A stretch of 64,000 bases of DNA, taken from positions 62,001 to 126,000 of the forward strand of contig MPCU01000002.1 in assembly GCA_001874305.1 (NCBI GenBank). Reading direction: 5' to 3'. Positions 1 to 64,000 of the stretch are shown piece after piece; position 1 is the stretch's first letter, and each line of letters opens with the position of its first letter. The stretch comes from Bacteriovorax sp. MedPE-SWde. Lineage in GTDB: Bacteria; Bdellovibrionota; Bacteriovoracia; Bacteriovoracales; Bacteriovoracaceae. Made by a program: the position numbers and the translations under genes. The notes below the pieces were generated by a model that was not told where the DNA came from, searched no databases, and worked only from the letters and a program-made list of their open reading frames with translations.

Positions 1-2316
1 AAGATAGTACACAGGACCGATTTTATAGTTAAAGTATGCCATTGAATTAGATACTGATTCAAAGTTTAGTCTACAAGAGAAACAACCAGCACCATTTTTA
101 GGATCAACAGCATCTATTTCAGAAGCAGAGTAAACATTAATTTCGCTATCTTCTTTAGAAGAGCACATCCCTACTGAAATACCAGCGAAGTGATATGCAT
201 CATAACCATAGTTCTGTTTACCAGTTACTGATACAGCACATGGAACACCTAGTAGAGGCCCAAAATCTGCAACAAGCTCCATTTGAACACTTTGTTTCTT
301 ATACTTTTTGTCAAAGAGGATCTTTCCATCTTTTACCATTTTATCAAAAGAAGTAACGTGACCAGGTCTAAGGTTAAATTTTGTATAAATAACACCTGGA
401 GTGAATGCACTCATTGCCGCCTGAGATAAATCAGAAACAAAGTTAGTCATTATTGATTTACTCTTAAACCAAGGATCATATACCTTACAAGCTACTCTCT
501 CGGCATATGGATTAAATAACTCACTTGTCTTTGTCTTATTCTTTGCATTCCAAAAAGTAGAAGCATAGTAAGAAGCTCTTGAAACTTCTAAGATATGTTC
601 AACAGACTTTCTGATACATGCACTTGGTGATTCACAGATGACCTTACCTGTCTTAGCATATGCAAGGTATGGCTTCTTATTAAGTGCTTTTAACTTCTCA
701 GAAGAAGTAGATTTTATCTTAGTCTTATCTAGTATCTTATTGATATACCACTGAGCATAACCCGTCTTATCAATAGTAAATTCATTATTCCAAATTTTCT
801 TTTGATCAAGAGACTTACAAAAAGATCTTGTAGTATCCATAAGCTTTTCATAATCATCGAAAAGTGCTTCTAAGCTTTGTCCATGAAAAATAAGGTCAAG
901 ACTATCTACAAACCCACTACCTTTGATTAAGTTTATATGCTTCTTAGCAAAGCTAAAGTTCTCATGAGAAACCATCGCAACTTCACTACAAAGATAATAG
1001 AGGTCATTCTTTATTTCAGAACTTGTAAGCCCTGTCTTAGCATAATAAGACACAAGGTCATTATTAAGCTTTTGTACAGAAACCTTCTTATCTAAGATCG
1101 TATAGAAACTTAGCGCTGATACCAGCTTATTCTTTATGAATGCCTTAGTTCTTGAAAAGTTTGAAAATAGAGATTCAATCCACTTATCAGCATTTTCTCT
1201 TTGTGCAAGATCAAGAATGTCTGTGTTCACTTCAGTGAATGGATCTTCAATTAATGTATTTTGAGTTCCTTCTACAATTGGAGAAAGAACGTCGAGATCA
1301 AGAGCATTCTTTTTAAAGTCTCTCTTTCCCATCTCCCTAAGAACATTCTTAGCAAGATAATCATTACTACATTCAGGAGTATCAATACTCTTACATCCAT
1401 TTGATGCAAAAAGAATTGTTTGTGCAGCATTTGAATTCTTTAAAATTCTTTCGTGTGCTGGCTTCACTATATCAATGCTTCTATATGCCCATGCAAGATA
1501 GAGCTTTACACTATTCCAATAATCAAAACCAATCTCTTTATTCCAGTATTTCTCGTTAACACCTTGAATATCAAATTGGTAACCAGATACTTTTAAGCTT
1601 GAAAGATCATCTTCATCTTCACAGCTTCCAACAAATGTATCTGCTTTCTTTAAACTCTCCGCCATCTTTTGCAGAACTTCTCTATCAGGTTTAGTTCCAA
1701 AAAGGTGTGCCTGAAGAGGAGAAAACTTCTTTAACTTGAAACAAGTTAGTCTATTGTGACCATTAATTTTCTTTTGATTGAAGTAGTTATCTTCTGAGTG
1801 AAAATTATCAACTTCGTAGTTTTTTATGATTTTGCTTACTGCACTTTCTCTAAGGTTACTATTTTTCCAAAGTTCACTCATATAAGAATCAAGTTTCTTA
1901 CATTCACTTTGATCAAAACAGCTTTGAGCTATTGCTTTATAACGACTTGGTACATGATTTGTACTCTTGATTACAGGTAGCATTGGTAGCTGCCTAGTCA
2001 TTAATTTATTATGAATATCTTTTGTTAGAACTAGAATCTTCTTTCTGAAGTCTTTAACAAGTGACTTCGTTACAAGGTCTGAATCTTGTCCTGTTACTTT
2101 TGCAAGACGATAAGCAGCTTTCGCGGCCATCGTATTATCAAGCATAAGAAATGCCGACTTAGTAGGAAGAAGTGAATCTTTAGCACAACCCGCTCTATTT
2201 CTAAGCTCTAGCGGGTTCATATCTAGCTGAAGACCAGCTAAATCCTTGTCCCAATGATGAAACTCATTACCAGCAAAAGCTGTAAGCGATAGAAATATAA
2301 GGATAATTTTGTACAT
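1..2316 (-). CDS. Large secreted protein of unknown function (partial, C-terminus outside window)
   Basis: An open minus-strand frame runs from an ATG at 2316 without a stop to base 1, giving 772 codons, so the C-terminus lies beyond the window. The N-terminus (MYKIILIFLSLTAFAGN) is a short signal peptide, so the product is exported to the periplasm or beyond. I recognise no domain. Cysteines are scattered, with a CxxC near the visible end (GCFSCR), and there is no long hydrophobic stretch after the signal peptide. It lies downstream of the secreted Cys-rich genes at 2416-6791 on the same strand, but a strong terminator at 2367-2399 separates it, so it is probably transcribed separately. The start is the first ATG before a signal peptide; the ribosome site is weak (GAAAGAAC). 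Function unknown. Confidence 0.85.
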   Translation of the reverse strand, partial: MYKIILIFLSLTAFAGNEFHHWDKDLAGLQLDMNPLELRNRAGCAKDSLLPTKSAFLMLDNTMAAKAAYRLAKVTGQDSDLVTKSLVKDFRKKILVLTKDIHNKLMTRQLPMLPVIKSTNHVPSRYKAIAQSCFDQSECKKLDSYMSELWKNSNLRESAVSKIIKNYEVDNFHSEDNYFNQKKINGHNRLTCFKLKKFSPLQAHLFGTKPDREVLQKMAESLKKADTFVGSCEDEDDLSSLKVSGYQFDIQGVNEKYWNKEIGFDYWNSVKLYLAWAYRSIDIVKPAHERILKNSNAAQTILFASNGCKSIDTPECSNDYLAKNVLREMGKRDFKKNALDLDVLSPIVEGTQNTLIEDPFTEVNTDILDLAQRENADKWIESLFSNFSRTKAFIKNKLVSALSFYTILDKKVSVQKLNNDLVSYYAKTGLTSSEIKNDLYYLCSEVAMVSHENFSFAKKHINLIKGSGFVDSLDLIFHGQSLEALFDDYEKLMDTTRSFCKSLDQKKIWNNEFTIDKTGYAQWYINKILDKTKIKSTSSEKLKALNKKPYLAYAKTGKVICESPSACIRKSVEHILEVSRASYYASTFWNAKNKTKTSELFNPYAERVACKVYDPWFKSKSIMTNFVSDLSQAAMSAFTPGVIYTKFNLRPGHVTSFDKMVKDGKILFDKKYKKQSVQMELVADFGPLLGVPCAVSVTGKQNYGYDAYHFAGISVGMCSSKEDSEINVYSASEIDAVDPKNGAGCFSCRLNFESVSNSMAYFNYKIGPVYYL

Positions 2317-2360
2317 AGTTCTTTCTACAGGAAAAATAGGGTTAAATAGTTAAAATTGTA

Positions 2361-2400
2361 AAAAAGAAAGGGCACTTTTATTGAATAAAAGTGCCCTTTA
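2361..2400 (-). terminator. Rho-independent terminator after the 2416-2940 gene
   Basis: Perfect 14-bp stem: 2367-2380 pairs with 2386-2399 around a 5-base loop. On the minus strand it is followed by a T-rich run (CTTTTTTACAATTTTA). It closes the secreted-protein unit coming from the right. Confidence 0.9.
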
Positions 2401-2415
2401 AATATATTTTACTTA

Positions 2416-2940
2416 TTACTTTGTACAACCTTTAACATTGTTCATGATCGTAGTGTAGAACATGATCATAGCTTCATCAGCTGGTGTGAAACCTCTTCTA
2501 GTTCCACCTTCGTCAGTTAAAAGACCAAACATATATCTGTTTAGTGAATAGTATACTGATTTTGGTACTTTAACAGTTTGAGTACACTTACCTTTGCTAT
2601 ATTTAACTTGGAATCCCCAGTTAAGAGTTCCACATGTATTACATCCACCGTATCCGTCAGTATAAATATTTACACCATCTTTACCACCAGACTGCATTCC
2701 ATTTCCTTCTCCTACTCCAAAAGAAACTTCGAATCCACCATATCTACTTTCCATAGAATGAAGTGTACAAAGACCATTTGAACAAGAAACTGCTGCTTCT
2801 CTATCGATCTCTAAAAGAATTGATTCATCAGAAAATCTATCGAATACGAATTGATCTTCTCCATTTCCAAATAAGTCATCTACATCAGATGCAAATGCCA
2901 TTGAACTAACCATTGCTAATAAAAGTAAAAATTTCTTCAT
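2416..2940 (-). CDS. Small secreted Cys-containing protein, unknown function
   Basis: 174 residues. The start at 2940 is chosen over upstream starts because GGAG lies 7 bases before it and the product then begins with a clean signal peptide (MKKFLLLLAMVSSMAFA, cleavage before SD). The mature part has an acidic N-terminus, a CSNGLC pair, a Gly-rich middle with a CNTC pair and a C-terminal Cys; even cysteine numbers suggest disulfides in the periplasm. No family recognised. It starts 12 bases after the stop of the preceding gene and ends just before a strong terminator, so it is the last gene of the unit that begins at 5796 or 6791. Confidence 0.8.
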   Translation of the reverse strand: MKKFLLLLAMVSSMAFASDVDDLFGNGEDQFVFDRFSDESILLEIDREAAVSCSNGLCTLHSMESRYGGFEVSFGVGEGNGMQSGGKDGVNIYTDGYGGCNTCGTLNWGFQVKYSKGKCTQTVKVPKSVYYSLNRYMFGLLTDEGGTRRGFTPADEAMIMFYTTIMNNVKGCTK

Positions 2941-2951
2941 CTTAATCTCCA

Positions 2952-4187
2952 TTAATTTGCACCGTTTCCATGAATAGGACCACATGCACTTCTACATGTA
3001 CCCACATAATCATGTTGGTGAATATCTCTAAATTCTTTATTATCTTTACCGTGTTTAATATATGCTTTTAAGTGATCAGAATCATCAAACTGTAATTGTG
3101 TACATTCATGAATCTTCTTCTTATTAACTGTCTGAAATGGTGTACCAACTGTTACCGCGGCAATATGTGGTCCATAACTATGATTAGTTCCGTTATTTCC
3201 ACCAGGTCCACCACCGTTTGTGATTTCCTGAACGTGGCAAATATTTATAGGACCTTCATTATATGGAGGCACATCAATTTCAAGATTGTTTTGAACAGTT
3301 ATCTTCTTTAAATCCCATGGACGCATTACTTCAGGCTTCATTTCTCTAAAAGCCTGTCTAACAACACAGAACTCTGCATTACTAATATTAAAGTCATATG
3401 TAGCAATAGTTCCAATTTGAAATGGTACTTCTGTAGAAGATTCAACCTTTGTTAAAGTATCGTAATCATAAACTCCATCAAAATCATAATCACAATAAAT
3501 ATGATACTTAGATTTTAAGTCTGTCACTTCTGTATAAGTTGCACCTATTTCAGAGTGCCCAATAATATTTGATTGAATATTGAAATCAAGGTCGTATTGT
3601 TTTGTACCTGTTGTATTCATCCAACACATATCTACAAAGTATTCCCCGTTCATTCTCTCTGATCCAAGGTTAAATGATAGACCACCATCATTTACAATTC
3701 TCTTCGTGGCAGGTGTATTTGTAGCGGCCTTAAAACGATCCTTACCGGCCTGAATATTTCTTGTTTCTAAGTTTGTTGATACTTCTGAGAATGGATCAAA
3801 ATCAACAAGGTCAACTCTAAAGAAGTCATACAAGTAGTGATCAGTTGGACCTGAGCAAGTACAATTTCTTGAATCTCCACAATCAGCAACGTACTGAGTA
3901 GAATTCTCGTCTTTTCTGATACATATTTGAGCTGCAGAGTCTTTTTGTCTCATACCTGCATTACATACGTAAGGCGTCTTAATATCTTTAAGACGACATG
4001 GACCGTAGTAATCCATCTCATGTTCAGCAAGGTGTCCATATAGAGATGAAAAACTAACACAAACGTCCACATAGTTAGGATTGATCTCACTACCAGCGTG
4101 ACATACCAATGCTTTATAGTCTGGACAATTATTCTTTGCCAGAACTGAGCTACTAATAAATATAAGAAATAATATCGCTATTTTCAT
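2952..4187 (-). CDS. Secreted Cys-rich protein, paralogue of the 5859-6791 product
   Basis: 411 residues. A TTG start at 4199 is possible, but the ATG at 4187 gives a normal signal peptide (MKIAILFLIFISSSVLA) and lies one base past the stop of the upstream gene. Residues about 60-200 carry a CNAG...C...C..C.C pattern followed by LSFNLGSERMNGEYFVDMCW. The same order (CNAG, then LSFALGSERYGAEYFVDVCF) occurs in the 310-residue product at 5859-6791, so the two are homologous, although this one has an extra C-terminal part with a Gly/Asn-rich linker and two more CxxxC pairs. Family unknown. Context suggests an exported complex or a surface protein set. Confidence 0.8.
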   Translation of the reverse strand: MKIAILFLIFISSSVLAKNNCPDYKALVCHAGSEINPNYVDVCVSFSSLYGHLAEHEMDYYGPCRLKDIKTPYVCNAGMRQKDSAAQICIRKDENSTQYVADCGDSRNCTCSGPTDHYLYDFFRVDLVDFDPFSEVSTNLETRNIQAGKDRFKAATNTPATKRIVNDGGLSFNLGSERMNGEYFVDMCWMNTTGTKQYDLDFNIQSNIIGHSEIGATYTEVTDLKSKYHIYCDYDFDGVYDYDTLTKVESSTEVPFQIGTIATYDFNISNAEFCVVRQAFREMKPEVMRPWDLKKITVQNNLEIDVPPYNEGPINICHVQEITNGGGPGGNNGTNHSYGPHIAAVTVGTPFQTVNKKKIHECTQLQFDDSDHLKAYIKHGKDNKEFRDIHQHDYVGTCRSACGPIHGNGAN

Positions 4188-4188
4188 A

Positions 4189-5796
4189 TTAAAAATCAAA
4201 GTCCCCTAGTCCTGCATCATCTTCATCAGAGTTATCAATACCACAGTTAACCTTTGGAAAAGCATAATTTGAAAAGCTTTCATTATTTACAATATTAGAG
4301 TTTCTAGAGAAGCTAACATTTGAGAATTTAGCATTCTTTAAGTCACCAGTAAGTTCAAACTTCATAATGATCTTGTTCTTCATAGAGGCTTGTTTCACGC
4401 ACTTACCGTTGAAACATGTCTTTTCAAAGTATGGAGGCCAAAATGAATTTTTAAATGTTAATTGAACAGATCTTAAGGCTTCTTGAACACCTAAGAATCC
4501 ATTACCTGTAAATGAGATTCCATTAATATTTCTAATAGAAGGAAGTCTACTTAATTCACCTACCATATTAATTTGAGGAATTTCTCTAATACGACTCCCC
4601 TCTCTATTCATTTCACCAATTACATTATTCATTTTGAGCATCTTTTCAATACGCCCTTTAAACGAAAGGTAATTAAGTTCTTGATCACTTAGATCTATTT
4701 CTAAAATATACTTCTTATTAAGTTCAATAATATTTTTTGGTATCTTAACACCAACACCTTTTAATAGTCCTTGCCACTGAGCAGGAGCAACGCCACCATC
4801 AAACCATGAAGTTAATAGCTCTTTACGGCCTTTATTAACTTCAAATAAAGCAAAGTCACCAACAACAGGTTGAGAATAGTCACATGAGCTTGTACAAACA
4901 TTATCAATACACTTTCTTTCACATCTATTATCTACCAGTAGTGGAAATTCAAATTCATCAAATGATGATGATTTTAAATTAACTGAAGGCTCACCTAAAT
5001 ATATATTTGGCATATTCCATGAAGTTGGCCATGTAGGTTTCTTATCTCCAGTATATGAATTAGTCGCTAATAAATTCTCTGGAGAATTAACAGAAATTCT
5101 TAAGTTTGTTTGCTTAATTGATGTTAGATCTGGAGAAAAACCAGTTTGGTCACCGGCCGTATATATAGACAAGACACCAAGTACGTCTTGTAGAATCAAT
5201 TTGTTTTCCTTATAAAAATCTAAATCACGACACTCTTGAGCAACATCTACAGAGAATGCTATTGAAGAGTCGATCTTTGGCTTAACAAAGCAATAAGGAC
5301 CGATGAAGTCGACAGAATGATTCGACTTTCGAATTACAGTACAACCTGGTTGATTATCTGTAATATCAATACCTGATCTAGAAAAATCAGTAATACTAAA
5401 CTTTAAACATCTATTAACAAAGTTTCTTTTATCTAAAAGCCTCTTCCTTCTCTCTGATGACTCTTGAACATTTTGGAAGTAGTTATTTTCGATATGACAC
5501 TGTTCACCTGAACCAGAGATCTGATCGTTAATACTATAAGTTAAAAAGTCATCAGAAAGAATAAAGTTTTCTAGGGCAACTGCAAACATGACATACTGAT
5601 CACGTTGTGCTGTTATAGAACAGCTCTCAAGGCTGACATCTGGTCTATCCCAAATCATTCGTGTTTCATTGTAGAAGTACATATTACTATTCATTGGATC
5701 AATTGCCATATTCAACGTGTATGGTGCTGATACAGAAGTACATCCAAAAGCGGATGTTCCTAAAAATAAAATAAATAATAAAACTAACTTCTTCAT
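4189..5796 (-). CDS. Secreted protein of unknown function, 535 residues
   Basis: Starts with MKKLVLLFILFLGTSAFGC. A signal peptide is clear; the AFGC at its end resembles a lipobox poorly (Phe at -2), so lipidation is uncertain. The body has many cysteines, including ERKCIDNVCTSSC and FEKTCFNGKC, and ends in an acidic tail (SDEDDAGLGDFDF). No domain recognised. It is followed after one base by the 2952-4187 gene and preceded by a hairpin at 5818-5843, so it probably receives only part of the transcription coming from 5859-6791. Likely periplasmic or cell-surface; function unknown. Confidence 0.8.
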   Translation of the reverse strand: MKKLVLLFILFLGTSAFGCTSVSAPYTLNMAIDPMNSNMYFYNETRMIWDRPDVSLESCSITAQRDQYVMFAVALENFILSDDFLTYSINDQISGSGEQCHIENNYFQNVQESSERRKRLLDKRNFVNRCLKFSITDFSRSGIDITDNQPGCTVIRKSNHSVDFIGPYCFVKPKIDSSIAFSVDVAQECRDLDFYKENKLILQDVLGVLSIYTAGDQTGFSPDLTSIKQTNLRISVNSPENLLATNSYTGDKKPTWPTSWNMPNIYLGEPSVNLKSSSFDEFEFPLLVDNRCERKCIDNVCTSSCDYSQPVVGDFALFEVNKGRKELLTSWFDGGVAPAQWQGLLKGVGVKIPKNIIELNKKYILEIDLSDQELNYLSFKGRIEKMLKMNNVIGEMNREGSRIREIPQINMVGELSRLPSIRNINGISFTGNGFLGVQEALRSVQLTFKNSFWPPYFEKTCFNGKCVKQASMKNKIIMKFELTGDLKNAKFSNVSFSRNSNIVNNESFSNYAFPKVNCGIDNSDEDDAGLGDFDF

Positions 5797-5817
5797 ACAA
5801 AATACCTGTTTAAAAGG

Positions 5818-5843
5818 AGTGCCTCAGGTAATCCTGAGGCACT
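5818..5843 (-). terminator. Hairpin between the 5859-6791 gene and the next gene
   Basis: Perfect 11-bp inverted repeat (5818-5828 with 5833-5843, 4-base loop). On the minus strand it is followed by CTCCTTTTAAA, a short U-tract, so it looks like a moderate terminator or attenuator that lowers expression of the downstream genes relative to the 310-residue protein. Confidence 0.65.
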
Positions 5844-5858
5844 TAATATCTATGCTAA

Positions 5859-6791
5859 TTATTCTTCTAATGGCTCGTTAACTGAAGAGTAAGTACAGAT
5901 TTGAGCTTTTTGCTTTTTCCATTTTCTTACTGAGTTAATTCCAGCTACAGTTGATTCTCTGAAAGAGTATCTGAAGTAACAACCTTTTAGGTCTTCTCTT
6001 GTAGAGTCATTGATAAGTCTCTTAAGTTGACCGTCATTGAAGTTTGTCCACTGAGTTGTGTAGTTCTTTACTGGTGCATTTTTTCCTTTAGCTTTACAGT
6101 AAAGAGATGCTCTTACTTGTAGACCTGAAAGATCTTGGTAAGACTGTGAAGAGTATACGTTGTTATTGTTAACAGCGTTGATGTCAAAAGTTCCACCAGC
6201 AAGTTGAGTACTGATATCAGTAACAGTTACACCACCCATGATTGCCCAGTTAAGGTAATCAGAGTTGTTGAATGAAGTTGGGTAATCAATTTGAGTTGCT
6301 CTAAAACATACGTCTACGAAGTACTCAGCACCATATCTTTCAGAACCAAGTGCGAAAGAAAGTGAAGTAAGTTGCTTTCCAAACTTAGAAGAGTCAGAGA
6401 AAAGAGTTCTGAAGCTGTTCTTAGAAGCAGTATACTTAACATTTTGGATGTTTGATGGTGCAACACCATTGTCAGTCCAGTTAGCATGGCTAGCTGTAAA
6501 GAAATCTAGTCTGTACTCACCTGCGTGAGAAACATAATCGTCACCTAGTCCACCACCAGTACAAACACAGTTACAGTCTTGACCGTCTGTACATACTGAA
6601 GTTGGGTCACATGAATTTAAAGTCTCTCTGTTGTAACATACTCTTCCTGCTGGATTAGTGTGCTTAAGACCTGCGTTACATGCGTACATAGAGTTACCTG
6701 AAGAAGTAACGTCAAATTTGAATGCTAGGTTTACTGCGTTCGCTGAAACAGCAGTAAGTAGCATAAACATACCTACTAATAAATTTCTCAT
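5859..6791 (-). CDS. Secreted Cys-rich protein, paralogue of the 2952-4187 product
   Basis: 310 residues with a signal peptide (MRNLLVGMFMLLTAVSANA) and a strong ribosome site (AAAGGAGAAAAG) before the ATG at 6791. Residues about 37-80 contain CNAG followed by a dense cysteine cluster (CDPTSVCTDGQDCNCVC); residues about 145-165 contain LSFALGSERYGAEYFVDVCF. Both blocks recur in the 2952-4187 product. Towards the C-terminus both also keep an FR(Y/Q)xFRE-like stretch and a final Cys. No known family. As the first and best-translated gene of the block, it may be the most abundant member of this exported set. Confidence 0.82.
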   Translation of the reverse strand: MRNLLVGMFMLLTAVSANAVNLAFKFDVTSSGNSMYACNAGLKHTNPAGRVCYNRETLNSCDPTSVCTDGQDCNCVCTGGGLGDDYVSHAGEYRLDFFTASHANWTDNGVAPSNIQNVKYTASKNSFRTLFSDSSKFGKQLTSLSFALGSERYGAEYFVDVCFRATQIDYPTSFNNSDYLNWAIMGGVTVTDISTQLAGGTFDINAVNNNNVYSSQSYQDLSGLQVRASLYCKAKGKNAPVKNYTTQWTNFNDGQLKRLINDSTREDLKGCYFRYSFRESTVAGINSVRKWKKQKAQICTYSSVNEPLEE

Positions 6792-6939
6792 CTTTTCTCC
6801 TTTTTATAGACGTGAGATTAAATTGTTATTTTCTTTGTGAAAGTTTCTTATCAAACATTTCATGAATATTAATTGGATGTGTGTAAATAGAGTAAAATCT
6901 ACAAAGTGTAAACAAGAATTGTCAGTATGCGTTGTTTAT

Positions 6940-6963
6940 TACAGTCAAGCTTTCTTGACTGTA
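6940..6963. other. Perfect palindrome upstream of the 5859-6791 gene
   Basis: TACAGTCAAG (6940-6949) is repeated inverted at 6954-6963 with a 4-base spacer. It lies between the uvrB stop and the promoter region of the 5859-6791 gene. No clear U-tract follows on the minus strand, so it may be a uvrB terminator or an operator; I cannot tell which. Confidence 0.5.
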
Positions 6964-7001
6964 GGAGGGGGATTTAGCTTATTCTAATTACTTATAAAGA
7001 A

Positions 7002-9005
7002 TTAGCACATTGTTAAATAAATTTCATTTGCCATTTTTATCTCGTCACGAATCTTGGCAGCGTCTTCAAAACGGAGATCTCGAGCGGCCTCTTTCATTTC
7101 AACTTTGAGGTCATCAATACGTTTTTTAATTTGGATTGGATCGAGCTCAACATGAATTTGCTCTTTAGTACGCTTCTTCTTTTTATTGCCTCTAAGGGTT
7201 TCAATAACGCCTCCTGAAACTTCTTTGAGGATAGTTTTAGGAGTTATTCCATTATCTATATTGTACTGGTTTTGAATTTTACGACGTCTCTCAGTCTCAT
7301 CTATGGCCTTCTTCATGCTTTTAGTAATCTTATTCGCGTATAGAAATACTCTACCTTCGGCATTTCTTGCGGCACGGCCAATCGTCTGAACCAGAGAGCG
7401 CTCAGATCTTAAAAAGCCTTCTTTATCTGCATCTAATATTCCTACTAGAGATACTTCAGGAATATCTAGCCCCTCTCTTAAGAGGTTAATACCTACGAGA
7501 ACATCGAACTCTCCGAGTCTAAGATCACGTAGGATCTCCATTCTTTCAAGAGTATCTATATCACTATGAAGGTACTGAACTTTTATTCCAACACTCTTAT
7601 AAAAGCTTGTAAGCTCTTCTGCTAGCTTCTTAGTAAGAGTCGTGACAAGAACACGTTGTCCCTTTTCAATAACTTTTTTAATCTCAACTAATAAGTCATC
7701 AACTTGCGTTGTAGCTTCTCTTACCTCAACAAGAGGATCTAAAAGTCCTGTAGGTCTAATAATCTGCTCGACATATTCTCCATGGGTTCTTTCTAACTCA
7801 TAATGACCTGGAGTCGCCGATACGTAGAGAACATCATCTTTTTTAGATTCAAATTCTTGAAAGTTTAAAGGACGATTATCTAAAGCAGAAGGTAGTCTAA
7901 AACCAAAGTTTACAAGGTTATCTTTTCTCGCTCTATCACCTCTATACATTCCTCCAACTTGAGAAACAGTAATATGTGATTCATCAACAATGAGAAGAAA
8001 ATCATTTTTAAAGTAATCAATTAATGTTGGGGGTGGATCGCCGGCATTAGCACCAGTCATATGACGAGAGTAGTTTTCAATACCTGAGCAAAAGCCCATC
8101 TCTTCAAGCATTTCAAGATCTAGCATTGTCCGTTGTTCAAGTCTTTGTTTCTCAACAAGCTTTTCTTGTTCTTGTAACTCTTGCAATCTTTCGCGCAACT
8201 CCACAGCAATAGTCTTAATGGCACGATCTCTTTTTTCCTCACCAACAACATAGTGAGACTTTGGATATATAGTTACACGATCTAGTTTTTCAAGAACTGT
8301 ACCTCGAAGAGGATCAACTATTGTAAGTGCCTCAACTTCATCATCAAAGAATTCAATTCTTATAACATTACTATCTTCATGGGCCGGAAAGACTTCTACA
8401 ATATCTCCTCGAACTCTAAAGCAACCTCTAGAGAAATCAACATCATTTCTTTGAAACTGAATAGATACAAGTTGTTTTAATAGTTCATCTCTATCGACAA
8501 TATCACCAACAAATAGAACTCTCTTCATTGACTCGTATTCTGCAGGAGACCCGATACCGTAAATACAACTAACACTTGCTATAATAATAACGTCATCTCT
8601 TTCTAAGAGACTTCTTGTGGCCGCATGTCGCAGCTTATCTATTTCATCATTAATAGAAGCATCTTTTTCTATGAATGTATCTGTTCCTGGAACGTAGGCC
8701 TCAGGTTGATAGTAATCATAGTATGATACGAAGTACTCGACTGCATTATCAGGAAAGAACTCACGAAACTCTGAATATAATTGAGCGGCCAGAGTTTTAT
8801 TATGTGCAAGAATAAGAGTTTTCTTACCTAATTTTTGAATGACATTGGCCATGGTAAAAGTTTTACCCGAACCAGTAACACCCAGTAAGGTTTGCTCTTT
8901 CTCTCCTGATTGAAAACTACTTGTCAGTTTTTTGATGGCCTCTGGTTGATCACCACAAGGACTAAAAGGAGATACTAAATTGAAAACTTCGCTATTCTTA
9001 TTCAT
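7002..9005 (-). CDS. uvrB: UvrABC excinuclease subunit B
   Basis: 667 residues, normal length for UvrB. It verifies and loads onto damaged DNA with UvrA and then recruits UvrC in nucleotide excision repair. Visible marks: Walker A GVTGSGKT at 42-49, the damage-probing beta-hairpin region with [10 protein letters not shown] near residue 100, the helicase motif VDESH, the GRAARN motif VI region near the C-terminal half, and a C-terminal UVR domain ([17 protein letters not shown]) that binds UvrC. The start at 9005 has no Shine-Dalgarno sequence, but a TATTCT hexamer ends 7 bases upstream, suggesting a leaderless mRNA. The gene lies 33 bases downstream of the 9039-9401 gene, so it may also be read from that operon. 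Confidence 0.97.
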
Positions 9006-9012
9006 AGACTTA

Positions 9013-9018
9013 AGAATA
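9013..9018 (-). promoter_or_regulatory. Probable -10 box placing the uvrB transcript start at its ATG
   Basis: TATTCT on the minus strand, 7 bases before the uvrB ATG, with a 4/6 -35-like TAGACT 17 bases further upstream (9036-9041). No ribosome site lies in between. Confidence 0.45.
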
Positions 9019-9038
9019 ACGAAGATCTTATCTTTAGT

Positions 9039-9401
9039 CTATTTTGATATAATATAGGCCAAAATTTTATTCTTTTTAACGGTTTCAGCAGGAAAACTAA
9101 ATTTCTTGATCTCTTTTACAAATTTACCTGCAGAAGGATGATTAAATTCTATGCCATGTAAGTTATCTACCTGATAGATACCTTTCTTAGTGACAAGCAT
9201 CCTAAGATCATCCACATGTACTTTGCCTGCCCCTGTGACTTCCCCTAACCGAACAGAAAGACCCAGATCATTCAAGCGTTGAGTAGAATAATTATTTGCC
9301 ATCAGTATTGTTTGAACTTCTTTTCCTGCACCAGTAGTTTCACCGGCCTCGCTAAAGAAAGAAATCATAAGAAGAATAAAAATTAGTGCTAGTTTATTCA
9401 T
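9039..9401 (-). CDS. Small secreted protein, unknown function
   Basis: 120 residues with an N-terminal signal peptide (MNKLALIFILLMISFFSEAG). No recognised domain; the mature part is short, mixed alpha/beta in character and contains a repeated ETTGAGK/EVTGAGK motif about 35 residues apart. Its ATG overlaps the stop of the upstream HTH gene as ATGA (9398-9401), so the two are translationally coupled. Being coupled to an HTH regulator and just before uvrB, it may share stress-related control, but that is inference. Confidence 0.75.
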   Translation of the reverse strand: MNKLALIFILLMISFFSEAGETTGAGKEVQTILMANNYSTQRLNDLGLSVRLGEVTGAGKVHVDDLRMLVTKKGIYQVDNLHGIEFNHPSAGKFVKEIKKFSFPAETVKKNKILAYIISK

Positions 9402-10159
9402 TGTACTACCTCTGTCCTTTCACCAAATACCATCGTGTCACATAGATCGAGTGTAAAAAATGGAATATCTCCTTCATAGAATGGAGAATTCATAATTGCG
9501 TGAATTTTCTTTATCGCTTCTTTTTGGACTTCTTTTATTTTCCTAATACCATCTTCATTTATAGATTCACTCATTGAATAGAAGAGGTTTTGTCCCTTTC
9601 CAACTTGGTGCGGTTTATAAAATTTAACAAGCTCAGGTAAATGAGACGCGGCAACTGCAACATCCAAGGAAAAATTCTTTTCACTAGCATGAATACGGCC
9701 ATCGCGCTCAACGACAAGACCTTTCTCTATGAGAAACTCAAGTTTATCAACTCCAAGTTTTCCGAAAGTATAATTAACATCAACGATGTCAGTTCCTTTT
9801 CTATTAGCTGCTAACTTGTATATAAGGTATGTGATTTGATCTTTTAAGATATCGTTAAGATCTAACTTATAGTGTGTATCGATCTCATCTAAAAAGTTTC
9901 CAAAAGAAGTAAATAGGTATTCTCTGATAGCACCATCAAAAGTCCTAACAAGTTTATCCAACTTCTTTTCATTTGTTACTGCACTCACAATATTTAAGAC
10001 AGTATGTGGAGCAGGATCACTTTTTATAGCCCCAGACTTAATACGTCTTAATGTTGTTGCAGCAACCCCACTCTTAAGAGCAAAAGCATTAATACTCATA
10101 TGTGGGTATTTCACAAAGTAACTATCGACTACAGTTTTTAACTGAAAACAAACACTCAT
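9398..10159 (-). CDS. HTH regulator-like protein resembling DUF4423/TIGR02147
   Basis: 253 residues. The N-terminal third (about 15-50) reads as a Cro/CI-type helix-turn-helix (MSINAFALKSGVAATTLRRI), followed by a mostly helical region and a C-terminal stretch with alternating charge (IRKIKEVQKEAIKKIHAIM) ending in a beta segment. This architecture resembles the TIGR02147/DUF4423 proteins that are numerous in Bdellovibrio and Fibrobacter; the assignment is by pattern only. The start is supported by GAGGGG 5-9 bases upstream. It is the first gene of a unit with the 9039-9401 secreted protein and perhaps uvrB. Confidence 0.7.
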   Translation of the reverse strand: MSVCFQLKTVVDSYFVKYPHMSINAFALKSGVAATTLRRIKSGAIKSDPAPHTVLNIVSAVTNEKKLDKLVRTFDGAIREYLFTSFGNFLDEIDTHYKLDLNDILKDQITYLIYKLAANRKGTDIVDVNYTFGKLGVDKLEFLIEKGLVVERDGRIHASEKNFSLDVAVAASHLPELVKFYKPHQVGKGQNLFYSMSESINEDGIRKIKEVQKEAIKKIHAIMNSPFYEGDIPFFTLDLCDTMVFGERTEVVQ

Positions 10160-10242
10160 AAAGCCCCTCTCACCTAGCTTTGTTCATGGTATTAAAGTCA
10201 AGTTACAGGGTGAAACTAAATAAATCATCCCTTCATTACAAT

Positions 10243-10264
10243 TTAGGCCCCATTCAGGGCCTAA
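10243..10264 (-). terminator. Hairpin downstream of the 10324-11157 gene
   Basis: Perfect 8-bp stem TTAGGCCC / GGGCCTAA with a 6-base loop, placed about 60 bases after the stop of the minus-strand gene. The following bases are not U-rich, so termination is uncertain. Confidence 0.45.
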
Positions 10265-10323
10265 TGTTAGAAACTGACAGAAAGTATAAGTCATATCTCT
10301 TTACTCTGATGCCTATTTGACAC

Positions 10324-11157
10324 CTATAACCATCTTCCTCTTACATATCTTGCACAACGATTCTCTCTCTTGTGCCACTTTCCACCACTTCTTCTACAGG
10401 CCTCAAGTTGAGCTCTTGTAACTCTTTGATTACGATCGTAGCGTCCTCTTCTGTCTCTTGAAGTGTCACGATCTCTACCACTGTGACAAAATTCTGTTAC
10501 AAGCTTAACTTTAAAGTTTCCAGAAACATCATTTGAATCAAGGCTTAAAACAGCAGATGACATATCATCAAAACCACCACCCAGAACCTCAGCTTTTATA
10601 TCGTTCTTAACAGAGAACTCTACTTCACCATTTGAGTCAGAACACTTTTGATTTACATTAATAGAAGCTTCTCTCGTCTCTTCAATATCAGTATCAAATC
10701 CATATGTTCCCCACTTCTTCTTATAGAGAACATCTGTTTTTCTTTGCGCTCTTCCATGTTTTTCCTTCCAAGATATAAGGCGACTATCTATTTCGGCCTT
10801 TGTTCCTTCATCACCAAAGGCAAAGCCTCTATAGTCGTTTTTAAACTTTATTTTTACCAGTCTATGTCCTTGTGGAATACTTGCTTTAAATGTCATGACA
10901 CATCTCTTTAATTGTCGTGTCTGTATAATAGGGTCAACACCAGGAAGCCCTAAGTCTTTTTCAAATGGTACTTCAACACTTAGTTCATCAAATAGAATTG
11001 AAACTTGTTTCCCATCTGGAGATAAAACTTTTGAAAATGTTCCCCGCTGACATCCGCTTCCCTTTAGAGAGGCACCAGTAAATCCCACGTTACTGGCAAT
11101 TGCGGGTAACGTAAGCATTAAGACAGATAATCCTAAACACAATTTTGATAACTTCAT
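10324..11157 (-). CDS. Secreted DUF4360-like protein with basic C-terminal tail
   Basis: 277 residues with a signal peptide (MKLSKLCLGLSVLMLTLPAIA) and ribosome site GGGAGAG. The region 30-200 has the DUF4360 pattern: GSGCQRGT, then SILFDELSVEV, then RxC...IPQGHRL and DYRGFAF. Unlike its divergent neighbour at 11451-12086 it carries a basic, Arg-rich C-terminal extension (RDRRGRYDRNQRVTRAQ, then WHKRENRCARYVRG). DUF4360 proteins are small secreted Cys-containing proteins of unknown function, best known from fungi and actinobacteria. Likely periplasmic or secreted. Confidence 0.75.
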   Translation of the reverse strand: MKLSKLCLGLSVLMLTLPAIASNVGFTGASLKGSGCQRGTFSKVLSPDGKQVSILFDELSVEVPFEKDLGLPGVDPIIQTRQLKRCVMTFKASIPQGHRLVKIKFKNDYRGFAFGDEGTKAEIDSRLISWKEKHGRAQRKTDVLYKKKWGTYGFDTDIEETREASINVNQKCSDSNGEVEFSVKNDIKAEVLGGGFDDMSSAVLSLDSNDVSGNFKVKLVTEFCHSGRDRDTSRDRRGRYDRNQRVTRAQLEACRRSGGKWHKRENRCARYVRGRWL

Positions 11158-11255
11158 TAACTCTCCCTAAATTCTCTTATTAATAATTAAAATAAGAATC
11201 CCTTAGATTTGTTTTAAGAGAATATCGGTCCTAATAATAGTTGATAGTTCTATTT

Positions 11256-11340
11256 CACCACGTTTCTGCGCCAGAAATAACATATAGAGGCTTAAGTATC
11301 TGTTTTAATGAATTAATCTAAACTTACGTGCACCACGTGG
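11256..11340. promoter_or_regulatory. Inverted and direct repeats between the two DUF4360-like genes
   Basis: CACCACGT occurs twice, at 11256-11263 and 11331-11338. The first is followed by TTCTGcgcCAGAA (11264-11276) and the second is part of ACGTGcacCACGT (11326-11338). Both are followed by a CGC-rich patch. They lie in the shared 290-bp divergent promoter region and could be operator sites. Confidence 0.4.
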
Positions 11341-11450
11341 CGCAGGAAATGAATAGATTTCTTTTTTTATATTTTCTTTTTATTTGATTATTTGCATTCT
11401 TGATTCAAGCAAGCATAACAAATGTGCGCAAACAATCTGGAGGGATGTTT

Positions 11451-12086
11451 ATGAAAAAATTATTATCGGCAGCTTTACTTTTATCTTCTTTAAGTTCGAC
11501 AGTTTTAGCAAATGACGGAATAAGTTTAGGAGAACCAGGTTACGGTGGTTCAGGTTGTCCAGCAGGAACGGCTTCAGCAACAGTAGCACCAGACGGACAA
11601 TCACTATCAATTATCTTCGATGACTATATTGTTGAAGCAGGTGGTGATACAAGGAAGAGATTAGCAAGAAAGAATTGTTCAATTGCCATTCCCGTACATG
11701 TACCACAAGGGTTTAGCGTCTCAGTTATAGATGTTGATTACCGTGGATACAATATGATTCCAAGAGGCGGTAAAGCAAGATTCTCAGCAGAGTACTTCTT
11801 TGCAGGTAGAAGAGGGCCTAAAGTCGTTAAGAACTTTAGAGGGGAAATGGATGATGAATACCTAGTAAGAAACAAGCTTGGTCTTAATGCAGCTGTATGG
11901 TCGCCATGTGGTGCTGATGTAAACCTAAGAGTAAATTCAAGTATGATGGTTAAAACAAATAGAAGAAAAGAAGAAGTAATGGCAACTGTTGATTCAGCAG
12001 ACTTCAGTTCAGCGATGGTTTATCATTTAAAATTTAAGAGATGTGGTAGTAATGATTTCGAAGATGACTTTGATGGTATGTTCTAA
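11451..12086 (+). CDS. Secreted DUF4360-like protein
   Basis: 211 residues. An ATG at 11445 touches the ribosome site, so the ATG at 11451, six bases after GGAGGG, is preferred; it gives the signal peptide MKKLLSAALLLSSLSSTVLA. The mature protein follows the DUF4360 order closely: GCPAGT, LSIIFDDYIVEAGG, RKNCSIAIPVHVPQGF, VDYRGYNMIPRGGKA and a last CG...C. It is a divergent paralogue of the 10324-11157 product. Family members are exported and of unknown role. It ends before a bidirectional terminator. Confidence 0.82.
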   Translation: MKKLLSAALLLSSLSSTVLANDGISLGEPGYGGSGCPAGTASATVAPDGQSLSIIFDDYIVEAGGDTRKRLARKNCSIAIPVHVPQGFSVSVIDVDYRGYNMIPRGGKARFSAEYFFAGRRGPKVVKNFRGEMDDEYLVRNKLGLNAAVWSPCGADVNLRVNSSMMVKTNRRKEEVMATVDSADFSSAMVYHLKFKRCGSNDFEDDFDGMF

Positions 12087-12119
12087 GAAGTTGTATAGTG
12101 TTTAAAAATTCCCAAAAAA

Positions 12120-12143
12120 AAAGGCGCCAATTACGGCGCCTTT
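12120..12143. terminator. Bidirectional terminator between DUF4360 and carD genes
   Basis: 9-bp stem AAAGGCGCC / GGCGCCTTT with a 6-base loop, A-tract on the left and T-rich on the right, between convergent genes ending at 12086 and 12151. Confidence 0.88.
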
Positions 12144-12150
12144 GTTATTT

Positions 12151-12633
12151 CTACTTTTCTGATTCGAAACAATCTTCTATTCGTGATGTGATACCATTTT
12201 TTTCAGCACCATTTGTAATTGCTATCTCTTGAACAATAAGATCTCGACATTGATCAAGCATCTTCTTTTCTCCAAATGATAAGTTCTTCTTATTCTTTAA
12301 TAGAAAAAGTGACCTTAGTACATCAGCAATTTCCAGGAGAGATCCTGTTTTAACTTTCAACATATAGTCTCTGTATCTTCTGTTCCAAGTTGAGTTATCA
12401 ACTGTAACATCGTGATCATTTAAAAGCTCATATACTTCATCTATTTGAGTTTCGTCGACTAGGCCTCTAATCCCTGTCTCGCTATTTGTTGGAACCATTA
12501 CTGTCATACCGTTGGCAATAACTTTGATGATGTAGAAATATAAATTATCTCCGCCCACCTCACGTTCTTCTATATCTACAATCTGTCCTACACCATGTCC
12601 TGGACAAACTGCATAATCGCCAATGTTAAACAT
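12151..12633 (-). CDS. CarD/CdnL-family transcription regulator
   Basis: 160 residues. The start at 12633 follows GGAGGT and gives the typical N-terminus MFNIGDYAVCPGHGVGQI. The first about 60 residues form the Tudor-like RNA-polymerase-interaction domain (DYAVCPGHGVG, YFYIIK, VMVPT), and the rest is the helical C-terminal domain with a WNRRYRDY motif and LLEIADVLRSLFLL, which in this family contacts the -10 upstream fork. CarD/CdnL proteins bind the RNA polymerase beta subunit and stabilise the open complex, often at rRNA promoters. It is monocistronic, ending in a bidirectional terminator. Confidence 0.93.
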   Translation of the reverse strand: MFNIGDYAVCPGHGVGQIVDIEEREVGGDNLYFYIIKVIANGMTVMVPTNSETGIRGLVDETQIDEVYELLNDHDVTVDNSTWNRRYRDYMLKVKTGSLLEIADVLRSLFLLKNKKNLSFGEKKMLDQCRDLIVQEIAITNGAEKNGITSRIEDCFESEK

Positions 12634-12757
12634 ATTACCTCCACGGGTACATAAATAAGTCTCTCTATTTATATCGCATCGCATCGCGTCTTACAATCTA
12701 GTGAGTAATAATTACAAAGGCCGTATACATTTATTACGAAATATGTCCCGAGTAAAA

Positions 12758-14212
12758 TCAAAGACTTACAGTAGAGCTACCCTTTTTCTCAGACCTTAGG
12801 GCCTGTTGTTGCTGAAACTTAGACAGGTGAAACTCGGAGTATGGAAGCTTTAGAAGAAACTGTGTGTTACTGGATCTATGGTTATATTTTAAACTACCAC
12901 CCAAGCTTTTAATCATCTGGGCCGATAAACCTAAACCAATTCCAGTTCCTTCAGTCTTCTTTGAAGAATAAAAGAGATTAAAAATTGCATTTTGCTCGCT
13001 CTTTTTAATACCATTACCACTATCAGTGATTTTAATATCAACCATTCCGTTTGTGGCCCACGGCTCTATCTTAATCCAGCGATCATCCATATCTTTAATA
13101 GCATCGATTGAATTGTTTAGAAGATTGGTAAATACTTGAATCAGTTGTACAGGCTTTCCATATATAACAACAGGAATATTCATTGGAGTGATTTGTAGAT
13201 CAATATTATAAAGCTCAACCTTATTACAGATAACATCATCGAGCTGTTCAAGGGCCTGATTTAAGCAATAGTATTCATTATCTAAATTATTTGAGTTATT
13301 AGAAAGAAGCTTTATTCCTCTTATAATTTTATCTATTCGTCTCGCTTGAGTCTCTACGCTTTGAAGATTCGTCATGAGCTTATCACTATTGCTTCCGCTT
13401 TTTAGCTCACGATAAATAACATTCATTCTCCATAATATTATAGATAGTGGATTGTTAACCTCATGGGCAACACTGGCCGAGAACTCTCCAAGGGCAGACA
13501 TCCTGTGGCCATTCATTAGCCTTACTCGATTTTCCTCGATATTTTGCTCTAGGTTTTTTCTTTGAATTATAAAGTAGCCTAATACAATAGAAGAAATAAT
13601 GAGAAGAAAAACTAGAATAGCTAGAGTTATTTTAATACGTTCAGAGCGCTTTTGTGCATTACTAAATCCCTTGGCCCTTTCGTGCCACGACTTAGCTTCT
13701 TCACTAAGAAGACGTACTATCAAACCATCAGACAGCTCAATGACTCTCTCAAGTTCAATTTGCGAAACTGCTTCACCGTTCTCTAGCTTTAAAAGTAGCG
13801 CGTCTAGTGATTTGATAATGATATCGAAACTCTTAAAAATAGGAACACTAAAGCTCACATCTCCAACATCATTTAAACTACGATTATACTCACTAACTAG
13901 CGCTAGAAATATTCCTTTTCCAGACTGTGCCCTTATAAATGACTGTTCAAGATCACCGAAGGTCTTAGTTCTTAAGTGCTTTTCGATTAACCTCTGTGTG
14001 TCATAGAGAGCATTTGAGGATTGAATAAAGCCTCTAGAGAACAGCCTATAGCCATAGACACTTTGTTCGTCTTCTCCATTAAAGCTTCTTCCAACAAGGA
14101 ATGCGATAAGAACTACTGATAATGTTAGGACAAGTGAAGAATAAATAGCTCGTTTAATAGCGCGATTCTTCGAACTTTCAAAGTTATGCCCAAAAATACG
14201 ATTACTACTCAA
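12758..14212 (-). CDS. Sensor histidine kinase
   Basis: 484 residues. Two membrane segments (about 23-41 and 196-216) flank a periplasmic helical sensor domain; a short linker leads to the DHp domain with phospho-acceptor His250 in SVAHEVNNPLS. The catalytic domain shows the N box LLNNSIDAI, G1 DSGNGI and G2 GTGIGLGLSA. No response regulator lies beside it. The start overlaps the stop of the 14205-14684 gene by 8 bases, so the two are one operon. Partnership of such kinases with SUOX-fold proteins has been seen in other genomes, so the kinase may sense or depend on that protein. The partner regulator is unknown. Confidence 0.92.
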   Translation of the reverse strand: MSSNRIFGHNFESSKNRAIKRAIYSSLVLTLSVVLIAFLVGRSFNGEDEQSVYGYRLFSRGFIQSSNALYDTQRLIEKHLRTKTFGDLEQSFIRAQSGKGIFLALVSEYNRSLNDVGDVSFSVPIFKSFDIIIKSLDALLLKLENGEAVSQIELERVIELSDGLIVRLLSEEAKSWHERAKGFSNAQKRSERIKITLAILVFLLIISSIVLGYFIIQRKNLEQNIEENRVRLMNGHRMSALGEFSASVAHEVNNPLSIILWRMNVIYRELKSGSNSDKLMTNLQSVETQARRIDKIIRGIKLLSNNSNNLDNEYYCLNQALEQLDDVICNKVELYNIDLQITPMNIPVVIYGKPVQLIQVFTNLLNNSIDAIKDMDDRWIKIEPWATNGMVDIKITDSGNGIKKSEQNAIFNLFYSSKKTEGTGIGLGLSAQMIKSLGGSLKYNHRSSNTQFLLKLPYSEFHLSKFQQQQALRSEKKGSSTVSL

Positions 14213-14684
14213 ATTTCAACTCTTTGACCATCCAAACCCACTCTACACCCTCAAGTGCAAGCTCTGTGGTACTGATCTTACCTTTAACATCTCTGATAAT
14301 ACGTAGAGGACCCATTTTATCGACATTGATATATTTACCATTCTCTTTAAAAACAAAGTATGTGCTCTTAGCTCGAGGATGGTTTCTATCGAACTTTATT
14401 TTATAGAGGTTAACCGCTGTAACATCTAATGACTTAGCTTTCGGACCTAGCTTATCAAAGACTTGAGCAAGAGATATCCCTTCAAATTCAAGTTCTTTAT
14501 TATTTTGATAAGGGTCATTGATTTTAATTTTCTTTAACTTAAACTTATTCAAGAAATCCACAGAGAAGGTTTTCTTTATGTCTTTATTATAGTTACCCTT
14601 TAGCATAATTTGCTGTCTTGGAACTCGCGCTTCAACACTAGTTAATATGAATAAGCTAAATAGACTTATAATGATAGATTTCAT
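14205..14684 (-). CDS. Secreted SUOX-fold (molybdopterin-binding-like) protein
   Basis: 159 residues with a signal peptide (MKSIIISLFSLFILTSVEA) and ribosome site AAGGAGAAATTC. The mature part follows the oxidoreductase molybdopterin-binding fold in reduced form: GISLAQVFDKLGPKAK, VTAVNLYKIKF, FKENGKYINVDKMGPLRIIRD and EGVEWVWMVKEL. The cysteine that binds Moco in true enzymes is absent, so it is probably a ligand-binding rather than catalytic version. It is the first gene of an operon with the histidine kinase, and may be its periplasmic input. Confidence 0.75.
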   Translation of the reverse strand: MKSIIISLFSLFILTSVEARVPRQQIMLKGNYNKDIKKTFSVDFLNKFKLKKIKINDPYQNNKELEFEGISLAQVFDKLGPKAKSLDVTAVNLYKIKFDRNHPRAKSTYFVFKENGKYINVDKMGPLRIIRDVKGKISTTELALEGVEWVWMVKELKFE

Positions 14685-14836
14685 GAATTTCTCCTTATAT
14701 CTCTTCTACTATCAATTATTTATTTAGTCCAATGCAAAGTGTTTAGCTTTTATACACCATGAGTCATTTTTTCTAAACGAGCGATCCTCTCCACAAAAAA
14801 AGGTATAAGTAATAAAAATCTAACGAGAGAGGACTT

Positions 14837-15733
14837 ATGAAAATTGGTAAACTATGTGTTGTTATGTTGCTACCAACCTTAGCACTCGCGTCATCCTTAA
14901 ATATTGGCGCATCAGTAAATGGGACAACTGTTACAGATTTTAACAAAATTGATAAGAAGTTATTCCAAGCAGGAGTATCAACAGGAAGCCTGAACGCCAA
15001 CTTTTCAGTCAAAGTTCAAGAAGCAGGAGTTACGACAACCCTCTTTGAGCAATCTCAACAATTAGAAAATCAAACATCTAGTGATAATAAAAAGTGTCAA
15101 AACGTTGTTGAACAAATTGAGTTAGCAAAGAAAACTGCAAAATACTCACTTACAGCGAAATGTGAAATCACAAAAGAAGAACTTAAAAGAGTTTCTGATA
15201 TTGTAATTGTAGGCGCAATAATTACAGAGTTTAAAAAAAGAGGTCTTGAAAACAAGTTAACTTCTGAGCTTTTAGAAGAAGCTAGAACACAAATCCTTAA
15301 AGATAAGACCGCTGTTAATGACCTTGAGACGGCGGTAGACGCTTATCTTAAGCACAAGTACTCAATTGATGGCAAAGAAGTAGCTATCTCTTTAGACAGA
15401 GATGAGCTTAGTATTAATATTGAAAGAGAAATGAAGCTATCCAATGTTGAAAAGACTGGAAAACTATTTAAGAAGAAGCTATCGAAGTTTGACTTAGACC
15501 ATAATGAGTTAACAGAAATTTATAAAAAGACTCTACCAATTTTTGCTTCCGAGCTAGTAGACGGTATTGAAATATTGAATTACACGATGAGTCTAGAAAC
15601 TAAGAAAGTATCAACTGAGCTATATAACAATATAGATGTCTCAAAGTTCTCGTGTAAGATTTCAAATGACGACTATAAGTGTAGCTCTGACCTCAAGTGG
15701 AGCATCGGCTTTAAAGCGCAAGATAACGAATAA
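14837..15733 (+). CDS. Secreted protein of unknown function, 298 residues
   Basis: Signal peptide MKIGKLCVVMLLPTLALA follows a clear ribosome site (GAGAGGAC). The body is rich in Lys, Glu and Thr with helical character around residues 85-180 (EELKRVSDIVIVGAIITEFKKR) and four cysteines in two pairs (KKCQ/KCE and SCK/KCS) that could form disulfides. No domain recognised. It is followed after 43 bases by a thioesterase gene that seems to have its own promoter. Confidence 0.75.
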   Translation: MKIGKLCVVMLLPTLALASSLNIGASVNGTTVTDFNKIDKKLFQAGVSTGSLNANFSVKVQEAGVTTTLFEQSQQLENQTSSDNKKCQNVVEQIELAKKTAKYSLTAKCEITKEELKRVSDIVIVGAIITEFKKRGLENKLTSELLEEARTQILKDKTAVNDLETAVDAYLKHKYSIDGKEVAISLDRDELSINIEREMKLSNVEKTGKLFKKKLSKFDLDHNELTEIYKKTLPIFASELVDGIEILNYTMSLETKKVSTELYNNIDVSKFSCKISNDDYKCSSDLKWSIGFKAQDNE

Positions 15734-15741
15734 GATCAAGC

Positions 15742-15770
15742 TTGTTATATCGAATCCACATCAGTAGAAT
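15742..15770 (+). promoter_or_regulatory. Promoter placing the transcript start at the thioesterase ATG
   Basis: TTGTTA (15742-15747), 17-base spacer, TAGAAT (15765-15770), then 6 bases to the ATG at 15777. No ribosome site lies between, as expected for a leaderless mRNA. Confidence 0.5.
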
Positions 15771-15776
15771 TTTACT

Positions 15777-16304
15777 ATGTGGATTCGTTTTATCAAACAC
15801 CTAGTTAAGTGGCTTCTCTTTACAAAAGAAGAAGACATTCTCAAAGAAAAGACTCTAAGCTTTAGAGTTTGCCCTACAGACATCGATTACAACCTCCATT
15901 TAAACAACGCCAAGTATCTCTCTTTCATGGATATGGGACGCTTTGACCTCACGTTTAAAAGTGGTATGGCCAAGGCGCTTATAAAGAATAAGTGGAAAGT
16001 CATGGCGGCCGCGGTAAATATCATATACAGAAAGCAAATTGCTCCTTTTGAGAAGTTTGATCTTGTAACAAGGGTTCTATGTTGGGACGACAAGTGGTTC
16101 TATATTGAACAGGACTTTGTTACTAAGAAAGGCGTGGCGGCAAAGGCCATCGTAAAAGCAGGTTTTGTTAAGAATGGTTTGATTTCACCACAAGAAGTCG
16201 TCGATAAAATGGGACGCTCTGACGTCTCACCTATTATGCCTAATTATTTAGAAGAGCTTATTCAAGGTGAAAAAGATTTTATCAAATATACAATTAATAA
16301 CTAG
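15777..16304 (+). CDS. Hotdog-fold acyl-CoA thioesterase-like protein
   Basis: 175 residues. The region after about residue 25 shows the 4HBT-like signature PTDIDYNLHLNNAKYLSFMDMGRFDLTF, with the Asp/Asn-His pattern typical of hotdog thioesterases, followed by a strand YRKQIAPFEKFDLVTRVLCWDD and WFYIEQDFVTKKGVAAKAIVKAGF. Such enzymes hydrolyse acyl-CoA or acyl-ACP thioesters in the cytoplasm; the closest type is the THEM6/YbgC-like 4HBT_2 group, but substrate cannot be read from sequence. There is no ribosome site; a -10 hexamer ends 6 bases before the ATG. The next gene starts 9 bases after its stop, so both are one transcript. Confidence 0.85.
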   Translation: MWIRFIKHLVKWLLFTKEEDILKEKTLSFRVCPTDIDYNLHLNNAKYLSFMDMGRFDLTFKSGMAKALIKNKWKVMAAAVNIIYRKQIAPFEKFDLVTRVLCWDDKWFYIEQDFVTKKGVAAKAIVKAGFVKNGLISPQEVVDKMGRSDVSPIMPNYLEELIQGEKDFIKYTINN

Positions 16305-16313
16305 GGAGAGGTT

Positions 16314-16943
16314 ATGAAGTTTTCGAAGACATTACTAATTATTCTTATTTCACTTAGCTGTTTTGCAGCTCCACAGAACCGTGAAGAAATAAAAGATAGT
16401 ATCTCAAGAGTATCAAGCCGTATTGAAGAAGGCGTTTGGAGATCTCAAGCGACAACAAGAAACCTAGAGCGTGCTAACGAATATTTAAGACAAGCATATA
16501 AACTTATTAGAGCACGTGGTGGAGACGGAAGAGGAAGCAGGGCCTGTGAAGAATATATCTTCAATATTTTAGAGAGAACCTACTCATCTTCAACGGCAAT
16601 TAAGAAGTCTCAAGAAATGTGTAAGAGTGTTGCAGATATTAGAGTTCTTAAGTATTCATACTCAATTCTCGAAACGATATACACAGATAGAACAGCTATT
16701 GAAAAGTCTGTCTCTTATTCTGATCGAAGTATGATCGATAAAGTGGAGCTTCTAAGATTTACTTACGAAAGATTTAATAGAACTTTTACACAGAATTCAT
16801 CTCTGCAAAGAGCTCATGAAATGACATCTTCACATCAGTCATATCACCTAGAGTGCTTTCAAAGGTACTATCCAAGATTTGAGTCTAGAAATAGCTCAAA
16901 AAGAGCATTAGAATTAACTAGTGAAGCTTGTATTAATAGATAA
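16314..16943 (+). CDS. Secreted helical protein with four short tandem repeats
   Basis: 209 residues, signal peptide MKFSKTLLIILISLSCFA, ribosome site AGGGAGAGG. After about residue 75 the sequence is built from four degenerate repeats of roughly 30-35 residues, each with an aromatic-rich helix followed by a short turn and an A(I/L)..(S/A) helix: FNILERTYSSSTAIKKSQE, YSILETIYTDRTAIEKSVS, YERFNRTFTQNSSLQRAHE, FQRYYPRFESRNSSKRALE. This suggests an alpha-solenoid. Four cysteines flank the repeats. No family recognised. Confidence 0.78.
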   Translation: MKFSKTLLIILISLSCFAAPQNREEIKDSISRVSSRIEEGVWRSQATTRNLERANEYLRQAYKLIRARGGDGRGSRACEEYIFNILERTYSSSTAIKKSQEMCKSVADIRVLKYSYSILETIYTDRTAIEKSVSYSDRSMIDKVELLRFTYERFNRTFTQNSSLQRAHEMTSSHQSYHLECFQRYYPRFESRNSSKRALELTSEACINR

Positions 16944-16950
16944 CAAATAT

Positions 16951-16980
16951 TTTGGTCAGGGCCACAATGCTCTGACCAAA
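16951..16980 (+). terminator. Hairpin after the 16314-16943 gene
   Basis: TTTGGTCAG (16951-16959) pairs with CTGACCAAA (16972-16980) around a 12-base loop. The following bases are C/T-rich without a good U-tract, so it is a likely but imperfect terminator. Confidence 0.6.
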
Positions 16981-17053
16981 TCCTCTCCTATACCTTCATA
17001 TATTTCCCATCTTAAAATCTAGAGAACCTCAACCATTAGAAATCTTGATTACA

Positions 17054-17062
17054 TGATATAAT
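17054..17062 (+). promoter_or_regulatory. Extended -10 promoter of a leaderless binding-protein gene
   Basis: TGATATAAT (TGn plus TATAAT at 17057-17062) ends 7 bases before the ATG at 17070, which puts the transcript start at or next to the start codon. Confidence 0.55.
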
Positions 17063-17069
17063 TCAGACT

Positions 17070-17795
17070 ATGAAAAATAGACTTCTATTCATTGTAGTGA
17101 CCATCTTTCTTTCAGGTCTAATTCAAGCTAAGACTTTAAAGGTTGGAGTCTATAGTGCCTACCCTCATATTTTTGCCGTCAATGAAGAGATTACAGGGCC
17201 AGCGATAAACTACATTGAAGAAGCCTTAAATCAAGCAGGACTAAAGTATGAGTTTAAAATGATTCCTATCAAGCGAGGTCTTAAGCAACTTGAAAATGAC
17301 AAACTAGACCTGCTTATAGGATTGGCGAAAACACAGGAAAGGCAGGATAGATTCTCATTTATCAAGACTCCTGTGGCCATCTCATCTCCTTGCTTAATAA
17401 CAAAGAAGGGCAACACCCTCTCAAAGAGACAGATACTGGAACTAGGTGGAGAACTACTCATACCAGGACAGTTTATTACAGATAAAAGAGTGAAAGAGCT
17501 TTTAAAGAGATTTAAGATTGTCTCTGTTCATGACAGAAAACCATTAAAGGCGATGATGTCTATTTTGACTTTTAAAGAGGATGTATACGGATACTTTCAA
17601 TTATGTGATGAGAACTTCTTTAATCATTATGATTTTAGAACAATTCCATTATTTGGATTGAAAACTTATTACTATATTGGACACTCAAGAGCTTTAAATC
17701 GTGTCATTGTACAAAAAGTTAATAAGGCACTAAAAGATTTAAACACTAAAGGTAGCGATTACTCATATTATTTTAAGAAGTTTAGTTCAGAGTAA
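17070..17795 (+). CDS. Periplasmic SBP_bac_3-like solute-binding protein (orphan)
   Basis: 241 residues, signal peptide MKNRLLFIVVTIFLSGLIQA. The mature N-terminus TLKVGVYSAYPHIFA, then ITGPAINYIEEALNQAGLKYEFKMIP and LENDKLDLLIGLAKTQERQDRFSF follow the order of family-3 periplasmic binding proteins. No permease or ATPase gene lies nearby, so it is an orphan binding protein; in related predatory bacteria such orphans are common and may act in sensing or be remnants. Paralogues occur at 21688 and, broken, at 50629-51378. A terminator follows. Confidence 0.82.
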   Translation: MKNRLLFIVVTIFLSGLIQAKTLKVGVYSAYPHIFAVNEEITGPAINYIEEALNQAGLKYEFKMIPIKRGLKQLENDKLDLLIGLAKTQERQDRFSFIKTPVAISSPCLITKKGNTLSKRQILELGGELLIPGQFITDKRVKELLKRFKIVSVHDRKPLKAMMSILTFKEDVYGYFQLCDENFFNHYDFRTIPLFGLKTYYYIGHSRALNRVIVQKVNKALKDLNTKGSDYSYYFKKFSSE

Positions 17796-17872
17796 AATGA
17801 AGCAAAATCGTTTGCTTTTCGTCACAACAGTATCTCAGAAATTTCTTCGAGCAAAAACGAAGCAAAAAAAAA

Positions 17873-17892
17873 GCCCTGCTCGAAAGCAGGGC
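17873..17892. terminator. Bidirectional terminator between binding-protein gene and ndk
   Basis: 8-bp stem GCCCTGCT / AGCAGGGC with a CGAA loop, preceded by nine A and followed by CTTTG, between convergent genes ending at 17795 and 17922. Confidence 0.9.
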
Positions 17893-17921
17893 CTTTGTAT
17901 ATTCTGAAATTTCTTTTGAAA

Positions 17922-18344
17922 TTAGAATCTTGAATTTACTTCGTTTTTGTCGAAGAAATAGTTGATTTCTCTTTCAGCAGAAGCAAGAGAATCAGATCCG
18001 TGAACTGAGTTTTCACCGATTGATTTTGCGTAAAGCTTTCTAAGAGTATTCTCAGCAGCTTCAGCTGGGTTAGTTGCACCCATGATTTCTCTGTTCTTAT
18101 CTACAGCACCTTCACCTTCAAGCGCCATGATCATTACTGGAGCAGAAGTCATGAAAGAAACAAGCTCACCAAAGAATGGTCTTTCTTTGTGCTCAATATA
18201 GAAACCTTCAGCTTTTTCTTTAGAAAGGTGAACAAGTTTTGCAGCAGCAATTCTTAGTCCTTCTTCTTCGAATCTTTTGATGATGTTACCGATGTTGTTA
18301 TCAAGTACTGAGTTTGGCTTAATGATTGATAGTGTTCTTTCCAT
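17922..18344 (-). CDS. ndk: Nucleoside diphosphate kinase
   Basis: 140 residues, the usual length. Ndk transfers the gamma-phosphate of ATP to NDPs through a phospho-histidine. Start [10 protein letters not shown] at 18344 is chosen because AAGGAGAT lies just upstream and the family begins there. Visible: the N-terminal [10 protein letters not shown] strand, residues 52-59 KERPFFGE, and the active-site His115 in NSVHGSDSL. It follows sucCD on the same strand but is separated by a terminator-like hairpin (18426-18453). Confidence 0.97.
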
Positions 18345-18425
18345 TATAAATCTCCTTAAAGTTTTAATTGGTTTCTTTATATAGTGAAATCCTACTATGA
18401 ACAAGTAGTTTCACTAATAAATAAT

Positions 18426-18453
18426 GAGAAACCCATAACTAAATGGGCTTCTC
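18426..18453 (-). terminator. Hairpin terminator after sucCD
   Basis: 11-base arms GAGAAACCCAT (18426-18436) and ATGGGCTTCTC (18443-18453), with one mismatch, followed on the minus strand by ATTATTTATTAG. A second inverted repeat (about 18383-18415) lies between it and ndk. Confidence 0.65.
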
Positions 18454-18478
18454 GTACTTATTCTTTAGATATTCTAAA

Positions 18479-19351
18479 TTATTTCTTTAGTGCTTTTTCC
18501 ATTGTGATTCCAAGTTCAGCTGGAGATCTTGAAATATGTACTCCACATTCCTCAAGAATCTTGAACTTAGCTTCAGCAGTGTCATCACCACCAGCAATAA
18601 GAGCACCTGCGTGTCCCATTCTCTTTCCTGCAGGAGCAGATGCACCAGCAATGAAAGATACAACTGGCTTAGTCATGTTCTTTTGAATCCATCTTGCTGC
18701 TTCAGCTTCTGCTGAACCACCGATTTCTCCAATCATGATTACTGCTTCAGTATCTGGATCTTTTTCAAAAAGCTCTAGTACGTCAATGAAGTTTGTCCCA
18801 TTAACTGGGTCTCCACCAATACCAACACATGTTGATTGACCGATATCTCTTTGAGTTAATTGATAAACTGCTTCATAAGTTAATGTACCTGAACGAGATA
18901 CAACACCTACTTTACCTGGCATATGAATATGACCTGGCATAATTCCGATCTTACACTCACCTGGAGTGATAACACCTGGACAGTTAGGACCAATTAGTCT
19001 TGATTTTGAACCTTTAAGAGCTGCCTTAACTTTTACCATATCAAGAATAGGAATCCCTTCTGTGATACAGATGATTAATGGCATCTCAGCGTCAATACAC
19101 TCAAGAATTGAATCAGCTGCGAATGGAGGTGGTACCATAATCATGGCCGCGTTCGCTCCAGTTTTCTCAACTGCTTCTTTTGTTGTATTAAAAACAGGGA
19201 AACCTTCGTGTACTGTTCCACCTTTACCAGGAGTAACACCACCTACAAAGTTAGTTCCATAATCTCTAGATTGTAGAGAGTGGAAAGTTCCTTGTTTACC
19301 TGTAAAACCTACAGTTATTAGTTTTGTATCTCTATTAATTAGAATGGCCAT
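18479..19351 (-). CDS. sucD: Succinyl-CoA ligase alpha subunit
   Basis: 290 residues. It forms the alpha2beta2-type or heterodimeric enzyme converting succinyl-CoA to succinate with substrate-level phosphorylation in the TCA cycle. Visible: the CoA-binding Rossmann start [43 protein letters not shown], and the phospho-histidine loop [10 protein letters not shown] near residue 247. The ATG overlaps the sucC stop by one base (TAATG), giving translational coupling. Forms an operon with sucC. Confidence 0.98.
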
Positions 19352-20523
19352 TACGCCTCCCCTTTAGTTGCTTCAACAGCTTTTTTCGCTGCATCTGCTA
19401 GATCGTCAGCTGCGATAATTGCTAAGTCAGACTCATTAAGAATCTTCTTACCAAGAGCAACGTTAGTTCCTTCAAGTCTTACTACTAGTGGAACTGTTAC
19501 ACCAAGCTCTTTAGCTGCTGCAACAATACCTTCAGCAATAATGTCACACTTCATGATTCCACCAAAGATGTTCACAAGAATTGCCTTAACATTTTCATCT
19601 GAAAGAATGATCTTAAATGCTTCTTGAACAGTTTCTTTAGTTGCTCCACCACCTACATCTAGGAAGTTAGCAGGCTCTCCACCTTCAAGTTTAATAATAT
19701 CCATAGTACCCATCGCAAGACCAGCACCATTAACTAGACAACCAATATTTCCGTCTAGTTCAATATAAGATAGACCAAACTTACCAGCATCAAGTTCTTT
19801 TTGAGACTCTTCAGTAATATCTCTTAATTCTTCAATATCAGAATGCCTGAATAGAGCGTTTGGATCAAAGTTAAGCTTCGCATCTAGTGCTAGAATCTCA
19901 CCTTGCTTAGTTTTAACAAGAGGATTGATTTCTGCAGCAGAACAATCGTGCTTCATATAAAGATCATATAGACCTTGGAAGAATTTAGAAGCTTCTTTAA
20001 CTTCTGCCTTGTCTTTAATACCAATTCCGTAAGCAAGTTTTCTTGCAACGAATGGAGTAAATCCAGCAGCAGGGTCAATAGCAACTTTGATAATCTTCTC
20101 TGGAGACTCTTCAGCAACAGTTTCGATTTCAACTCCACCTTCAGCAGATGCCATCATTGTAACTTTACCAGTCGCTCTATCAAGAACAACACCAGCATAG
20201 TACTCATGCTCAATGTCACAACCTTCTTCGATGAAAAGAGTTAAAACTTTCTTTCCTTCTGGACCTGTTTGGTGAGTTACAAGAGTCTTTCCTAAGATAT
20301 CCTCTGCATGTAACTTAACTTCGTCTAGTGACTTCGCAAGCTTAACACCACCTGCTTTTCCACGGCCACCAGCATGAATCTGAGCTTTAACAACCCAAAT
20401 ATTCCCACCAAGTTTCTTTGCACCTTCAACTGCTTCTTCAACAGTCTTAGCAACATGACCATTTAGAACCTTAAGACCCATTTTTCTCATCAAGTCTTTG
20501 GCCTGGTACTCATGTACGTTCAT
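19351..20523 (-). CDS. sucC: Succinyl-CoA ligase beta subunit
   Basis: 390 residues, usual length. The ATP-grasp N-terminal domain begins with [20 protein letters not shown] and shows [21 protein letters not shown]; the C-terminal domain has [30 protein letters not shown], which binds the alpha subunit and the phosphate. The ribosome site AAGGGAGAA supports the start. A TATAAT on the minus strand lies in the 168-bp upstream gap. First gene of the sucCD operon. Confidence 0.98.
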
Positions 20524-20691
20524 AAGTTCTCCCTTATTATATTGAACTCTTATATGATGTATTTGGTGATTATAATAGGCCTACTGCCTAGGTCTTGCTA
20601 GGAGCAACGCTTCATAAATCGCCGTTTTTTTTAGAAATGCTTGTAAACCCTTAATTCTGACTGCAAGATTATCGGTATAAAGGAAAATATC

Positions 20692-21597
20692 ATGAATAAA
20701 ACAACACCATGCACGATAAAAAATTACTGTTTGAGCCCAGGAATGTTTCGCCTAGACGGGGGAGCAATGTTTGGAATCATCCCAAGGCCGCTCTGGAACA
20801 AGGTCGCCCCCGCCGATGATCAAAATAGAATAGATCTTGACCTTAGACTTTGGTTAATTCAGACACCAACAAAGAACATACTAGTCGACACGGGTATTGG
20901 AGACTATCACGGTGAAAAATTTGACGCGAGATTTGACGTAAGACAAGCTCACTCTCCTCTTACAGAAATATTGGCAAAGGTTAACCTAAAACCCGAAGAC
21001 ATTACAGATCTCATAATTAGTCACCTTCACTTTGATCATGCGGGAGGAATCGGAGTATTTCCAAATGGTGAAAATGAAAAGATTGTGCCGGCGCTAAAGA
21101 ATGCAATGATTCACTTACATAGAGATCATTTCGATTACTCTCTAAAACCAACCATGAGAGACGCTGGATCTTTTCATAAGAAAATCTTTCTTCCCGTTAT
21201 TGAAGAGATGGATAAAAAATCTCTGGTTAATTGGATTGATGGAGAGGAAGGCGAGATTCTGACTTTAGATAATGGCGAAGTCATAAAGTTTAAATGCTCT
21301 CACGGCCACACTCCTCACCTTATGCACCCTTATACAAATGAATACATATATCTTGCAGACTTAATACCTACGAGTAACCACGTCCATATTCCTTGGGTTA
21401 TGGGCTATGATATTAGCCCAGGTATCACGACAGAAAACAAAAAGGACTTCCTCAATCTTATCTTTGAAAAGAACTTAAAGGTAATATACGAGCACGACCC
21501 AAAGTACTGGGGCTCAACTATTGTGAAGAATGAAAGAGGAGCTTATGTTCCTGGGGAATTGTTTTTAAAAGATGATAAGCAAGTTGTTGAAATATAG
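20692..21597 (+). CDS. Metallo-beta-lactamase-fold hydrolase
   Basis: 301 residues, no signal peptide, so cytoplasmic. Metal motif His111-x-His113-x-Asp115-His116 in SHLHFDHAGG, preceded by the strand ILVDTGIG (63-70), and later HGHTPHLMHP and EHDPKYWG supply the remaining ligands. The layout matches the AHL-lactonase/AttM-like and related glyoxalase-II superfamily groups, but the substrate is not determinable. Ribosome site AAGGAAAA precedes the start. It appears monocistronic; the next gene has its own ribosome site 90 bases downstream. Confidence 0.88.
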   Translation: MNKTTPCTIKNYCLSPGMFRLDGGAMFGIIPRPLWNKVAPADDQNRIDLDLRLWLIQTPTKNILVDTGIGDYHGEKFDARFDVRQAHSPLTEILAKVNLKPEDITDLIISHLHFDHAGGIGVFPNGENEKIVPALKNAMIHLHRDHFDYSLKPTMRDAGSFHKKIFLPVIEEMDKKSLVNWIDGEEGEILTLDNGEVIKFKCSHGHTPHLMHPYTNEYIYLADLIPTSNHVHIPWVMGYDISPGITTENKKDFLNLIFEKNLKVIYEHDPKYWGSTIVKNERGAYVPGELFLKDDKQVVEI

Positions 21598-21687
21598 TTA
21601 AACTTAAATTTTAAATGTAGCTAGAGTTCAAAATTCTTATGTTAAAATAAGTTCTACTTAGTTTTAATGTAAGTTTTAGGGAACTCT

Positions 21688-22563
21688 ATGCTCAAACATA
21701 TTGCTCTTATTTTGACATTATTAACTTACGTAATTATTGGCGGGAGCACTTTTGCCAAAGACAAAGCTATTGTCATGGGCTTTAAAAATATTTCTAAGGG
21801 TCAACTTATTGGTGATCTTCGAAGCAACGAGGGTCTCTATAAGAATCTATTTAAAATGGCCGCAAAAGAGTTGGATTACAATCTTAAGATAGTCCGACTC
21901 CCAAAGAAAAGAGTTCATCTTGCTCTAAAGAAGGGAACGATTGATTTTTATCCAGGCTCCTCTTTCTCCAAAGAACGTAGTAAATACCTCTACTATCTTC
22001 CCAATGGCCTCAAGACAAAAGAGGTACTAGTTTCGCTTTCTGAACAAAGAGAAATTTCTAATATGTCTAATGCTAACGGAAGGCTAATGGTTGGACTTGG
22101 AAGTAGTAAGATCAAATGGGATGAGAAATATAAAGACCTCAAAGTTAATATCATGAGTAAACTATCTATGCCTATAGTAGTAAAAGCGCTAAAGTCTAAT
22201 AGAGGTGACTTCTATATCGCAGATATTGAAATAGTAGATTCCTACAAGAAAGAGAATAGCATCAATGATTTGTCTTCAATTGGCATAAGAATTCATGAAA
22301 ATGCCATAAGCAGAAACTTCATAAAAATGTACCTTGGATTCTCACGAAACTCTCCCCTATTCAAAGAAAGAAAGAATGAATATTTCAATACACAGAGAGA
22401 AATTTCTATTTCTAATTTTCCCACTAAGATTGATGAAGACTGTATAGCTTACAAGCTTTATAAAATATTGGTGAAGTATGAAAAGAATGGCACAACAAAA
22501 GCGTTATACCAAAAACATCACAAGGCTCAAAAGGCCTTAAAGATTGGCAAAACTAATCCCTAG
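21688..22563 (+). CDS. Periplasmic SBP_bac_3-like protein (orphan)
   Basis: 291 residues, signal peptide MLKHIALILTLLTYVIIGGSTFA, ribosome site GGGA. The order LYKNLFKMAAKELDYNLKIVRLPKKRVHLALKKGTIDFYPG followed by FSKERSKYLYYLPNG is that of family-3 binding proteins: a small-ligand lobe, a KGTIDF strand, and an ERxxYL motif. It is more diverged than the 17070 paralogue and has a longer C-terminus. No transporter genes adjoin. Its last 11 bases overlap the 3' end of the convergent GYF_2 gene. Confidence 0.75.
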   Translation: MLKHIALILTLLTYVIIGGSTFAKDKAIVMGFKNISKGQLIGDLRSNEGLYKNLFKMAAKELDYNLKIVRLPKKRVHLALKKGTIDFYPGSSFSKERSKYLYYLPNGLKTKEVLVSLSEQREISNMSNANGRLMVGLGSSKIKWDEKYKDLKVNIMSKLSMPIVVKALKSNRGDFYIADIEIVDSYKKENSINDLSSIGIRIHENAISRNFIKMYLGFSRNSPLFKERKNEYFNTQREISISNFPTKIDEDCIAYKLYKILVKYEKNGTTKALYQKHHKAQKALKIGKTNP

Positions 22564-23986
22564 AAATAAAGTCCTTAATTCCAGAGACCTCTTCTTTTAA
22601 CTTGTCTCTCTCTAGCTCCATTCTAGCTCTTAAGTTCTTTCTCTTTCTAGAGTTTAACTTGGCATATCTCTTGAGTAGAGAAGCAAGGTCAGCAGACCAT
22701 GCGGACACAGATTTTGCGAGGTTATGAATTTTTGCAGTTCCCTGCTGAACATGGAGCTTGTTTCTTGATTTCTTTATAAGTCCTTCAAAGTCATCGAGAA
22801 TTATCGTTTGCAGTAATGGTCCTGCATAGCGGGCGTAGCGTTTCTCAAACTCTTTAGCACTGTAGCTTCCCCATGACTTCCCTAGAGATAGTCTGTAGTG
22901 GAGAGCGATACTTGTAATTAGACCATCAACTGTTTGCAGTTTTTGATCTAGTTCCGAGTAGAGTTTCTTATTTGATAGGATCTTATTAACTTTTAGTTTT
23001 TCAATATTTTCTAAGTACTCTCTTTCAGATCCTGGAATTAAATAGACAGTATCTTCAAAGATATATTTCTTAGGTTTGTTTAGTACAAGGTTTTTGATTA
23101 GCTCAAGTGGATCATTAACAACCGCCTGAACTTTGATCTTATATTTTCCTTGAACTAACTTGTCTCCTTTTTCAAAGACAAAATCATCAAAGCGAATACT
23201 TCCCTTTCGTGCTAGTGATGCTGACTGAAATGAAACCTCATCTTTATGGTTTCCATCTTTTATCAAGCTAAACTTTGCATCTATTAAAGCATCTGCCGCC
23301 AAGTTTGTTCTACCAAAGACAACTTCACCTGACTTATCAAGTCCTACATTTACAAAGAACTTATCTGTTTTTGCTGTTCTTTGAAGAGACTTTAAAACAT
23401 CAAGGGAAACATTTTTAAAAACTAACTCGTTCTTTAAGTTTCCACTAAGCATGAAGCCCGTTATTCCAATGAATATAACGATAAAGAATGCGCCGGCCAC
23501 TGATGAAAATAATGGAAAGACCCTCTTATCCATTGGGACATTGTCAGGCATCATATTTAAAAGCTCATTCGGAGCTTTCTTATCTACTTCTTCACTTTCA
23601 GTTTCTTGCTCAAATTCTTGATCATACTCTTCTTCTGAATCCGCTTCATGATCATCTTCATACTCTTCTTCATACTCATCTTCATACTCATCAACAGGTA
23701 CTTCAGGAAGAAGCTCTTTTAACTTTGTGCTAATGACTGAAGTATCAACTTTAGTAGGTTCATCAACTTCAGGTAGATCAGGTAGGTTTGGAACTGGCGG
23801 TAGATCAGTAGGCAGGGCCACTAATTCGTGCTCAACTTCAAAAAGAGGTTTCCACTCGGACATCCCCTTTTTCCAGCAAAGAGTAAAAGGCTTAATTAGC
23901 TCTTGATCTCTAAAGCGCACAATCTCTTTCGACGTGAAAGGACCTTTATTTTTTCCCGATTGATTGATATACCACAATTTGTTCAT
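22553..23986 (-). CDS. GYF_2-domain membrane protein
   Basis: 477 residues from the ATG at 23986, which starts the GYF_2 (DUF4339) domain directly: WYINQSGKNKGPF, then PFTLCWKKGMSEWKPLFEV, residues 3-50. A very acidic linker (about 95-145, runs of Asp/Glu) precedes one membrane segment (VFPLFSSVAGAFFIVIFIG, about 155-180), and the rest is a long extracytoplasmic part with strands and a C-terminal coiled-coil-like Lys/Arg/Glu helix. GYF_2 domains are protein-interaction modules found in many bacterial membrane proteins. No ribosome site; TACAAT ends 7 bases before the ATG. It is divergent from the ureohydrolase gene with only 25 bases between starts. Confidence 0.8.
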   Translation of the reverse strand: MNKLWYINQSGKNKGPFTSKEIVRFRDQELIKPFTLCWKKGMSEWKPLFEVEHELVALPTDLPPVPNLPDLPEVDEPTKVDTSVISTKLKELLPEVPVDEYEDEYEEEYEDDHEADSEEEYDQEFEQETESEEVDKKAPNELLNMMPDNVPMDKRVFPLFSSVAGAFFIVIFIGITGFMLSGNLKNELVFKNVSLDVLKSLQRTAKTDKFFVNVGLDKSGEVVFGRTNLAADALIDAKFSLIKDGNHKDEVSFQSASLARKGSIRFDDFVFEKGDKLVQGKYKIKVQAVVNDPLELIKNLVLNKPKKYIFEDTVYLIPGSEREYLENIEKLKVNKILSNKKLYSELDQKLQTVDGLITSIALHYRLSLGKSWGSYSAKEFEKRYARYAGPLLQTIILDDFEGLIKKSRNKLHVQQGTAKIHNLAKSVSAWSADLASLLKRYAKLNSRKRKNLRARMELERDKLKEEVSGIKDFISRD

Positions 23987-23993
23987 AATAAAG

Positions 23994-23999
23994 ATTGTA
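23994..23999 (-). promoter_or_regulatory. Probable -10 box of the GYF_2 gene
   Basis: TACAAT on the minus strand, 7 bases before the ATG at 23986, with no Shine-Dalgarno between them. No convincing -35 is seen, so support is moderate. Confidence 0.4.
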
Positions 24000-24011
24000 C
24001 AAGGAAAATAT

Positions 24012-24917
24012 ATGACATGGAAAGATGTGAATTCAAACCTTTTGAAAAGAAGTGGATCGGGACTAAAATCTCTTGTCACTGACTCTCATGCGGAAATCTT
24101 AATTATTAATAGTGGCAACGATGTAGGTGTTGTAAGAAATGGCGGACGAAGAGGTACATGTCATGGACCAAAGGTCCTTTCATCTAATCTGCTAAAACTG
24201 GCCAAGAGAGACTTCACTAAGAAGATTAATGTCATAACTTCATGTGATCATCTGACAAGTACGATCAACTTTACAGATTTTCAAAATTCACAATCAAGCT
24301 TCATTCAAGAACTCTTAAATAAGCAAAGATCATCAGTCATTCACTTTGGTGGCGGTCATGATCATGTCTATCCTCTTATTGATGCAATTATAAAAGAGAA
24401 AGGTGCTGTTACAGTCATCAATCTTGACGCACACCTCGACACAAGAAATGACGACCTTAGACATTCTGGTACCCCATTTAGGCAACTCAAAGAAGAACAC
24501 AAAGACGACATAGACATCATCCAAATTGGTATTCATGACTATGCAAATGCTTGTGGAAATTATGACGGTCTTAATATGACGATTCAAACTGTTAATGAAA
24601 TAAAGAAGCTCACAAAGAATTTCACTGACAATAAAGACTATATAGAATCGATTTTTTCAAATATTAGTAGTGATAGAACTATCGTACTGAGCCTAGATAT
24701 GGACGCAATTGATGGAAGTGAAATGCCAGCTGTTAGCGCAGTTAATCATGACGGGCTACCAATGTCTTTTATTAGAGATGTCTTTATGAGCTATAAATGT
24801 AATGTAAAACAGACGAGCTATATAGGAATATATGAATACAACCCACTTTATGACAATATGGGTTGTTCAAGTGCCAGGGCAATGGCCTCGACACTTTATA
24901 ATTACTTAGTTGATTGA
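24012..24917 (+). CDS. Ureohydrolase (arginase/agmatinase/formimidoylglutamase family)
   Basis: 301 residues from the ATG at 24012, which has AAGGAAA upstream; the longer frame overlaps the promoter of the divergent gene. The two-metal site is complete: GGGHDH, DAHLDTR and SLDMDAID, which together bind the binuclear Mn centre that activates water to split a guanidino or formimino group. SGTPFRQL and the spacing look closest to formimidoylglutamase (HutG-like), but no hut genes are nearby, so the substrate is open. Its last bases overlap the convergent small gene. Confidence 0.88.
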   Translation: MTWKDVNSNLLKRSGSGLKSLVTDSHAEILIINSGNDVGVVRNGGRRGTCHGPKVLSSNLLKLAKRDFTKKINVITSCDHLTSTINFTDFQNSQSSFIQELLNKQRSSVIHFGGGHDHVYPLIDAIIKEKGAVTVINLDAHLDTRNDDLRHSGTPFRQLKEEHKDDIDIIQIGIHDYANACGNYDGLNMTIQTVNEIKKLTKNFTDNKDYIESIFSNISSDRTIVLSLDMDAIDGSEMPAVSAVNHDGLPMSFIRDVFMSYKCNVKQTSYIGIYEYNPLYDNMGCSSARAMASTLYNYLVD

Positions 24918-25108
24918 TTTTTTGATTTTTCGAAGTTCTCTTTGAGGACTTCGCTAAGACCTTCATTTAGTTGCTTCTTAACTGTTTCAGCATCTTCTTT
25001 ATCAAGCAAGCCTTCATTATAAAGAAGTTGATCAAGGCTCACTTCAGACTTAGATTTTTGGACTTTACCACCACGGGCCAAGAATTCTTCTACTGTTTCA
25101 GTTTTCAT
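24902..25108 (-). CDS. Small FLARGGKV-motif protein
   Basis: 68 residues; start supported by GGGGA seven bases upstream. It contains TVEEFLARGGKVQKSKSEV, a motif seen in many short uncharacterised proteobacterial proteins, followed by an acidic helix with a Lys-rich end. No signal peptide, so cytoplasmic. Its 3' end overlaps the convergent ureohydrolase gene by 16 bases. The upstream 344-bp gap contains a sigma-54 promoter and terminator (25163-25273) whose transcript could act as a leader of this gene. Confidence 0.7.
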   Translation of the reverse strand: MKTETVEEFLARGGKVQKSKSEVSLDQLLYNEGLLDKEDAETVKKQLNEGLSEVLKENFEKSKNQSTK

Positions 25109-25156
25109 ATTATCCCCAATTTTTGAATGAGATTGTTCTAGCAGAAAAAAAGATAA

Positions 25157-25246
25157 AAAAAAACCCGCTATGAAAATAGCGGGTCTTTTTGAGAGACATT
25201 TTGACGGAGCGAAAAAATCCTTTTTTCATTCTCCAACACACACACA
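25157..25246 (-). ncRNA. Candidate small RNA (or terminator-bearing leader) from a sigma-54 promoter
   Basis: A transcript starting about 12 bases after the -12 element (25246/25245) and ending at the terminator would be about 85-90 nt. It would begin with a GU repeat and then fold into a hairpin: GGAG ... GAAAAAA gga UUUUUUC ... CUCC (about 25234 to 25206), followed by a short single-stranded A/U-rich link and the terminator stem. No convincing reading frame fits: an ATG at 25229 opens a 39-codon frame, but it runs through the terminator and its ribosome site touches the ATG. It may instead be a regulated leader of the 24902-25108 gene, which starts 55 bases past the terminator. Confidence 0.55.
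25163..25184 (-). terminator. Strong terminator closing the sigma-54 short transcript
   Basis: Perfect 8-bp stem ACCCGCTA / TAGCGGGT, 6-base loop, followed on the minus strand by nine T. Also T-rich on the plus strand. No protein gene ends here on either strand apart from distant ones, which suggests a non-coding transcript. Confidence 0.85.
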
Positions 25247-25256
25247 TCTTATATAT

Positions 25257-25273
25257 AGCAAAGGCCGTGCCAA
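25257..25273 (-). promoter_or_regulatory. Sigma-54 promoter (-24/-12)
   Basis: Minus strand TTGGCACGGCCTTTGCT matches the sigma-54 consensus TTGGCACG-N4-TTGCT at every defined position, with the -24 GG at 25271-25270 and the -12 GC at 25259-25258. Confidence 0.85.
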
Positions 25274-25329
25274 CTTTTACAATACCTCAACAGTATCTAA
25301 CTCATTGTAATTACGTGTAGACTTTAAAA

Positions 25330-25399
25330 TGACATGTTGTTTTTTTGACTGACACAGCGAGCATTAGAGACTTATTTCTGACACGTTAGTTTTGACACA
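25330..25399 (-). promoter_or_regulatory. Four TGACA(C/T) elements upstream of the sigma-54 promoter
   Basis: TGACAT at 25330 and TGACAC at 25350, 25379 and 25393 (plus-strand reading) lie about 60-130 bases upstream of the -24 element, where binding sites of sigma-54 activators usually lie. All share the same orientation. Candidate enhancer. Confidence 0.5.
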
Positions 25400-25405
25400 A
25401 AAAAA

Positions 25406-25422
25406 GGAGGGCCAAACCCTCC
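25406..25422 (-). terminator. Terminator of the 25453-25866 gene
   Basis: Stem GGAGGG / CCCTCC with a 5-base loop, followed on the minus strand by eight T. It separates that gene from the small-RNA region. Confidence 0.85.
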
Positions 25423-25452
25423 TCTACTTATTTATTTAATATTTTTATCTGA

Positions 25453-25866
25453 TTAGCAATTGAAGTTCTTTTCTCCGTCATCATTGATGTTGAAGTTGGC
25501 TTCTTTTTGCATTTCACTCTTTTTTACTGCTGGTGCTCTATGGTTATTTGAGAATACTTTAGTTGGGCCAAACTCTCGTCTAAATCTCTTTGATTTGGCA
25601 AACTCACTCTGATTGGTCATTCTAAACTGATCATGAATATCATTCTTGTCTGCACAGGCAGCGCAAATCCACTCAGCATCAATTGTTGGATTCTTGTGCT
25701 TATATCTTTCAACATCCGGTTGTATAAACTGACAAACCTCACAGAAGTTTCTCGTTTCCTGATGTTTTTCAATCTTCTTAACAGTTTTAGCGGGTCTTCT
25801 ATCTCTTTCATTTTGAGATTTAGTAGATTTCAGCCCGGCCTTCATCATGGCGTCTTTTAAGCTCAT
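25453..25866 (-). CDS. Small cytoplasmic zinc-finger protein, unknown function
   Basis: 137 residues, no signal peptide, ribosome site GAGGGAT. Four cysteines (42, 45, 68, 71) in two CxxC knuckles (FCEVC and WICAACADK) form a likely zinc-ribbon in the middle; both ends are basic and disordered in character, with Lys/Arg-rich segments (KSKRFRREFG) as in nucleic-acid-binding proteins. No family recognised. Monocistronic, closed by a terminator. Confidence 0.72.
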   Translation of the reverse strand: MSLKDAMMKAGLKSTKSQNERDRRPAKTVKKIEKHQETRNFCEVCQFIQPDVERYKHKNPTIDAEWICAACADKNDIHDQFRMTNQSEFAKSKRFRREFGPTKVFSNNHRAPAVKKSEMQKEANFNINDDGEKNFNC

Positions 25867-25924
25867 TTATCCCTCTTTATTTAGAATAATTTTTATCATG
25901 TCCATTATAAACGAAATTTACGAA

Positions 25925-27178
25925 TTATGGAACCATACGATACGCTTTAGACGCTGCCTTTATTGACTCAGATGACGGCTTGCTTCTAATAGACAGATAA
26001 CCAACACATTCACCATTTTCAAAACACGGAAAGACCGTCGCCTTAACCCAATAGATGCGCCCGTTTCGACCAAGATTCTTTACATAACCCTGCCAGAGCT
26101 TACCTTCTTGAACCGTACTCCACAGATCCTTAAAAGCAGTCTTTGGCATATCTGGATGACGAATCACATTATGAGGCTTTCCAATTAATGAACCAATTTC
26201 ATATTGAGCGACGTCATAGAAGCTCTTATTTGCAAAAGTTATCACTCCTCGATTATCAGTCGCAGAAATTAAGATATCATCATCCTTTAGGATATATTCT
26301 TCTTCTCTTCTACTAAAGCGAGAATTATCACTAAATGAGCTCTGCTCAACAACTGGTAGAAGTCTTTCGAGAGGATCAATAGATTTTTCCATAACACCTT
26401 TCTTTCTTACCAGCTCGAGTAAGTAGTCGAAGGTATTTCCAATCGTATTCAACTCAGAAATATCATTTTCCATTCTAAGAGAATCTTGCTCCATTTGTTT
26501 AAAGTTTTGAAGTGACGTATTAACTGTTCTGTAAAAATTAGATGTTTGCTGATCAATATATTCGGCCTTCTTCTGAGTCAGATCAACCGCCTCTAAAGAA
26601 GTACTCATTTTGCTCTTTGTTGTTTCGATATCCTTAGATAGGTTATTGATCGATGATCCAATTGCAAGAATCTCAGTTTGAATTTTTTCGTTGGCCTGTT
26701 TTGTTGTCTTTGAAAGGTCTTTAACTTCACTTGCAACAACGGCAAAACCTTTACCAGACTCTCCTGCTCTTGCTGCCTCTATTGTCGCATTTAAAGCTAG
26801 TAAATTTGTTTGATCCGCAATTGAGTTAATCGTTTTCAATAGATCATTTACTGACTCAAACTGACGCTCTAGTTCAAGCATTTTATTAGAGACTTCCTCT
26901 AGTTGAGATGAGCTCACTTCGGTCTCGCGGACAACAGTATTCATATAATCATGAATCTCTATAGCATCTTTATTTACTTGTTCAATTTCAGTTTGGATAA
27001 CATCAAAGTCTTCGACACTTTGCTTTATTGAATGGAGTTGTTCAGTAATAGAGCTGCCTGTTTTATTTGCAACGTAGTCTAACTCTGAACCTGCAAGACC
27101 CATAAGCTCATTCTTTAAGGCCTCATGGTTGAACTCTTCAAGTGCTCCACTCTTTGCTTTGGATTCGATATTGTTCAA
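25925..27178 (-). CDS. Cytosolic methyl-accepting chemotaxis-type protein with C-terminal PAS
   Basis: 417 residues from a TTG at 27178; AGGAG lies 7 bases upstream of it, while the upstream TTG at 27193 overlaps that ribosome site. The order is reversed relative to Aer: the coiled-coil signalling domain is N-terminal, with the conserved hairpin tip [40 protein letters not shown]; the PAS domain is C-terminal (about 300-415) with [42 protein letters not shown]. No membrane segment, so it is a soluble receptor, probably for redox or intracellular signals through PAS. No che genes adjoin. Confidence 0.92.
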
Positions 27179-27271
27179 GAAATAACTCCTCAATTTTAAA
27201 TTTCTTACACATTGATTATAAATGTAAAAAAAATAAAATGAAGTGCAAATTCTTGCCTGATCAATATCAGC

Positions 27272-27511
27272 TTATTTTTTTAAAGAGTTTAAATAATGAC
27301 TAAGCTTCATGACACCTTGATCCACCGCCTCACTCTTATCTTCGTGATCAAAACCCTGACAAATATGTTTAAAGATTTTCTTAGATTCACGGAAAACGAT
27401 ATCAACTTCAAAAACAAATTTTGTACGAATTTTATTGACAGAGACTCTACCTAATAAACTATCATTGTTGCTTATATCAATATAGAAGTCCTGAGGGAAT
27501 TCTTCTTTCAT
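27272..27511 (-). CDS. Small cytoplasmic protein, unknown function
   Basis: 79 residues. The open frame runs much further upstream, but that part is antisense to the YceI gene; the ATG at 27511 has AGGA nearby and leaves a normal protein beginning MKEEFPQDFYIDISNN. It is mixed alpha/beta with a strand GRVSVNKIRTKFVFEVDIVF and an amphipathic C-terminal helix. No domain recognised. It is divergent from the YceI gene, with 19 bases between start codons. Confidence 0.6.
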   Translation of the reverse strand: MKEEFPQDFYIDISNNDSLLGRVSVNKIRTKFVFEVDIVFRESKKIFKHICQGFDHEDKSEAVDQGVMKLSHYLNSLKK

Positions 27512-27530
27512 TGCTAATCCTGGAGAGATG

Positions 27531-28076
27531 ATGAGAATTATACTAACTACTATTTTACTAGTTGTCATGACTAACTCTTTTGCAGAGTGCGTTAAGTTTA
27601 CGAACAAGAATACTAAGGTTAACTGGACCGCTTTTAAGACACCAGCAAAGGCCGGAGTAAATGGATCTTTTACAAAATTCAATATTTCAGCAGCAAAGAA
27701 AATGGGAAATCTAAAAGATGTTCTCATCGGATCAACTTTCACTATCAACTCTTCAAGTGTTGCAACTAAGAACGCAAGTCGTGACAAGAAAATTGTTAAA
27801 AACTTCTTCCCTTCAGTAAAGATTTCTGGAAAAGTAAGAGCTATAAAGAAAGGTATGCTAATCACAGATATGGTTATGAATGGAAAGAAAGTTATGGTTC
27901 CACTTAAGTACTCTTTAAATGGAAATAACTTTTCAGCGAAAGCAACTATTGATGTTCTAGACTTCATGATGAATAAGCAACTAGGTGCAATTAATAAGGC
28001 ATGTAAGGCACTTCACGAAGGAAAGACTTGGAATGATGTTAATGTTGAGATTTCAACAGAAATGACTTCTTGCTAA
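27531..28076 (+). CDS. YceI-family periplasmic protein
   Basis: 181 residues. Of two tandem ATGs the second (27531) has a better spacing to GGAGAG and gives the signal peptide MRIILTTILLVVMTNSFA. The mature protein has the YceI lipocalin-like pattern: CVKFTNKNTKVNWTAFKTPAKAGVNGSFTKFN, then STFTINSSSVATKNASRDKKIVKNFFP and IKKGMLITDMVMNGKKVMVPLKYSLNG. YceI proteins bind isoprenoid or other amphipathic ligands in a beta-barrel. It is followed after 27 bases by the CBS gene, so the two are probably co-transcribed. Confidence 0.88.
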   Translation: MRIILTTILLVVMTNSFAECVKFTNKNTKVNWTAFKTPAKAGVNGSFTKFNISAAKKMGNLKDVLIGSTFTINSSSVATKNASRDKKIVKNFFPSVKISGKVRAIKKGMLITDMVMNGKKVMVPLKYSLNGNNFSAKATIDVLDFMMNKQLGAINKACKALHEGKTWNDVNVEISTEMTSC

Positions 28077-28103
28077 GAAAATAATCCAAGGGGGTAAGCA
28101 GTT

Positions 28104-28709
28104 ATGAGTTTTATAGTATCTTTTAAAGGTCAATTCAAACCTTACCCTCTTCCCGATCTCTCACACTACGACAGAGTACATAATGTCTATAAGTCCAAGA
28201 AGACTGGGCCAATAAAAGATGACGAAGCAGGCCGTGACTCTCATTTTGAATCTGGTAAATCTGGCGCATCTACAGGTATCTCTACATATAAGAAATCTGA
28301 TAAGGAATTTAAGAAAGAAAAGATTCCACATCAAGCAAGAGATCTTATGTCGACAAATGTTAAAGTCATGAGTGAGCAAGCTAGCTATCAAGATGCAATG
28401 GAGCTTTTAAAGAAGCATGGATTTCGCCATATACCAGTTATTAACAATGAGAACTCACTTGTAGGAATTGTTTCAGAGAAAGATCTCCTTACTGCAAATA
28501 ACACGCAAAGAGTTTCTCAAATAATGTCTGATAAAGTTCTAACTTGTTTGGACACAACGAGATTACAAGATATCGCAAAAATTATGCTTCATGAAAAGCT
28601 TGGCGCTCTTCCTGTGGTAAATGAAAAATTTATTCTAGTCGGAATAGTAACTCAAACAGATATTCTTCACTTCGTTACAAATATCATGTCTATAAATGAT
28701 CTCTTCTAA
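28104..28709 (+). CDS. CBS-domain protein
   Basis: 201 residues. The C-terminal two thirds is a CBS pair: ARDLMSTNVKVMSEQASYQDAMELL through HIPVINNENSLVGIVSEKDLL (about 78-125), then SQIMSDKVLTCLDTTRLQDIAKIML through LPVVNEKFILVGIVTQTDIL (about 140-193). CBS pairs bind adenine nucleotides and act as energy sensors. The N-terminal 70 residues are unstructured and charged. Ribosome site AAGGGGGT. Its stop overlaps the convergent DUF3365 gene by 4 bases. Confidence 0.92.
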   Translation: MSFIVSFKGQFKPYPLPDLSHYDRVHNVYKSKKTGPIKDDEAGRDSHFESGKSGASTGISTYKKSDKEFKKEKIPHQARDLMSTNVKVMSEQASYQDAMELLKKHGFRHIPVINNENSLVGIVSEKDLLTANNTQRVSQIMSDKVLTCLDTTRLQDIAKIMLHEKLGALPVVNEKFILVGIVTQTDILHFVTNIMSINDLF

Positions 28710-29212
28710 TTAAACTCAACCCAGAAAATGCCTCTAAAGTCTCCGGCCTTATACCCCGTTGCCTTATCTAGTGGATAGAGGGAGTTTATTTCTTTTTTTA
28801 GAGAACTAGAGATTTGGCTACCATGACATGTAAGACAAAGGCCTTTAAGGTAGATTGGTTCAACATAGGCCGTCTTATCACTATCAATTCTTATCACACG
28901 AGGCTTTTTAGACTTAGTTTTCTCGTAGTCTATAAGAGCTTTACTCATCCAAGGAGATGGTGCATTTTTTGGATTTCTATTTTTTAGAGAACTTCTTCCG
29001 ACTTTGTACTTCTTAGTAGATTTAGAATCTGTAATATCCATTGCTTTAATATTACAAACTTTAAGAGCACCCATTGCTCCATGAGACTTAAGTCCGGCCT
29101 TTAGTTCCTTCATTAAAGATTTCTTTAAAGGAAGTAGTGCCTCCTTTCCTCTTTCAGAATAATTATCTGCAAAAGTAAAAAAACTAAGAAGTGATATAAG
29201 CAAGACTTTCAT
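28706..29212 (-). CDS. Secreted DUF3365 (Tll0287-like) haem protein
   Basis: 168 residues from the ATG at 29212 with signal peptide MKVLLISLLSFFTFA. The pattern GKEALLPLKKSLMKELKAGLKSHGAMGALKVCNIKA, then RNPKNAPSPWMSKALIDYE and GLCLTCHGSQ matches the DUF3365/Tll0287-like fold, a PAS-like domain with a c-type haem; CxxCH is at residues 126-130. Haem is therefore attached covalently in the periplasm. It follows the persulfide dioxygenase gene with 15 bases between and is probably co-transcribed, so it may be a redox partner or sensor in sulfur handling. Confidence 0.85.
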   Translation of the reverse strand: MKVLLISLLSFFTFADNYSERGKEALLPLKKSLMKELKAGLKSHGAMGALKVCNIKAMDITDSKSTKKYKVGRSSLKNRNPKNAPSPWMSKALIDYEKTKSKKPRVIRIDSDKTAYVEPIYLKGLCLTCHGSQISSSLKKEINSLYPLDKATGYKAGDFRGIFWVEFN

Positions 29213-29227
29213 CTTTATTCTCCACAT

Positions 29228-30082
29228 TTAAAAGCTTAAAGGGATTTTAATATAGCGAGTCCCATTAGAGTCTTCATCAGGTAAGTTTCCCGCTTTCATA
29301 TTTACCTGGATACTTGGTAAAAGTAGTTTTGGTGCATTTAGTTGAGCATCACGATTCTTTCTAAAGGTAACAAAATCTTCTTTTGACGTTCCCGCCTTTA
29401 ATTGAATATTGCTTTGTCTTTGCTCTTTAATTGTTGTCTCCCAAGCGATTTCTCTACCGCCCGGGCCATAGTCATGACCAACGAATACCCTAGTGTCTTC
29501 AGGAAGTTCGTAAATCTTCATGAGTGAATCGTAGAGTTGTTCTGCATCACCTTTTGGAAAGTCACAACGACCTGTTCCCATATCAGGCATGAATACAGCG
29601 TCCCCTGTAAAAATAGCATCACCTATGAGAAAACTGACACACGCTGGAGTATGTCCAGGAGTAGATAAGATTTTAATTTCTAAGCTACCTGCATTGAGTA
29701 TATCTTTATCAGCTAGAAGTTTATCAAATTGCGAGCCATCACATGGGCATGTTTCCCCCATATTAAACACAGGTGCAAAAACCTCTTGAACAATTTTGAT
29801 ATTTTCGTGGATTGCAGTAACTGCATTTGGGAACTCATTCTTTAGAAGTTGAGAAGATGAAATATGATCTGCATGTACATGAGTTTCTAAAATATAATGT
29901 AGAGATAGACTTTGAGATTTAATAAAATCTTTAACTAAATTAAAACTCTCTTGAGTTAGTTTTCCAGAAGGTGCATCAAAATTGTATACAGGATCAATAA
30001 CCACTGCATCTTTTGTTGCTTCATCAAATACGATGTATGTCATTGTATTTGTACCTTTATCAAAGAACGACTGAATTTTCAT
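29228..30082 (-). CDS. Persulfide dioxygenase (ETHE1/Blh-like)
   Basis: 284 residues from the ATG at 30082, which has GGGATAT upstream. MBL fold with His68-x-His70-x-Asp72-His73 in LETHVHADH and the ETHE1-specific GDAVFMPDMGTGRCDFPKGDA and VFVGHDYGPGGREIAWET. These proteins oxidise glutathione or CoA persulfide to sulfite using a mononuclear iron. The context (Crp/Fnr regulator, TauE/SafE exporter, DUF3365 haem protein) fits sulfide detoxification with sulfite export. An FNR-type box lies at about -40 of its expected transcript start. Confidence 0.93.
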   Translation of the reverse strand: MKIQSFFDKGTNTMTYIVFDEATKDAVVIDPVYNFDAPSGKLTQESFNLVKDFIKSQSLSLHYILETHVHADHISSSQLLKNEFPNAVTAIHENIKIVQEVFAPVFNMGETCPCDGSQFDKLLADKDILNAGSLEIKILSTPGHTPACVSFLIGDAIFTGDAVFMPDMGTGRCDFPKGDAEQLYDSLMKIYELPEDTRVFVGHDYGPGGREIAWETTIKEQRQSNIQLKAGTSKEDFVTFRKNRDAQLNAPKLLLPSIQVNMKAGNLPDEDSNGTRYIKIPLSF

Positions 30083-30140
30083 ATATATCCCTTTCAACAT
30101 CAACTTTATTTAAATTTATATTAGTATTTGAATAAAAAAC

Positions 30141-30154
30141 ATGACCATCGTCAA
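30141..30154. promoter_or_regulatory. FNR/CRP-type binding site between dioxygenase and regulator genes
   Basis: ATGACCATCGTCAA, a near-perfect palindrome of the TTGAC-N4-GTCAA class. Its centre lies about 40 bases upstream of the expected minus-strand transcript start (-10 TATAAA near 30115-30120), as in class II activation. On the plus strand it covers the -35 region of the regulator gene. Confidence 0.6.
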
Positions 30155-30164
30155 ATAACTTTAG

Positions 30165-30170
30165 TAAAAT
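30165..30170 (+). promoter_or_regulatory. -10 box of the regulator gene, leaderless start
   Basis: TAAAAT (30165-30170) ends 6 bases before the ATG at 30177 and no ribosome site is visible. ATGACC (30141-30146) could be a -35 within the FNR box. Confidence 0.45.
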
Positions 30171-30176
30171 ACTCTT

Positions 30177-30827
30177 ATGAGCTTTGAATTTAGTGAGAAA
30201 TATGACTTATTGTCCCAATTAACAGAGGCGCAAAAAAGTCGACTCGTACATATTAAGACTTCAAAAGGTGACATCATCTACCATCAGGGAGATGCCCCAA
30301 CAGGTATCTACCATGTTAAAAGCGGGCATATAGGCCTCATAACAATCACCCCAAATGGAAATGAATCACTTTTGCGTGTCTTTGGCCCAAACTATTTCTT
30401 CGGCCATAGGTCACTAATTAGTAATGAAGACTATCATGCAACAACTTTATCTTTGGTAGACTGCGAAATGGTATTTATTCCTAAAGATGATTTTGATGAG
30501 ATCGTTCATGAAAACCCAAATATACTTATGCATGTCGCTCAAGTCCTAGCAAAGGAACTTAGAAGAGCTGAAAATAAGTTTAGAGACCTTGCCCTATCAA
30601 ATGTAACGTCAAGAATTATGCAAACACTGGCCTTTATTAAGTCAAGATATCCTGACCATAAATGGACAAGGAAAGAGATTGGCGAATACTGTGGAGCTAA
30701 GACAGAGACAGTTTCACGTGTTCTTGGAAGACTTGAAAAAGAAGGTCTCATACAAAAGAAAGGCCGCTCTATTATAATTCCAAGTACTGAAGATCTCTAC
30801 AGTCGAGCAGAAGAAATCGATGATTAA
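30177..30827 (+). CDS. Crp/Fnr-family transcription regulator
   Basis: 216 residues. N-terminal cNMP-binding fold with GDIIYHQGDAPTGIYHVKSGHIGL and LRVFGPNYFFGHRSLISNEDYHATTLSL; C-terminal winged HTH with WTRKEIGEYCGAKTETVSRVLGRLEKEGLI, the recognition helix being KTETVSRVLGRL. The N-terminal Cys cluster of true FNR is missing, so it does not carry the FNR [4Fe-4S] centre in that form. The recognition helix E..SR matches the family that reads TGA-N6-TCA. It lies between the divergent dioxygenase gene and the exporter gene, both of which have such boxes. Confidence 0.92.
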   Translation: MSFEFSEKYDLLSQLTEAQKSRLVHIKTSKGDIIYHQGDAPTGIYHVKSGHIGLITITPNGNESLLRVFGPNYFFGHRSLISNEDYHATTLSLVDCEMVFIPKDDFDEIVHENPNILMHVAQVLAKELRRAENKFRDLALSNVTSRIMQTLAFIKSRYPDHKWTRKEIGEYCGAKTETVSRVLGRLEKEGLIQKKGRSIIIPSTEDLYSRAEEIDD

Positions 30828-30836
30828 TACTGTAGT

Positions 30837-30876
30837 TTGATCTTCATCAAGAAAGGAAATCTCTTTTTATTATATT
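30837..30876 (+). promoter_or_regulatory. Perfect FNR-type box and -10 of the TauE/SafE gene
   Basis: TTGATCTTCATCAA (30837-30850) matches TTGAT-N4-ATCAA perfectly. TATATT (30871-30876) is placed so that the box centre is about -40 from the expected start, the standard class II activator position. Confidence 0.78.
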
Positions 30877-30896
30877 ATTCTGTTTAAGGAGAATAT

Positions 30897-31697
30897 ATGG
30901 TTTTAGGATATTTCTTGGCATTACTCATAGGTTTAAGCTTAGGTTTACTAGGTGGCGGTGGGTCTATTCTCACTGTACCTATCCTTGTCTATGTACTAGA
31001 TATGGCACCCAAAACTTCTATTGCACTTAGTTTAGCAATTGTAGGGACAACAAGCTTCATAGGTGCAATCACTCATTTTAAAAAGGGTAATATTAATCTG
31101 AAGGTTGCAGCAGTATTTGGGCCAGTAGCAATGCTTGGAGCATTTCTTGGTGCGAAGATCTCAGCTCATATGGTCGGCAGTACTCAGCTAATTGCCTTTG
31201 CTGTAATAATGCTACTCGCCAGTATTTCCATGTTTAAAAGTAGAGAGGATACCCAGGCCCAGGAAAAAGAGTTGAACTATCTTCTTATATCACTACAAGC
31301 AATTGTCGTAGGAATTGTTACAGGCATTGTTGGAGTCGGAGGCGGTTTTTTAATTGTACCAGCTCTTGTTATTTTGACAGGAATATCAATGAAGCAGGCA
31401 GTGGGAACTTCCCTATTAATAATTGCTCTAAACTCTATAAGCGGCTTTGTGGGTTATATTGATCAAGTTGTAATTCCATGGAAATTTCTCATCACATTTA
31501 CAACTCTTACAAGCGTAGGGATTATTCTTGGTGGATTTCTTATAAGCTACATTCCTTCTAAACTACTGAAAAAGTTCTTTGCAGTCTTTCTTATCGTCAT
31601 GGGCATCTTTATTCTCTATAAGAACAAAGACGTGATTACAGACACTAGACGCAGTGTGACACCAGATACTTTTAACATAATCAAAAAATATTCTTGA
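30897..31697 (+). CDS. TauE/SafE (TSUP) family sulfite/organosulfonate exporter
   Basis: 266 residues with eight hydrophobic segments and the paired TSUP glycine motifs: LSLGLLGGGGSILTVPILVYV near the N-terminus and VTGIVGVGGGFLIVPALVIL in the second half, each in a four-helix repeat. TSUP proteins move sulfite, sulfonates or related anions across the inner membrane. Ribosome site AAGGAG. The adjoining persulfide dioxygenase would make sulfite, so sulfite export is likely here. Controlled by the FNR-type box above. Confidence 0.9.
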   Translation: MVLGYFLALLIGLSLGLLGGGGSILTVPILVYVLDMAPKTSIALSLAIVGTTSFIGAITHFKKGNINLKVAAVFGPVAMLGAFLGAKISAHMVGSTQLIAFAVIMLLASISMFKSREDTQAQEKELNYLLISLQAIVVGIVTGIVGVGGGFLIVPALVILTGISMKQAVGTSLLIIALNSISGFVGYIDQVVIPWKFLITFTTLTSVGIILGGFLISYIPSKLLKKFFAVFLIVMGIFILYKNKDVITDTRRSVTPDTFNIIKKYS

Positions 31698-31752
31698 ATA
31701 TTCTCTAGCGCATGAGACAATTTAGTAGTCTAGCCGTGTTCAGGAGGAACAG

Positions 31753-33024
31753 ATGGGTCTTTTAAATTCTTTGCAAACAAGTATTTCAGGTATTCAAGCA
31801 AGTAGTCAAAGGATGGGTTCTGTCTCAGACAATATTACTAATGCCGGAACTGCCGGGTTCAAAGGTAGCAACGCTGAATTTGAAGAAGCACTATCCACAT
31901 CAATCGATGAACATAGCAACCCTGTCTCGGCCCATGCTGGTACGAAACACTCACAGACAAAAATGAATATGGGCCAAGGTGATATATCTCGATCTACCGC
32001 TTCAACAGATATGGCCATCAATGGTGAAGGTTTCTTCAGGCTCGAGACTAAATTTGGAACGGCCTATACAAGAGACGGTTCATTTCAATTTAATAAAGAA
32101 GGTGAACTCGTAAATGGCGATGGACATAAAGTTCAAGGTTATAGAGTTGGTGAAGATGGTAAGGTTACGACTCAACAAGGACCGATTAAGTTAGAAAGAA
32201 CAGAGAAGCCAGGAACAGGAACATCAAAAGTTGATCTCGTCTTAAATTTAGATGCAAGAGAGAATACTAAGGTCTTTGATCCATTAAACCCAAGAGAGAC
32301 TTCTAACTTTTCAAAAGAAGTGAAAATTTTTGATGCTCAAGGAAAGGAAAAGTACATAACTGTATATTTCTCAAAAATAGATAATAATCAGTGGCAATAC
32401 AATGCAATGGTTGATGGAGAAGACTATCCAGGAGGAGTTAAAGGTACAAAGTATCCTGGAGGAAGTGGAGTCTTAACTTTTAATAACGGCAAACTACAAA
32501 GTGAAAATAAAATATCTGGGAACTTTAATTTTAAAGACACTGGAGCACAGGAAATAGATATCGACTTTGGTGAATCAATCACTGAAGGTGGTGACGGTGG
32601 CTATGCGACAACAACTTTTGGTACAAAGTCATCAGTCTCAAAGTTTAGATCTAATGGAAATAAAGAAGCGACTTTAAAGTCAATTGGCTTTGGTCCAGAT
32701 GGAATGCTACAGGCCTACTTTGATAATGGCGAAGTCGATGATGTCTCACAACTTATGCTTGGTAAGTTTCAAAATAATCAAGGTCTAAAGAAAATTGGTG
32801 GGAACTTATTTGTAGAGACCAACTCTTCAGGCCAAGCATCTCTTGGAAACCCAGGTACAGAAGGTCGTGGAAACATTCTTTCTCAATCAGTTGAAATGTC
32901 CAATGTTGATATCTCTAATGAATATGTAAATTTGATGAAGTCACAAGCGACTTTCGCTGCGAACTCAAAGACCTTAAGTGTCTCTGATCAACTTCTTCAA
33001 AAAGTTATCAATATGAAAAACTAA
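31753..33024 (+). CDS. flgE: Flagellar hook protein FlgE
   Basis: 423 residues. FlgE polymerises into the hook that links the basal body rod to the filament. Visible: N-terminal MGLLNSLQTSISGIQASSQRMGSVSDNITNAGTAGFKGSNAEF (D0 rod region), the early NGEGFFRL and YTRDGSFQFNKEGELVN blocks, and the C-terminal EYVNLMKSQATFAANSKTLSVSDQLLQKVIN helix that folds back with the N-terminus. Strong ribosome site AGGAGGAA. No other flagellar gene is in the window, so it stands alone rather than in a hook operon. Confidence 0.95.
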   Translation: MGLLNSLQTSISGIQASSQRMGSVSDNITNAGTAGFKGSNAEFEEALSTSIDEHSNPVSAHAGTKHSQTKMNMGQGDISRSTASTDMAINGEGFFRLETKFGTAYTRDGSFQFNKEGELVNGDGHKVQGYRVGEDGKVTTQQGPIKLERTEKPGTGTSKVDLVLNLDARENTKVFDPLNPRETSNFSKEVKIFDAQGKEKYITVYFSKIDNNQWQYNAMVDGEDYPGGVKGTKYPGGSGVLTFNNGKLQSENKISGNFNFKDTGAQEIDIDFGESITEGGDGGYATTTFGTKSSVSKFRSNGNKEATLKSIGFGPDGMLQAYFDNGEVDDVSQLMLGKFQNNQGLKKIGGNLFVETNSSGQASLGNPGTEGRGNILSQSVEMSNVDISNEYVNLMKSQATFAANSKTLSVSDQLLQKVINMKN

Positions 33025-33082
33025 CGCGACACACACTAGCTGAAAATTAGATTAATAACCCTTACTATGGTAAAAATAGTAC

Positions 33083-34225
33083 ATGGAAATTAATTTTAAA
33101 AATGCTTTTGATAAAGAACTTAAGTTAAACAGATACCCTGTATCTCGAGACAAGAGTTTAAGAGCATGGGATGCAGCTGATGAACTTCTCTTAGAAGAAC
33201 TTGCTCAAAACGAAAATAGAAACTTATCAGATAAGAAGATATTAATTATTAATGATAGTTTTGGAGCACTTGGCCTATCTTTAATCGATTATAATATTGA
33301 AAACTATACTGACTCTTATATTACGTCAGAAGCAATTAAGGCCAATTGTGAATCTAATGGTCTTACTCCTATTTCAATCTCAAATGACTTAGAAGAGCTT
33401 AAAGATCTTACAGAAGGTTCAAACTTATTTGATATAGTAATTATTAAACTACCAAAGAACCTTTCGTTCTTTGAAGATATCCTCTGCCATATTTCTAAAG
33501 TTACTGGCCCCCATTCAGAGATCATCTGTGCGGGAATGATTAAGCATATGGCCAAGAACTCATTTGATCTTCTTGCCAAATATATTGGAGAGACAACAAC
33601 GAGTTTGGCCAAGAAGAAAGCACGACTCATTTTTGCTAAGAAACAAGTCGAATCAATAGAGTCTCCTTTTCCAATAAAACTAAGTATCCCTTCTTTTAAA
33701 GATAAAATTGTTAATCATTCAAATCTCTTTTCAAGAGAAAAGCTAGATATTGGAACGAGATTTTTTCTAGAAAATATTCCAAGTGATGGCTACCAAAACA
33801 TTCTAGACCTTGGCTGTGCCAATGGTATCATCGGAATTCAAGCAAAGAAGAAGAATCCAAGTGCAAAGATTCACTTCTCAGATGTCTCATATATGGCCAT
33901 TAAAAGCGCGAAACAAAACTTCGCAGATAGATTCCCTATTAAAGATTGTAAACTCGAATGGACCAACTGCTATGAAGGTGCACATCAAACAGAATTAGAT
34001 CTTGTTCTTTGTAATCCTCCATTTCATCAAGAAAATACGATCGGAGATTTCATAGCAATACAAATGTTTCATGATGCCCACAAGGCATTAGCACCAGGAG
34101 GACGAATAAGAGTCATAGGAAATCGTCACCTTGGTTATCATGTTAAGTTAAAAAAAATATTCAATAACTCAGAAGTCATTACCCAAAATAAGAAATTCGT
34201 AATTATAGAAAGTATAAAAAAATAA
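33083..34225 (+). CDS. rlmG: RsmC/RlmG-type rRNA (guanine-N2) methyltransferase
   Basis: 380 residues, the length of RlmG, which methylates G1835 of 23S rRNA. N-terminal half is a degenerate MTase domain; the C-terminal half is active: DLGCANGIIGIQAKKKN (SAM loop), VLCNPPFHQ (catalytic NPPF), then the RlmG-typical GGRIRVIGNRHLGYHVKLK. The GNRHLxYH block favours RlmG over RsmC. There is no clear ribosome site; a TAAAAA/AAAAAT hexamer lies just upstream, suggesting a leaderless start, though less clearly than elsewhere. Confidence 0.88.
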   Translation: MEINFKNAFDKELKLNRYPVSRDKSLRAWDAADELLLEELAQNENRNLSDKKILIINDSFGALGLSLIDYNIENYTDSYITSEAIKANCESNGLTPISISNDLEELKDLTEGSNLFDIVIIKLPKNLSFFEDILCHISKVTGPHSEIICAGMIKHMAKNSFDLLAKYIGETTTSLAKKKARLIFAKKQVESIESPFPIKLSIPSFKDKIVNHSNLFSREKLDIGTRFFLENIPSDGYQNILDLGCANGIIGIQAKKKNPSAKIHFSDVSYMAIKSAKQNFADRFPIKDCKLEWTNCYEGAHQTELDLVLCNPPFHQENTIGDFIAIQMFHDAHKALAPGGRIRVIGNRHLGYHVKLKKIFNNSEVITQNKKFVIIESIKK

Positions 34226-34235
34226 AGGAGAATTT

Positions 34236-34985
34236 ATGTTCAAATCATCAAACCCAACATTTCGTCGTGATACCTATGCACCAGTTGCTCACGGACAAGA
34301 AACTATGTCTTATGCAGGTGTAACAAATAAGGGACTAATTCTCTTTGCTCTACTTATGATGACATTTATCTATACATGGAACTCTACAATGCAATCTCTT
34401 GCAGCGGGTGTCCAACAAGGTATGGGAATGTTCGTTATCGGTGGAGGAATTGGTGGATTCATCTTAGCAATAATTACAATCTTTAAAAAGGAATGGTCAC
34501 CTATCACAGCACCGCTATACGCACTATGTGAAGGTCTTCTATTAGGGTCAATTTCAGCTCTATATGAGTTTCAGTTTCAAGGTCTAGTTTTCAATGCTGT
34601 TACAATAACTTTTGGAGTGTTCATCTCTCTTCTTCTTATGTACAGATGGGGATTTATAAGAGCAACGGGAACATTTAAAAAGGTAGTCTTTGGCGCAACA
34701 GCTGCAATAGGACTCGTCTATCTCGCAAGTTTCGTACTTAGCTTCTTTTCAATTCAGATGCCACTGATTCATTCAAATGGAATTATGGGAATCGGTTTTA
34801 GTCTTGTCGTAGTTACAATTGCTGCTTTAAACCTAGTTTTAGATTTTGATTCTATTGAAAATGGAATCAAGATGAAAGCACCAAAGTATATGGAATGGTA
34901 TTCAAGCTTTGCTCTTCTAGTTACTCTTATTTGGCTATATCTAGAAATACTAAGACTACTTTCTAAACTTAGAAGTAGAGACTAA
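34236..34985 (+). CDS. Bax inhibitor-1/YccA-family membrane protein
   Basis: 249 residues with seven hydrophobic segments after a soluble N-terminus (RRDTYAPVAHGQETMSYAGV). Pattern ALCEGLLLGSISALYEFQFQGLVFNAVTITF and the late ALNLVLDFDSIENGIKMKAPKYMEWYSSFALLVTLIWLYLEILRLL match the BI-1/YccA group with its conserved acidic residues. Homologues are Ca2+-leak channels or bind FtsH; role here unknown. It follows rlmG after 10 bases and has AAGGAG, and is followed after 10 bases by the MAPEG gene, giving a three-gene operon. Confidence 0.92.
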   Translation: MFKSSNPTFRRDTYAPVAHGQETMSYAGVTNKGLILFALLMMTFIYTWNSTMQSLAAGVQQGMGMFVIGGGIGGFILAIITIFKKEWSPITAPLYALCEGLLLGSISALYEFQFQGLVFNAVTITFGVFISLLLMYRWGFIRATGTFKKVVFGATAAIGLVYLASFVLSFFSIQMPLIHSNGIMGIGFSLVVVTIAALNLVLDFDSIENGIKMKAPKYMEWYSSFALLVTLIWLYLEILRLLSKLRSRD

Positions 34986-34995
34986 GGAAAACCCC

Positions 34996-35406
34996 ATGAA
35001 TAATGTAGAACTATACTACCCTGTACTGACACTAATAATATTCACTGCTGCAATAATGTGCTGGCTTCTTATTACAAGAATCAGCGCAATGAAAAAACGT
35101 GAAGTGTCTCCAAAGTTTTTTAAAACACATGACAATGGGGAATGTTTACCTGAAATGGCAATGCAAGTTACAAAGAACTTCACCAACCTTCAGGAAGCCC
35201 CGATTATTTTCTATGCACTTTGTGTATTTTCAATAGTTTTAAATAAGGTAGATACAATGCAAGTCTATCTTGCGTGGGGATTTGTGATATCAAGAATGCT
35301 ACATTCTATTGTTCATATCACAGTGAATCACGTTAACTCTCGATTCATGATCTTTGGAATTAGTTGGGTATTCCTTATTGTACTGGCAGTAAGAATCGCA
35401 CTTTAA
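34996..35406 (+). CDS. MAPEG-family membrane protein
   Basis: 136 residues with four hydrophobic segments. The MAPEG pattern is seen in TRISAMKKREVSPKF, then MQVTKNFTNLQEAPIIFYALCVFSIVL and ISRMLHSIVHITVNHVNSRFMIF; the N.QEAP...F and R.LHS...H.. motifs are characteristic. Family members are inner-membrane glutathione- or lipid-linked enzymes and often have unknown substrates in bacteria. Last gene of the rlmG operon; its stop overlaps the convergent gene by 4 bases. Confidence 0.9.
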   Translation: MNNVELYYPVLTLIIFTAAIMCWLLITRISAMKKREVSPKFFKTHDNGECLPEMAMQVTKNFTNLQEAPIIFYALCVFSIVLNKVDTMQVYLAWGFVISRMLHSIVHITVNHVNSRFMIFGISWVFLIVLAVRIAL

Positions 35407-36158
35407 ATTCTATTAAGTAGTTTCTTTGAGCATTTCTTTTTATTTTTCTTATAAAGGAATGCTCCTTTTCTTAGTACTGTAAAACACTTCTTATCTTCTA
35501 AGTGATAATACTCACCAGTCCAACGGCTTGGAGAATCCTTAAGAAATATGGCCTGACTTCTCTTTTCTAAGTTCGTTAATTCTACTTCTGAAACTCTTAT
35601 CTCACCGCTCTTAGATACTCTATCTTCAGGACAAAGAAGTGTCGTATCAAAATTATACACGCCCATATAGAAAGGACGATTCCCTCTAGCATATCCTTCA
35701 ATACCTCGAGGTGTTTTAATTTTTATCCAGCTTTCATTCTTATTTTTTAGATCAGTTGAAACTTCAGATAGATCAACTTCGTAAACTTTGTTATCGATGC
35801 AAACTTTAAAGAAGTCTTCACCTAGTTCTTGAATATATTCAAATTTCTTCCCTGGCTTTTCTTTTAATGTTGGATCCATGAACTTATCAACTTTTAGAGT
35901 TCCGTGACCAACACGTCTTGTTAAAAGCATAGGAGTAAAAGAATGAAACTTCTCACATCTAGCAAGCCTATCGACTTCTTTTGATGAAAGATCAGGTTTT
36001 TCATAAATTCGTATACCTTTTACGGCCTTCTTGTAGCGAAGAATTTTACATCCCTCACCTTCACAACCGACAAAGAAATCACCGGCCTTAGGAGCACAAT
36101 CTTTAGCAAAAATTGAATATGAAAATAGGAATAATATAAATACTGAAAGAGATTTCAT
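35403..36158 (-). CDS. Secreted Cys-containing protein, unknown function
   Basis: 251 residues, signal peptide MKSLSVFILFLFSYSIFA, ribosome site GGTGAG. The segment after the signal peptide (GIRIYEKPDLSSKEVDRLARCEKF and WIKIKTPRGIEGYARG) resembles two bacterial SH3-type strands, suggesting a binding module; the rest ends with a Lys/Cys-rich tail (KKGAFLYKKNKKKCSKKLL). No firm family. It may act at the cell wall if SH3-like, but this is inference. Confidence 0.72.
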   Translation of the reverse strand: MKSLSVFILFLFSYSIFAKDCAPKAGDFFVGCEGEGCKILRYKKAVKGIRIYEKPDLSSKEVDRLARCEKFHSFTPMLLTRRVGHGTLKVDKFMDPTLKEKPGKKFEYIQELGEDFFKVCIDNKVYEVDLSEVSTDLKNKNESWIKIKTPRGIEGYARGNRPFYMGVYNFDTTLLCPEDRVSKSGEIRVSEVELTNLEKRSQAIFLKDSPSRWTGEYYHLEDKKCFTVLRKGAFLYKKNKKKCSKKLLNRI

Positions 36159-36339
36159 AACTCACCAAATGTTAAGAGATATTCACACAATTAAGTTAAT
36201 TTAATTTAAAGACAACTTATCTTTGCAAATATTTACTAAAGTTTCGTTCATAAGTCACTGTATTAGGGAAAATCATTCAATAAACCTTAAAATTATCAAT
36301 AGTTTAGACGATATGTATTCAGCATAAACAAAGAACAAC

Positions 36340-39300
36340 ATGGGGATGAGATTCTTAAATATGTTTAACTTAAAAAACTTGCTCATTTATTCACTTATCG
36401 CGACAACATCTGGTGTTGTTATATATAACTATATTTCAAATGAAAAAGTTGTAATAAAAGAAGCTCCTCTTAAACAAAAGTATCATCTTAATAAAGGTAT
36501 TCAATCAGACAATAGTTCAAAAAAGAGAACACCTTCATCAACTAACCTCTTAAAAGAAAAGCTTAAACCACTGAACAGGATTTCAGATAAGATAATCCCA
36601 TCAAAGAAAAAATTTTCGACGACAACTAATAAGAAGATATCAAGAAAGCCTTCTGGAAAAAAACCAATATATAAAATGCTACAGTTCGCTGAAGAAGTAA
36701 CTGGAGATCAAAAGGTAAAAAAGAAAGCTAATGAATCATTTGTAAACATAGGGCAAACAAGGGAAGTTACACTCAAAAGTAGCGAAGATAGTGAAAAGAT
36801 TGTAAATGCAACATCATCTAATAAAATTGCTCCAACAATTGCTCCGAAGATAAGGGGTACTATTCCGGCGCTAAATGGATTAATTACCTACAACAACTTT
36901 AATCTAATTTCCAAATCATATGCCGCAGCGACAACGTGTACAGGCGCTAAAGTGCAACTCTTTGATACACTTACAAAGACCGTACTATCAGATAATCCAA
37001 TCAGCTTTGATGACTTAAGTACTGAAACAAAGTTTGAGTTTGATCCTATGGATCTTGGACTAGATACAGAAACTCCAACAAAGTATATGTTAACAACTAC
37101 CGGTTGTGACCAATCATATGAAAGAATAGTAACAAGTTTCTACAAACTACAAGACCTATCCCCGACATCTACACTGATAAGTAAAATATACCTTAGTTCA
37201 ATCACAATTAACCCAGAAGATCTCGACGGAGAAAAACTGGATACTATTATTGAAGAAGTTCAATCAACAATATTACAAACAGATAATCCAGAAGATGCAT
37301 ATGCAACTTTAAATGCAAGTCCAGTTGTTCAAACGGCTTTTCAAGATGCATTTAACGGGGAGTCTCACACTAAACTTGCAGACGCTGCACCTGACGTAAC
37401 AACAATTAATGTGCCTGCTTCACTTAATGAAAAAGTATCTTCGATATTTTCTGTGACATCAGAACACTGGGATTCAACATACGTCACAGGTTATCAATGG
37501 GTACTAAATGGTGTAACACAATCAAACTCACCTTCATGGACCTATACTCCTTCTGCAAATGCACTACGCACAGTAAATATAGATCTCATTATAGGAAAGA
37601 AGAAAACGAATCCTGATAATGATGTAGATACAACACTTCCTCACCATATCTTCAATTACACTCTAGCTATTGCAGATGATTTTCCAACAATAGCACCAGA
37701 TATTTCAATAAATGCGGGAACAACAGATCCAACTCCGACTAGAGATATAAATCTAGATCTATCTACTGGAGCAACCAGTGGAGCAACATATGTAAATTGT
37801 GAATCCTTTAGCTCAATGGCCATTACAGAAGATAGTAATGTTCCTTCAAGTGGAGATTTCACAATAAATTGCTCAAATGCGACAACACAAATACTTCCAG
37901 TACACCTATATCGCGTTGCCGATGGAACAATTGATGTCAATATTTGGGCCAGAGATATCAATGGAGATATATCACCTAAGAAAACAGTTACTTTAGTGAT
38001 GGATACTACGGGTCCAGTATTTAATATCACTTCTCCGTCAGCTTTTTATCGAGCTGATACAAGTAACACGTTTAACTGGACTGTTAGTGACTCAAATCTA
38101 AACTCTGCAAATAATATGACAATTGAACTCTATGACGGAACGTCCTGGACTCAATTAACAAACCATACTGTGACCGATGGCCTCAATTCAAATAGTACCT
38201 TCAGTCAAAGCTACCTCCTGCCAAATCTTATTAGTGCTACATCTAAAGTTAGATTGTCACTGATGGATACTGCAGGAAATACAACAACTACAGAATCAGC
38301 GCTATTTGAAATAAGAAAACCAACAATTGCAATCCTTCCTTTAAGCTATGATTGGACTCTTGTTCCAAACTTAAGCCTAGGTAGTAATAATGGATTTACT
38401 GTAAGTAACACTGGAAATGCAGCAACAAAGAACTGTACAGCACCTTCCCTTACAGGTGCCAATATCTCAGAATTTGAGATAGTCACTGATACATGTTCAA
38501 CAAACGCCTTAAACCCGGCCTCAAGCTGTATTACGACAATCCGTCCTAAGCCAACGACAAAAGGAGTAAAGAACGCAACCCTAACATGGACTTGTGATCT
38601 TGATATAGTTACTTCTACTTTAACTTATACTTCTGCTAACAATCTTCCAGTAATGGGAGCAAATTCCGCTGAGACAACTCTTGAAGATACGGTGCTAAGC
38701 TTTACTGTAAATAATGCAACAGATATAGATAGTGATACTCTTACTTATTCAGTTGTGACCTCACCTTCAAATGGAGTTCTAAGTAATTGTCTAAATTCTG
38801 ATGGTGATTTGAATTGTGACTACACCCCTAATCCAAACTACTATGGTGCTGATAGTTTTACATTTAAAGCAAATGACGGCACTGCGGATTCTGCTACAGT
38901 TACAACCGTTAATATTACCGTTACATCTGTTAATGACAAACCAGTTATAGGTGCTAATCAAAATATTATTACAAATGAAGACACATTAGCGGCCTTCACT
39001 TTAAATAGTGCAACCGACGTTGATATACCAGTGCAAACTCTAAGTTATAAAGTCATCACTGCACCAACAAATGGTACTCTATCTAATTGTATCGATACCA
39101 CAACATACAAAACAGATATTATCTGTGACTACACTCCTAGTGCAAATTATAATGGTGGCGATAGTTTTACTTATGAGGCCTATGACTCAATCACTAATTC
39201 TGTTGCAACAGCAACTGTATCTATAACTGTTAACTCTGTTAACGATGCTCCAACACTGGCATCTGGTCAAACAGAGACAATAGCAGAGGACAACACTCTT

Positions 39301-42300
39301 AATTTCACTCTACAACTTGGTGCTGATATTGATGGTGATCCTCTAACTTATCCAATCGTATCAACGACAACAAATGGTGCACTAACTTGTAGCGGAACTC
39401 CGGCAACAAGCTGTAGTTATGTTCCAAGTTTAAATTTTAATGGAGCTGATTCATTTACATATAAAGTTAATGATGGCGCCCTTGACTCACCTACTCGAAC
39501 AGTAAATATTACTGTGACACCTGTTAATGATCAGCCAACACTAGTCGCCACACAGTCTGTTACAACAACAGAAGATGCTGTATTAAACTTCACTCTAAAC
39601 TCTGGTGCTGATATTGATGGTGATACATTAACTTACATTATTGTTTCAACGCCATCAACAGGAACATTAAGCTGTACAGGGGGAACATCTAATGCTTGTT
39701 CTTATACTCCTGTTGCTGATGATAATGGTGTATATACTTTCACTTACAAGGTTAATGATGGAACGGTTGATTCGGCCATTGCAACTGTAACAGTGAATGT
39801 TTCCCCATTAAATGATGCTCCGGTTATGGTTGGTAATCAGTCTCTGGCGACAAATGAAGACACTGCTTTTTCTATTACATTAAGTGGTGCAACAGATATT
39901 GATATTCCAGCTCAAACTCTTCAATACAAACTAATTACAGCACCGACAAATGGTGTTCTATCTGCATGTATTACTTCAGGAACATATTCGACAGATGTTA
40001 TTTGTACATATACTCCTGGTCTTAATTTTAATGGTTCAGACTCATTTACATATAGAGCGAATGATACAGTAACTGACTCATCAACTGACTCGACTGTTTC
40101 AATTACAATTAACGCTGTAAATGATGCTCCTACTCTAGCAGCAACACAGTCTGTTTCAACAAATGAAGATACTGCACTAACATTTGATCTCACGGCCGGA
40201 AGTGATATTGAATCAAGCCCACTGACGTATATCAAATTAACAAATACTACTAACGGTACAATTTCTTGTACTGGTGGAACAAGTAGAAGTTGTACATATA
40301 CTCCAAACGGCAATTACAATGGAGCAGATTCATTTACTTATAGAGTAAGTGATGGTTCACTCAACTCATCCACTGCGACAGTGAATATAACAGTAAATGC
40401 AATTAACGATGCACCAGTTATTGGCGCAAATCAGGCGATAGCTGTCACTGAAGATATAGCAAAGAACTTCACTATTACTTCAGCAACTGATGTCGATATT
40501 CCGGCCCAAACACTTCAGTATCGCTTAGTAACAGCACCTACTAATGGTGTATTATCAGCATGTATTACAACAGCTTCTTATATAGCTGATGTATCATGTA
40601 CATATACTCCTAACTCTAATTTTAATGGAGTAGATACCATTGTTTATAAAGCATATGATGGAATAACAGATTCAGTCGCTACAGCGACAATTACCTTTAA
40701 TGTAGCGGCCGTAAATGATGCGCCAACCTTAGCATCAACACAAGCTGTAGCAGTTGTAGAAGATACTCTTAAATCTTTCAACCTTACTTCAGGTTCAGAT
40801 GTTGATGGTGATGCATTGAACTACCTTATCGTAACAACTCCTACAAATGGTACACTCTCTTGTACAGGTGGGACTTCAAGGGTCTGTAACTATACTCCTA
40901 ATCTAAACTATAACGGAACTGACACATTCACTTATAAAGTAAATGATGGATCTTTGGATTCAACTCTCAACACTGTTACACTCACAGTATCTGCTGTTAA
41001 CGATGCTCCTACCCTCGCTGCGACTCAAGCCGTTACTGTTACAGAAGATACATTAAAGGCGTTTAATTTAACTACCGGTAGTGATGTTGATGGAGATACC
41101 CTAAGTTACGTTATTGTTACTAACCCAACAACTGGGACACTTAGTTGTACAGGAGGAACATCTACGGCATGTACATATACTCCTGTGGCCAATGATAATG
41201 GATCATATACTTTCACATACAGGGTCAATGACGGAAGTCTAAATTCAACAGTTAATACTGTCACTCTCAATATAACTGCGGTTAATGATGCTCCAGTAGC
41301 TGTTGCTAACCAGGCAATTACAACAGATGAAGATGTGGCAAAACCATTTAATTTGACAGTAGGTAGTGATATTGAAGGAGATACTCTTTCATATATAATT
41401 GTTACAAATCCAACAAATGGTTCTCTTTCATGTACAGGAGGAACATCCACAGCTTGTACATATACACCAAATGCGAACTATAACGGAGCAGACTCTTTCT
41501 CATATAAAGTTAATGATGGTGCTCTTGATTCGACTACAAATACGATTGTAGCGATCACTGTAAATTCAATTAATGATGCTCCACAAATGGCAGCAAATCA
41601 AAGTTTTACAACTGATGATAATGTAAATCTTAATATTACACTCTCCAATGCAACGGATATAGACGGAGATGCTCTAACATACAAAATAGTAACGCCACCT
41701 TCTAACGGTACTCTTTCAAGTTGTATTACAACAGGTTCATATGGTAGCGATTTAACATGTGTCTACGATGCTAATACAAACTTTAATGGTGTTGACACAT
41801 TTACATTTATTGCAAATGACTCAACAACGGATGCACCTACAGTTGAGACTGTTAGCATAACAGTTACAGATAAAACCGTACCAAGTGCACCTGCTGTTAT
41901 CTTAGCTCATTCTATATATAGAAAGACAACTTCAACATCCCTAACAGCGACAACTTGTTCTGACACACCATTCATTCTTATAAATGAAAGTACGCAACCG
42001 ACTTCAGGCGCTGCTGGATGGCAAGCATGTACTACAACGGCCTCAGCACTTAGCTATACATTGGCAAATACAAATCAAGGAACACACAATCTTAAAGTTT
42101 GGGCAAAAGATGCTTATAATAACGTTTCAACAGCATCAACTGCATTGACAGTAATCTATGACACTGTTCTTCCTTCTCTTGCTGTAACAAATCCTGGTGT
42201 GAGAAAGGGTGGTCAAACAGCAACTATTGACTGGACCCTAACAGAATTAAATATCAACAATACGAAACTATATACAATCGACTACTGGACTGGATCTACA

Positions 42301-45300
42301 TGGTCAAATATTTCGACTACTAAGACCGCAACAACAGGTCCACATACAACAGCACCGTTCTCAACAAGCTGGTCGGTACCAAGTCTTAACAGAACAGATA
42401 TAAAACTAAGAGTAGCAATTACAGATTTAGCTGGAAATACGTCTTCCGCTGAGTCGACAACTTTTGAAATTGATTCAATCGCTCCATCTGTTGCAATTTC
42501 TACTCCTCTAGCAAATACATATCACCAAACGGCCCTAACAATTACGGGGACATGTGAAACAGGTATAGACGTTGACCTAACAGGTGATATTCCAGCAAGT
42601 TTCTCAACATCGTGTACAGCAGGAACATTCAGTCAGCTAGTTAATCTTAGCTCTGGTGATGGTAATAAAACGATTACTACAACTCAGGTTGATCCAGCAG
42701 GTAACTCAAGCGCTGTATCAAGAACTTTTATTAGAGATGAAGTTGCACCTGCGATTGCTAAGACATCAGGTATTTCACCTGACTTCACAAAGAATAACCA
42801 ACCAAATGCTTGGGGTGGTACATGTGAAGGTAACTATACAATTTCTGTAACTGGTGATGAAACTACGTCATTTGCATGTACTTCAGGAACTTGGAGTTGG
42901 ACACCATCGGCAAAAACAGTTGATGGAACTTATACTTATAATTTAGCGCAAACAGATGGCGCAGGAAATACTTCAACACCTCTATCTGTTAGTTGGCAAA
43001 GAGATGCAACACCACCAGTATTTACGGCTTCTTCTCCTACTACAATACTAACAGGTCAGACAATTGGTTACACAAGTAACTTAGATTCCGTAACTCTATC
43101 TGGTACATGTGAAGGTACCAACACAATAAATATTTCAGGTGCACAGGCCACTGCCATATCTTGTTCCGCTTCAAGCTGGACATGGACAACTAATACTTTT
43201 GGTACTGATGCTGTGAGATCTTTCACTCTTACTCAGTCTGATGCTGCAGGAAATACATCTGCAATGACTCTAAACTGGACAAGAGATACTACAGGTCCAG
43301 CACTAGCAATTGATAACAACCTATTAAAGAACAATGACGGGACTGTGACATTCACAGGTTCATGTGAAATTGGATTAACTGTTAATGTAACAGGTACTGA
43401 TACATCATCTACAACTTGTCCTGCAGGGACATGGACATGGACAAGTGCTGCTCAAGCAAGTGATGCTAAAAGAAGCTATACATTTACACAAACAGCAACT
43501 GTTTCTCCATTTAATTCTACTGTAGTTAGTGGAGAATGGATAAGAGAGACAAATGCTCCAACGATTTCGGCATTTACAACAACTGCACCAAACCCTACAG
43601 TCTCAAGTTTTATAAGTACATCGATGACGGCAACGTCCCAAAATACAGAAGTTAGTCTTTCTCATTTTTGTATAAAATCAATCGATGGAACAGCACCAGC
43701 TGTTGGAGATAGTTGTTGGGTTGCAGTAAATTCACCGTCAGTTGGTCTACCGCTTGCCCAAACTTTAAACCTATCTAATTTCTCGTACTTACTAGGTTGG
43801 GTTCCAAGAAATTATGATGTTTTTCTATGGGTGAAAGATGAAGCAGAAAATATCTCAACAAATACTGCAACAATAAGTACTGATAAACTAAATATAACCT
43901 TTACTCCTGCAATTGCTCCAACAATTTCAGATGTTATTGCAGCTAGCACAGATCTATCAACTATACCTCCAACAGTTGGTCATTCTCAGGCAGCTGCTGG
44001 TACAGATCTATATGTCAGATGGAAAGCAGCAGATGATTCGGCCTTACCGGCAAATGCCATTTCTATTTACTATACAGAAGACGAAATTAACTTCACCGCT
44101 GTATCAGGAGGTGTAGGAATTGCTGCAAATCATAATAACTGCCCTTCTATTACTCTTGCGGCCAATGAAGGTTGTTTTAAATGGACTGGTGGTTCACCTT
44201 ACAATACGGCGTATAAAGTAAGAGTAAAAGTAACGGACCTTGGTGCCATGTCTGCGCAATCTATTTCCAATCCAGTTAATTCAGACAAGATTAAAATTCT
44301 TGCAGGTAATACTGAGTCTGGTCTTGGTGGATCGGCCCAAACAGCGCTTTTCTATACAAGAAGAGAAGGTTCTGAGTCTGATCCAGGAACACTCGTTGTA
44401 ACCGACAAAGGTAACGTATACGTTGCCGATTATAAACGTGGAATTCTTACTGTTGACCCAACTGATGGTAAGCAAAAAATCTTTATTTCTCAAACAGGGA
44501 CAAGTTCAGGAGACGGTGGTCCTGCAACAAGTGCGACTCTAAACTATGCTGTTAAGATTGCTCTCGACTTTCAGGGAAGACTATTGATTCTAGATAGAAA
44601 TAGAATTAGAAGAGTTGACCTCAATATGGCCAACCCTACAATAGATACGATTATTGGAGGTGGCGCAGACACTGGAGACACAGTTGCTAACCCACTTGAC
44701 GTTTCTATGTATTCTCATTCAACAAATAGCTGGACTGCCAGAGGTGCTGTTTTCTTTGCAATGCCAAACGGAGATATATATTTTCAATCTGACTACGCAT
44801 TAAAAGGATGGACAACACCAACTTATAGAATGAGAATTTATAGTGCTGCTACCGGACAAGTAACAAGTAAATACTTTTCTGGAACTGGTGATACATATGA
44901 TCCAACAATGAACGTAATGGGTTGTCAGATGCAGCATGTTGGATACGGATATAATCCGGCCAACTCACAAATTACTCACATTGAAGCGATTCTTAAGCAC
45001 CATAGCTCTTACACGACTTGTCCTAGAACTGACGCTGTCATTGGAGAGAGATATACAAGAACAGCTTTTGATCCTACGAGCTATACTTCTATTCCAGCAT
45101 CTACTGCTGACTCTTATAGATACTATCGTTACTTCCACACAACAGGTATGGACGGAAAAATGTATGTAACAATTGATAGGAATTATATTAATAGAGTTAA
45201 TGAAGATGGTACCTTTACAAGAGTTCTAGGAAATGGAAGTAGAGGCCTCTGTGCAGATGGTACAGCAAATACGTCTTGTGCTATGGACATTCAAGATATG

Positions 45301-46416
45301 TTCATCACATCTTCTGGAAAAATATATTTTCTTGAAGGTGGTCAAGTTAGAACCATTGATGATTCCGGAAATGTTGTGACTCTCTTCGGGCAACGAAGAA
45401 GTTATGGGAATGGAGTGAATGCACTTAATGCCAGATTTGACTATATTAATACGGCAATCAAACTAAATGACGAAAAAATCATTGTTGGAGATAACAGGGG
45501 TTACTTCATCAAGGAATTTTCAATTGCTGGTAATATCAACACAATTGCCGGTGACGGTAATTACAGGTCTTATGTAGATATTAATCTTGATGCTAAATCT
45601 CAGGGATTCTATGACGGATCATGGATAACCGCCGATAGAGCAACAGGTGAAGTATTTATGAGAGACTATGCCTATGGAAGGTATGTAAAACTAAATAGAA
45701 CAACAAGTAAGTGGGATAGAATTATTGGCTTCGGTGCAACCAACTACTGGGAAGGCGATGGTCTCGCAGGAATGGACATTAGAAATAACGGAAACCAAAG
45801 TTACGGACTCCCTATTGGTCACGATGGAACAAACTTTCTCACAGTAAGAATGAAGTACAACAGTGCAGAAGCACATTGGGAAGACTTCATGTGGAAGCTC
45901 TACGATTCTAGTGATGCTTTTAGACAATCACATGTCGGTGGAGTTAATGATGCAAATACATACCTTGGTGGGTATGAAGGAATGAGTGCAACAGGATCTG
46001 TTGCTGCAACATCAAAAATGCCATACTACTCTTATGTAGGTATGCCTACTTGGGACGCAGCTGGAAACAGATGGGTATTTATGAGAAATGTCTACGGATC
46101 TTCAACAAATGCACGACAGATCTGGAGTGTTGTTAAGGGCGGGAATATCACTCACCTAGCAACTCTACCAAGAAATATAGATCAGTCTTATATTTACAGA
46201 AAAGAAGCGACCACGGATTATCTTTATTACTGTGCATATGGTCGACTCTACAAGCACAATATAACAACAAATACTGACCTTGGTCAGCTATCGTGGCCAA
46301 TCAATAACCTATACTGTCGTGGTCTAAGTCTTGAGTACAGTGCAGCAAGAAACTCACTGATCTTCCCATTCGAACAAAACGGTCTATTTGGTGTAGCAGA
46401 GTATTATCTTCCTTAA
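36340..46416 (+). CDS. Giant repeat protein with Cys-paired Ig/cadherin-like repeats and NHL-type propeller
   Basis: 3358 residues in one intact frame. The N-terminus has a membrane segment (about 14-33), then a basic linker and a first Cys-containing domain (about 195-330), Ig-like parts, eleven tandem repeats (about 767-1847), more Ig-like parts with four GTCEG-type modules (about 2050-2400), and a C-terminal region (about 2655-3358) whose VVTDKGNVYVADYKRGILTV and ILDRNRIRRVD strands are NHL/six-bladed-propeller-like. Repeats contain ED...F.L..A.D.D...L.Y...T.P.NG.LS.C.....C.YTPN...G.DSFTY..NDG..DS...V.ITV..VNDAP and belong to the Big_9/cadherin-like group. This suggests a surface adhesin or a structural protein exported through the N-terminal signal anchor. 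No secretion genes adjoin. Confidence 0.9.
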   Translation: MGMRFLNMFNLKNLLIYSLIATTSGVVIYNYISNEKVVIKEAPLKQKYHLNKGIQSDNSSKKRTPSSTNLLKEKLKPLNRISDKIIPSKKKFSTTTNKKISRKPSGKKPIYKMLQFAEEVTGDQKVKKKANESFVNIGQTREVTLKSSEDSEKIVNATSSNKIAPTIAPKIRGTIPALNGLITYNNFNLISKSYAAATTCTGAKVQLFDTLTKTVLSDNPISFDDLSTETKFEFDPMDLGLDTETPTKYMLTTTGCDQSYERIVTSFYKLQDLSPTSTLISKIYLSSITINPEDLDGEKLDTIIEEVQSTILQTDNPEDAYATLNASPVVQTAFQDAFNGESHTKLADAAPDVTTINVPASLNEKVSSIFSVTSEHWDSTYVTGYQWVLNGVTQSNSPSWTYTPSANALRTVNIDLIIGKKKTNPDNDVDTTLPHHIFNYTLAIADDFPTIAPDISINAGTTDPTPTRDINLDLSTGATSGATYVNCESFSSMAITEDSNVPSSGDFTINCSNATTQILPVHLYRVADGTIDVNIWARDINGDISPKKTVTLVMDTTGPVFNITSPSAFYRADTSNTFNWTVSDSNLNSANNMTIELYDGTSWTQLTNHTVTDGLNSNSTFSQSYLLPNLISATSKVRLSLMDTAGNTTTTESALFEIRKPTIAILPLSYDWTLVPNLSLGSNNGFTVSNTGNAATKNCTAPSLTGANISEFEIVTDTCSTNALNPASSCITTIRPKPTTKGVKNATLTWTCDLDIVTSTLTYTSANNLPVMGANSAETTLEDTVLSFTVNNATDIDSDTLTYSVVTSPSNGVLSNCLNSDGDLNCDYTPNPNYYGADSFTFKANDGTADSATVTTVNITVTSVNDKPVIGANQNIITNEDTLAAFTLNSATDVDIPVQTLSYKVITAPTNGTLSNCIDTTTYKTDIICDYTPSANYNGGDSFTYEAYDSITNSVATATVSITVNSVNDAPTLASGQTETIAEDNTLNFTLQLGADIDGDPLTYPIVSTTTNGALTCSGTPATSCSYVPSLNFNGADSFTYKVNDGALDSPTRTVNITVTPVNDQPTLVATQSVTTTEDAVLNFTLNSGADIDGDTLTYIIVSTPSTGTLSCTGGTSNACSYTPVADDNGVYTFTYKVNDGTVDSAIATVTVNVSPLNDAPVMVGNQSLATNEDTAFSITLSGATDIDIPAQTLQYKLITAPTNGVLSACITSGTYSTDVICTYTPGLNFNGSDSFTYRANDTVTDSSTDSTVSITINAVNDAPTLAATQSVSTNEDTALTFDLTAGSDIESSPLTYIKLTNTTNGTISCTGGTSRSCTYTPNGNYNGADSFTYRVSDGSLNSSTATVNITVNAINDAPVIGANQAIAVTEDIAKNFTITSATDVDIPAQTLQYRLVTAPTNGVLSACITTASYIADVSCTYTPNSNFNGVDTIVYKAYDGITDSVATATITFNVAAVNDAPTLASTQAVAVVEDTLKSFNLTSGSDVDGDALNYLIVTTPTNGTLSCTGGTSRVCNYTPNLNYNGTDTFTYKVNDGSLDSTLNTVTLTVSAVNDAPTLAATQAVTVTEDTLKAFNLTTGSDVDGDTLSYVIVTNPTTGTLSCTGGTSTACTYTPVANDNGSYTFTYRVNDGSLNSTVNTVTLNITAVNDAPVAVANQAITTDEDVAKPFNLTVGSDIEGDTLSYIIVTNPTNGSLSCTGGTSTACTYTPNANYNGADSFSYKVNDGALDSTTNTIVAITVNSINDAPQMAANQSFTTDDNVNLNITLSNATDIDGDALTYKIVTPPSNGTLSSCITTGSYGSDLTCVYDANTNFNGVDTFTFIANDSTTDAPTVETVSITVTDKTVPSAPAVILAHSIYRKTTSTSLTATTCSDTPFILINESTQPTSGAAGWQACTTTASALSYTLANTNQGTHNLKVWAKDAYNNVSTASTALTVIYDTVLPSLAVTNPGVRKGGQTATIDWTLTELNINNTKLYTIDYWTGSTWSNISTTKTATTGPHTTAPFSTSWSVPSLNRTDIKLRVAITDLAGNTSSAESTTFEIDSIAPSVAISTPLANTYHQTALTITGTCETGIDVDLTGDIPASFSTSCTAGTFSQLVNLSSGDGNKTITTTQVDPAGNSSAVSRTFIRDEVAPAIAKTSGISPDFTKNNQPNAWGGTCEGNYTISVTGDETTSFACTSGTWSWTPSAKTVDGTYTYNLAQTDGAGNTSTPLSVSWQRDATPPVFTASSPTTILTGQTIGYTSNLDSVTLSGTCEGTNTINISGAQATAISCSASSWTWTTNTFGTDAVRSFTLTQSDAAGNTSAMTLNWTRDTTGPALAIDNNLLKNNDGTVTFTGSCEIGLTVNVTGTDTSSTTCPAGTWTWTSAAQASDAKRSYTFTQTATVSPFNSTVVSGEWIRETNAPTISAFTTTAPNPTVSSFISTSMTATSQNTEVSLSHFCIKSIDGTAPAVGDSCWVAVNSPSVGLPLAQTLNLSNFSYLLGWVPRNYDVFLWVKDEAENISTNTATISTDKLNITFTPAIAPTISDVIAASTDLSTIPPTVGHSQAAAGTDLYVRWKAADDSALPANAISIYYTEDEINFTAVSGGVGIAANHNNCPSITLAANEGCFKWTGGSPYNTAYKVRVKVTDLGAMSAQSISNPVNSDKIKILAGNTESGLGGSAQTALFYTRREGSESDPGTLVVTDKGNVYVADYKRGILTVDPTDGKQKIFISQTGTSSGDGGPATSATLNYAVKIALDFQGRLLILDRNRIRRVDLNMANPTIDTIIGGGADTGDTVANPLDVSMYSHSTNSWTARGAVFFAMPNGDIYFQSDYALKGWTTPTYRMRIYSAATGQVTSKYFSGTGDTYDPTMNVMGCQMQHVGYGYNPANSQITHIEAILKHHSSYTTCPRTDAVIGERYTRTAFDPTSYTSIPASTADSYRYYRYFHTTGMDGKMYVTIDRNYINRVNEDGTFTRVLGNGSRGLCADGTANTSCAMDIQDMFITSSGKIYFLEGGQVRTIDDSGNVVTLFGQRRSYGNGVNALNARFDYINTAIKLNDEKIIVGDNRGYFIKEFSIAGNINTIAGDGNYRSYVDINLDAKSQGFYDGSWITADRATGEVFMRDYAYGRYVKLNRTTSKWDRIIGFGATNYWEGDGLAGMDIRNNGNQSYGLPIGHDGTNFLTVRMKYNSAEAHWEDFMWKLYDSSDAFRQSHVGGVNDANTYLGGYEGMSATGSVAATSKMPYYSYVGMPTWDAAGNRWVFMRNVYGSSTNARQIWSVVKGGNITHLATLPRNIDQSYIYRKEATTDYLYYCAYGRLYKHNITTNTDLGQLSWPINNLYCRGLSLEYSAARNSLIFPFEQNGLFGVAEYYLP
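38640..41880 (+). repeat. Eleven tandem ~98-codon repeats in the giant gene
   Basis: Eleven units in tandem, each ending VNDAP or close variants, with two types: a longer one containing DIDIPxQTL and C(x)11-12C (units 2, 5 and 7) and a shorter one with SCTGGTSxxC. Each unit has two cysteines. At DNA level the units have drifted in synonymous positions, so they are old rather than recent duplicates. Confidence 0.9.
42490..43560 (+). repeat. Four ~88-codon GTCEG-type repeats in the giant gene
   Basis: Units begin TGTCETG, GGTCEGN, SGTCEGT and TGSCEIG, each followed after about 20-25 residues by a second Cys in SCTAG, ACTSG, SCSAS or TCPAG and by W(S/T)W in three of the four. They look like Ig-like modules with one disulfide each. 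Confidence 0.8.
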
Positions 46417-46458
46417 CACTCTGCTGCAAAACGTGCTGCACATCATAAAATTTTCTTC

Positions 46459-46487
46459 TTAACCTATCACGTCTAAGAGTCTATAAT
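46459..46487 (+). promoter_or_regulatory. Promoter of the sdhCAB operon
   Basis: TTAACC (46459-46464), 17-base spacer, TATAAT (46482-46487); the expected start near 46494 leaves a leader of about 55 bases with AGGGGA before the sdhC ATG. Confidence 0.55.
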
Positions 46488-46549
46488 ACCTTGTAAATCC
46501 ATTTAATTTTTATAAATAACTTGAGTAATTCACAAGGGGAATTCTACTT

Positions 46550-47221
46550 ATGTCTGCACTACGTTTTTATTTATCTTCATCAGTAATGAAGAAGCAGGTT
46601 ATGGGTGTTACAGGTTTACTGCTATGCGGTTTCTTAGTATCGCATTTAGCTGGTAACTGTCTCATCTATGTTGGGTCTGACGTATTTAACACATACGCCT
46701 ACACTCTAATCAGCAACCCACTAATCTATGTTGCTGAAGCTATTCTAGCAATTATTTTTCTAGCTCACCTTGGTCTTGCGATTAAGCTGACAATTGAAAA
46801 CAAAACAGCTAGACCTCAGAATTACTACATTAAACAAAAGACTGGTCGTGGTGCTACTTTCGCATCATCAACTATGCCATACACTGGTATGATCACTCTT
46901 GTATTTTTGATCCTTCACCTTCTACACTTCAAGTTTGGTCCTCTATATATGACGACTGTTGATGGTGTTGAAATGAGAGATATATACAAAACAGTTATCG
47001 AGTACTTTCAATCACCTTTAAATGTTGCATGGTATATCTTTGCAATGATTTCGCTAGGTATTCACGTATCTCATGGTTTCTGGTCAGCATTCCAGTCAAT
47101 TGGATTCAACCACCCAAAGTACAACTGTCTTATCAAGTGTTCTTCAAAAGCTTTTGGTGTTCTAGTAACTCTCGGTTACTCAGCTCTTCCAATCTATTGT
47201 TATCTACAAGGGGTTAAGTAA
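46550..47221 (+). CDS. sdhC: Succinate dehydrogenase cytochrome b558 subunit
   Basis: 223 residues with five membrane segments, which is the single-subunit di-haem b558 type (as in Bacillus and the epsilonproteobacteria), not the SdhC/SdhD pair. Haem-ligand histidines are visible: VSHLAG, AHLGLAI, LHLLHF and IHVSHG. The N-terminal [30 protein letters not shown] is typical. It anchors SdhAB to the inner membrane and passes electrons to quinone. It overlaps sdhA by one base (TAATG). Ribosome site AAGGGGAA. Confidence 0.95.
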
Positions 47222-49155
47222 TGACTGAAATTAAAAAACTCGACGGAAAAGTACCTGCAGGTGATGACATCACAAAACTGTGGGATAACTATAAATTCAA
47301 TATGAAACTTGTTAACCCATCTAACAAACGTAAGTTTGACGTTATTGTTGTTGGTTCAGGTCTTGCTGGAGCTTCTGCTTCTGCAACTCTTGCTGAACTT
47401 GGTTACAATGTTAAATGTTTCTGTATTCAAGATTCACCAAGAAGAGCTCACTCTATTGCTGCCCAGGGTGGTGTTAACGCCGCTAAGTCTTATCCAAATG
47501 ATGGTGACTCAGTATGGAGACTTTTCTATGACACTGTTAAAGGTGGTGATTATAGAGCAAGAGAAGCTAACGTTTACCGTCTAGCTCAAGTTTCTAATAA
47601 TATTATTGATCAGTGTGCTGCTCAAGGTGTTCCTTTTGCACGTGAGTACGGTGGTACTCTTTCTAACCGTTCATTCGGTGGAGCACAGGTTTCTAGAACT
47701 TTCTATGCAAGAGGACAAACTGGACAACAGCTTCTTCTTGGAGCTTACCAGTCACTTATGAAAGAAGTTGGTAAGGGTAAAGTTGAAATGCTTACTCGTA
47801 GAGAAATGGTTGAACTTGTAACTATCGAAGGTAAGGCAAGAGGAATCATTACAAGAAATATCATCACTGGTGAATTCGAAAAGTTCGCAGCTGATGCAGT
47901 ACTTCTTTGTACAGGTGGTTACGGAAACGCTTACTTCCTATCTTCAAATGCTATGTCATCAAATGGTTCAGCAGCTTGGAAGGCCTATAAGAAAGGTGCA
48001 ATGTTTGCTAACCCATGTTTCACACAGATTCACCCTACTTGTATTCCACAGCACGGCGAAAACCAATCTAAGCTTACTCTTATGTCAGAGTCACTTAGAA
48101 ATGATGGTCGTGTATGGGTTCCAAAAGCTAAAGGTGATAAGAGATCTCCAAACGATATTCCAGAGGAAGAAAGAGATTACTATCTTGAAAGAAAGTATCC
48201 TTCATTTGGTAATCTAGTTCCTCGTGATGTTGCTGCAAGAAATGCAAAGCAAGCAGTTGATGCTGGACAAGGTGTTGGACACACAGGAGTTGCTGTTTAT
48301 CTTGATTTCGCTGACGCGATTAAGAGAGATGGACTTGAAGCAATTAAAGAAAGATACGGTAACCTCTTTGATATGTATGAAAGAATTACTGATGAAAACC
48401 CATATTCAGTACCAATGATGATCTACCCTGCTGTTCACTACACAATGGGAGGTCTATGGGTAGACTATAACCTTATGACAAGTGTTCCTGGTTGTTTCGC
48501 TCTAGGTGAAGCTAACTTTTCAGATCACGGAGCTAACAGACTAGGAGCTTCAGCTCTTATGCAAGGTCTTGCAGATGGATACTTTGTTATTCCATATACT
48601 TTAGGTAACTACTTCTCTTCTGAGAAAATGATGGGACATAAAGTAACTACTGACCACGCTGAATTTGATAAGGAACTTTCTAAATCTAAAGAAAGATTTA
48701 CAAAGCTTCTTTCAATCAATGGTTCAAGATCTGTTGATACTTTCCATAAAGATCTTGGAAAAGCTATGTGGGAATATGTAGGAATGGCAAGAACAGCCGA
48801 AGGCCTACAAAAAGGTATCACCAAGATTCAACAAATTAGATCTGAGTTCTGGAAAGATGTTAAAGTTACTGGAACACCTGAAGGAATCAACGTTGAGCTT
48901 GAAAAAGCAAACAGAGTTGCTGATTTCCTAGAGATTGGTGAACTAATGGCCAGAGATGCTCTAACTAGAAAAGAGTCTGCAGGTGGTCACTTTAGAGACG
49001 AATATCAAACAGAAGAAAATGAAGCTAGAAGAGATGACGATCAGTATTGTCACGTAGCTGCATGGGAATATACTGGAGACGAAAAAGAGCCGATCAGAAA
49101 TATTGAAGAGCTTAGTTTCCCTAACGTTCCACTTTCTCAAAGATCTTACAAGTAA
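47221..49155 (+). CDS. sdhA: Succinate dehydrogenase flavoprotein subunit
   Basis: 644 residues. FAD-binding start [22 protein letters not shown], covalent-FAD histidine motif [13 protein letters not shown], substrate-site [19 protein letters not shown] and HPTCIP, and the C-terminal [20 protein letters not shown]. Oxidises succinate to fumarate in the TCA cycle. The length and sequence features group with the b558-type (Bacillus/epsilon) enzymes. The middle of the sdhCAB operon. Confidence 0.98.
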
Positions 49156-49170
49156 GGGTAGAGGTATATT

Positions 49171-49953
49171 ATGAGTCAAGATAATAAAGATATGACATTA
49201 AACTTAAAGATTTGGCGTCAATCAAATACAAAAGATAAAGGTCAAATGGAAGACTATGCTCTTGCAAATGTTTCTCCTGATGCTTCTTTCCTAGAGATGC
49301 TAGATCAGTTAAACGAAGACCTAGTAGAAAAGAATGTTGATCCAATCGCATTTGATCACGACTGTAGAGAAGGTATCTGTGGTATGTGCTCTCTTATGAT
49401 TAACGGTCAAGCTCACGGTCCTGAAGCAGAGACAACAACTTGTCAGCTTCACATGAGAAAGTTCAACGACGGTGATACTGTTGTTATTGAACCATTTAGA
49501 GCTAGAGCATTCCCAGTCCTAAAAGACCTCATGATTGATAGAACAGCATTTGACGATATTATTGCTGCTGGTGGTTTCACTAGTATCAATACTGGTAACG
49601 CTCAAGATGCTAACTCAATACTAGTTCCAAAAGAAGATGCTGACCTTGCAATGGATGCTGCATCTTGTATTGGTTGTGGAGCATGTGTTGCTTCATGTAA
49701 GAATGCATCTGCAATGTTATTTGTATCTGCAAAAGTTTCTCAACTAGCTCTTCTTCCACAAGGAAAGGCAGAGTCTGAGCAACGTGTACAAAACATGGTT
49801 AAGAAGATGGATGATCTTGGTTTCGGTAACTGTACTAACGAAGCTGAGTGTGAAGCAAGTTGTCCAAAGGGAATCGATATCTCTAATATCGCAAGAATGA
49901 ATAGAGAGTTCCTTTCGGCCGCTGTTACTTCTAAAACAAAGCCAACTGTTTAA
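49171..49953 (+). CDS. sdhB: Succinate dehydrogenase iron-sulfur subunit
   Basis: 260 residues. Cysteines 65, 70, 73 and 91 bind the [2Fe-2S] cluster (CREGICGMC and TTTCQLHM); the C-terminal half holds [11 protein letters not shown] and CEASCPKGI for the [4Fe-4S] and [3Fe-4S] clusters. Electrons pass from SdhA FAD through these to the haems of SdhC. Ribosome site in GTAGAGGTATATT, 15 bases after the sdhA stop. Terminator follows at 49983. Confidence 0.98.
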
Positions 49954-49982
49954 GATTTTTATGTAAATTACCATATAAATTA

Positions 49983-50002
49983 AGACCGTCGTATGACGGT
50001 CT
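49983..50002 (+). terminator. Terminator of the sdhCAB operon
   Basis: 8-bp stem AGACCGTC / GACGGTCT with a GTAT loop and seven T following. Its T-run runs directly into the -10 box of the next gene. Confidence 0.92.
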
Positions 50003-50009
50003 TTTTTTA

Positions 50010-50018
50010 TGCTATAAT
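50010..50018 (+). promoter_or_regulatory. Extended -10 promoter of a leaderless gene
   Basis: TGCTATAAT (TGn plus TATAAT at 50013-50018) ends 6 bases before the ATG at 50025, so transcription should start at the start codon. It begins right behind the sdh terminator. Confidence 0.6.
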
Positions 50019-50024
50019 TTGAGA

Positions 50025-50615
50025 ATGAAAAAAATACTTATCCCCCTACTCTTTAGTCTAAATATTTTTGCGATCTCTCCTGGGGATAGAGCACCAAACT
50101 TCACTCTTACAAATCAAGAATCTCAATCAATTTCACTTGAAGATTTTCGAGGAAACTATGTCATCTTAGAGTGGTATAACTTTGGTTGCCCCTATGTTAG
50201 AAAACATTATGACTCTAAGAATATGCAAGAAACGCAACTTGAAGCGCTATCAAAAGAAAATGTGACATGGCTTTCTATAACTTCATCTGCTAAATCAAAA
50301 CAAGGATTTATCAAGAGTCCTAAACACGCAAAAGAAAGATTAAAGTACGAAAGGTCAAACGCTCAACACCTTCTAAATGATTCCTCAGGAAAAGTTGGAA
50401 AGCTCTACGATGCACGCACAACTCCACAAATAGTAATCATTAATCCAGCAGGTACAATTGAGTATATTGGTGCAATAGACAGTATCGCGAGTGCAGACAT
50501 GCAAGACATAAAGAAAGCTACAAACTATGTTAAAAGCTCTCTTAGCTCTTTATACAGTGGAAAGAAGGTTAAACCTTCAAAGACTAGACCATATGGATGT
50601 AGTGTTAAGTATTAA
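50025..50615 (+). CDS. Secreted peroxiredoxin-like (AhpC/TSA) thioredoxin-fold protein
   Basis: 196 residues from the ATG at 50025 (an upstream TTG is not needed). Signal peptide MKKILIPLLFSLNIFA is followed by SPGDRAPNFTLTNQESQSISLEDFRGNYVILEWYNFGCPYVRKHY; the single cysteine in NFGCPYVRKHY replaces the peroxidatic position of AhpC/TSA. It ends RPYGCSVKY, a C-terminal motif typical of this PRX-like subgroup. A single active-site Cys suggests a 1-Cys peroxidase or a disulfide reductase in the periplasm. Promoter indicates a leaderless transcript. Confidence 0.88.
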   Translation: MKKILIPLLFSLNIFAISPGDRAPNFTLTNQESQSISLEDFRGNYVILEWYNFGCPYVRKHYDSKNMQETQLEALSKENVTWLSITSSAKSKQGFIKSPKHAKERLKYERSNAQHLLNDSSGKVGKLYDARTTPQIVIINPAGTIEYIGAIDSIASADMQDIKKATNYVKSSLSSLYSGKKVKPSKTRPYGCSVKY

Positions 50616-50628
50616 AGAAATAGGTCTA

Positions 50629-51378
50629 TTATAATTTACTACATGAGCTAAGATATTTTTGTCGATATTTAGAGTCCTGCATAACAAGCTTGAAGCCCTT
50701 ATCAAAGAGCTTCTTATATCTCTCAGCATTTTTACTCTTACGTGAGAACAAGAGATAGCCCTTAGTTATAACTGCAGGCAAATGGTGCTTAATAATATTA
50801 GATCGTATCTCTTCAGGTAAACCCTTAAGGTACTTCTCCCCTGTCTTCCCAGAGATGATAGTAACGTCACCACGTTTGCTATTTAGTAGTCTAAAGTTTT
50901 GTTTTTCATCATTAGAGACGATTGTTTTAATCTTGTATCTTTCTATCGCTGACCAGAACTCTTTTGTGTATGTATAACCATGGTTTAGAATAATTTTCTT
51001 ATTCTTGAGGTCACGATAATCCTTCCAATCAAAAGTGTCCTTTTTTCTACCAAAGAAAAATGACTCCTCTATAGAGACATGATTATCAGAAAAAATAAAA
51101 TCCTTTCTTCTATCAGGTCGATCAAACTAATAAGCAGTAGCATCAAATTGCCCGGCCTTTGCTAATTCATATGCTCTCTTCCATGGAAAGAAAGTATATT
51201 GAACAGTAATTCCCTGGGTTTTAAAAGAATCTACAATTAACTTTCCAACACAACCGTACTTCTCTTCTGTTTTAGATATATAAGGGGGCCATTCACCAGT
51301 TGCAATAACAAGAGTCTTACCCGAGGCATCAGACAAAGAAGTAAGAAAAATAAATAGAGATAGAATAAATTTAATCAC
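50629..51378 (-). pseudogene. SBP_bac_3-like binding protein gene interrupted by an in-frame TAG
   Basis: The frame opens at 51378 with a signal peptide (MIKFILSLFIFLTSLSDAS) and reads TLVIATGEWPPYIS as in family-3 binding proteins, but stops at a TAG (51127-51129) after FDATAY. In the same frame the reading continues without another stop to 50629, FDRPDRRKDFIFSDNHVSIEE and so on, giving 249 residues in total, as long as the 17070 paralogue. Related proteins commonly have Trp near this site, so a TGG to TAG change is likely. A sequencing error or readthrough cannot be excluded. Confidence 0.8.
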
Positions 51379-51385
51379 TTAAAAT

Positions 51386-51688
51386 TTATTTTACAATTAG
51401 ACTATTAGTTACTGATTCAACACCATCAATAGAGATTGCAATTTTTTCTGCAAGTTCTTTTTCAGAAGCAGAATTTACAAAGCCGCTTAGCTGTACATTA
51501 TTCTTATACGTAACTACTTTTATATTAATTGAACTTAATGATTTCTCTTTTACCATCATAGTTTTAACTTTAGTTGTAATCGTCGCTGAATCAATAAACT
51601 GACCAGTGCTCTCTGATTTATTAGAACTAGAGCAAGATATTAGAAAAAGCCCTAAGAAAAGAAGTGTGAATATTTTTTTAAAGTTCAT
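51386..51688 (-). CDS. BON-domain lipoprotein
   Basis: 100 residues from the ATG at 51688, supported by AAAGGT eight bases upstream. Lipoprotein signal ends at Cys19 (FLISC). The mature part is one BON domain: IDSATITTKVKTMMVKEKSLSSINIKVVTYKNNVQLSGFVNSASEKELAEKIAISIDGVESVTNSLIV, the OsmY-like fold that binds phospholipids. It is an outer- or inner-membrane-anchored periplasmic protein. Monocistronic, upstream of the broken SBP gene. Confidence 0.92.
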   Translation of the reverse strand: MNFKKIFTLLFLGLFLISCSSSNKSESTGQFIDSATITTKVKTMMVKEKSLSSINIKVVTYKNNVQLSGFVNSASEKELAEKIAISIDGVESVTNSLIVK

Positions 51689-51742
51689 TAAATTACCTTT
51701 CGTTTTTTTCATAATGATATCATATAAGTTATTGAGATCAAT

Positions 51743-52396
51743 TTATTTTGCATACCAACACACCGGACGAAGGCCATCTTCTAAACCAGCAATGTATGTA
51801 TCAAGACGGCACTGTGGATGAGGATGTTCTAAGTTGGTTTCATCAACAACAGTAAGGTCTGGTGTTGATCTCTGTGGAATTTTCACACGCCAGTTGTTAG
51901 CAAGAAATCTCGCCACATTATGAATCGACTTTTCAATTCTTTCTTCTAGATTTATTTCTGAGCGCTGACTCAAGGCCCTTCTCAAGCATGACCTTGTCGC
52001 AAAGTAATCGGCTTGCCCTTCAACCGAGACTCTATCGTTTTCACGTTTAAATGGTCGATCTCCATAGAGGTGTCCTAATTCATGGCAGATAATCAAAATC
52101 AAAGCGTCTTCATCTATTTCTCTTCGATGCGCCATTCCTCTATAAATTAAAACCTGAGCACTCTTATCCCATCTTCTGGCCAATGCCATATCTGCAGTTG
52201 AATCAATCCAGTCCCCATAAATGACTAAGCTTTCCTCATTGGCCTCAGCTAAGAACTGAAACTCTGCCTGCATATATTTTATTATTCTTTTGAACTTTAT
52301 CTTTGAAATTACAGGGTGCTTAGTTGTCAGATTTCGAGATTTTTCAAAAGAGGCCTGAGCTTGAATTACAAATAGAAGTATAAGAAGTATTTTCAT
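51743..52396 (-). CDS. Secreted HELGH zinc-peptidase-like protein
   Basis: 217 residues; start at the ATG 52396 gives signal peptide MKILLILLFVIQAQA. Residues 105-109 HELGH with Glu127 in EGQADYFA supply a gluzincin-type HExxH + E zinc site; the region IICHELGHLYGDRP matches several bacterial zincins. Four later cysteines. It may be a small periplasmic metallopeptidase; the substrate is unknown. Divergent from the SprT/DUF2786 gene at 52495. Confidence 0.8.
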   Translation of the reverse strand: MKILLILLFVIQAQASFEKSRNLTTKHPVISKIKFKRIIKYMQAEFQFLAEANEESLVIYGDWIDSTADMALARRWDKSAQVLIYRGMAHRREIDEDALILIICHELGHLYGDRPFKRENDRVSVEGQADYFATRSCLRRALSQRSEINLEERIEKSIHNVARFLANNWRVKIPQRSTPDLTVVDETNLEHPHPQCRLDTYIAGLEDGLRPVCWYAK

Positions 52397-52494
52397 AAGA
52401 ATATTCAACACTATTAGTATCAAATTGTACAAGAATAGCTCTATAACGCGATGTAGCTACTGACAAAAGGGACTTTCTCTGTAATTATACTGGC

Positions 52495-53586
52495 ATGTTA
52501 ATTTACTCTAAGACAACTGAGACATTTCTAAGAAGAATTCGAACTTTAGCAAAGTCGATCATGGCGATCGAAATGGGTCTTAAGTTTTCAGGAAAAAGGG
52601 TTCTAATTAACGGAGTTTACTATCCTTTAAATTTTGTAGTTTGCGAATCTAAAACAATCTTAGGTCTCTATGATCCAAAACTCTTTCAAGTAGCACTTAA
52701 TAAGCAGCTTATGTTTGAAGTCAGTGAAGATATTTTGAAAAATGTACTAAGACACGAAATTGCTCACTTTATGGTGGCGGTAAATCACAAGTATACTAAG
52801 CAAGATCACGGAGTAGAATTTCGCTCAATCTTTGAAAAGTATAATTGGAATAGTACTTTCTCAAAGTCTCAAATTGATCTTTCTAAAAGTGTACAAAGAG
52901 ATGAGAAAGAAAAAAAGTTACTCGACAAAGTTGATAAACTTTTAAACTTGGCGACTTCATCAAATGAGCACGAGGCGCAATTGGCAACTCAAAGAGCTAA
53001 TGACCTTATGCTAAAGCATAACCTTAACTCTTCCCATAAGAGTGATGACGAAGTCTCTCATGTATTAAGAGTTATGGAATATTCGCGCAGAAGTGCAAAG
53101 CACGATGGTATCTATGAGGTTCTAAAAGAATTTCATGTCCACCCTATTTTTAATCAAGGCCATGGTGGAGGATATCTCGAGGTAATAGGTTCTAAAACTA
53201 ATATTCTTCTCGCTGAGTATATTGCTCACTTCATTGAGCGTGCAATAGAGGAAATTTGGAAAGAAGTTAAGCTAGAAAACCCTAAAATAAAAGGAACTGT
53301 AGCTAAGAACTCTTTTACTAGAAGTTTTTGTAGTGAAGTCGCCAAGGGAATTAAGAATTCTAATAGCGAAGAAAATCAAAGTAGTAACCGTGAAATTGTC
53401 ACAATAATGAATGAGCTGCAAACAAAAGTTGAAAGGGTATATCCGAGATTAAGAGTTAGCTATTCAAAGGCCAAGAAAGATAAGAATGCTGCAAGCATTG
53501 GCTCTAGCAAGGGCAAGAACTTCAAAATTAATCCAGCGATTAAGAATAAAGGCAGATCTTCAACACTTTTATCTTGGCTAAAATAG
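52495..53586 (+). CDS. SprT-like/DUF2786 fusion protein
   Basis: 363 residues. Residues 11-110 form an SprT-like domain with HEIAH at 87-91 and a third ligand His105 in DHGVEFRSIF; residues about 140-178 form a DUF2786 segment (KLLDKVDKLLNLATSSNEHEAQLATQRANDLMLKHNL), with HVLRVMEYSRR and HVHPIFNQGHGGGYLEVIG in the C-terminal part. No signal peptide. DUF2786 is common in phage-related proteins, and SprT proteins are DNA-protein-crosslink-type or metallopeptidase relatives; the fusion suggests a protease acting on nucleic-acid-linked proteins, which is inference. The DNA shows no transfer signs. Confidence 0.8.
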   Translation: MLIYSKTTETFLRRIRTLAKSIMAIEMGLKFSGKRVLINGVYYPLNFVVCESKTILGLYDPKLFQVALNKQLMFEVSEDILKNVLRHEIAHFMVAVNHKYTKQDHGVEFRSIFEKYNWNSTFSKSQIDLSKSVQRDEKEKKLLDKVDKLLNLATSSNEHEAQLATQRANDLMLKHNLNSSHKSDDEVSHVLRVMEYSRRSAKHDGIYEVLKEFHVHPIFNQGHGGGYLEVIGSKTNILLAEYIAHFIERAIEEIWKEVKLENPKIKGTVAKNSFTRSFCSEVAKGIKNSNSEENQSSNREIVTIMNELQTKVERVYPRLRVSYSKAKKDKNAASIGSSKGKNFKINPAIKNKGRSSTLLSWLK

Positions 53587-53707
53587 CCGACTCTTTTGTC
53601 ATAAATTAAATAACTTACGGAAATAACGTACATCTTAAAAAGATTAAGATATTTTTATATAATATTCTGAAATACCTATTATATTTTATATTGGTAAAAG
53701 GAACTCT

Positions 53708-54076
53708 ATGGCCAAAGTAAATAAAAAGAAGAAAGTAGATCAACTAGTGACTTCGTGCTCTATGGTATTTAAGAGTTATCTTTATGATGTTGTGATCTCT
53801 AAAAATAAGGCCAATCTTTGGCACTTTACAGCTACCAAGAAAGATAAGAAGTATGTAGTTTACTGTGCCCCAGAACTCGCAAAAGTTAAGGGTATAATCA
53901 AGGTAGCACTTAAGAAAGTTCCAAAAGGGTCAAAGCTTGTAGTTGTTTGTCCGAACCATACTGAGGACGATAAGAAGACAGCCGAAGAAAATGAATACAC
54001 TCTAATTACTCTAACAAAAATAAAAGATTATGGAACTGAAATGCTTGAAGCAAAATCGAGAGATACTGTTGCTTAG
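53708..54076 (+). CDS. Small cytoplasmic protein, unknown function
   Basis: 122 residues, basic, no signal peptide; AAGGAAC precedes the ATG. Alternating strands and Lys-rich turns (KYVVYCAPELAKVKGIIKVALKKVPKGSKLVVVCPNH) suggest a Rossmann-like half, ending in TLITLTKIKDYGTEMLEAK. No family recognised. Its stop overlaps the convergent queE gene by 4 bases. Confidence 0.65.
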   Translation: MAKVNKKKKVDQLVTSCSMVFKSYLYDVVISKNKANLWHFTATKKDKKYVVYCAPELAKVKGIIKVALKKVPKGSKLVVVCPNHTEDDKKTAEENEYTLITLTKIKDYGTEMLEAKSRDTVA

Positions 54077-54780
54077 ACTTCTTTTTTGTCAGGTCCGTAA
54101 ACCCACTTGTGCTGCTGACCAATTACTCTAAACATTCCACCATAGCTCTCATTAAGGTTTTGAATATTTTGAAATCTCTCCATCGGAAATTCTTCATTTG
54201 GTTCATAACAAGGTGTTAGTACCCAAGGAAAGTCCATTGTATCGGACTGGGCCAAGACTTGATTGTAAGCATCTAGAGTCGCTTTAAAGTCCCTTTCATC
54301 AGCAATGACTGCTTTTATTTGAAACTTATTCTTGTACTGCTGGTTTAGTCTTACAAGATTTTCGACACGAGTTTTCACTCCTGTCGAAGGTGTTTTAAAA
54401 TCAAAACTTATATAATCTATAATATCAAAAATTGAATCAACAAGCCTTACTCCGGCGGCCTCAACATTTACGAACCAACCCTTCTCTTTTAAAAACTTTG
54501 AAAGTTCTAAAACTTGTTTCTCATGTTTTGGGTGTAGTGGATCACCACCTGTAATTGAAACTCTTTTAATCTTTCCACCGTACGACTCTTCAAGAACTCT
54601 TTGCCATACTTCCTCTAAAGAAATCTCTTCACCAGAAAAGTCCCAAGTATCCATCGAGTCGCAATTGATACAACCAATGTTACAGCCCTGGAATCGAACG
54701 AAGACCTGAGGCGCTCCAATATGGACTCCCTCTCCTTCAGTTGCTCGATAAATGGCATTAATTAAATACTTAGTGTTCAT
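54073..54780 (-). CDS. queE: 7-carboxy-7-deazaguanine synthase QueE
   Basis: 235 residues. Radical-SAM enzyme converting 6-carboxytetrahydropterin to CDG in queuosine biosynthesis. The cluster cysteines are C33, C37 and C40 in QGCNIGCINCDS; EGEGVHIGAPQVFVRFQG and VSITGGDPLHPKHEKQVLELSKFLK and NVEAAG fit the family. The N-terminus begins with the substrate-binding region. Together with tgt (61526-62728) it indicates that the organism makes queuosine. Ribosome site AAGGGA lies 13 bases upstream of the ATG, with a TATAAA in between. Confidence 0.92.
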   Translation of the reverse strand: MNTKYLINAIYRATEGEGVHIGAPQVFVRFQGCNIGCINCDSMDTWDFSGEEISLEEVWQRVLEESYGGKIKRVSITGGDPLHPKHEKQVLELSKFLKEKGWFVNVEAAGVRLVDSIFDIIDYISFDFKTPSTGVKTRVENLVRLNQQYKNKFQIKAVIADERDFKATLDAYNQVLAQSDTMDFPWVLTPCYEPNEEFPMERFQNIQNLNESYGGMFRVIGQQHKWVYGPDKKEV

Positions 54781-54874
54781 AATTTATAAAATTTCCCTTA
54801 GTCTAGCGCCCTTATAGCACAATTTTAGAAGATCGCATACACAACAAAGTTCAAACTAGTAAGTCCTACAGGGT

Positions 54875-54903
54875 TTGCGACCTCAGATATCCTCGACTAT
54901 ACT
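54875..54903 (+). promoter_or_regulatory. Promoter placing the transcript start at the 54910 ATG
   Basis: TTGCGA (54875-54880), 17-base spacer, TATACT (54898-54903), then 6 bases to the ATG. No ribosome site between. Confidence 0.5.
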
Positions 54904-54909
54904 AAATGC

Positions 54910-55440
54910 ATGGATATAGACGCTGTATTTAACAATATTATTACTGACTTAAAGGACGGCAAGCGCCCTTTAGTTAAACTCTCAGAAGCTGATCTAAAGC
55001 ACCTGAGCGAGAAATGGTCCTCAATAAATAACACTAAGAATTGGGACGAACTCTTCAAGATCCTTTGTATACTGGACAATACGACGTCCCTAAGCTCTTT
55101 ATTTACAGAAGAAATAAATAGAACACTAACTGAATCAAAAGATGCTCAAACGCTTGTGCTGGTTCTTGGGGTCGCTAGAAAGCATATTATAGATGAATCC
55201 CATAAGCGTGGTGAACGTATAAAAATGGACTTTATTAACGTTCTAAAGTCGTTCTTAGGTCATGACAACCCAGAAGTACTAGAATGGACTCTAAGGCTCA
55301 TAGAGGGCCTAGGCTCGCAATCTATAATTCTTAAAAATGATGTACTTAACGCAAAACCAGGCTTCATGGCGATCTTCAACGAACACAAGAAGGCCGCAAA
55401 GCAAATTATTGAATTACTAGAAAAGAGATGGACAAGATGA
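54910..55440 (+). CDS. Helical cytoplasmic protein, unknown function
   Basis: 176 residues, no signal peptide, mostly helical. The segment WDELFKILCILDNTTSLSSLFTEEINRTL through VLEWTLRLIEGLGSQSIILKND reads as a HEAT-like set of helical pairs, but no exact family is recognised. It overlaps the next gene as ATGA (55437-55440), so the two are translationally coupled. Leaderless start predicted. Confidence 0.7.
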   Translation: MDIDAVFNNIITDLKDGKRPLVKLSEADLKHLSEKWSSINNTKNWDELFKILCILDNTTSLSSLFTEEINRTLTESKDAQTLVLVLGVARKHIIDESHKRGERIKMDFINVLKSFLGHDNPEVLEWTLRLIEGLGSQSIILKNDVLNAKPGFMAIFNEHKKAAKQIIELLEKRWTR

Positions 55441-55820
55441 CTGAACCTACATTTGATGCTCAAACTCAATTTGAAACCCTTAAAAATGCTAAAAATGCTG
55501 TTGAAGAGAGAATGTATACGCCAACTCCAGAGGCAGAAATAAAAGTACAGATTCTTCCAGATAAGTCAGTTTCCCCAGCAAAATTTATTGCTAATAAAAC
55601 AATGCCTGGAACATTTCGTGCACACCCTGTAACGATACGCGCAATGAGACAGGATCTCTTCGCTGGGGCCAATAACGAGCTGTTTGCGGACCTAGAATAT
55701 AATATTCACTGTAGAGGCTGTAAAACAGTCATAGATGTCCAATTCTGGAAATTCTGCCCATTTTGCGAAGAGTCCTTTCCGAAGGACCTCCCCAAGCCAC
55801 TGAAATCACATGAGCTGTAA
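55437..55820 (+). CDS. Zinc-ribbon protein, unknown function
   Basis: 127 residues from the ATG in the ATGA overlap at 55437, preferred to the ATG at 55428 because of the coupling geometry. The C-terminal part has CRGC and CPFC about 20 residues apart (IHCRGCKTVIDVQFWKFCPFCEESF), a likely zinc ribbon. The middle holds RAHPVTIRAMRQDLFAGANNELFADLE. No signal peptide. Coupled to the preceding helical protein, so the two probably act together. Confidence 0.72.
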   Translation: MTEPTFDAQTQFETLKNAKNAVEERMYTPTPEAEIKVQILPDKSVSPAKFIANKTMPGTFRAHPVTIRAMRQDLFAGANNELFADLEYNIHCRGCKTVIDVQFWKFCPFCEESFPKDLPKPLKSHEL

Positions 55821-55958
55821 CTCTTTGTAAGAAAATACCTTTTCCTAACCAATAAAAATACCTGTAGATTCGTATGCAACACAACACACACGTATAACAA
55901 CACACATTGCGACCTTTATAGACTTAAAGTAGTTGCACGAGACATGGGGAGTAGAAGA

Positions 55959-56390
55959 ATGGTAAGACCAAATTCTTTTCTATCTGATGAACAAATCAAA
56001 ACACTTAAGGATAAACTTCTTGCTGATCAAGAACTAATCCGTAACAAGCACAGTAACAAAGACCAATACTGTATGGACAAGAGTGAGCTTTCTGATCCTG
56101 TTGATGAAGCGAGTATTAATACTCAAACTTCTCAAGAGATTCGTTTCAGAAATCGTGAGAACTTCTATGAGAAGAAGATCATTAAAACTCTGGCTAAAAT
56201 CACTAAAGGTGACTACGGCCTATGCAATGAATGTGATGCAGAGATTTCTTTTGAAAGACTTGTTGCTAGACCAACTGCAGAGCTTTGTATTTCTTGTAAA
56301 GAAGAAGCCGAGCATGCTGAGAACAACAATGCATTTAAGAGACGTTCTAAATCTCTTGGTAAAACAATCGCTGAAATCGGTAAAAGATAA
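55959..56390 (+). CDS. DksA/TraR-family zinc-finger protein
   Basis: 143 residues. The ATG at 55959 is preferred over 55944 because GGGGAG lies 9 bases upstream of it. Helical N-terminus with DPVDEAS at 46-52, the coiled-coil tip DxxDxA of DksA that enters the RNA polymerase secondary channel, then a C4 zinc finger with Cys89, Cys92, Cys110 and Cys113 (GLCNECDAEI, LCISCK). DksA proteins potentiate ppGpp control of transcription. Terminator follows. Confidence 0.93.
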   Translation: MVRPNSFLSDEQIKTLKDKLLADQELIRNKHSNKDQYCMDKSELSDPVDEASINTQTSQEIRFRNRENFYEKKIIKTLAKITKGDYGLCNECDAEISFERLVARPTAELCISCKEEAEHAENNNAFKRRSKSLGKTIAEIGKR

Positions 56391-56396
56391 AAAGAT

Positions 56397-56414
56397 GGCT
56401 TCCTTAGGGAAGCC
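56397..56414. terminator. Bidirectional terminator after the DksA-type gene
   Basis: 7-bp stem GGCTTCC / GGAAGCC with TTAG loop, followed by six T on the plus strand and by ATCTTTTTATC on the minus strand, between convergent genes. Confidence 0.88.
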
Positions 56415-56418
56415 TTTT

Positions 56419-57066
56419 TTATTTCTTGAATGATAGTGATTCAAGAAAGACTGAATCACCTACTGGATGTTGCCTCGTTACAAGGTCTACTATCCTTGCA
56501 CTCTTATTAGACTGAAGTAAATTTCTCACCTTAAAAACTTCAACACCTTTATTTTCAAAAGTAATACTATAAATATCTCTAAAGAGAACTTCAGTTGTAG
56601 TTACCACTACACCTTGCTCCTCTAGTTCATCAACAATTCCTTCAATTGTATTTCCTTCTGCCGGCGCCACCATAAGTCTGTTAGCAACAACTCCATCACA
56701 AATCCCCTCTTCACCATCGGCAAGATCTAGATCCTTAAACAGAAACTGCTTTCCATTAAATTGAGACCAAGTACAAAGCTGGGCCTTCTCTGTCTTTACA
56801 CGAAAGACAATTCTTCCACCCATACCAGAACAGTGAAAATAAGGTTCAATCCCTTCGATTTCAGTAGGAGAAACACCCTTATCATGTAAGAAGTTTACTA
56901 ACTCCTCTAGCCTTGAGCGATAGAGAGAATAACTGGTCCCTTCATTAAAAGAGGCCACTTGGACATACTCTCCCTTATTGGAAACCCAACAAGATCCCTG
57001 TGAAAGACTTTGAACTTCAGAAGCACTTGAATAACTGGCCATAAAGCAGACCAAAACTATCAACAT
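56419..57066 (-). CDS. Secreted protein of unknown function
   Basis: 215 residues from the second Met (57066), giving signal peptide MLIVLVCFMASYSSAS; the first ATG (57075) almost touches an AGGT ribosome site, so the second is preferred, but this is uncertain. The mature protein has four cysteines and alternating strands (GRIVFRVKTEKAQLCTWSQFNGKQFLF). No family recognised. Ends at the bidirectional terminator. Confidence 0.7.
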   Translation of the reverse strand: MLIVLVCFMASYSSASEVQSLSQGSCWVSNKGEYVQVASFNEGTSYSLYRSRLEELVNFLHDKGVSPTEIEGIEPYFHCSGMGGRIVFRVKTEKAQLCTWSQFNGKQFLFKDLDLADGEEGICDGVVANRLMVAPAEGNTIEGIVDELEEQGVVVTTTEVLFRDIYSITFENKGVEVFKVRNLLQSNKSARIVDLVTRQHPVGDSVFLESLSFKK

Positions 57067-57140
57067 TTTTCTCATACCTATATAGTCGGTTTTATATTTC
57101 CGAACTTTACACTCAGGTATAAGTTTTATAAAAAAAATCT

Positions 57141-57527
57141 ATGGAAAATGAATATAAGCTTATAGAAGAAGTAGTGAGATCCTTTTACGGAGTCGCAATA
57201 AACGATGTATTTATTGGCTATCACTTTAGAAAGATCAATAATTCCAGTACATTAGAGAGCAGCCTTGGAGAATTTGAGTCTCATATCCCAAATGTTGTCG
57301 ACTTTTGGGCAACTCAACTTATAAGCGGCCATCAAAGAAGAGAAAATGGACCAAATATCCTTAAACTTCACGAATATCTGAAAATAAGAAAGGGAGAACT
57401 TGGAAGGTGGCTCCTTCTATTTAGGGAAAAATTAAGCGAATTTAATAGTAAGGACCCCGAGTTTATTGGGCTCTGGTCAAAGAAAGTTGATACTTTTGAA
57501 AAAGCATTTAACGAATACTACTTCTAA
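57141..57527 (+). CDS. Group III truncated haemoglobin
   Basis: 128 residues. Pattern of trHbIII (ctb-like): helix B with FYGVAINDVFIGYHF, helices C-E with ESHIPNVVDFWATQLI, proximal His77 in LKLHEYL, and GRWLLLFREKL. Such proteins bind O2/NO with high affinity and are linked to NO/redox handling. TATAAA lies 8 bases before the ATG, so the mRNA leader is very short. It overlaps the convergent lipoprotein gene by 4 bases. Confidence 0.85.
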   Translation: MENEYKLIEEVVRSFYGVAINDVFIGYHFRKINNSSTLESSLGEFESHIPNVVDFWATQLISGHQRRENGPNILKLHEYLKIRKGELGRWLLLFREKLSEFNSKDPEFIGLWSKKVDTFEKAFNEYYF

Positions 57528-57931
57528 TTACAGTCTTCAGGTTTTTTAGGGTTCTTTGCATCCCAAACTTTTTTTACGAAATCTTCAAGTACCGGCTCAT
57601 CAGTAACATCATCAAAGAGCCAATTTCTAGTATAGTACTGATTAAGCTTAAGTGCGGCCTTACATGCATAACCACTATTGTGAAACTGAACAACTACCAT
57701 CTCTACCAAACGAATTTTGAAACGCTTGGGTGAATTTTTAATACAGCCTTCAAAGTAGTGATCGCAACTAAGACTTCTAGAAGGGTCTACAATACGTACC
57801 TCTTCCACTTTAGGATCAAAGCGAGTTGCCATCATATACATGTCTATTGGGGTATAAATCTCTTCTTTAGAACAAGAAGTAAAACTGAGGGTCGTCAAAA
57901 ATAGTGCTATAAAAACTAACAAGTCTTTCAT
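57524..57931 (-). CDS. Small lipoprotein, unknown function
   Basis: 135 residues with a lipoprotein-type signal ending FTSC at Cys20 (Phe at -3 is atypical). After it come three more Cys in paired positions, DHYFEGCIK and GYACK, and a C-terminal DCN. No family recognised. No ribosome site; TAATAT ends 6 bases before the ATG. It lies 19 bases downstream of the DEAD-box gene on the same strand. Confidence 0.72.
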   Translation of the reverse strand: MKDLLVFIALFLTTLSFTSCSKEEIYTPIDMYMMATRFDPKVEEVRIVDPSRSLSCDHYFEGCIKNSPKRFKIRLVEMVVVQFHNSGYACKAALKLNQYYTRNWLFDDVTDEPVLEDFVKKVWDAKNPKKPEDCN

Positions 57932-57937
57932 AGCACT

Positions 57938-57943
57938 ATATTA
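57938..57943 (-). promoter_or_regulatory. -10 box of the 57524-57931 lipoprotein gene
   Basis: TAATAT on the minus strand, 6 bases before the ATG at 57931, with no ribosome site. No clear -35 is visible. Confidence 0.4.
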
Positions 57944-57950
57944 ACATAAG

Positions 57951-59195
57951 TTATTTCTTTTTGTAGCGTGGTGTATTTTTAGGCTTATTATCTCTTCTTT
58001 CTACTTTCTTCTTTGTTCCAGGACCTTGTTTTTGTCCACCAAATGCATTCTTCTTAAGAGTGATAGAATCAATCTTTAAAGATGACTGACCTTGAATAGC
58101 TTCGTTAATTTTCTTAATTAACGGCTGGTCTTTTCCAGTAACAAAGTTGAAAACCTTACCAAATGCTCCTTGTCTACCAACACGTCCACTTCTGTGAACA
58201 TAGTAAACAGCTTCAAATGGAAGATCGTAATTAAGAACCCATGCAAGTCCTTTAATATCAATACCTCTAGCGGCCATATCTGTTGAAACAAGAATCCCCT
58301 TCGTGCTTCTAAAATCTGCAAATGTCTGCTTTCTAGCAGGAGCAGTCATATCACCATGAAGTACATAGATCTTCTTATTAGGAAATTGCTTCTTTAAGTT
58401 ATTATATACTTCTTGCGCCTTACCTTTTTGGTTAATGAAAACAACTCCACTTCCCTTGGCCTCTTGCTTTAAGAAAAGTTCAAGCATTTTGTTCTTTTCT
58501 AAATAGTTTAGTGCAATATTAAAAGTTTCAATATGTCCTACAAGAGCGTGTGCTCCTTGGCATACAACATCATCAAATTGATAACCTGAAAAGAAGTCAT
58601 TCTTTAAACCATTAAAGTCTGGCCCCATTGTCGCTGAGTAAAGACAAGCTTGAGTCATACCTTTGAAATGCTTTCTGATTTCTTTAAGCTCAGTCATGAA
58701 ACCCATGTCCATCATCTGGTCAGCTTCATCAATGATAAAGTATTCAAGGTTTTCTAGAGATATCTCTCCTCTATTAAGCATTGATTTAATACGACCAGGA
58801 CCACCAATAAGAACATCGATAAAATCACCTTTAATTGACTTAACTTTGTCCCCACCAAGTGCTTGGCGAATTCTTAATTTAGCATGGTGAGTAATCTTCT
58901 TTGACTCTGTAAAAACTTGTGTTGCAAGCTCTTTGATTGGAACAAGAATAATTGCTCTAGGCTTTCCTCTATGTGACTTTGTAGTCGCTTCGGAATGCTT
59001 AAGTCCTTGAACAAGTGGAAGAAGGTACGAAAATGTCTTACCAGTTCCTGTTTTTGCCAGAACTGAGATATTCTTACCTTGTACAAACTCAGGGATTGCC
59101 TTAATCTGAACGTCCGTAGGCTTCTTTAGACCATTCTCTTTAAAGAAGTTTCCAAATAACTCTACATCTAAAATATCAACAAATTCTTTTGCCAT
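57951..59195 (-). CDS. DEAD-box ATP-dependent RNA helicase
   Basis: 414 residues. All motifs present: Q motif PTDVQIKAIP, motif I AKTGTGKT, GGPGR, motif II DEAD in IIDEADQMMDMGF, motif III SAT, and motif VI HRSGRVGRQG. The C-terminus is Lys/Arg-rich, as in cold-shock/ribosome-associated helicases (RhlE/SrmB type). The function is unwinding of RNA duplexes in ribosome assembly or decay. Ribosome site GTGGAGCAGTT supports the start. Confidence 0.96.
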   Translation of the reverse strand: MAKEFVDILDVELFGNFFKENGLKKPTDVQIKAIPEFVQGKNISVLAKTGTGKTFSYLLPLVQGLKHSEATTKSHRGKPRAIILVPIKELATQVFTESKKITHHAKLRIRQALGGDKVKSIKGDFIDVLIGGPGRIKSMLNRGEISLENLEYFIIDEADQMMDMGFMTELKEIRKHFKGMTQACLYSATMGPDFNGLKNDFFSGYQFDDVVCQGAHALVGHIETFNIALNYLEKNKMLELFLKQEAKGSGVVFINQKGKAQEVYNNLKKQFPNKKIYVLHGDMTAPARKQTFADFRSTKGILVSTDMAARGIDIKGLAWVLNYDLPFEAVYYVHRSGRVGRQGAFGKVFNFVTGKDQPLIKKINEAIQGQSSLKIDSITLKKNAFGGQKQGPGTKKKVERRDNKPKNTPRYKKK

Positions 59196-59365
59196 AACTG
59201 CTCCACTAATGCTTTTTAATCTCCAATACCTAACACATTAACTTCGCTAGGACTAGCGCACCGTGAAATTAAGTAACATTATCTTACAGTAACAAAAACT
59301 TACTGAACAAATCCGTTATTTTTATAGTAAAATAAGATAGTTACAAATCCAAAAATTGAGCAATT

Positions 59366-61471
59366 ATGAGCACGGAAGCTTCATTACATATTACAAATCA
59401 AAGTGGTTCTCAAGAGTGCCATCTTGAAAAGGCCATTTACCTTCTTTTTATTGATGGTGAAATCAGTACATCAAAGGCCGATGGTCCTGTAAAGATCGAA
59501 CTCTCCGACGGTATCGTCACAGTTAAGATCCAAGATGATGTTGAAAATGCGACCTTCAGTGGACACCCACTAAGAAAAGGTGCCATTTACTTTCTCGAAG
59601 ATGATGACAGTCTCAACTTTGGAGACTCGATTGTAAAACTTCTCTCTAGCTCAACTGAAGTCTCTACTCAAGAATCAGCGACAGAAGAAGCAGCCGAGGA
59701 CGAAGATGACCTTGATCTCTTTGAACTTCACGCCACAGACTCTTCAGAAGATACAGAACCAGAAGCGCCTATAGCTGCGACAGCGCAAGCTGCTCCGGCC
59801 AAAGCAGACAGCGACTTACTAAATGAAGTAAATGAGCTTATCTCAAAGAATGATAACGAAGACAAAACAGAAGAATCTTTCCAAATTCCTACACAGGACT
59901 TACTAGCAAAAGAGGAAGAAGATATTGAGTTTAGTATTGGTGACAATACTCCAAGTCAAGAAGTCACAAGAACTTCAATAGCTATTCAAGACTTATTAAA
60001 AACTCACAATAAGAAGAGCGGAAATATCCCGCCACCCTCTAAAAAGAATAAGCAAAAACTAGAAGCGGCCAGAAAGAAACAAAAACAAAGCAAGCTTAAG
60101 AAAAAAACTCAAGCCGATAATGACCTAGACCTTGATGGCGCTGCAAGGTTTAAGGTTACAGAAAAAACACAAGGAAAGAAAAAAAATAAAATTATAAAGA
60201 TAGATATTCCAACAGATAATCTCGTTGGACCAATAGTTAGGATTCTTTGCACTTTTTCTAATCTTGCCATTGCATTCTTTGCCCATCGCTACATTGATCT
60301 AGCACCGATAAAGCAATTTCAGGATTTCTACGGAAATAAAATAAATGACCTGCTCCAAGCAAATCAATTATCTCCTCTACCTCAAGACGTATTTCAAATA
60401 GCATTTATCTACATATCAATTGAGCTAATTTCAAGAATACTATTTTCAGTTTCCCTTCCGCTTTTTTTAAGTGGAGGAACCAACTATGGAAACTTTTTAA
60501 CATCACGAATTAAGGCCGTTATAAAGCTTCCATTAGACCTCTTCTCTGTAGTATGCCCTATTGGTGAAATACCGGTACTCTTTGGAAAGCGCAGCCTTAA
60601 AGAAGTTCTCACTCTAAGCCAAACAAGATACAGAAGCTTATTCTTTAAAAGAGTTTCACTATTTATTATTCTTATAACAACAATCTTCTATAGCTATGCT
60701 GAGATCTTTATCAAGAATGAAAGGTATGACTTCTTTACTCCTAAATACACGATCTCAAACTACACAGATGCAAAAGCGGCTAAACTCTCAAGCCTATCTC
60801 TAGCAAAAGGTGTTGTGCAAAGCTATCACATAGATGGAACAAACCAAGATCGTCCATACTTTGTTCTCTTACATAAAGAGAATAATTCAGCAGTTGAATA
60901 TAGAACGATTAACAAATATAGCATCAAGAAGGTATTTGGTGATTTAAAGAAAACAATACCATTTTTTGAGTTTAGATTTCCATTTTTAAATCAGTACCTT
61001 GAAGACACTAAGGGTAATAATAAAGTCCGAGATGATGTTCTAACATTCATAAGAACAGGAGAGCTAACAAATTTAAAATCAAAAAGTCTTCTCCTTAACT
61101 TTGCTCCCCTCGTTGCAAACGAAGGACATAACTTTTTTAGAAGACTAAATATCAAGGCAGATACTTTTACGACAATCAATGAGTATTATCGAATTTATAA
61201 ATACAAAGGCGACTACAACTCAATCTATATTTCAAACGATAGTATAATTACATTTGCGATTACAGCAACAGATGAGATTTCAAAGAAAATCGTTGATCAA
61301 ATCCACTTTGAGCCTGAAGAGGACGGTGGACTAAAAACAAGCTTTGACTCAGGATCAACTGAACAAAACCACATTACCCCTCGCCTTGAGGAAATGACAG
61401 GTACTATTCATAGCTCAATCCTTAAGAACTACAAGGCCTTAAACGAGAAAAAAGTACCAGCAGGCTTTTAA
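59366..61471 (+). CDS. FHA-like/RDD-like membrane protein
   Basis: 701 residues. N-terminal about 95 residues (LLFIDGEISTSKADGPVKIELSDGIVTVKIQDDVENATFSGHPLRKGAIYFLEDDDSLNFGDSIVKLL) have FHA-like strand order, but the GxxxR..S/H phosphopeptide residues are not clear. Then an acidic linker, a basic stretch (about 220-275) and four hydrophobic segments (about 290-450) with RILFSVSLPLFLSGGTNYGNFLTSRIKAVIKLP, RDD-like. The last 240 residues are soluble. The role is unknown; it may be a regulator-linked membrane protein. The next gene, tgt, starts 55 bases downstream. Confidence 0.7.
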   Translation: MSTEASLHITNQSGSQECHLEKAIYLLFIDGEISTSKADGPVKIELSDGIVTVKIQDDVENATFSGHPLRKGAIYFLEDDDSLNFGDSIVKLLSSSTEVSTQESATEEAAEDEDDLDLFELHATDSSEDTEPEAPIAATAQAAPAKADSDLLNEVNELISKNDNEDKTEESFQIPTQDLLAKEEEDIEFSIGDNTPSQEVTRTSIAIQDLLKTHNKKSGNIPPPSKKNKQKLEAARKKQKQSKLKKKTQADNDLDLDGAARFKVTEKTQGKKKNKIIKIDIPTDNLVGPIVRILCTFSNLAIAFFAHRYIDLAPIKQFQDFYGNKINDLLQANQLSPLPQDVFQIAFIYISIELISRILFSVSLPLFLSGGTNYGNFLTSRIKAVIKLPLDLFSVVCPIGEIPVLFGKRSLKEVLTLSQTRYRSLFFKRVSLFIILITTIFYSYAEIFIKNERYDFFTPKYTISNYTDAKAAKLSSLSLAKGVVQSYHIDGTNQDRPYFVLLHKENNSAVEYRTINKYSIKKVFGDLKKTIPFFEFRFPFLNQYLEDTKGNNKVRDDVLTFIRTGELTNLKSKSLLLNFAPLVANEGHNFFRRLNIKADTFTTINEYYRIYKYKGDYNSIYISNDSIITFAITATDEISKKIVDQIHFEPEEDGGLKTSFDSGSTEQNHITPRLEEMTGTIHSSILKNYKALNEKKVPAGF

Positions 61472-61525
61472 AAATACGAAAGACCTGCTAAAAACGAAGA
61501 AATCACAATTTTTTCGGGTATTTAT

Positions 61526-62728
61526 ATGAGAATTCAAGACCAAGTAAAAGAACACTTTAGCTTCGAACTTGTCCATGTTGACAAGAAAACAGGAGCAAGA
61601 GCAGGAGTAATTAAAACTCCTCATGGAGATATTCCAACTCCTGTCTTCATGCCAGTTGGGACACATGGTGCTGTAAAAGCACTTACTCCTAACTTTCTAG
61701 AAGACCTCGACACAAAAATAATTCTATCAAATACATATCACCTACATCTATCACCAGGTTCAAAGATTGTTGAAAAGGCCGGTGGACTTCATAAGTTCAT
61801 GCACTGGAACCGTCCAATTCTTACTGACTCAGGTGGCTTTCAAGTATTCTCTCTACAAGGAAAGAGTATTAAAGAAGAAGGTGCAGAATTTAAAGACCAT
61901 AAAGGAAAGACAATTATGCTCTCTCCTGAGACTTCTATCCAAATTCAGCAAGAACTTGGAAGTGATATCATGATGGCCTTTGATGAGTGTATTCCTTATC
62001 CAGCGACTAGAGATTATACAAAGACTTCAATTGATAGAACTCACAGATGGCTTGATCGTTGTATCGAGACATGGACTAACCCTAAGCAAGCGCTCTTTGG
62101 TATCATTCAAGGTTCAACTTATGATGACTACAGAAAAGAATGTATTGACGAGCTAGTAAAGAGAGACCTACCAGGTTATGCAATTGGTGGAGTATCTGTT
62201 GGTGAAGGTCATGACCTCATGGAGAAAATTGTAAAATACGCTGCTCCAAAAATGCCTGCAGACAAGCCTCGCTACGTAATGGGTGTTGGTAATCCAGAAG
62301 ACTTACTTATGATCTGGGAAAATGGTGCAGACATGAGCGACTGTATAATACCGACCAAGTTTGGTAGAGGTGGAACACTCTTTACTAATAGAGGAAAAAT
62401 CAGAATCAAGCATAAGAACTACAGAAGAGACTTCTTCCCTATTGAGCCAAACTGTAAGTGTTACTGTTGTAAGAATTTTACAAGAGCATATGTAAAACAC
62501 TTATTTGATTCAAATGAAATTCTAGGGCAAATCCTAGCGACGATGCACAATATTGAATTCTATAAATCAATGGCAGAAGGTGCGAGAGAAGCAATCCTTG
62601 AAGATCGCTACAGTGAGTGGAAGGAAGCTTTCCTTGCAAACTACACTAAGGATGAAGATAAAAGTCCTAAGGGCCCAAAAGGTTCTAAAGGTAAAGACGA
62701 TAAAAAGAAAAGTAGAAGAAATAAATAA
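61526..62728 (+). CDS. tgt: tRNA-guanine transglycosylase
   Basis: 400 residues. Exchanges G34 for preQ1 in tRNA-GUN anticodons. Active-site blocks: TPVFMPVGTHGAVKALTPN, LTDSGGFQVFSLQGK, IIQGSTYDDYRKECIDELVKRDLPGYAIGGVSVGE, the catalytic D in MSDCIIPTKFGRGGTLFT, and a zinc site CKCYCCKNFTRAYVKHL. The C-terminus has a Lys-rich extension of about 25 residues not in typical TGT. With queE it shows a queuosine pathway. Strong bidirectional terminator follows. Confidence 0.96.
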   Translation: MRIQDQVKEHFSFELVHVDKKTGARAGVIKTPHGDIPTPVFMPVGTHGAVKALTPNFLEDLDTKIILSNTYHLHLSPGSKIVEKAGGLHKFMHWNRPILTDSGGFQVFSLQGKSIKEEGAEFKDHKGKTIMLSPETSIQIQQELGSDIMMAFDECIPYPATRDYTKTSIDRTHRWLDRCIETWTNPKQALFGIIQGSTYDDYRKECIDELVKRDLPGYAIGGVSVGEGHDLMEKIVKYAAPKMPADKPRYVMGVGNPEDLLMIWENGADMSDCIIPTKFGRGGTLFTNRGKIRIKHKNYRRDFFPIEPNCKCYCCKNFTRAYVKHLFDSNEILGQILATMHNIEFYKSMAEGAREAILEDRYSEWKEAFLANYTKDEDKSPKGPKGSKGKDDKKKSRRNK

Positions 62729-62730
62729 AA

Positions 62731-62756
62731 AAAAGGCCCCGAAGATGGGGCCTTTT
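62731..62756. terminator. Bidirectional terminator between tgt and serC
   Basis: 10-bp stem AAAAGGCCCC / GGGGCCTTTT with a 6-base loop, A-tract before and T-tract after; the two genes converge on it. Confidence 0.93.
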
Positions 62757-62759
62757 TTA

Positions 62760-63875
62760 TTATGCTTGTTCTATTGCAAGATCAATTATTTTAGTTAGTT
62801 TTTCTAAGTTTTCAAAACTAACATTATGAAAGAGAGAAATCCTAAACTGATTCTTTCCTAACTTTCTATAAGCATCAATTCCGTAAACGGCCTTTTGGGA
62901 TTCAAGAACCTTGATTAAATCCCCTGCAGGATATTTATCATCAACATCAATACATGCTACCGCTGTAGATCTATCTGATTCACCTTTTACATAAGTATCG
63001 AGGTATGGTTTTTCTTGGGCCCAAGAATAAAGCATATCGGCCTTCTTCTGTGCATATTCAATTGCTGAAGAATAACCCCCCTGTGAGTTCATCAATTTTA
63101 CTTGTTCATTTAAGAAGAAGATCGTTGAGATACTTGGAGTATTATATGTTTGGTTTTTTATAGAGTTTGTAATTGCAAGATCCCAACTCATAATCGTTGG
63201 AATATATCTATCAAGCTCAGCAATTTCTTGAGATCTCTTAATGGCCTTTGGAGACATGATCGAAACGAAGAATCCACCTTCAGAAGCAAAAACTTTCTGT
63301 GGTGAAAAGAAGAACACATCTGTTTTTGAAATATCACATGGTATTTGACCTGCACCAGAAGTTGCATCAACAGCAAGAATCGTATCTGCATCAACCTCAG
63401 GAAGATCAATATTTTGAACACCTGTTGAAGTTTCATTTAAAGTCATTGCAATAAAGTCAGAACCATCAACATTTGATGCCTTACTTCCATGACCGTAGTC
63501 ACCTGCAATATTCTCTGATTCAATCCATGGAATATTAGCATGGGACTTATACCACTTAGAAGAGAACTCTCCACATGTAAAATGTGAACTCTTCTTTCTT
63601 ACAAGACCAAGTCCAATCATATCAAAAAGAAAGGTTGCTCCACCATTTCCAATAACAATTTCATAATCAGAAGGTACATTAAAGAATGTTCTAATCCCTT
63701 CTTGCATTTCCTTAACAAGGTTTTTAACAGCAGGTTTTCTGTGACTTGTTCCTAGTAGCTCTGTTCCAGTCTCTGCAAGTTTAGTCATAAACTCAACAGG
63801 AACTAAAGATGGACCACTTCCAAATCTTGGATCAGTTGGTCTAAGTTCTTGCGGGATGTTAAAATTTTCAAACAT
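62760..63875 (-). CDS. serC: Phosphoserine aminotransferase (mycobacterial-type)
   Basis: 371 residues. Makes phosphoserine from 3-phosphohydroxypyruvate in serine biosynthesis. The PLP lysine is in FFSPQKVFASEGG; the N-terminal block RPTDPRFGSGPS, GTSHRKPAVKNLVKEMQEGI, YEIVIGNGGATFLFDMIG and HFTCGEFSSKW match the mycobacterial-type (TIGR01366) family rather than the E. coli type. Ribosome site AAGAAGGAAG precedes the start. Upstream genes are outside the window. Confidence 0.92.
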   Translation of the reverse strand: MFENFNIPQELRPTDPRFGSGPSLVPVEFMTKLAETGTELLGTSHRKPAVKNLVKEMQEGIRTFFNVPSDYEIVIGNGGATFLFDMIGLGLVRKKSSHFTCGEFSSKWYKSHANIPWIESENIAGDYGHGSKASNVDGSDFIAMTLNETSTGVQNIDLPEVDADTILAVDATSGAGQIPCDISKTDVFFFSPQKVFASEGGFFVSIMSPKAIKRSQEIAELDRYIPTIMSWDLAITNSIKNQTYNTPSISTIFFLNEQVKLMNSQGGYSSAIEYAQKKADMLYSWAQEKPYLDTYVKGESDRSTAVACIDVDDKYPAGDLIKVLESQKAVYGIDAYRKLGKNQFRISLFHNVSFENLEKLTKIIDLAIEQA

Positions 63876-63980
63876 ATATCTTCCTTCTTTAAGTGTTTCA
63901 GTGACATTTTATGAAAAAAGGAGCTCTTTGCATATGTAAAAGTTGTTGCCACATCCAAGACATCTTGAAAATATATTGAG

Positions 63981-64000
63981 ATGAAAATATTCAAAATGAT
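63981..64000 (+). CDS. Possible start of a plus-strand gene (partial)
   Basis: ATG at 63981 opens a frame MKIFKM running out of the window after 20 bases, with TATATT just upstream. Too short to name; could be the N-terminus of an exported protein or nothing. Confidence 0.2.

Follow-up and report, generated by a model that had tools for sequence, protein, structure and literature searches.

The window (the whole 64,000-nt stretch of Bacteriovorax sp. MedPE-SWde DNA that was analysed) carries on its minus strand a putative small RNA with a promoter, upstream enhancer sites and a terminator of its own (Table 1). Positions 25273-25258 of the minus strand read TTGGCACGGCCTTTGC and agree with the sigma-54 -24/-12 element at 11/11 defined positions, confirming the perfect sigma-54 promoter claimed by the initial annotation. 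The start of transcription is placed 12 nt past the -12 C. GTGTGTGTGTTGGAGAATGAAAAAAGGATTTTTTCGCTCCGTCAAAATGTCTCTC lies about 12 nt downstream of TTGGCACGGCCTTTGC, and the intrinsic terminator (25190-25157) follows. With the promoter just before it and no reading frame inside, the segment fits the terminator-ended transcript of about 90 nt that had been proposed. Another strong terminator, belonging to a 137-residue gene, lies on the minus strand at 25403-25425, directly upstream of the enhancer sites, and insulates the RNA from upstream transcription.

Table 1. Features of the small RNA locus, in window positions.
Feature	Position	Strand	Remarks
Arginase-family gene, convergent with the RNA	24012..24917	+	Pfam PF00491; same arrangement in 48/79 loci
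Small RNA (predicted)	25157..25246	-	Predicted to run from about 25246 to the terminator; 87.9 bits for the covariance-model match at 25157-25245
Intrinsic terminator	25157..25190	-	15-pair stem; stem sequence varies by species
Single-stranded UGUCUCUC, likely pairing seed	25191..25198	-	Conserved; GUCUCU in 67/67 main-group sequences; absent in divergent homologues
Hairpin, outer GGAG/CUCC, inner A-rich/U-rich stem	25206..25234	-	GGA loop 25220-25218; compensatory stem changes
Single-stranded 5′ (GU)n tract	25235..25245	-	Near-invariant in 30 aligned sequences
Sigma-54 -24/-12 promoter, TTGGCAC-N5-TTGC	25258..25273	-	11/11 here; conserved in homologous loci
Extra ATGTCA half-site	25330..25335	-	Outside the conserved pair
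Proximal enhancer site, degenerate GTCA-N6-TGAC, GTCAAAAAAACAAC	25336..25349	-	-76 from the -24 element, an offset at which relatives carry the exact palindrome; spacing to the distal site 33 bp
Distal enhancer site, degenerate GTCA-N6-TGAC, GTCAGAAATAAGTC	25369..25382	-	-109 from the -24 element; exact palindromes in relatives at the same offset
Extra GTGTCA half-site	25393..25398	-	Outside the conserved pair

The surroundings of the RNA were compared among the fetched loci. A gene for a conserved protein of about 80 residues lay upstream on the same strand in 42/79 loci; in the window it is separated from the RNA by the 137-residue gene and a gene for a chemotaxis protein. The conserved small protein (PKEFF...VEIDIVxxESKKIxKHV...) makes up the C-terminal ~80 residues encoded at 27272-27967 on the minus strand and has no Pfam match. 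Its identification as a ribosome-hibernation protein, suggested by a likeness seen by eye, was dropped when Pfam returned no match. A search of genome contigs for related loci with the arginase protein also gave no match.

The distribution of the RNA was then determined. An early nucleotide search (97 genomes) revealed similarity from promoter to terminator in about 30 members of Bacteriovoracaceae, the family of predators to which the window's genome belongs. A covariance model built from an alignment of 30 sequences matched 97/129 genomes of this family of Bdellovibrionota at E < 1e-5 and none of about 240 other genomes of the phylum. Each matching genome held one high-scoring copy, with the sole exception of G113, which had two. 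Scanning about 85,000 species genomes with an exact pattern returned 55 loci, the titles of which nearly all named Bacteriovoracaceae, Bacteriovorax, Halobacteriovorax or broader groups containing them. Within the genomes searched, the RNA is restricted to the family. The Rfam check proposed earlier found no family above the gathering cut-off; sub-threshold matches were not meaningful, such as one to rsmX, which scored 12.9 bits where the cut-off is 56. Searching with only the enhancer and promoter uncovered six divergent homologues (G036, G129, G130, G131, G046 and G052). They lack UGUCUCUC and carry GGA loops, on a single hairpin in G046 and on two hairpins in each of the other five. The GGA hairpin is thus the most deeply conserved element of the RNA.

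The promoter was kept together with the RNA. In 78 homologous loci, which were collected mainly via the RNA part, it scored 11/11 in 50, 10/11 in 24 and 9/11 in 4; the covariance-model and pattern searches were blind to the promoter, whereas the initial nucleotide search included it. The pattern TTGGCAC-N5-TTGC occurs in 11 copies in the window genome, compared with 0 for a reversed control pattern. Most of these 11 perfect promoters precede genes for proteins with signal peptides, one of which resembles a secreted protease, and the sigma-54 regulon of the host predator looks largely secreted or envelope-directed.

Folding of the predicted RNA gave -28.4 kcal/mol, compared with -15.7 in shuffles (z -4.6), and reproduced the claimed structure, a 5′ hairpin closed by GGAG/CUCC plus the terminator stem. 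Across 67 distinct sequences the inner stem was paired at nearly all positions, with compensatory changes at pair 3 (A-U/G-C/C-G) and pair 7 (G-C/A-U/U-A). While the stem letters vary, the loop letters GGA are constant: GGA was unpaired inside an enclosed loop in 66/67 sequences and stood in an ANGGAN context in 64. In the main group, a less conserved 5′ GGA is also present beside the single loop GGA. Both UGUCUCUC and the (GU)n tract were mostly single-stranded in the predicted folds, and the sequence of the terminator stem changed freely among the 30 aligned sequences. The -24/-12 element and the hairpin, whose conservation in relatives had been named as a check, are both kept across the family.

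Four TGACA(C/T) repeats upstream had been taken as activator sites. The repeats are present, as (G/A)TGTCA words on the minus strand starting at 25398, 25384, 25355 and 25335, but the likely activator motif is a GTCA-N6-TGAC palindrome instead of a GTGTCA direct repeat. A search of the genome for GTGTCA-N8-GTGTCA elsewhere yielded one-mismatch matches only, not above control. On the other hand, 73 exact GTCA-N6-TGAC palindromes were counted in 68 upstream regions, compared with 0.18 in shuffles. They lie -64 to -132 from the -24 element and their pairs are spaced 31-33 bp, which corresponds to three helix turns. An exact pair was found in 13/97 genomes, at 14 places in all, 13 of which adjoin the small RNA or a divergent homologue; the remaining one is a contig-end copy of one of these. 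A single site together with a sigma-54 promoter was found at 33 places in 129 genomes, one per genome (control 0), and 32 of the 33 are at the small RNA, the six divergent homologues counted in. In the window the palindromes are degenerate and cover two or three of the four words, GTCAAAAAAACAAC overlapping the third; their right halves are poor, which counts against the explanation preferred below.

The 14-bp GTCA-N6-TGAC site, exact in relatives and degenerate in the window, equals the FleQ consensus, GTCAAT-N2-ATTGAC (PMC10723142, PMC6120874). The search for enhancer-binding-protein genes suggested earlier identified about 10 clear sigma-54 activators in the host genome. One of them, on contig C15, combines a receiver, a sigma-54 domain (GAFTGA) and a Fis-type HTH. 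FleQ was the best match to its HTH region among solved structures (E 1.6e-8, with a shared RTTL-EKM), but the receiver domain that precedes it in the candidate is of the ordinary response-regulator kind. It is single-copy in 73/73 good family genomes. This FleQ-like protein probably drives the small RNA promoter. Activator matches are on the whole weaker in family genomes that lack the small RNA, but distance from the window genome confounds this trend and it was given no weight.

Two readings tie the segment to a protein gene. According to the initial annotation, it might be a leader, with a terminator, for the 68-residue gene at 24902-25108, which starts about 50 bases past the terminator on the same strand. 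This gene and the 137-residue gene, which flank the RNA, occur in the window genome only among the fetched loci. Moreover, the next downstream gene is convergent in 49/76 loci and the co-directional neighbours elsewhere differ, so this role was rejected as very improbable. A very short peptide gene starting at the conserved ATGTCTCTC, where ATG, TTG or GTG is kept in most variants, is hardly credible either. Immediately before it lies the 3′ arm of the hairpin, which contains no ribosome-binding site. The third codon positions do not vary, ACG or AAG takes the place of a start codon in some species, and later codons enter the variable terminator with unrelated readings. The segment is almost certainly an independent, sigma-54-dependent small RNA. 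Conservation of the promoter, enhancer pair, hairpin and terminator throughout the family supports the activator-controlled small RNA that had been envisaged, and a previously undescribed sigma-54-dependent small RNA family is well supported by these comparisons.

As to function, we favor, at a probability of about 0.6, a model in which a small RNA controlled by a FleQ-like activator and sigma-54 binds CsrA and has antisense activity in addition. In this model, a FleQ-like enhancer-binding protein on the two GTCA-N6-TGAC sites would switch on transcription by sigma-54 RNA polymerase. The RNA would present the GGA (ANGGAN) hairpin loop and bind CsrA post-transcriptionally, and a burst of RNA would titrate CsrA and relieve CsrA-controlled messages. 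As a second activity, the UGUCUCUC exposed in most species would base-pair at ribosome-binding sites. One such site in the window genome may be that of the activator itself, which would give negative feedback.

ANGGAN hairpin loops are the target of CsrA/RsmE (PMC7652899). The window genome contains csrA, with intact L4 and R44 regions, in the gene order flgL-csrA-fliW (flgL and fliW named from sequence), while Hfq (PF17209) was found in 0/19 Bdellovibrionota genomes, including three near-complete ones from the same genus as the window. Given the invariant GGA loop, the presence of csrA and the failure to find Hfq in the 19 genomes, CsrA binding is the preferred mechanism, and we lean slightly towards it as the main activity of the RNA. 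Two observations count against it. In about 8 distinct Bacteriovorax sequences, the full-length ensemble prefers folds that hide GGA. Each RNA also has only 1-2 GGA motifs, a low number for an RNA that titrates CsrA; there are 22 in CsrB and 4 in McaS, which binds CsrA more weakly and in which 2 of the motifs are demonstrated sites.

The antisense activity was assessed with ribosome-binding-site statistics on 384 start-codon regions from a 400 kb sample plus the window. Of these regions, the ribosome-binding site of the candidate activator matched the RNA best, with 12 nt of perfect complementarity (UGAGAGACAUUU, directly before AUG) compared with 9 in the next-best region; CUCUC resembles the anti-Shine-Dalgarno sequence, which inflates such matches. 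Strong pairing with the activator message was predicted in 6/18 species tested and was absent in others, so the feedback would be lineage-specific at most. A further message, in G001 (contig C44, about 1180-1360), has a GTCA-N6-TGAC site and a sigma-54 promoter and carries CACACACACAACACACAC and GGAGAGAGAC before AUG, motifs that complement each of the two single-stranded segments of the small RNA; its 189-residue product has a membrane start and, by eye, an HNH-like motif. On contig C10 of genome G000 (about 1540-1560), a sigma-54-driven secreted-protein gene has the ribosome-binding region AGAGAGAGAGAC and may be another target. The chances that antisense pairing is one activity of the RNA are about even.

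In a purely antisense RNA of the Qrr type, UGUCUCUC, with or without the GU tract, would base-pair at ribosome-binding sites, and stabilising the 5′ end would be the only role of the GGA hairpin. The invariance of the mostly unpaired GUCUCU in the main group argues for this reading, as do the 12 nt matched at the ribosome-binding site of the activator and the G001 message, with its sigma-54 promoter and GTCA-N6-TGAC site, in which CACACACAC and GGAGAGAGAC lie in the 5′ end. However, the six divergent homologues dispense with UGUCUCUC and keep the GGA loops, the loop letters stay constant although the stem changes, Hfq was not found (0/19 genomes), and the activator is not a conserved target across the family. 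An RNA acting by pairing only is therefore considered rather unlikely, and binding of CsrA through the GGA loop, with pairing as an added activity, is preferred.

The Qrr small RNAs of Vibrio are controlled by LuxO and sigma-54, have a LuxO site and depend on Hfq. The RNA described here resembles them in being a terminator-ended RNA of about 100 nt with a sigma-54 promoter, upstream activator sites and possible feedback on the activator, but its sequence and structure are unrelated, it is present in one copy behind a FleQ-like site, no Hfq was found and Rfam gave no match. GlmY (GlrR/sigma-54) is likewise a sigma-54-driven small RNA with palindromic activator sites of TGTC/GACA type. The GlrR sites have a longer spacer than those found here, and the RNA and its target are different. 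CsrB/CsrC, RsmX/Y/Z and McaS share the ANGGAN hairpin loops, two such hairpins being present in the divergent genera here, and McaS also pairs with messages; the present RNA, on the other hand, has far fewer GGA motifs and sigma-54/FleQ-like instead of GacA/UvrY control. CrcZ/CrcY of Pseudomonas and Azotobacter, under CbrB/sigma-54, titrate an RNA-binding protein as well (PMC4063720, PMC6292655), but target Hfq-Crc via A-rich motifs, whereas a CsrA-type GGA loop is found here. In the library searched, no paper pairing Halobacteriovorax with a small RNA was found, and the two pairings of Bacteriovorax with sRNA concern other organisms.

More tentatively, the parts may form a self-limiting switch in the flagellar CsrA-FliW system of Bacteriovoracaceae, in which one FleQ-like activator and sigma-54 act through a single dedicated promoter to make a CsrA-antagonist RNA that represses its own activator; this fuller picture is possible but doubtful. 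Small RNAs of predatory bacteria have hardly been described, and the one reported here is single-copy, present in most of its family and placed behind an enhancer pair that is nearly absent elsewhere in the genome. If it is a CsrA antagonist, it would represent a Csr-type RNA under sigma-54 control outside Gammaproteobacteria and would provide a testable link from an environmental activator to the motile/attack programme of these predators.
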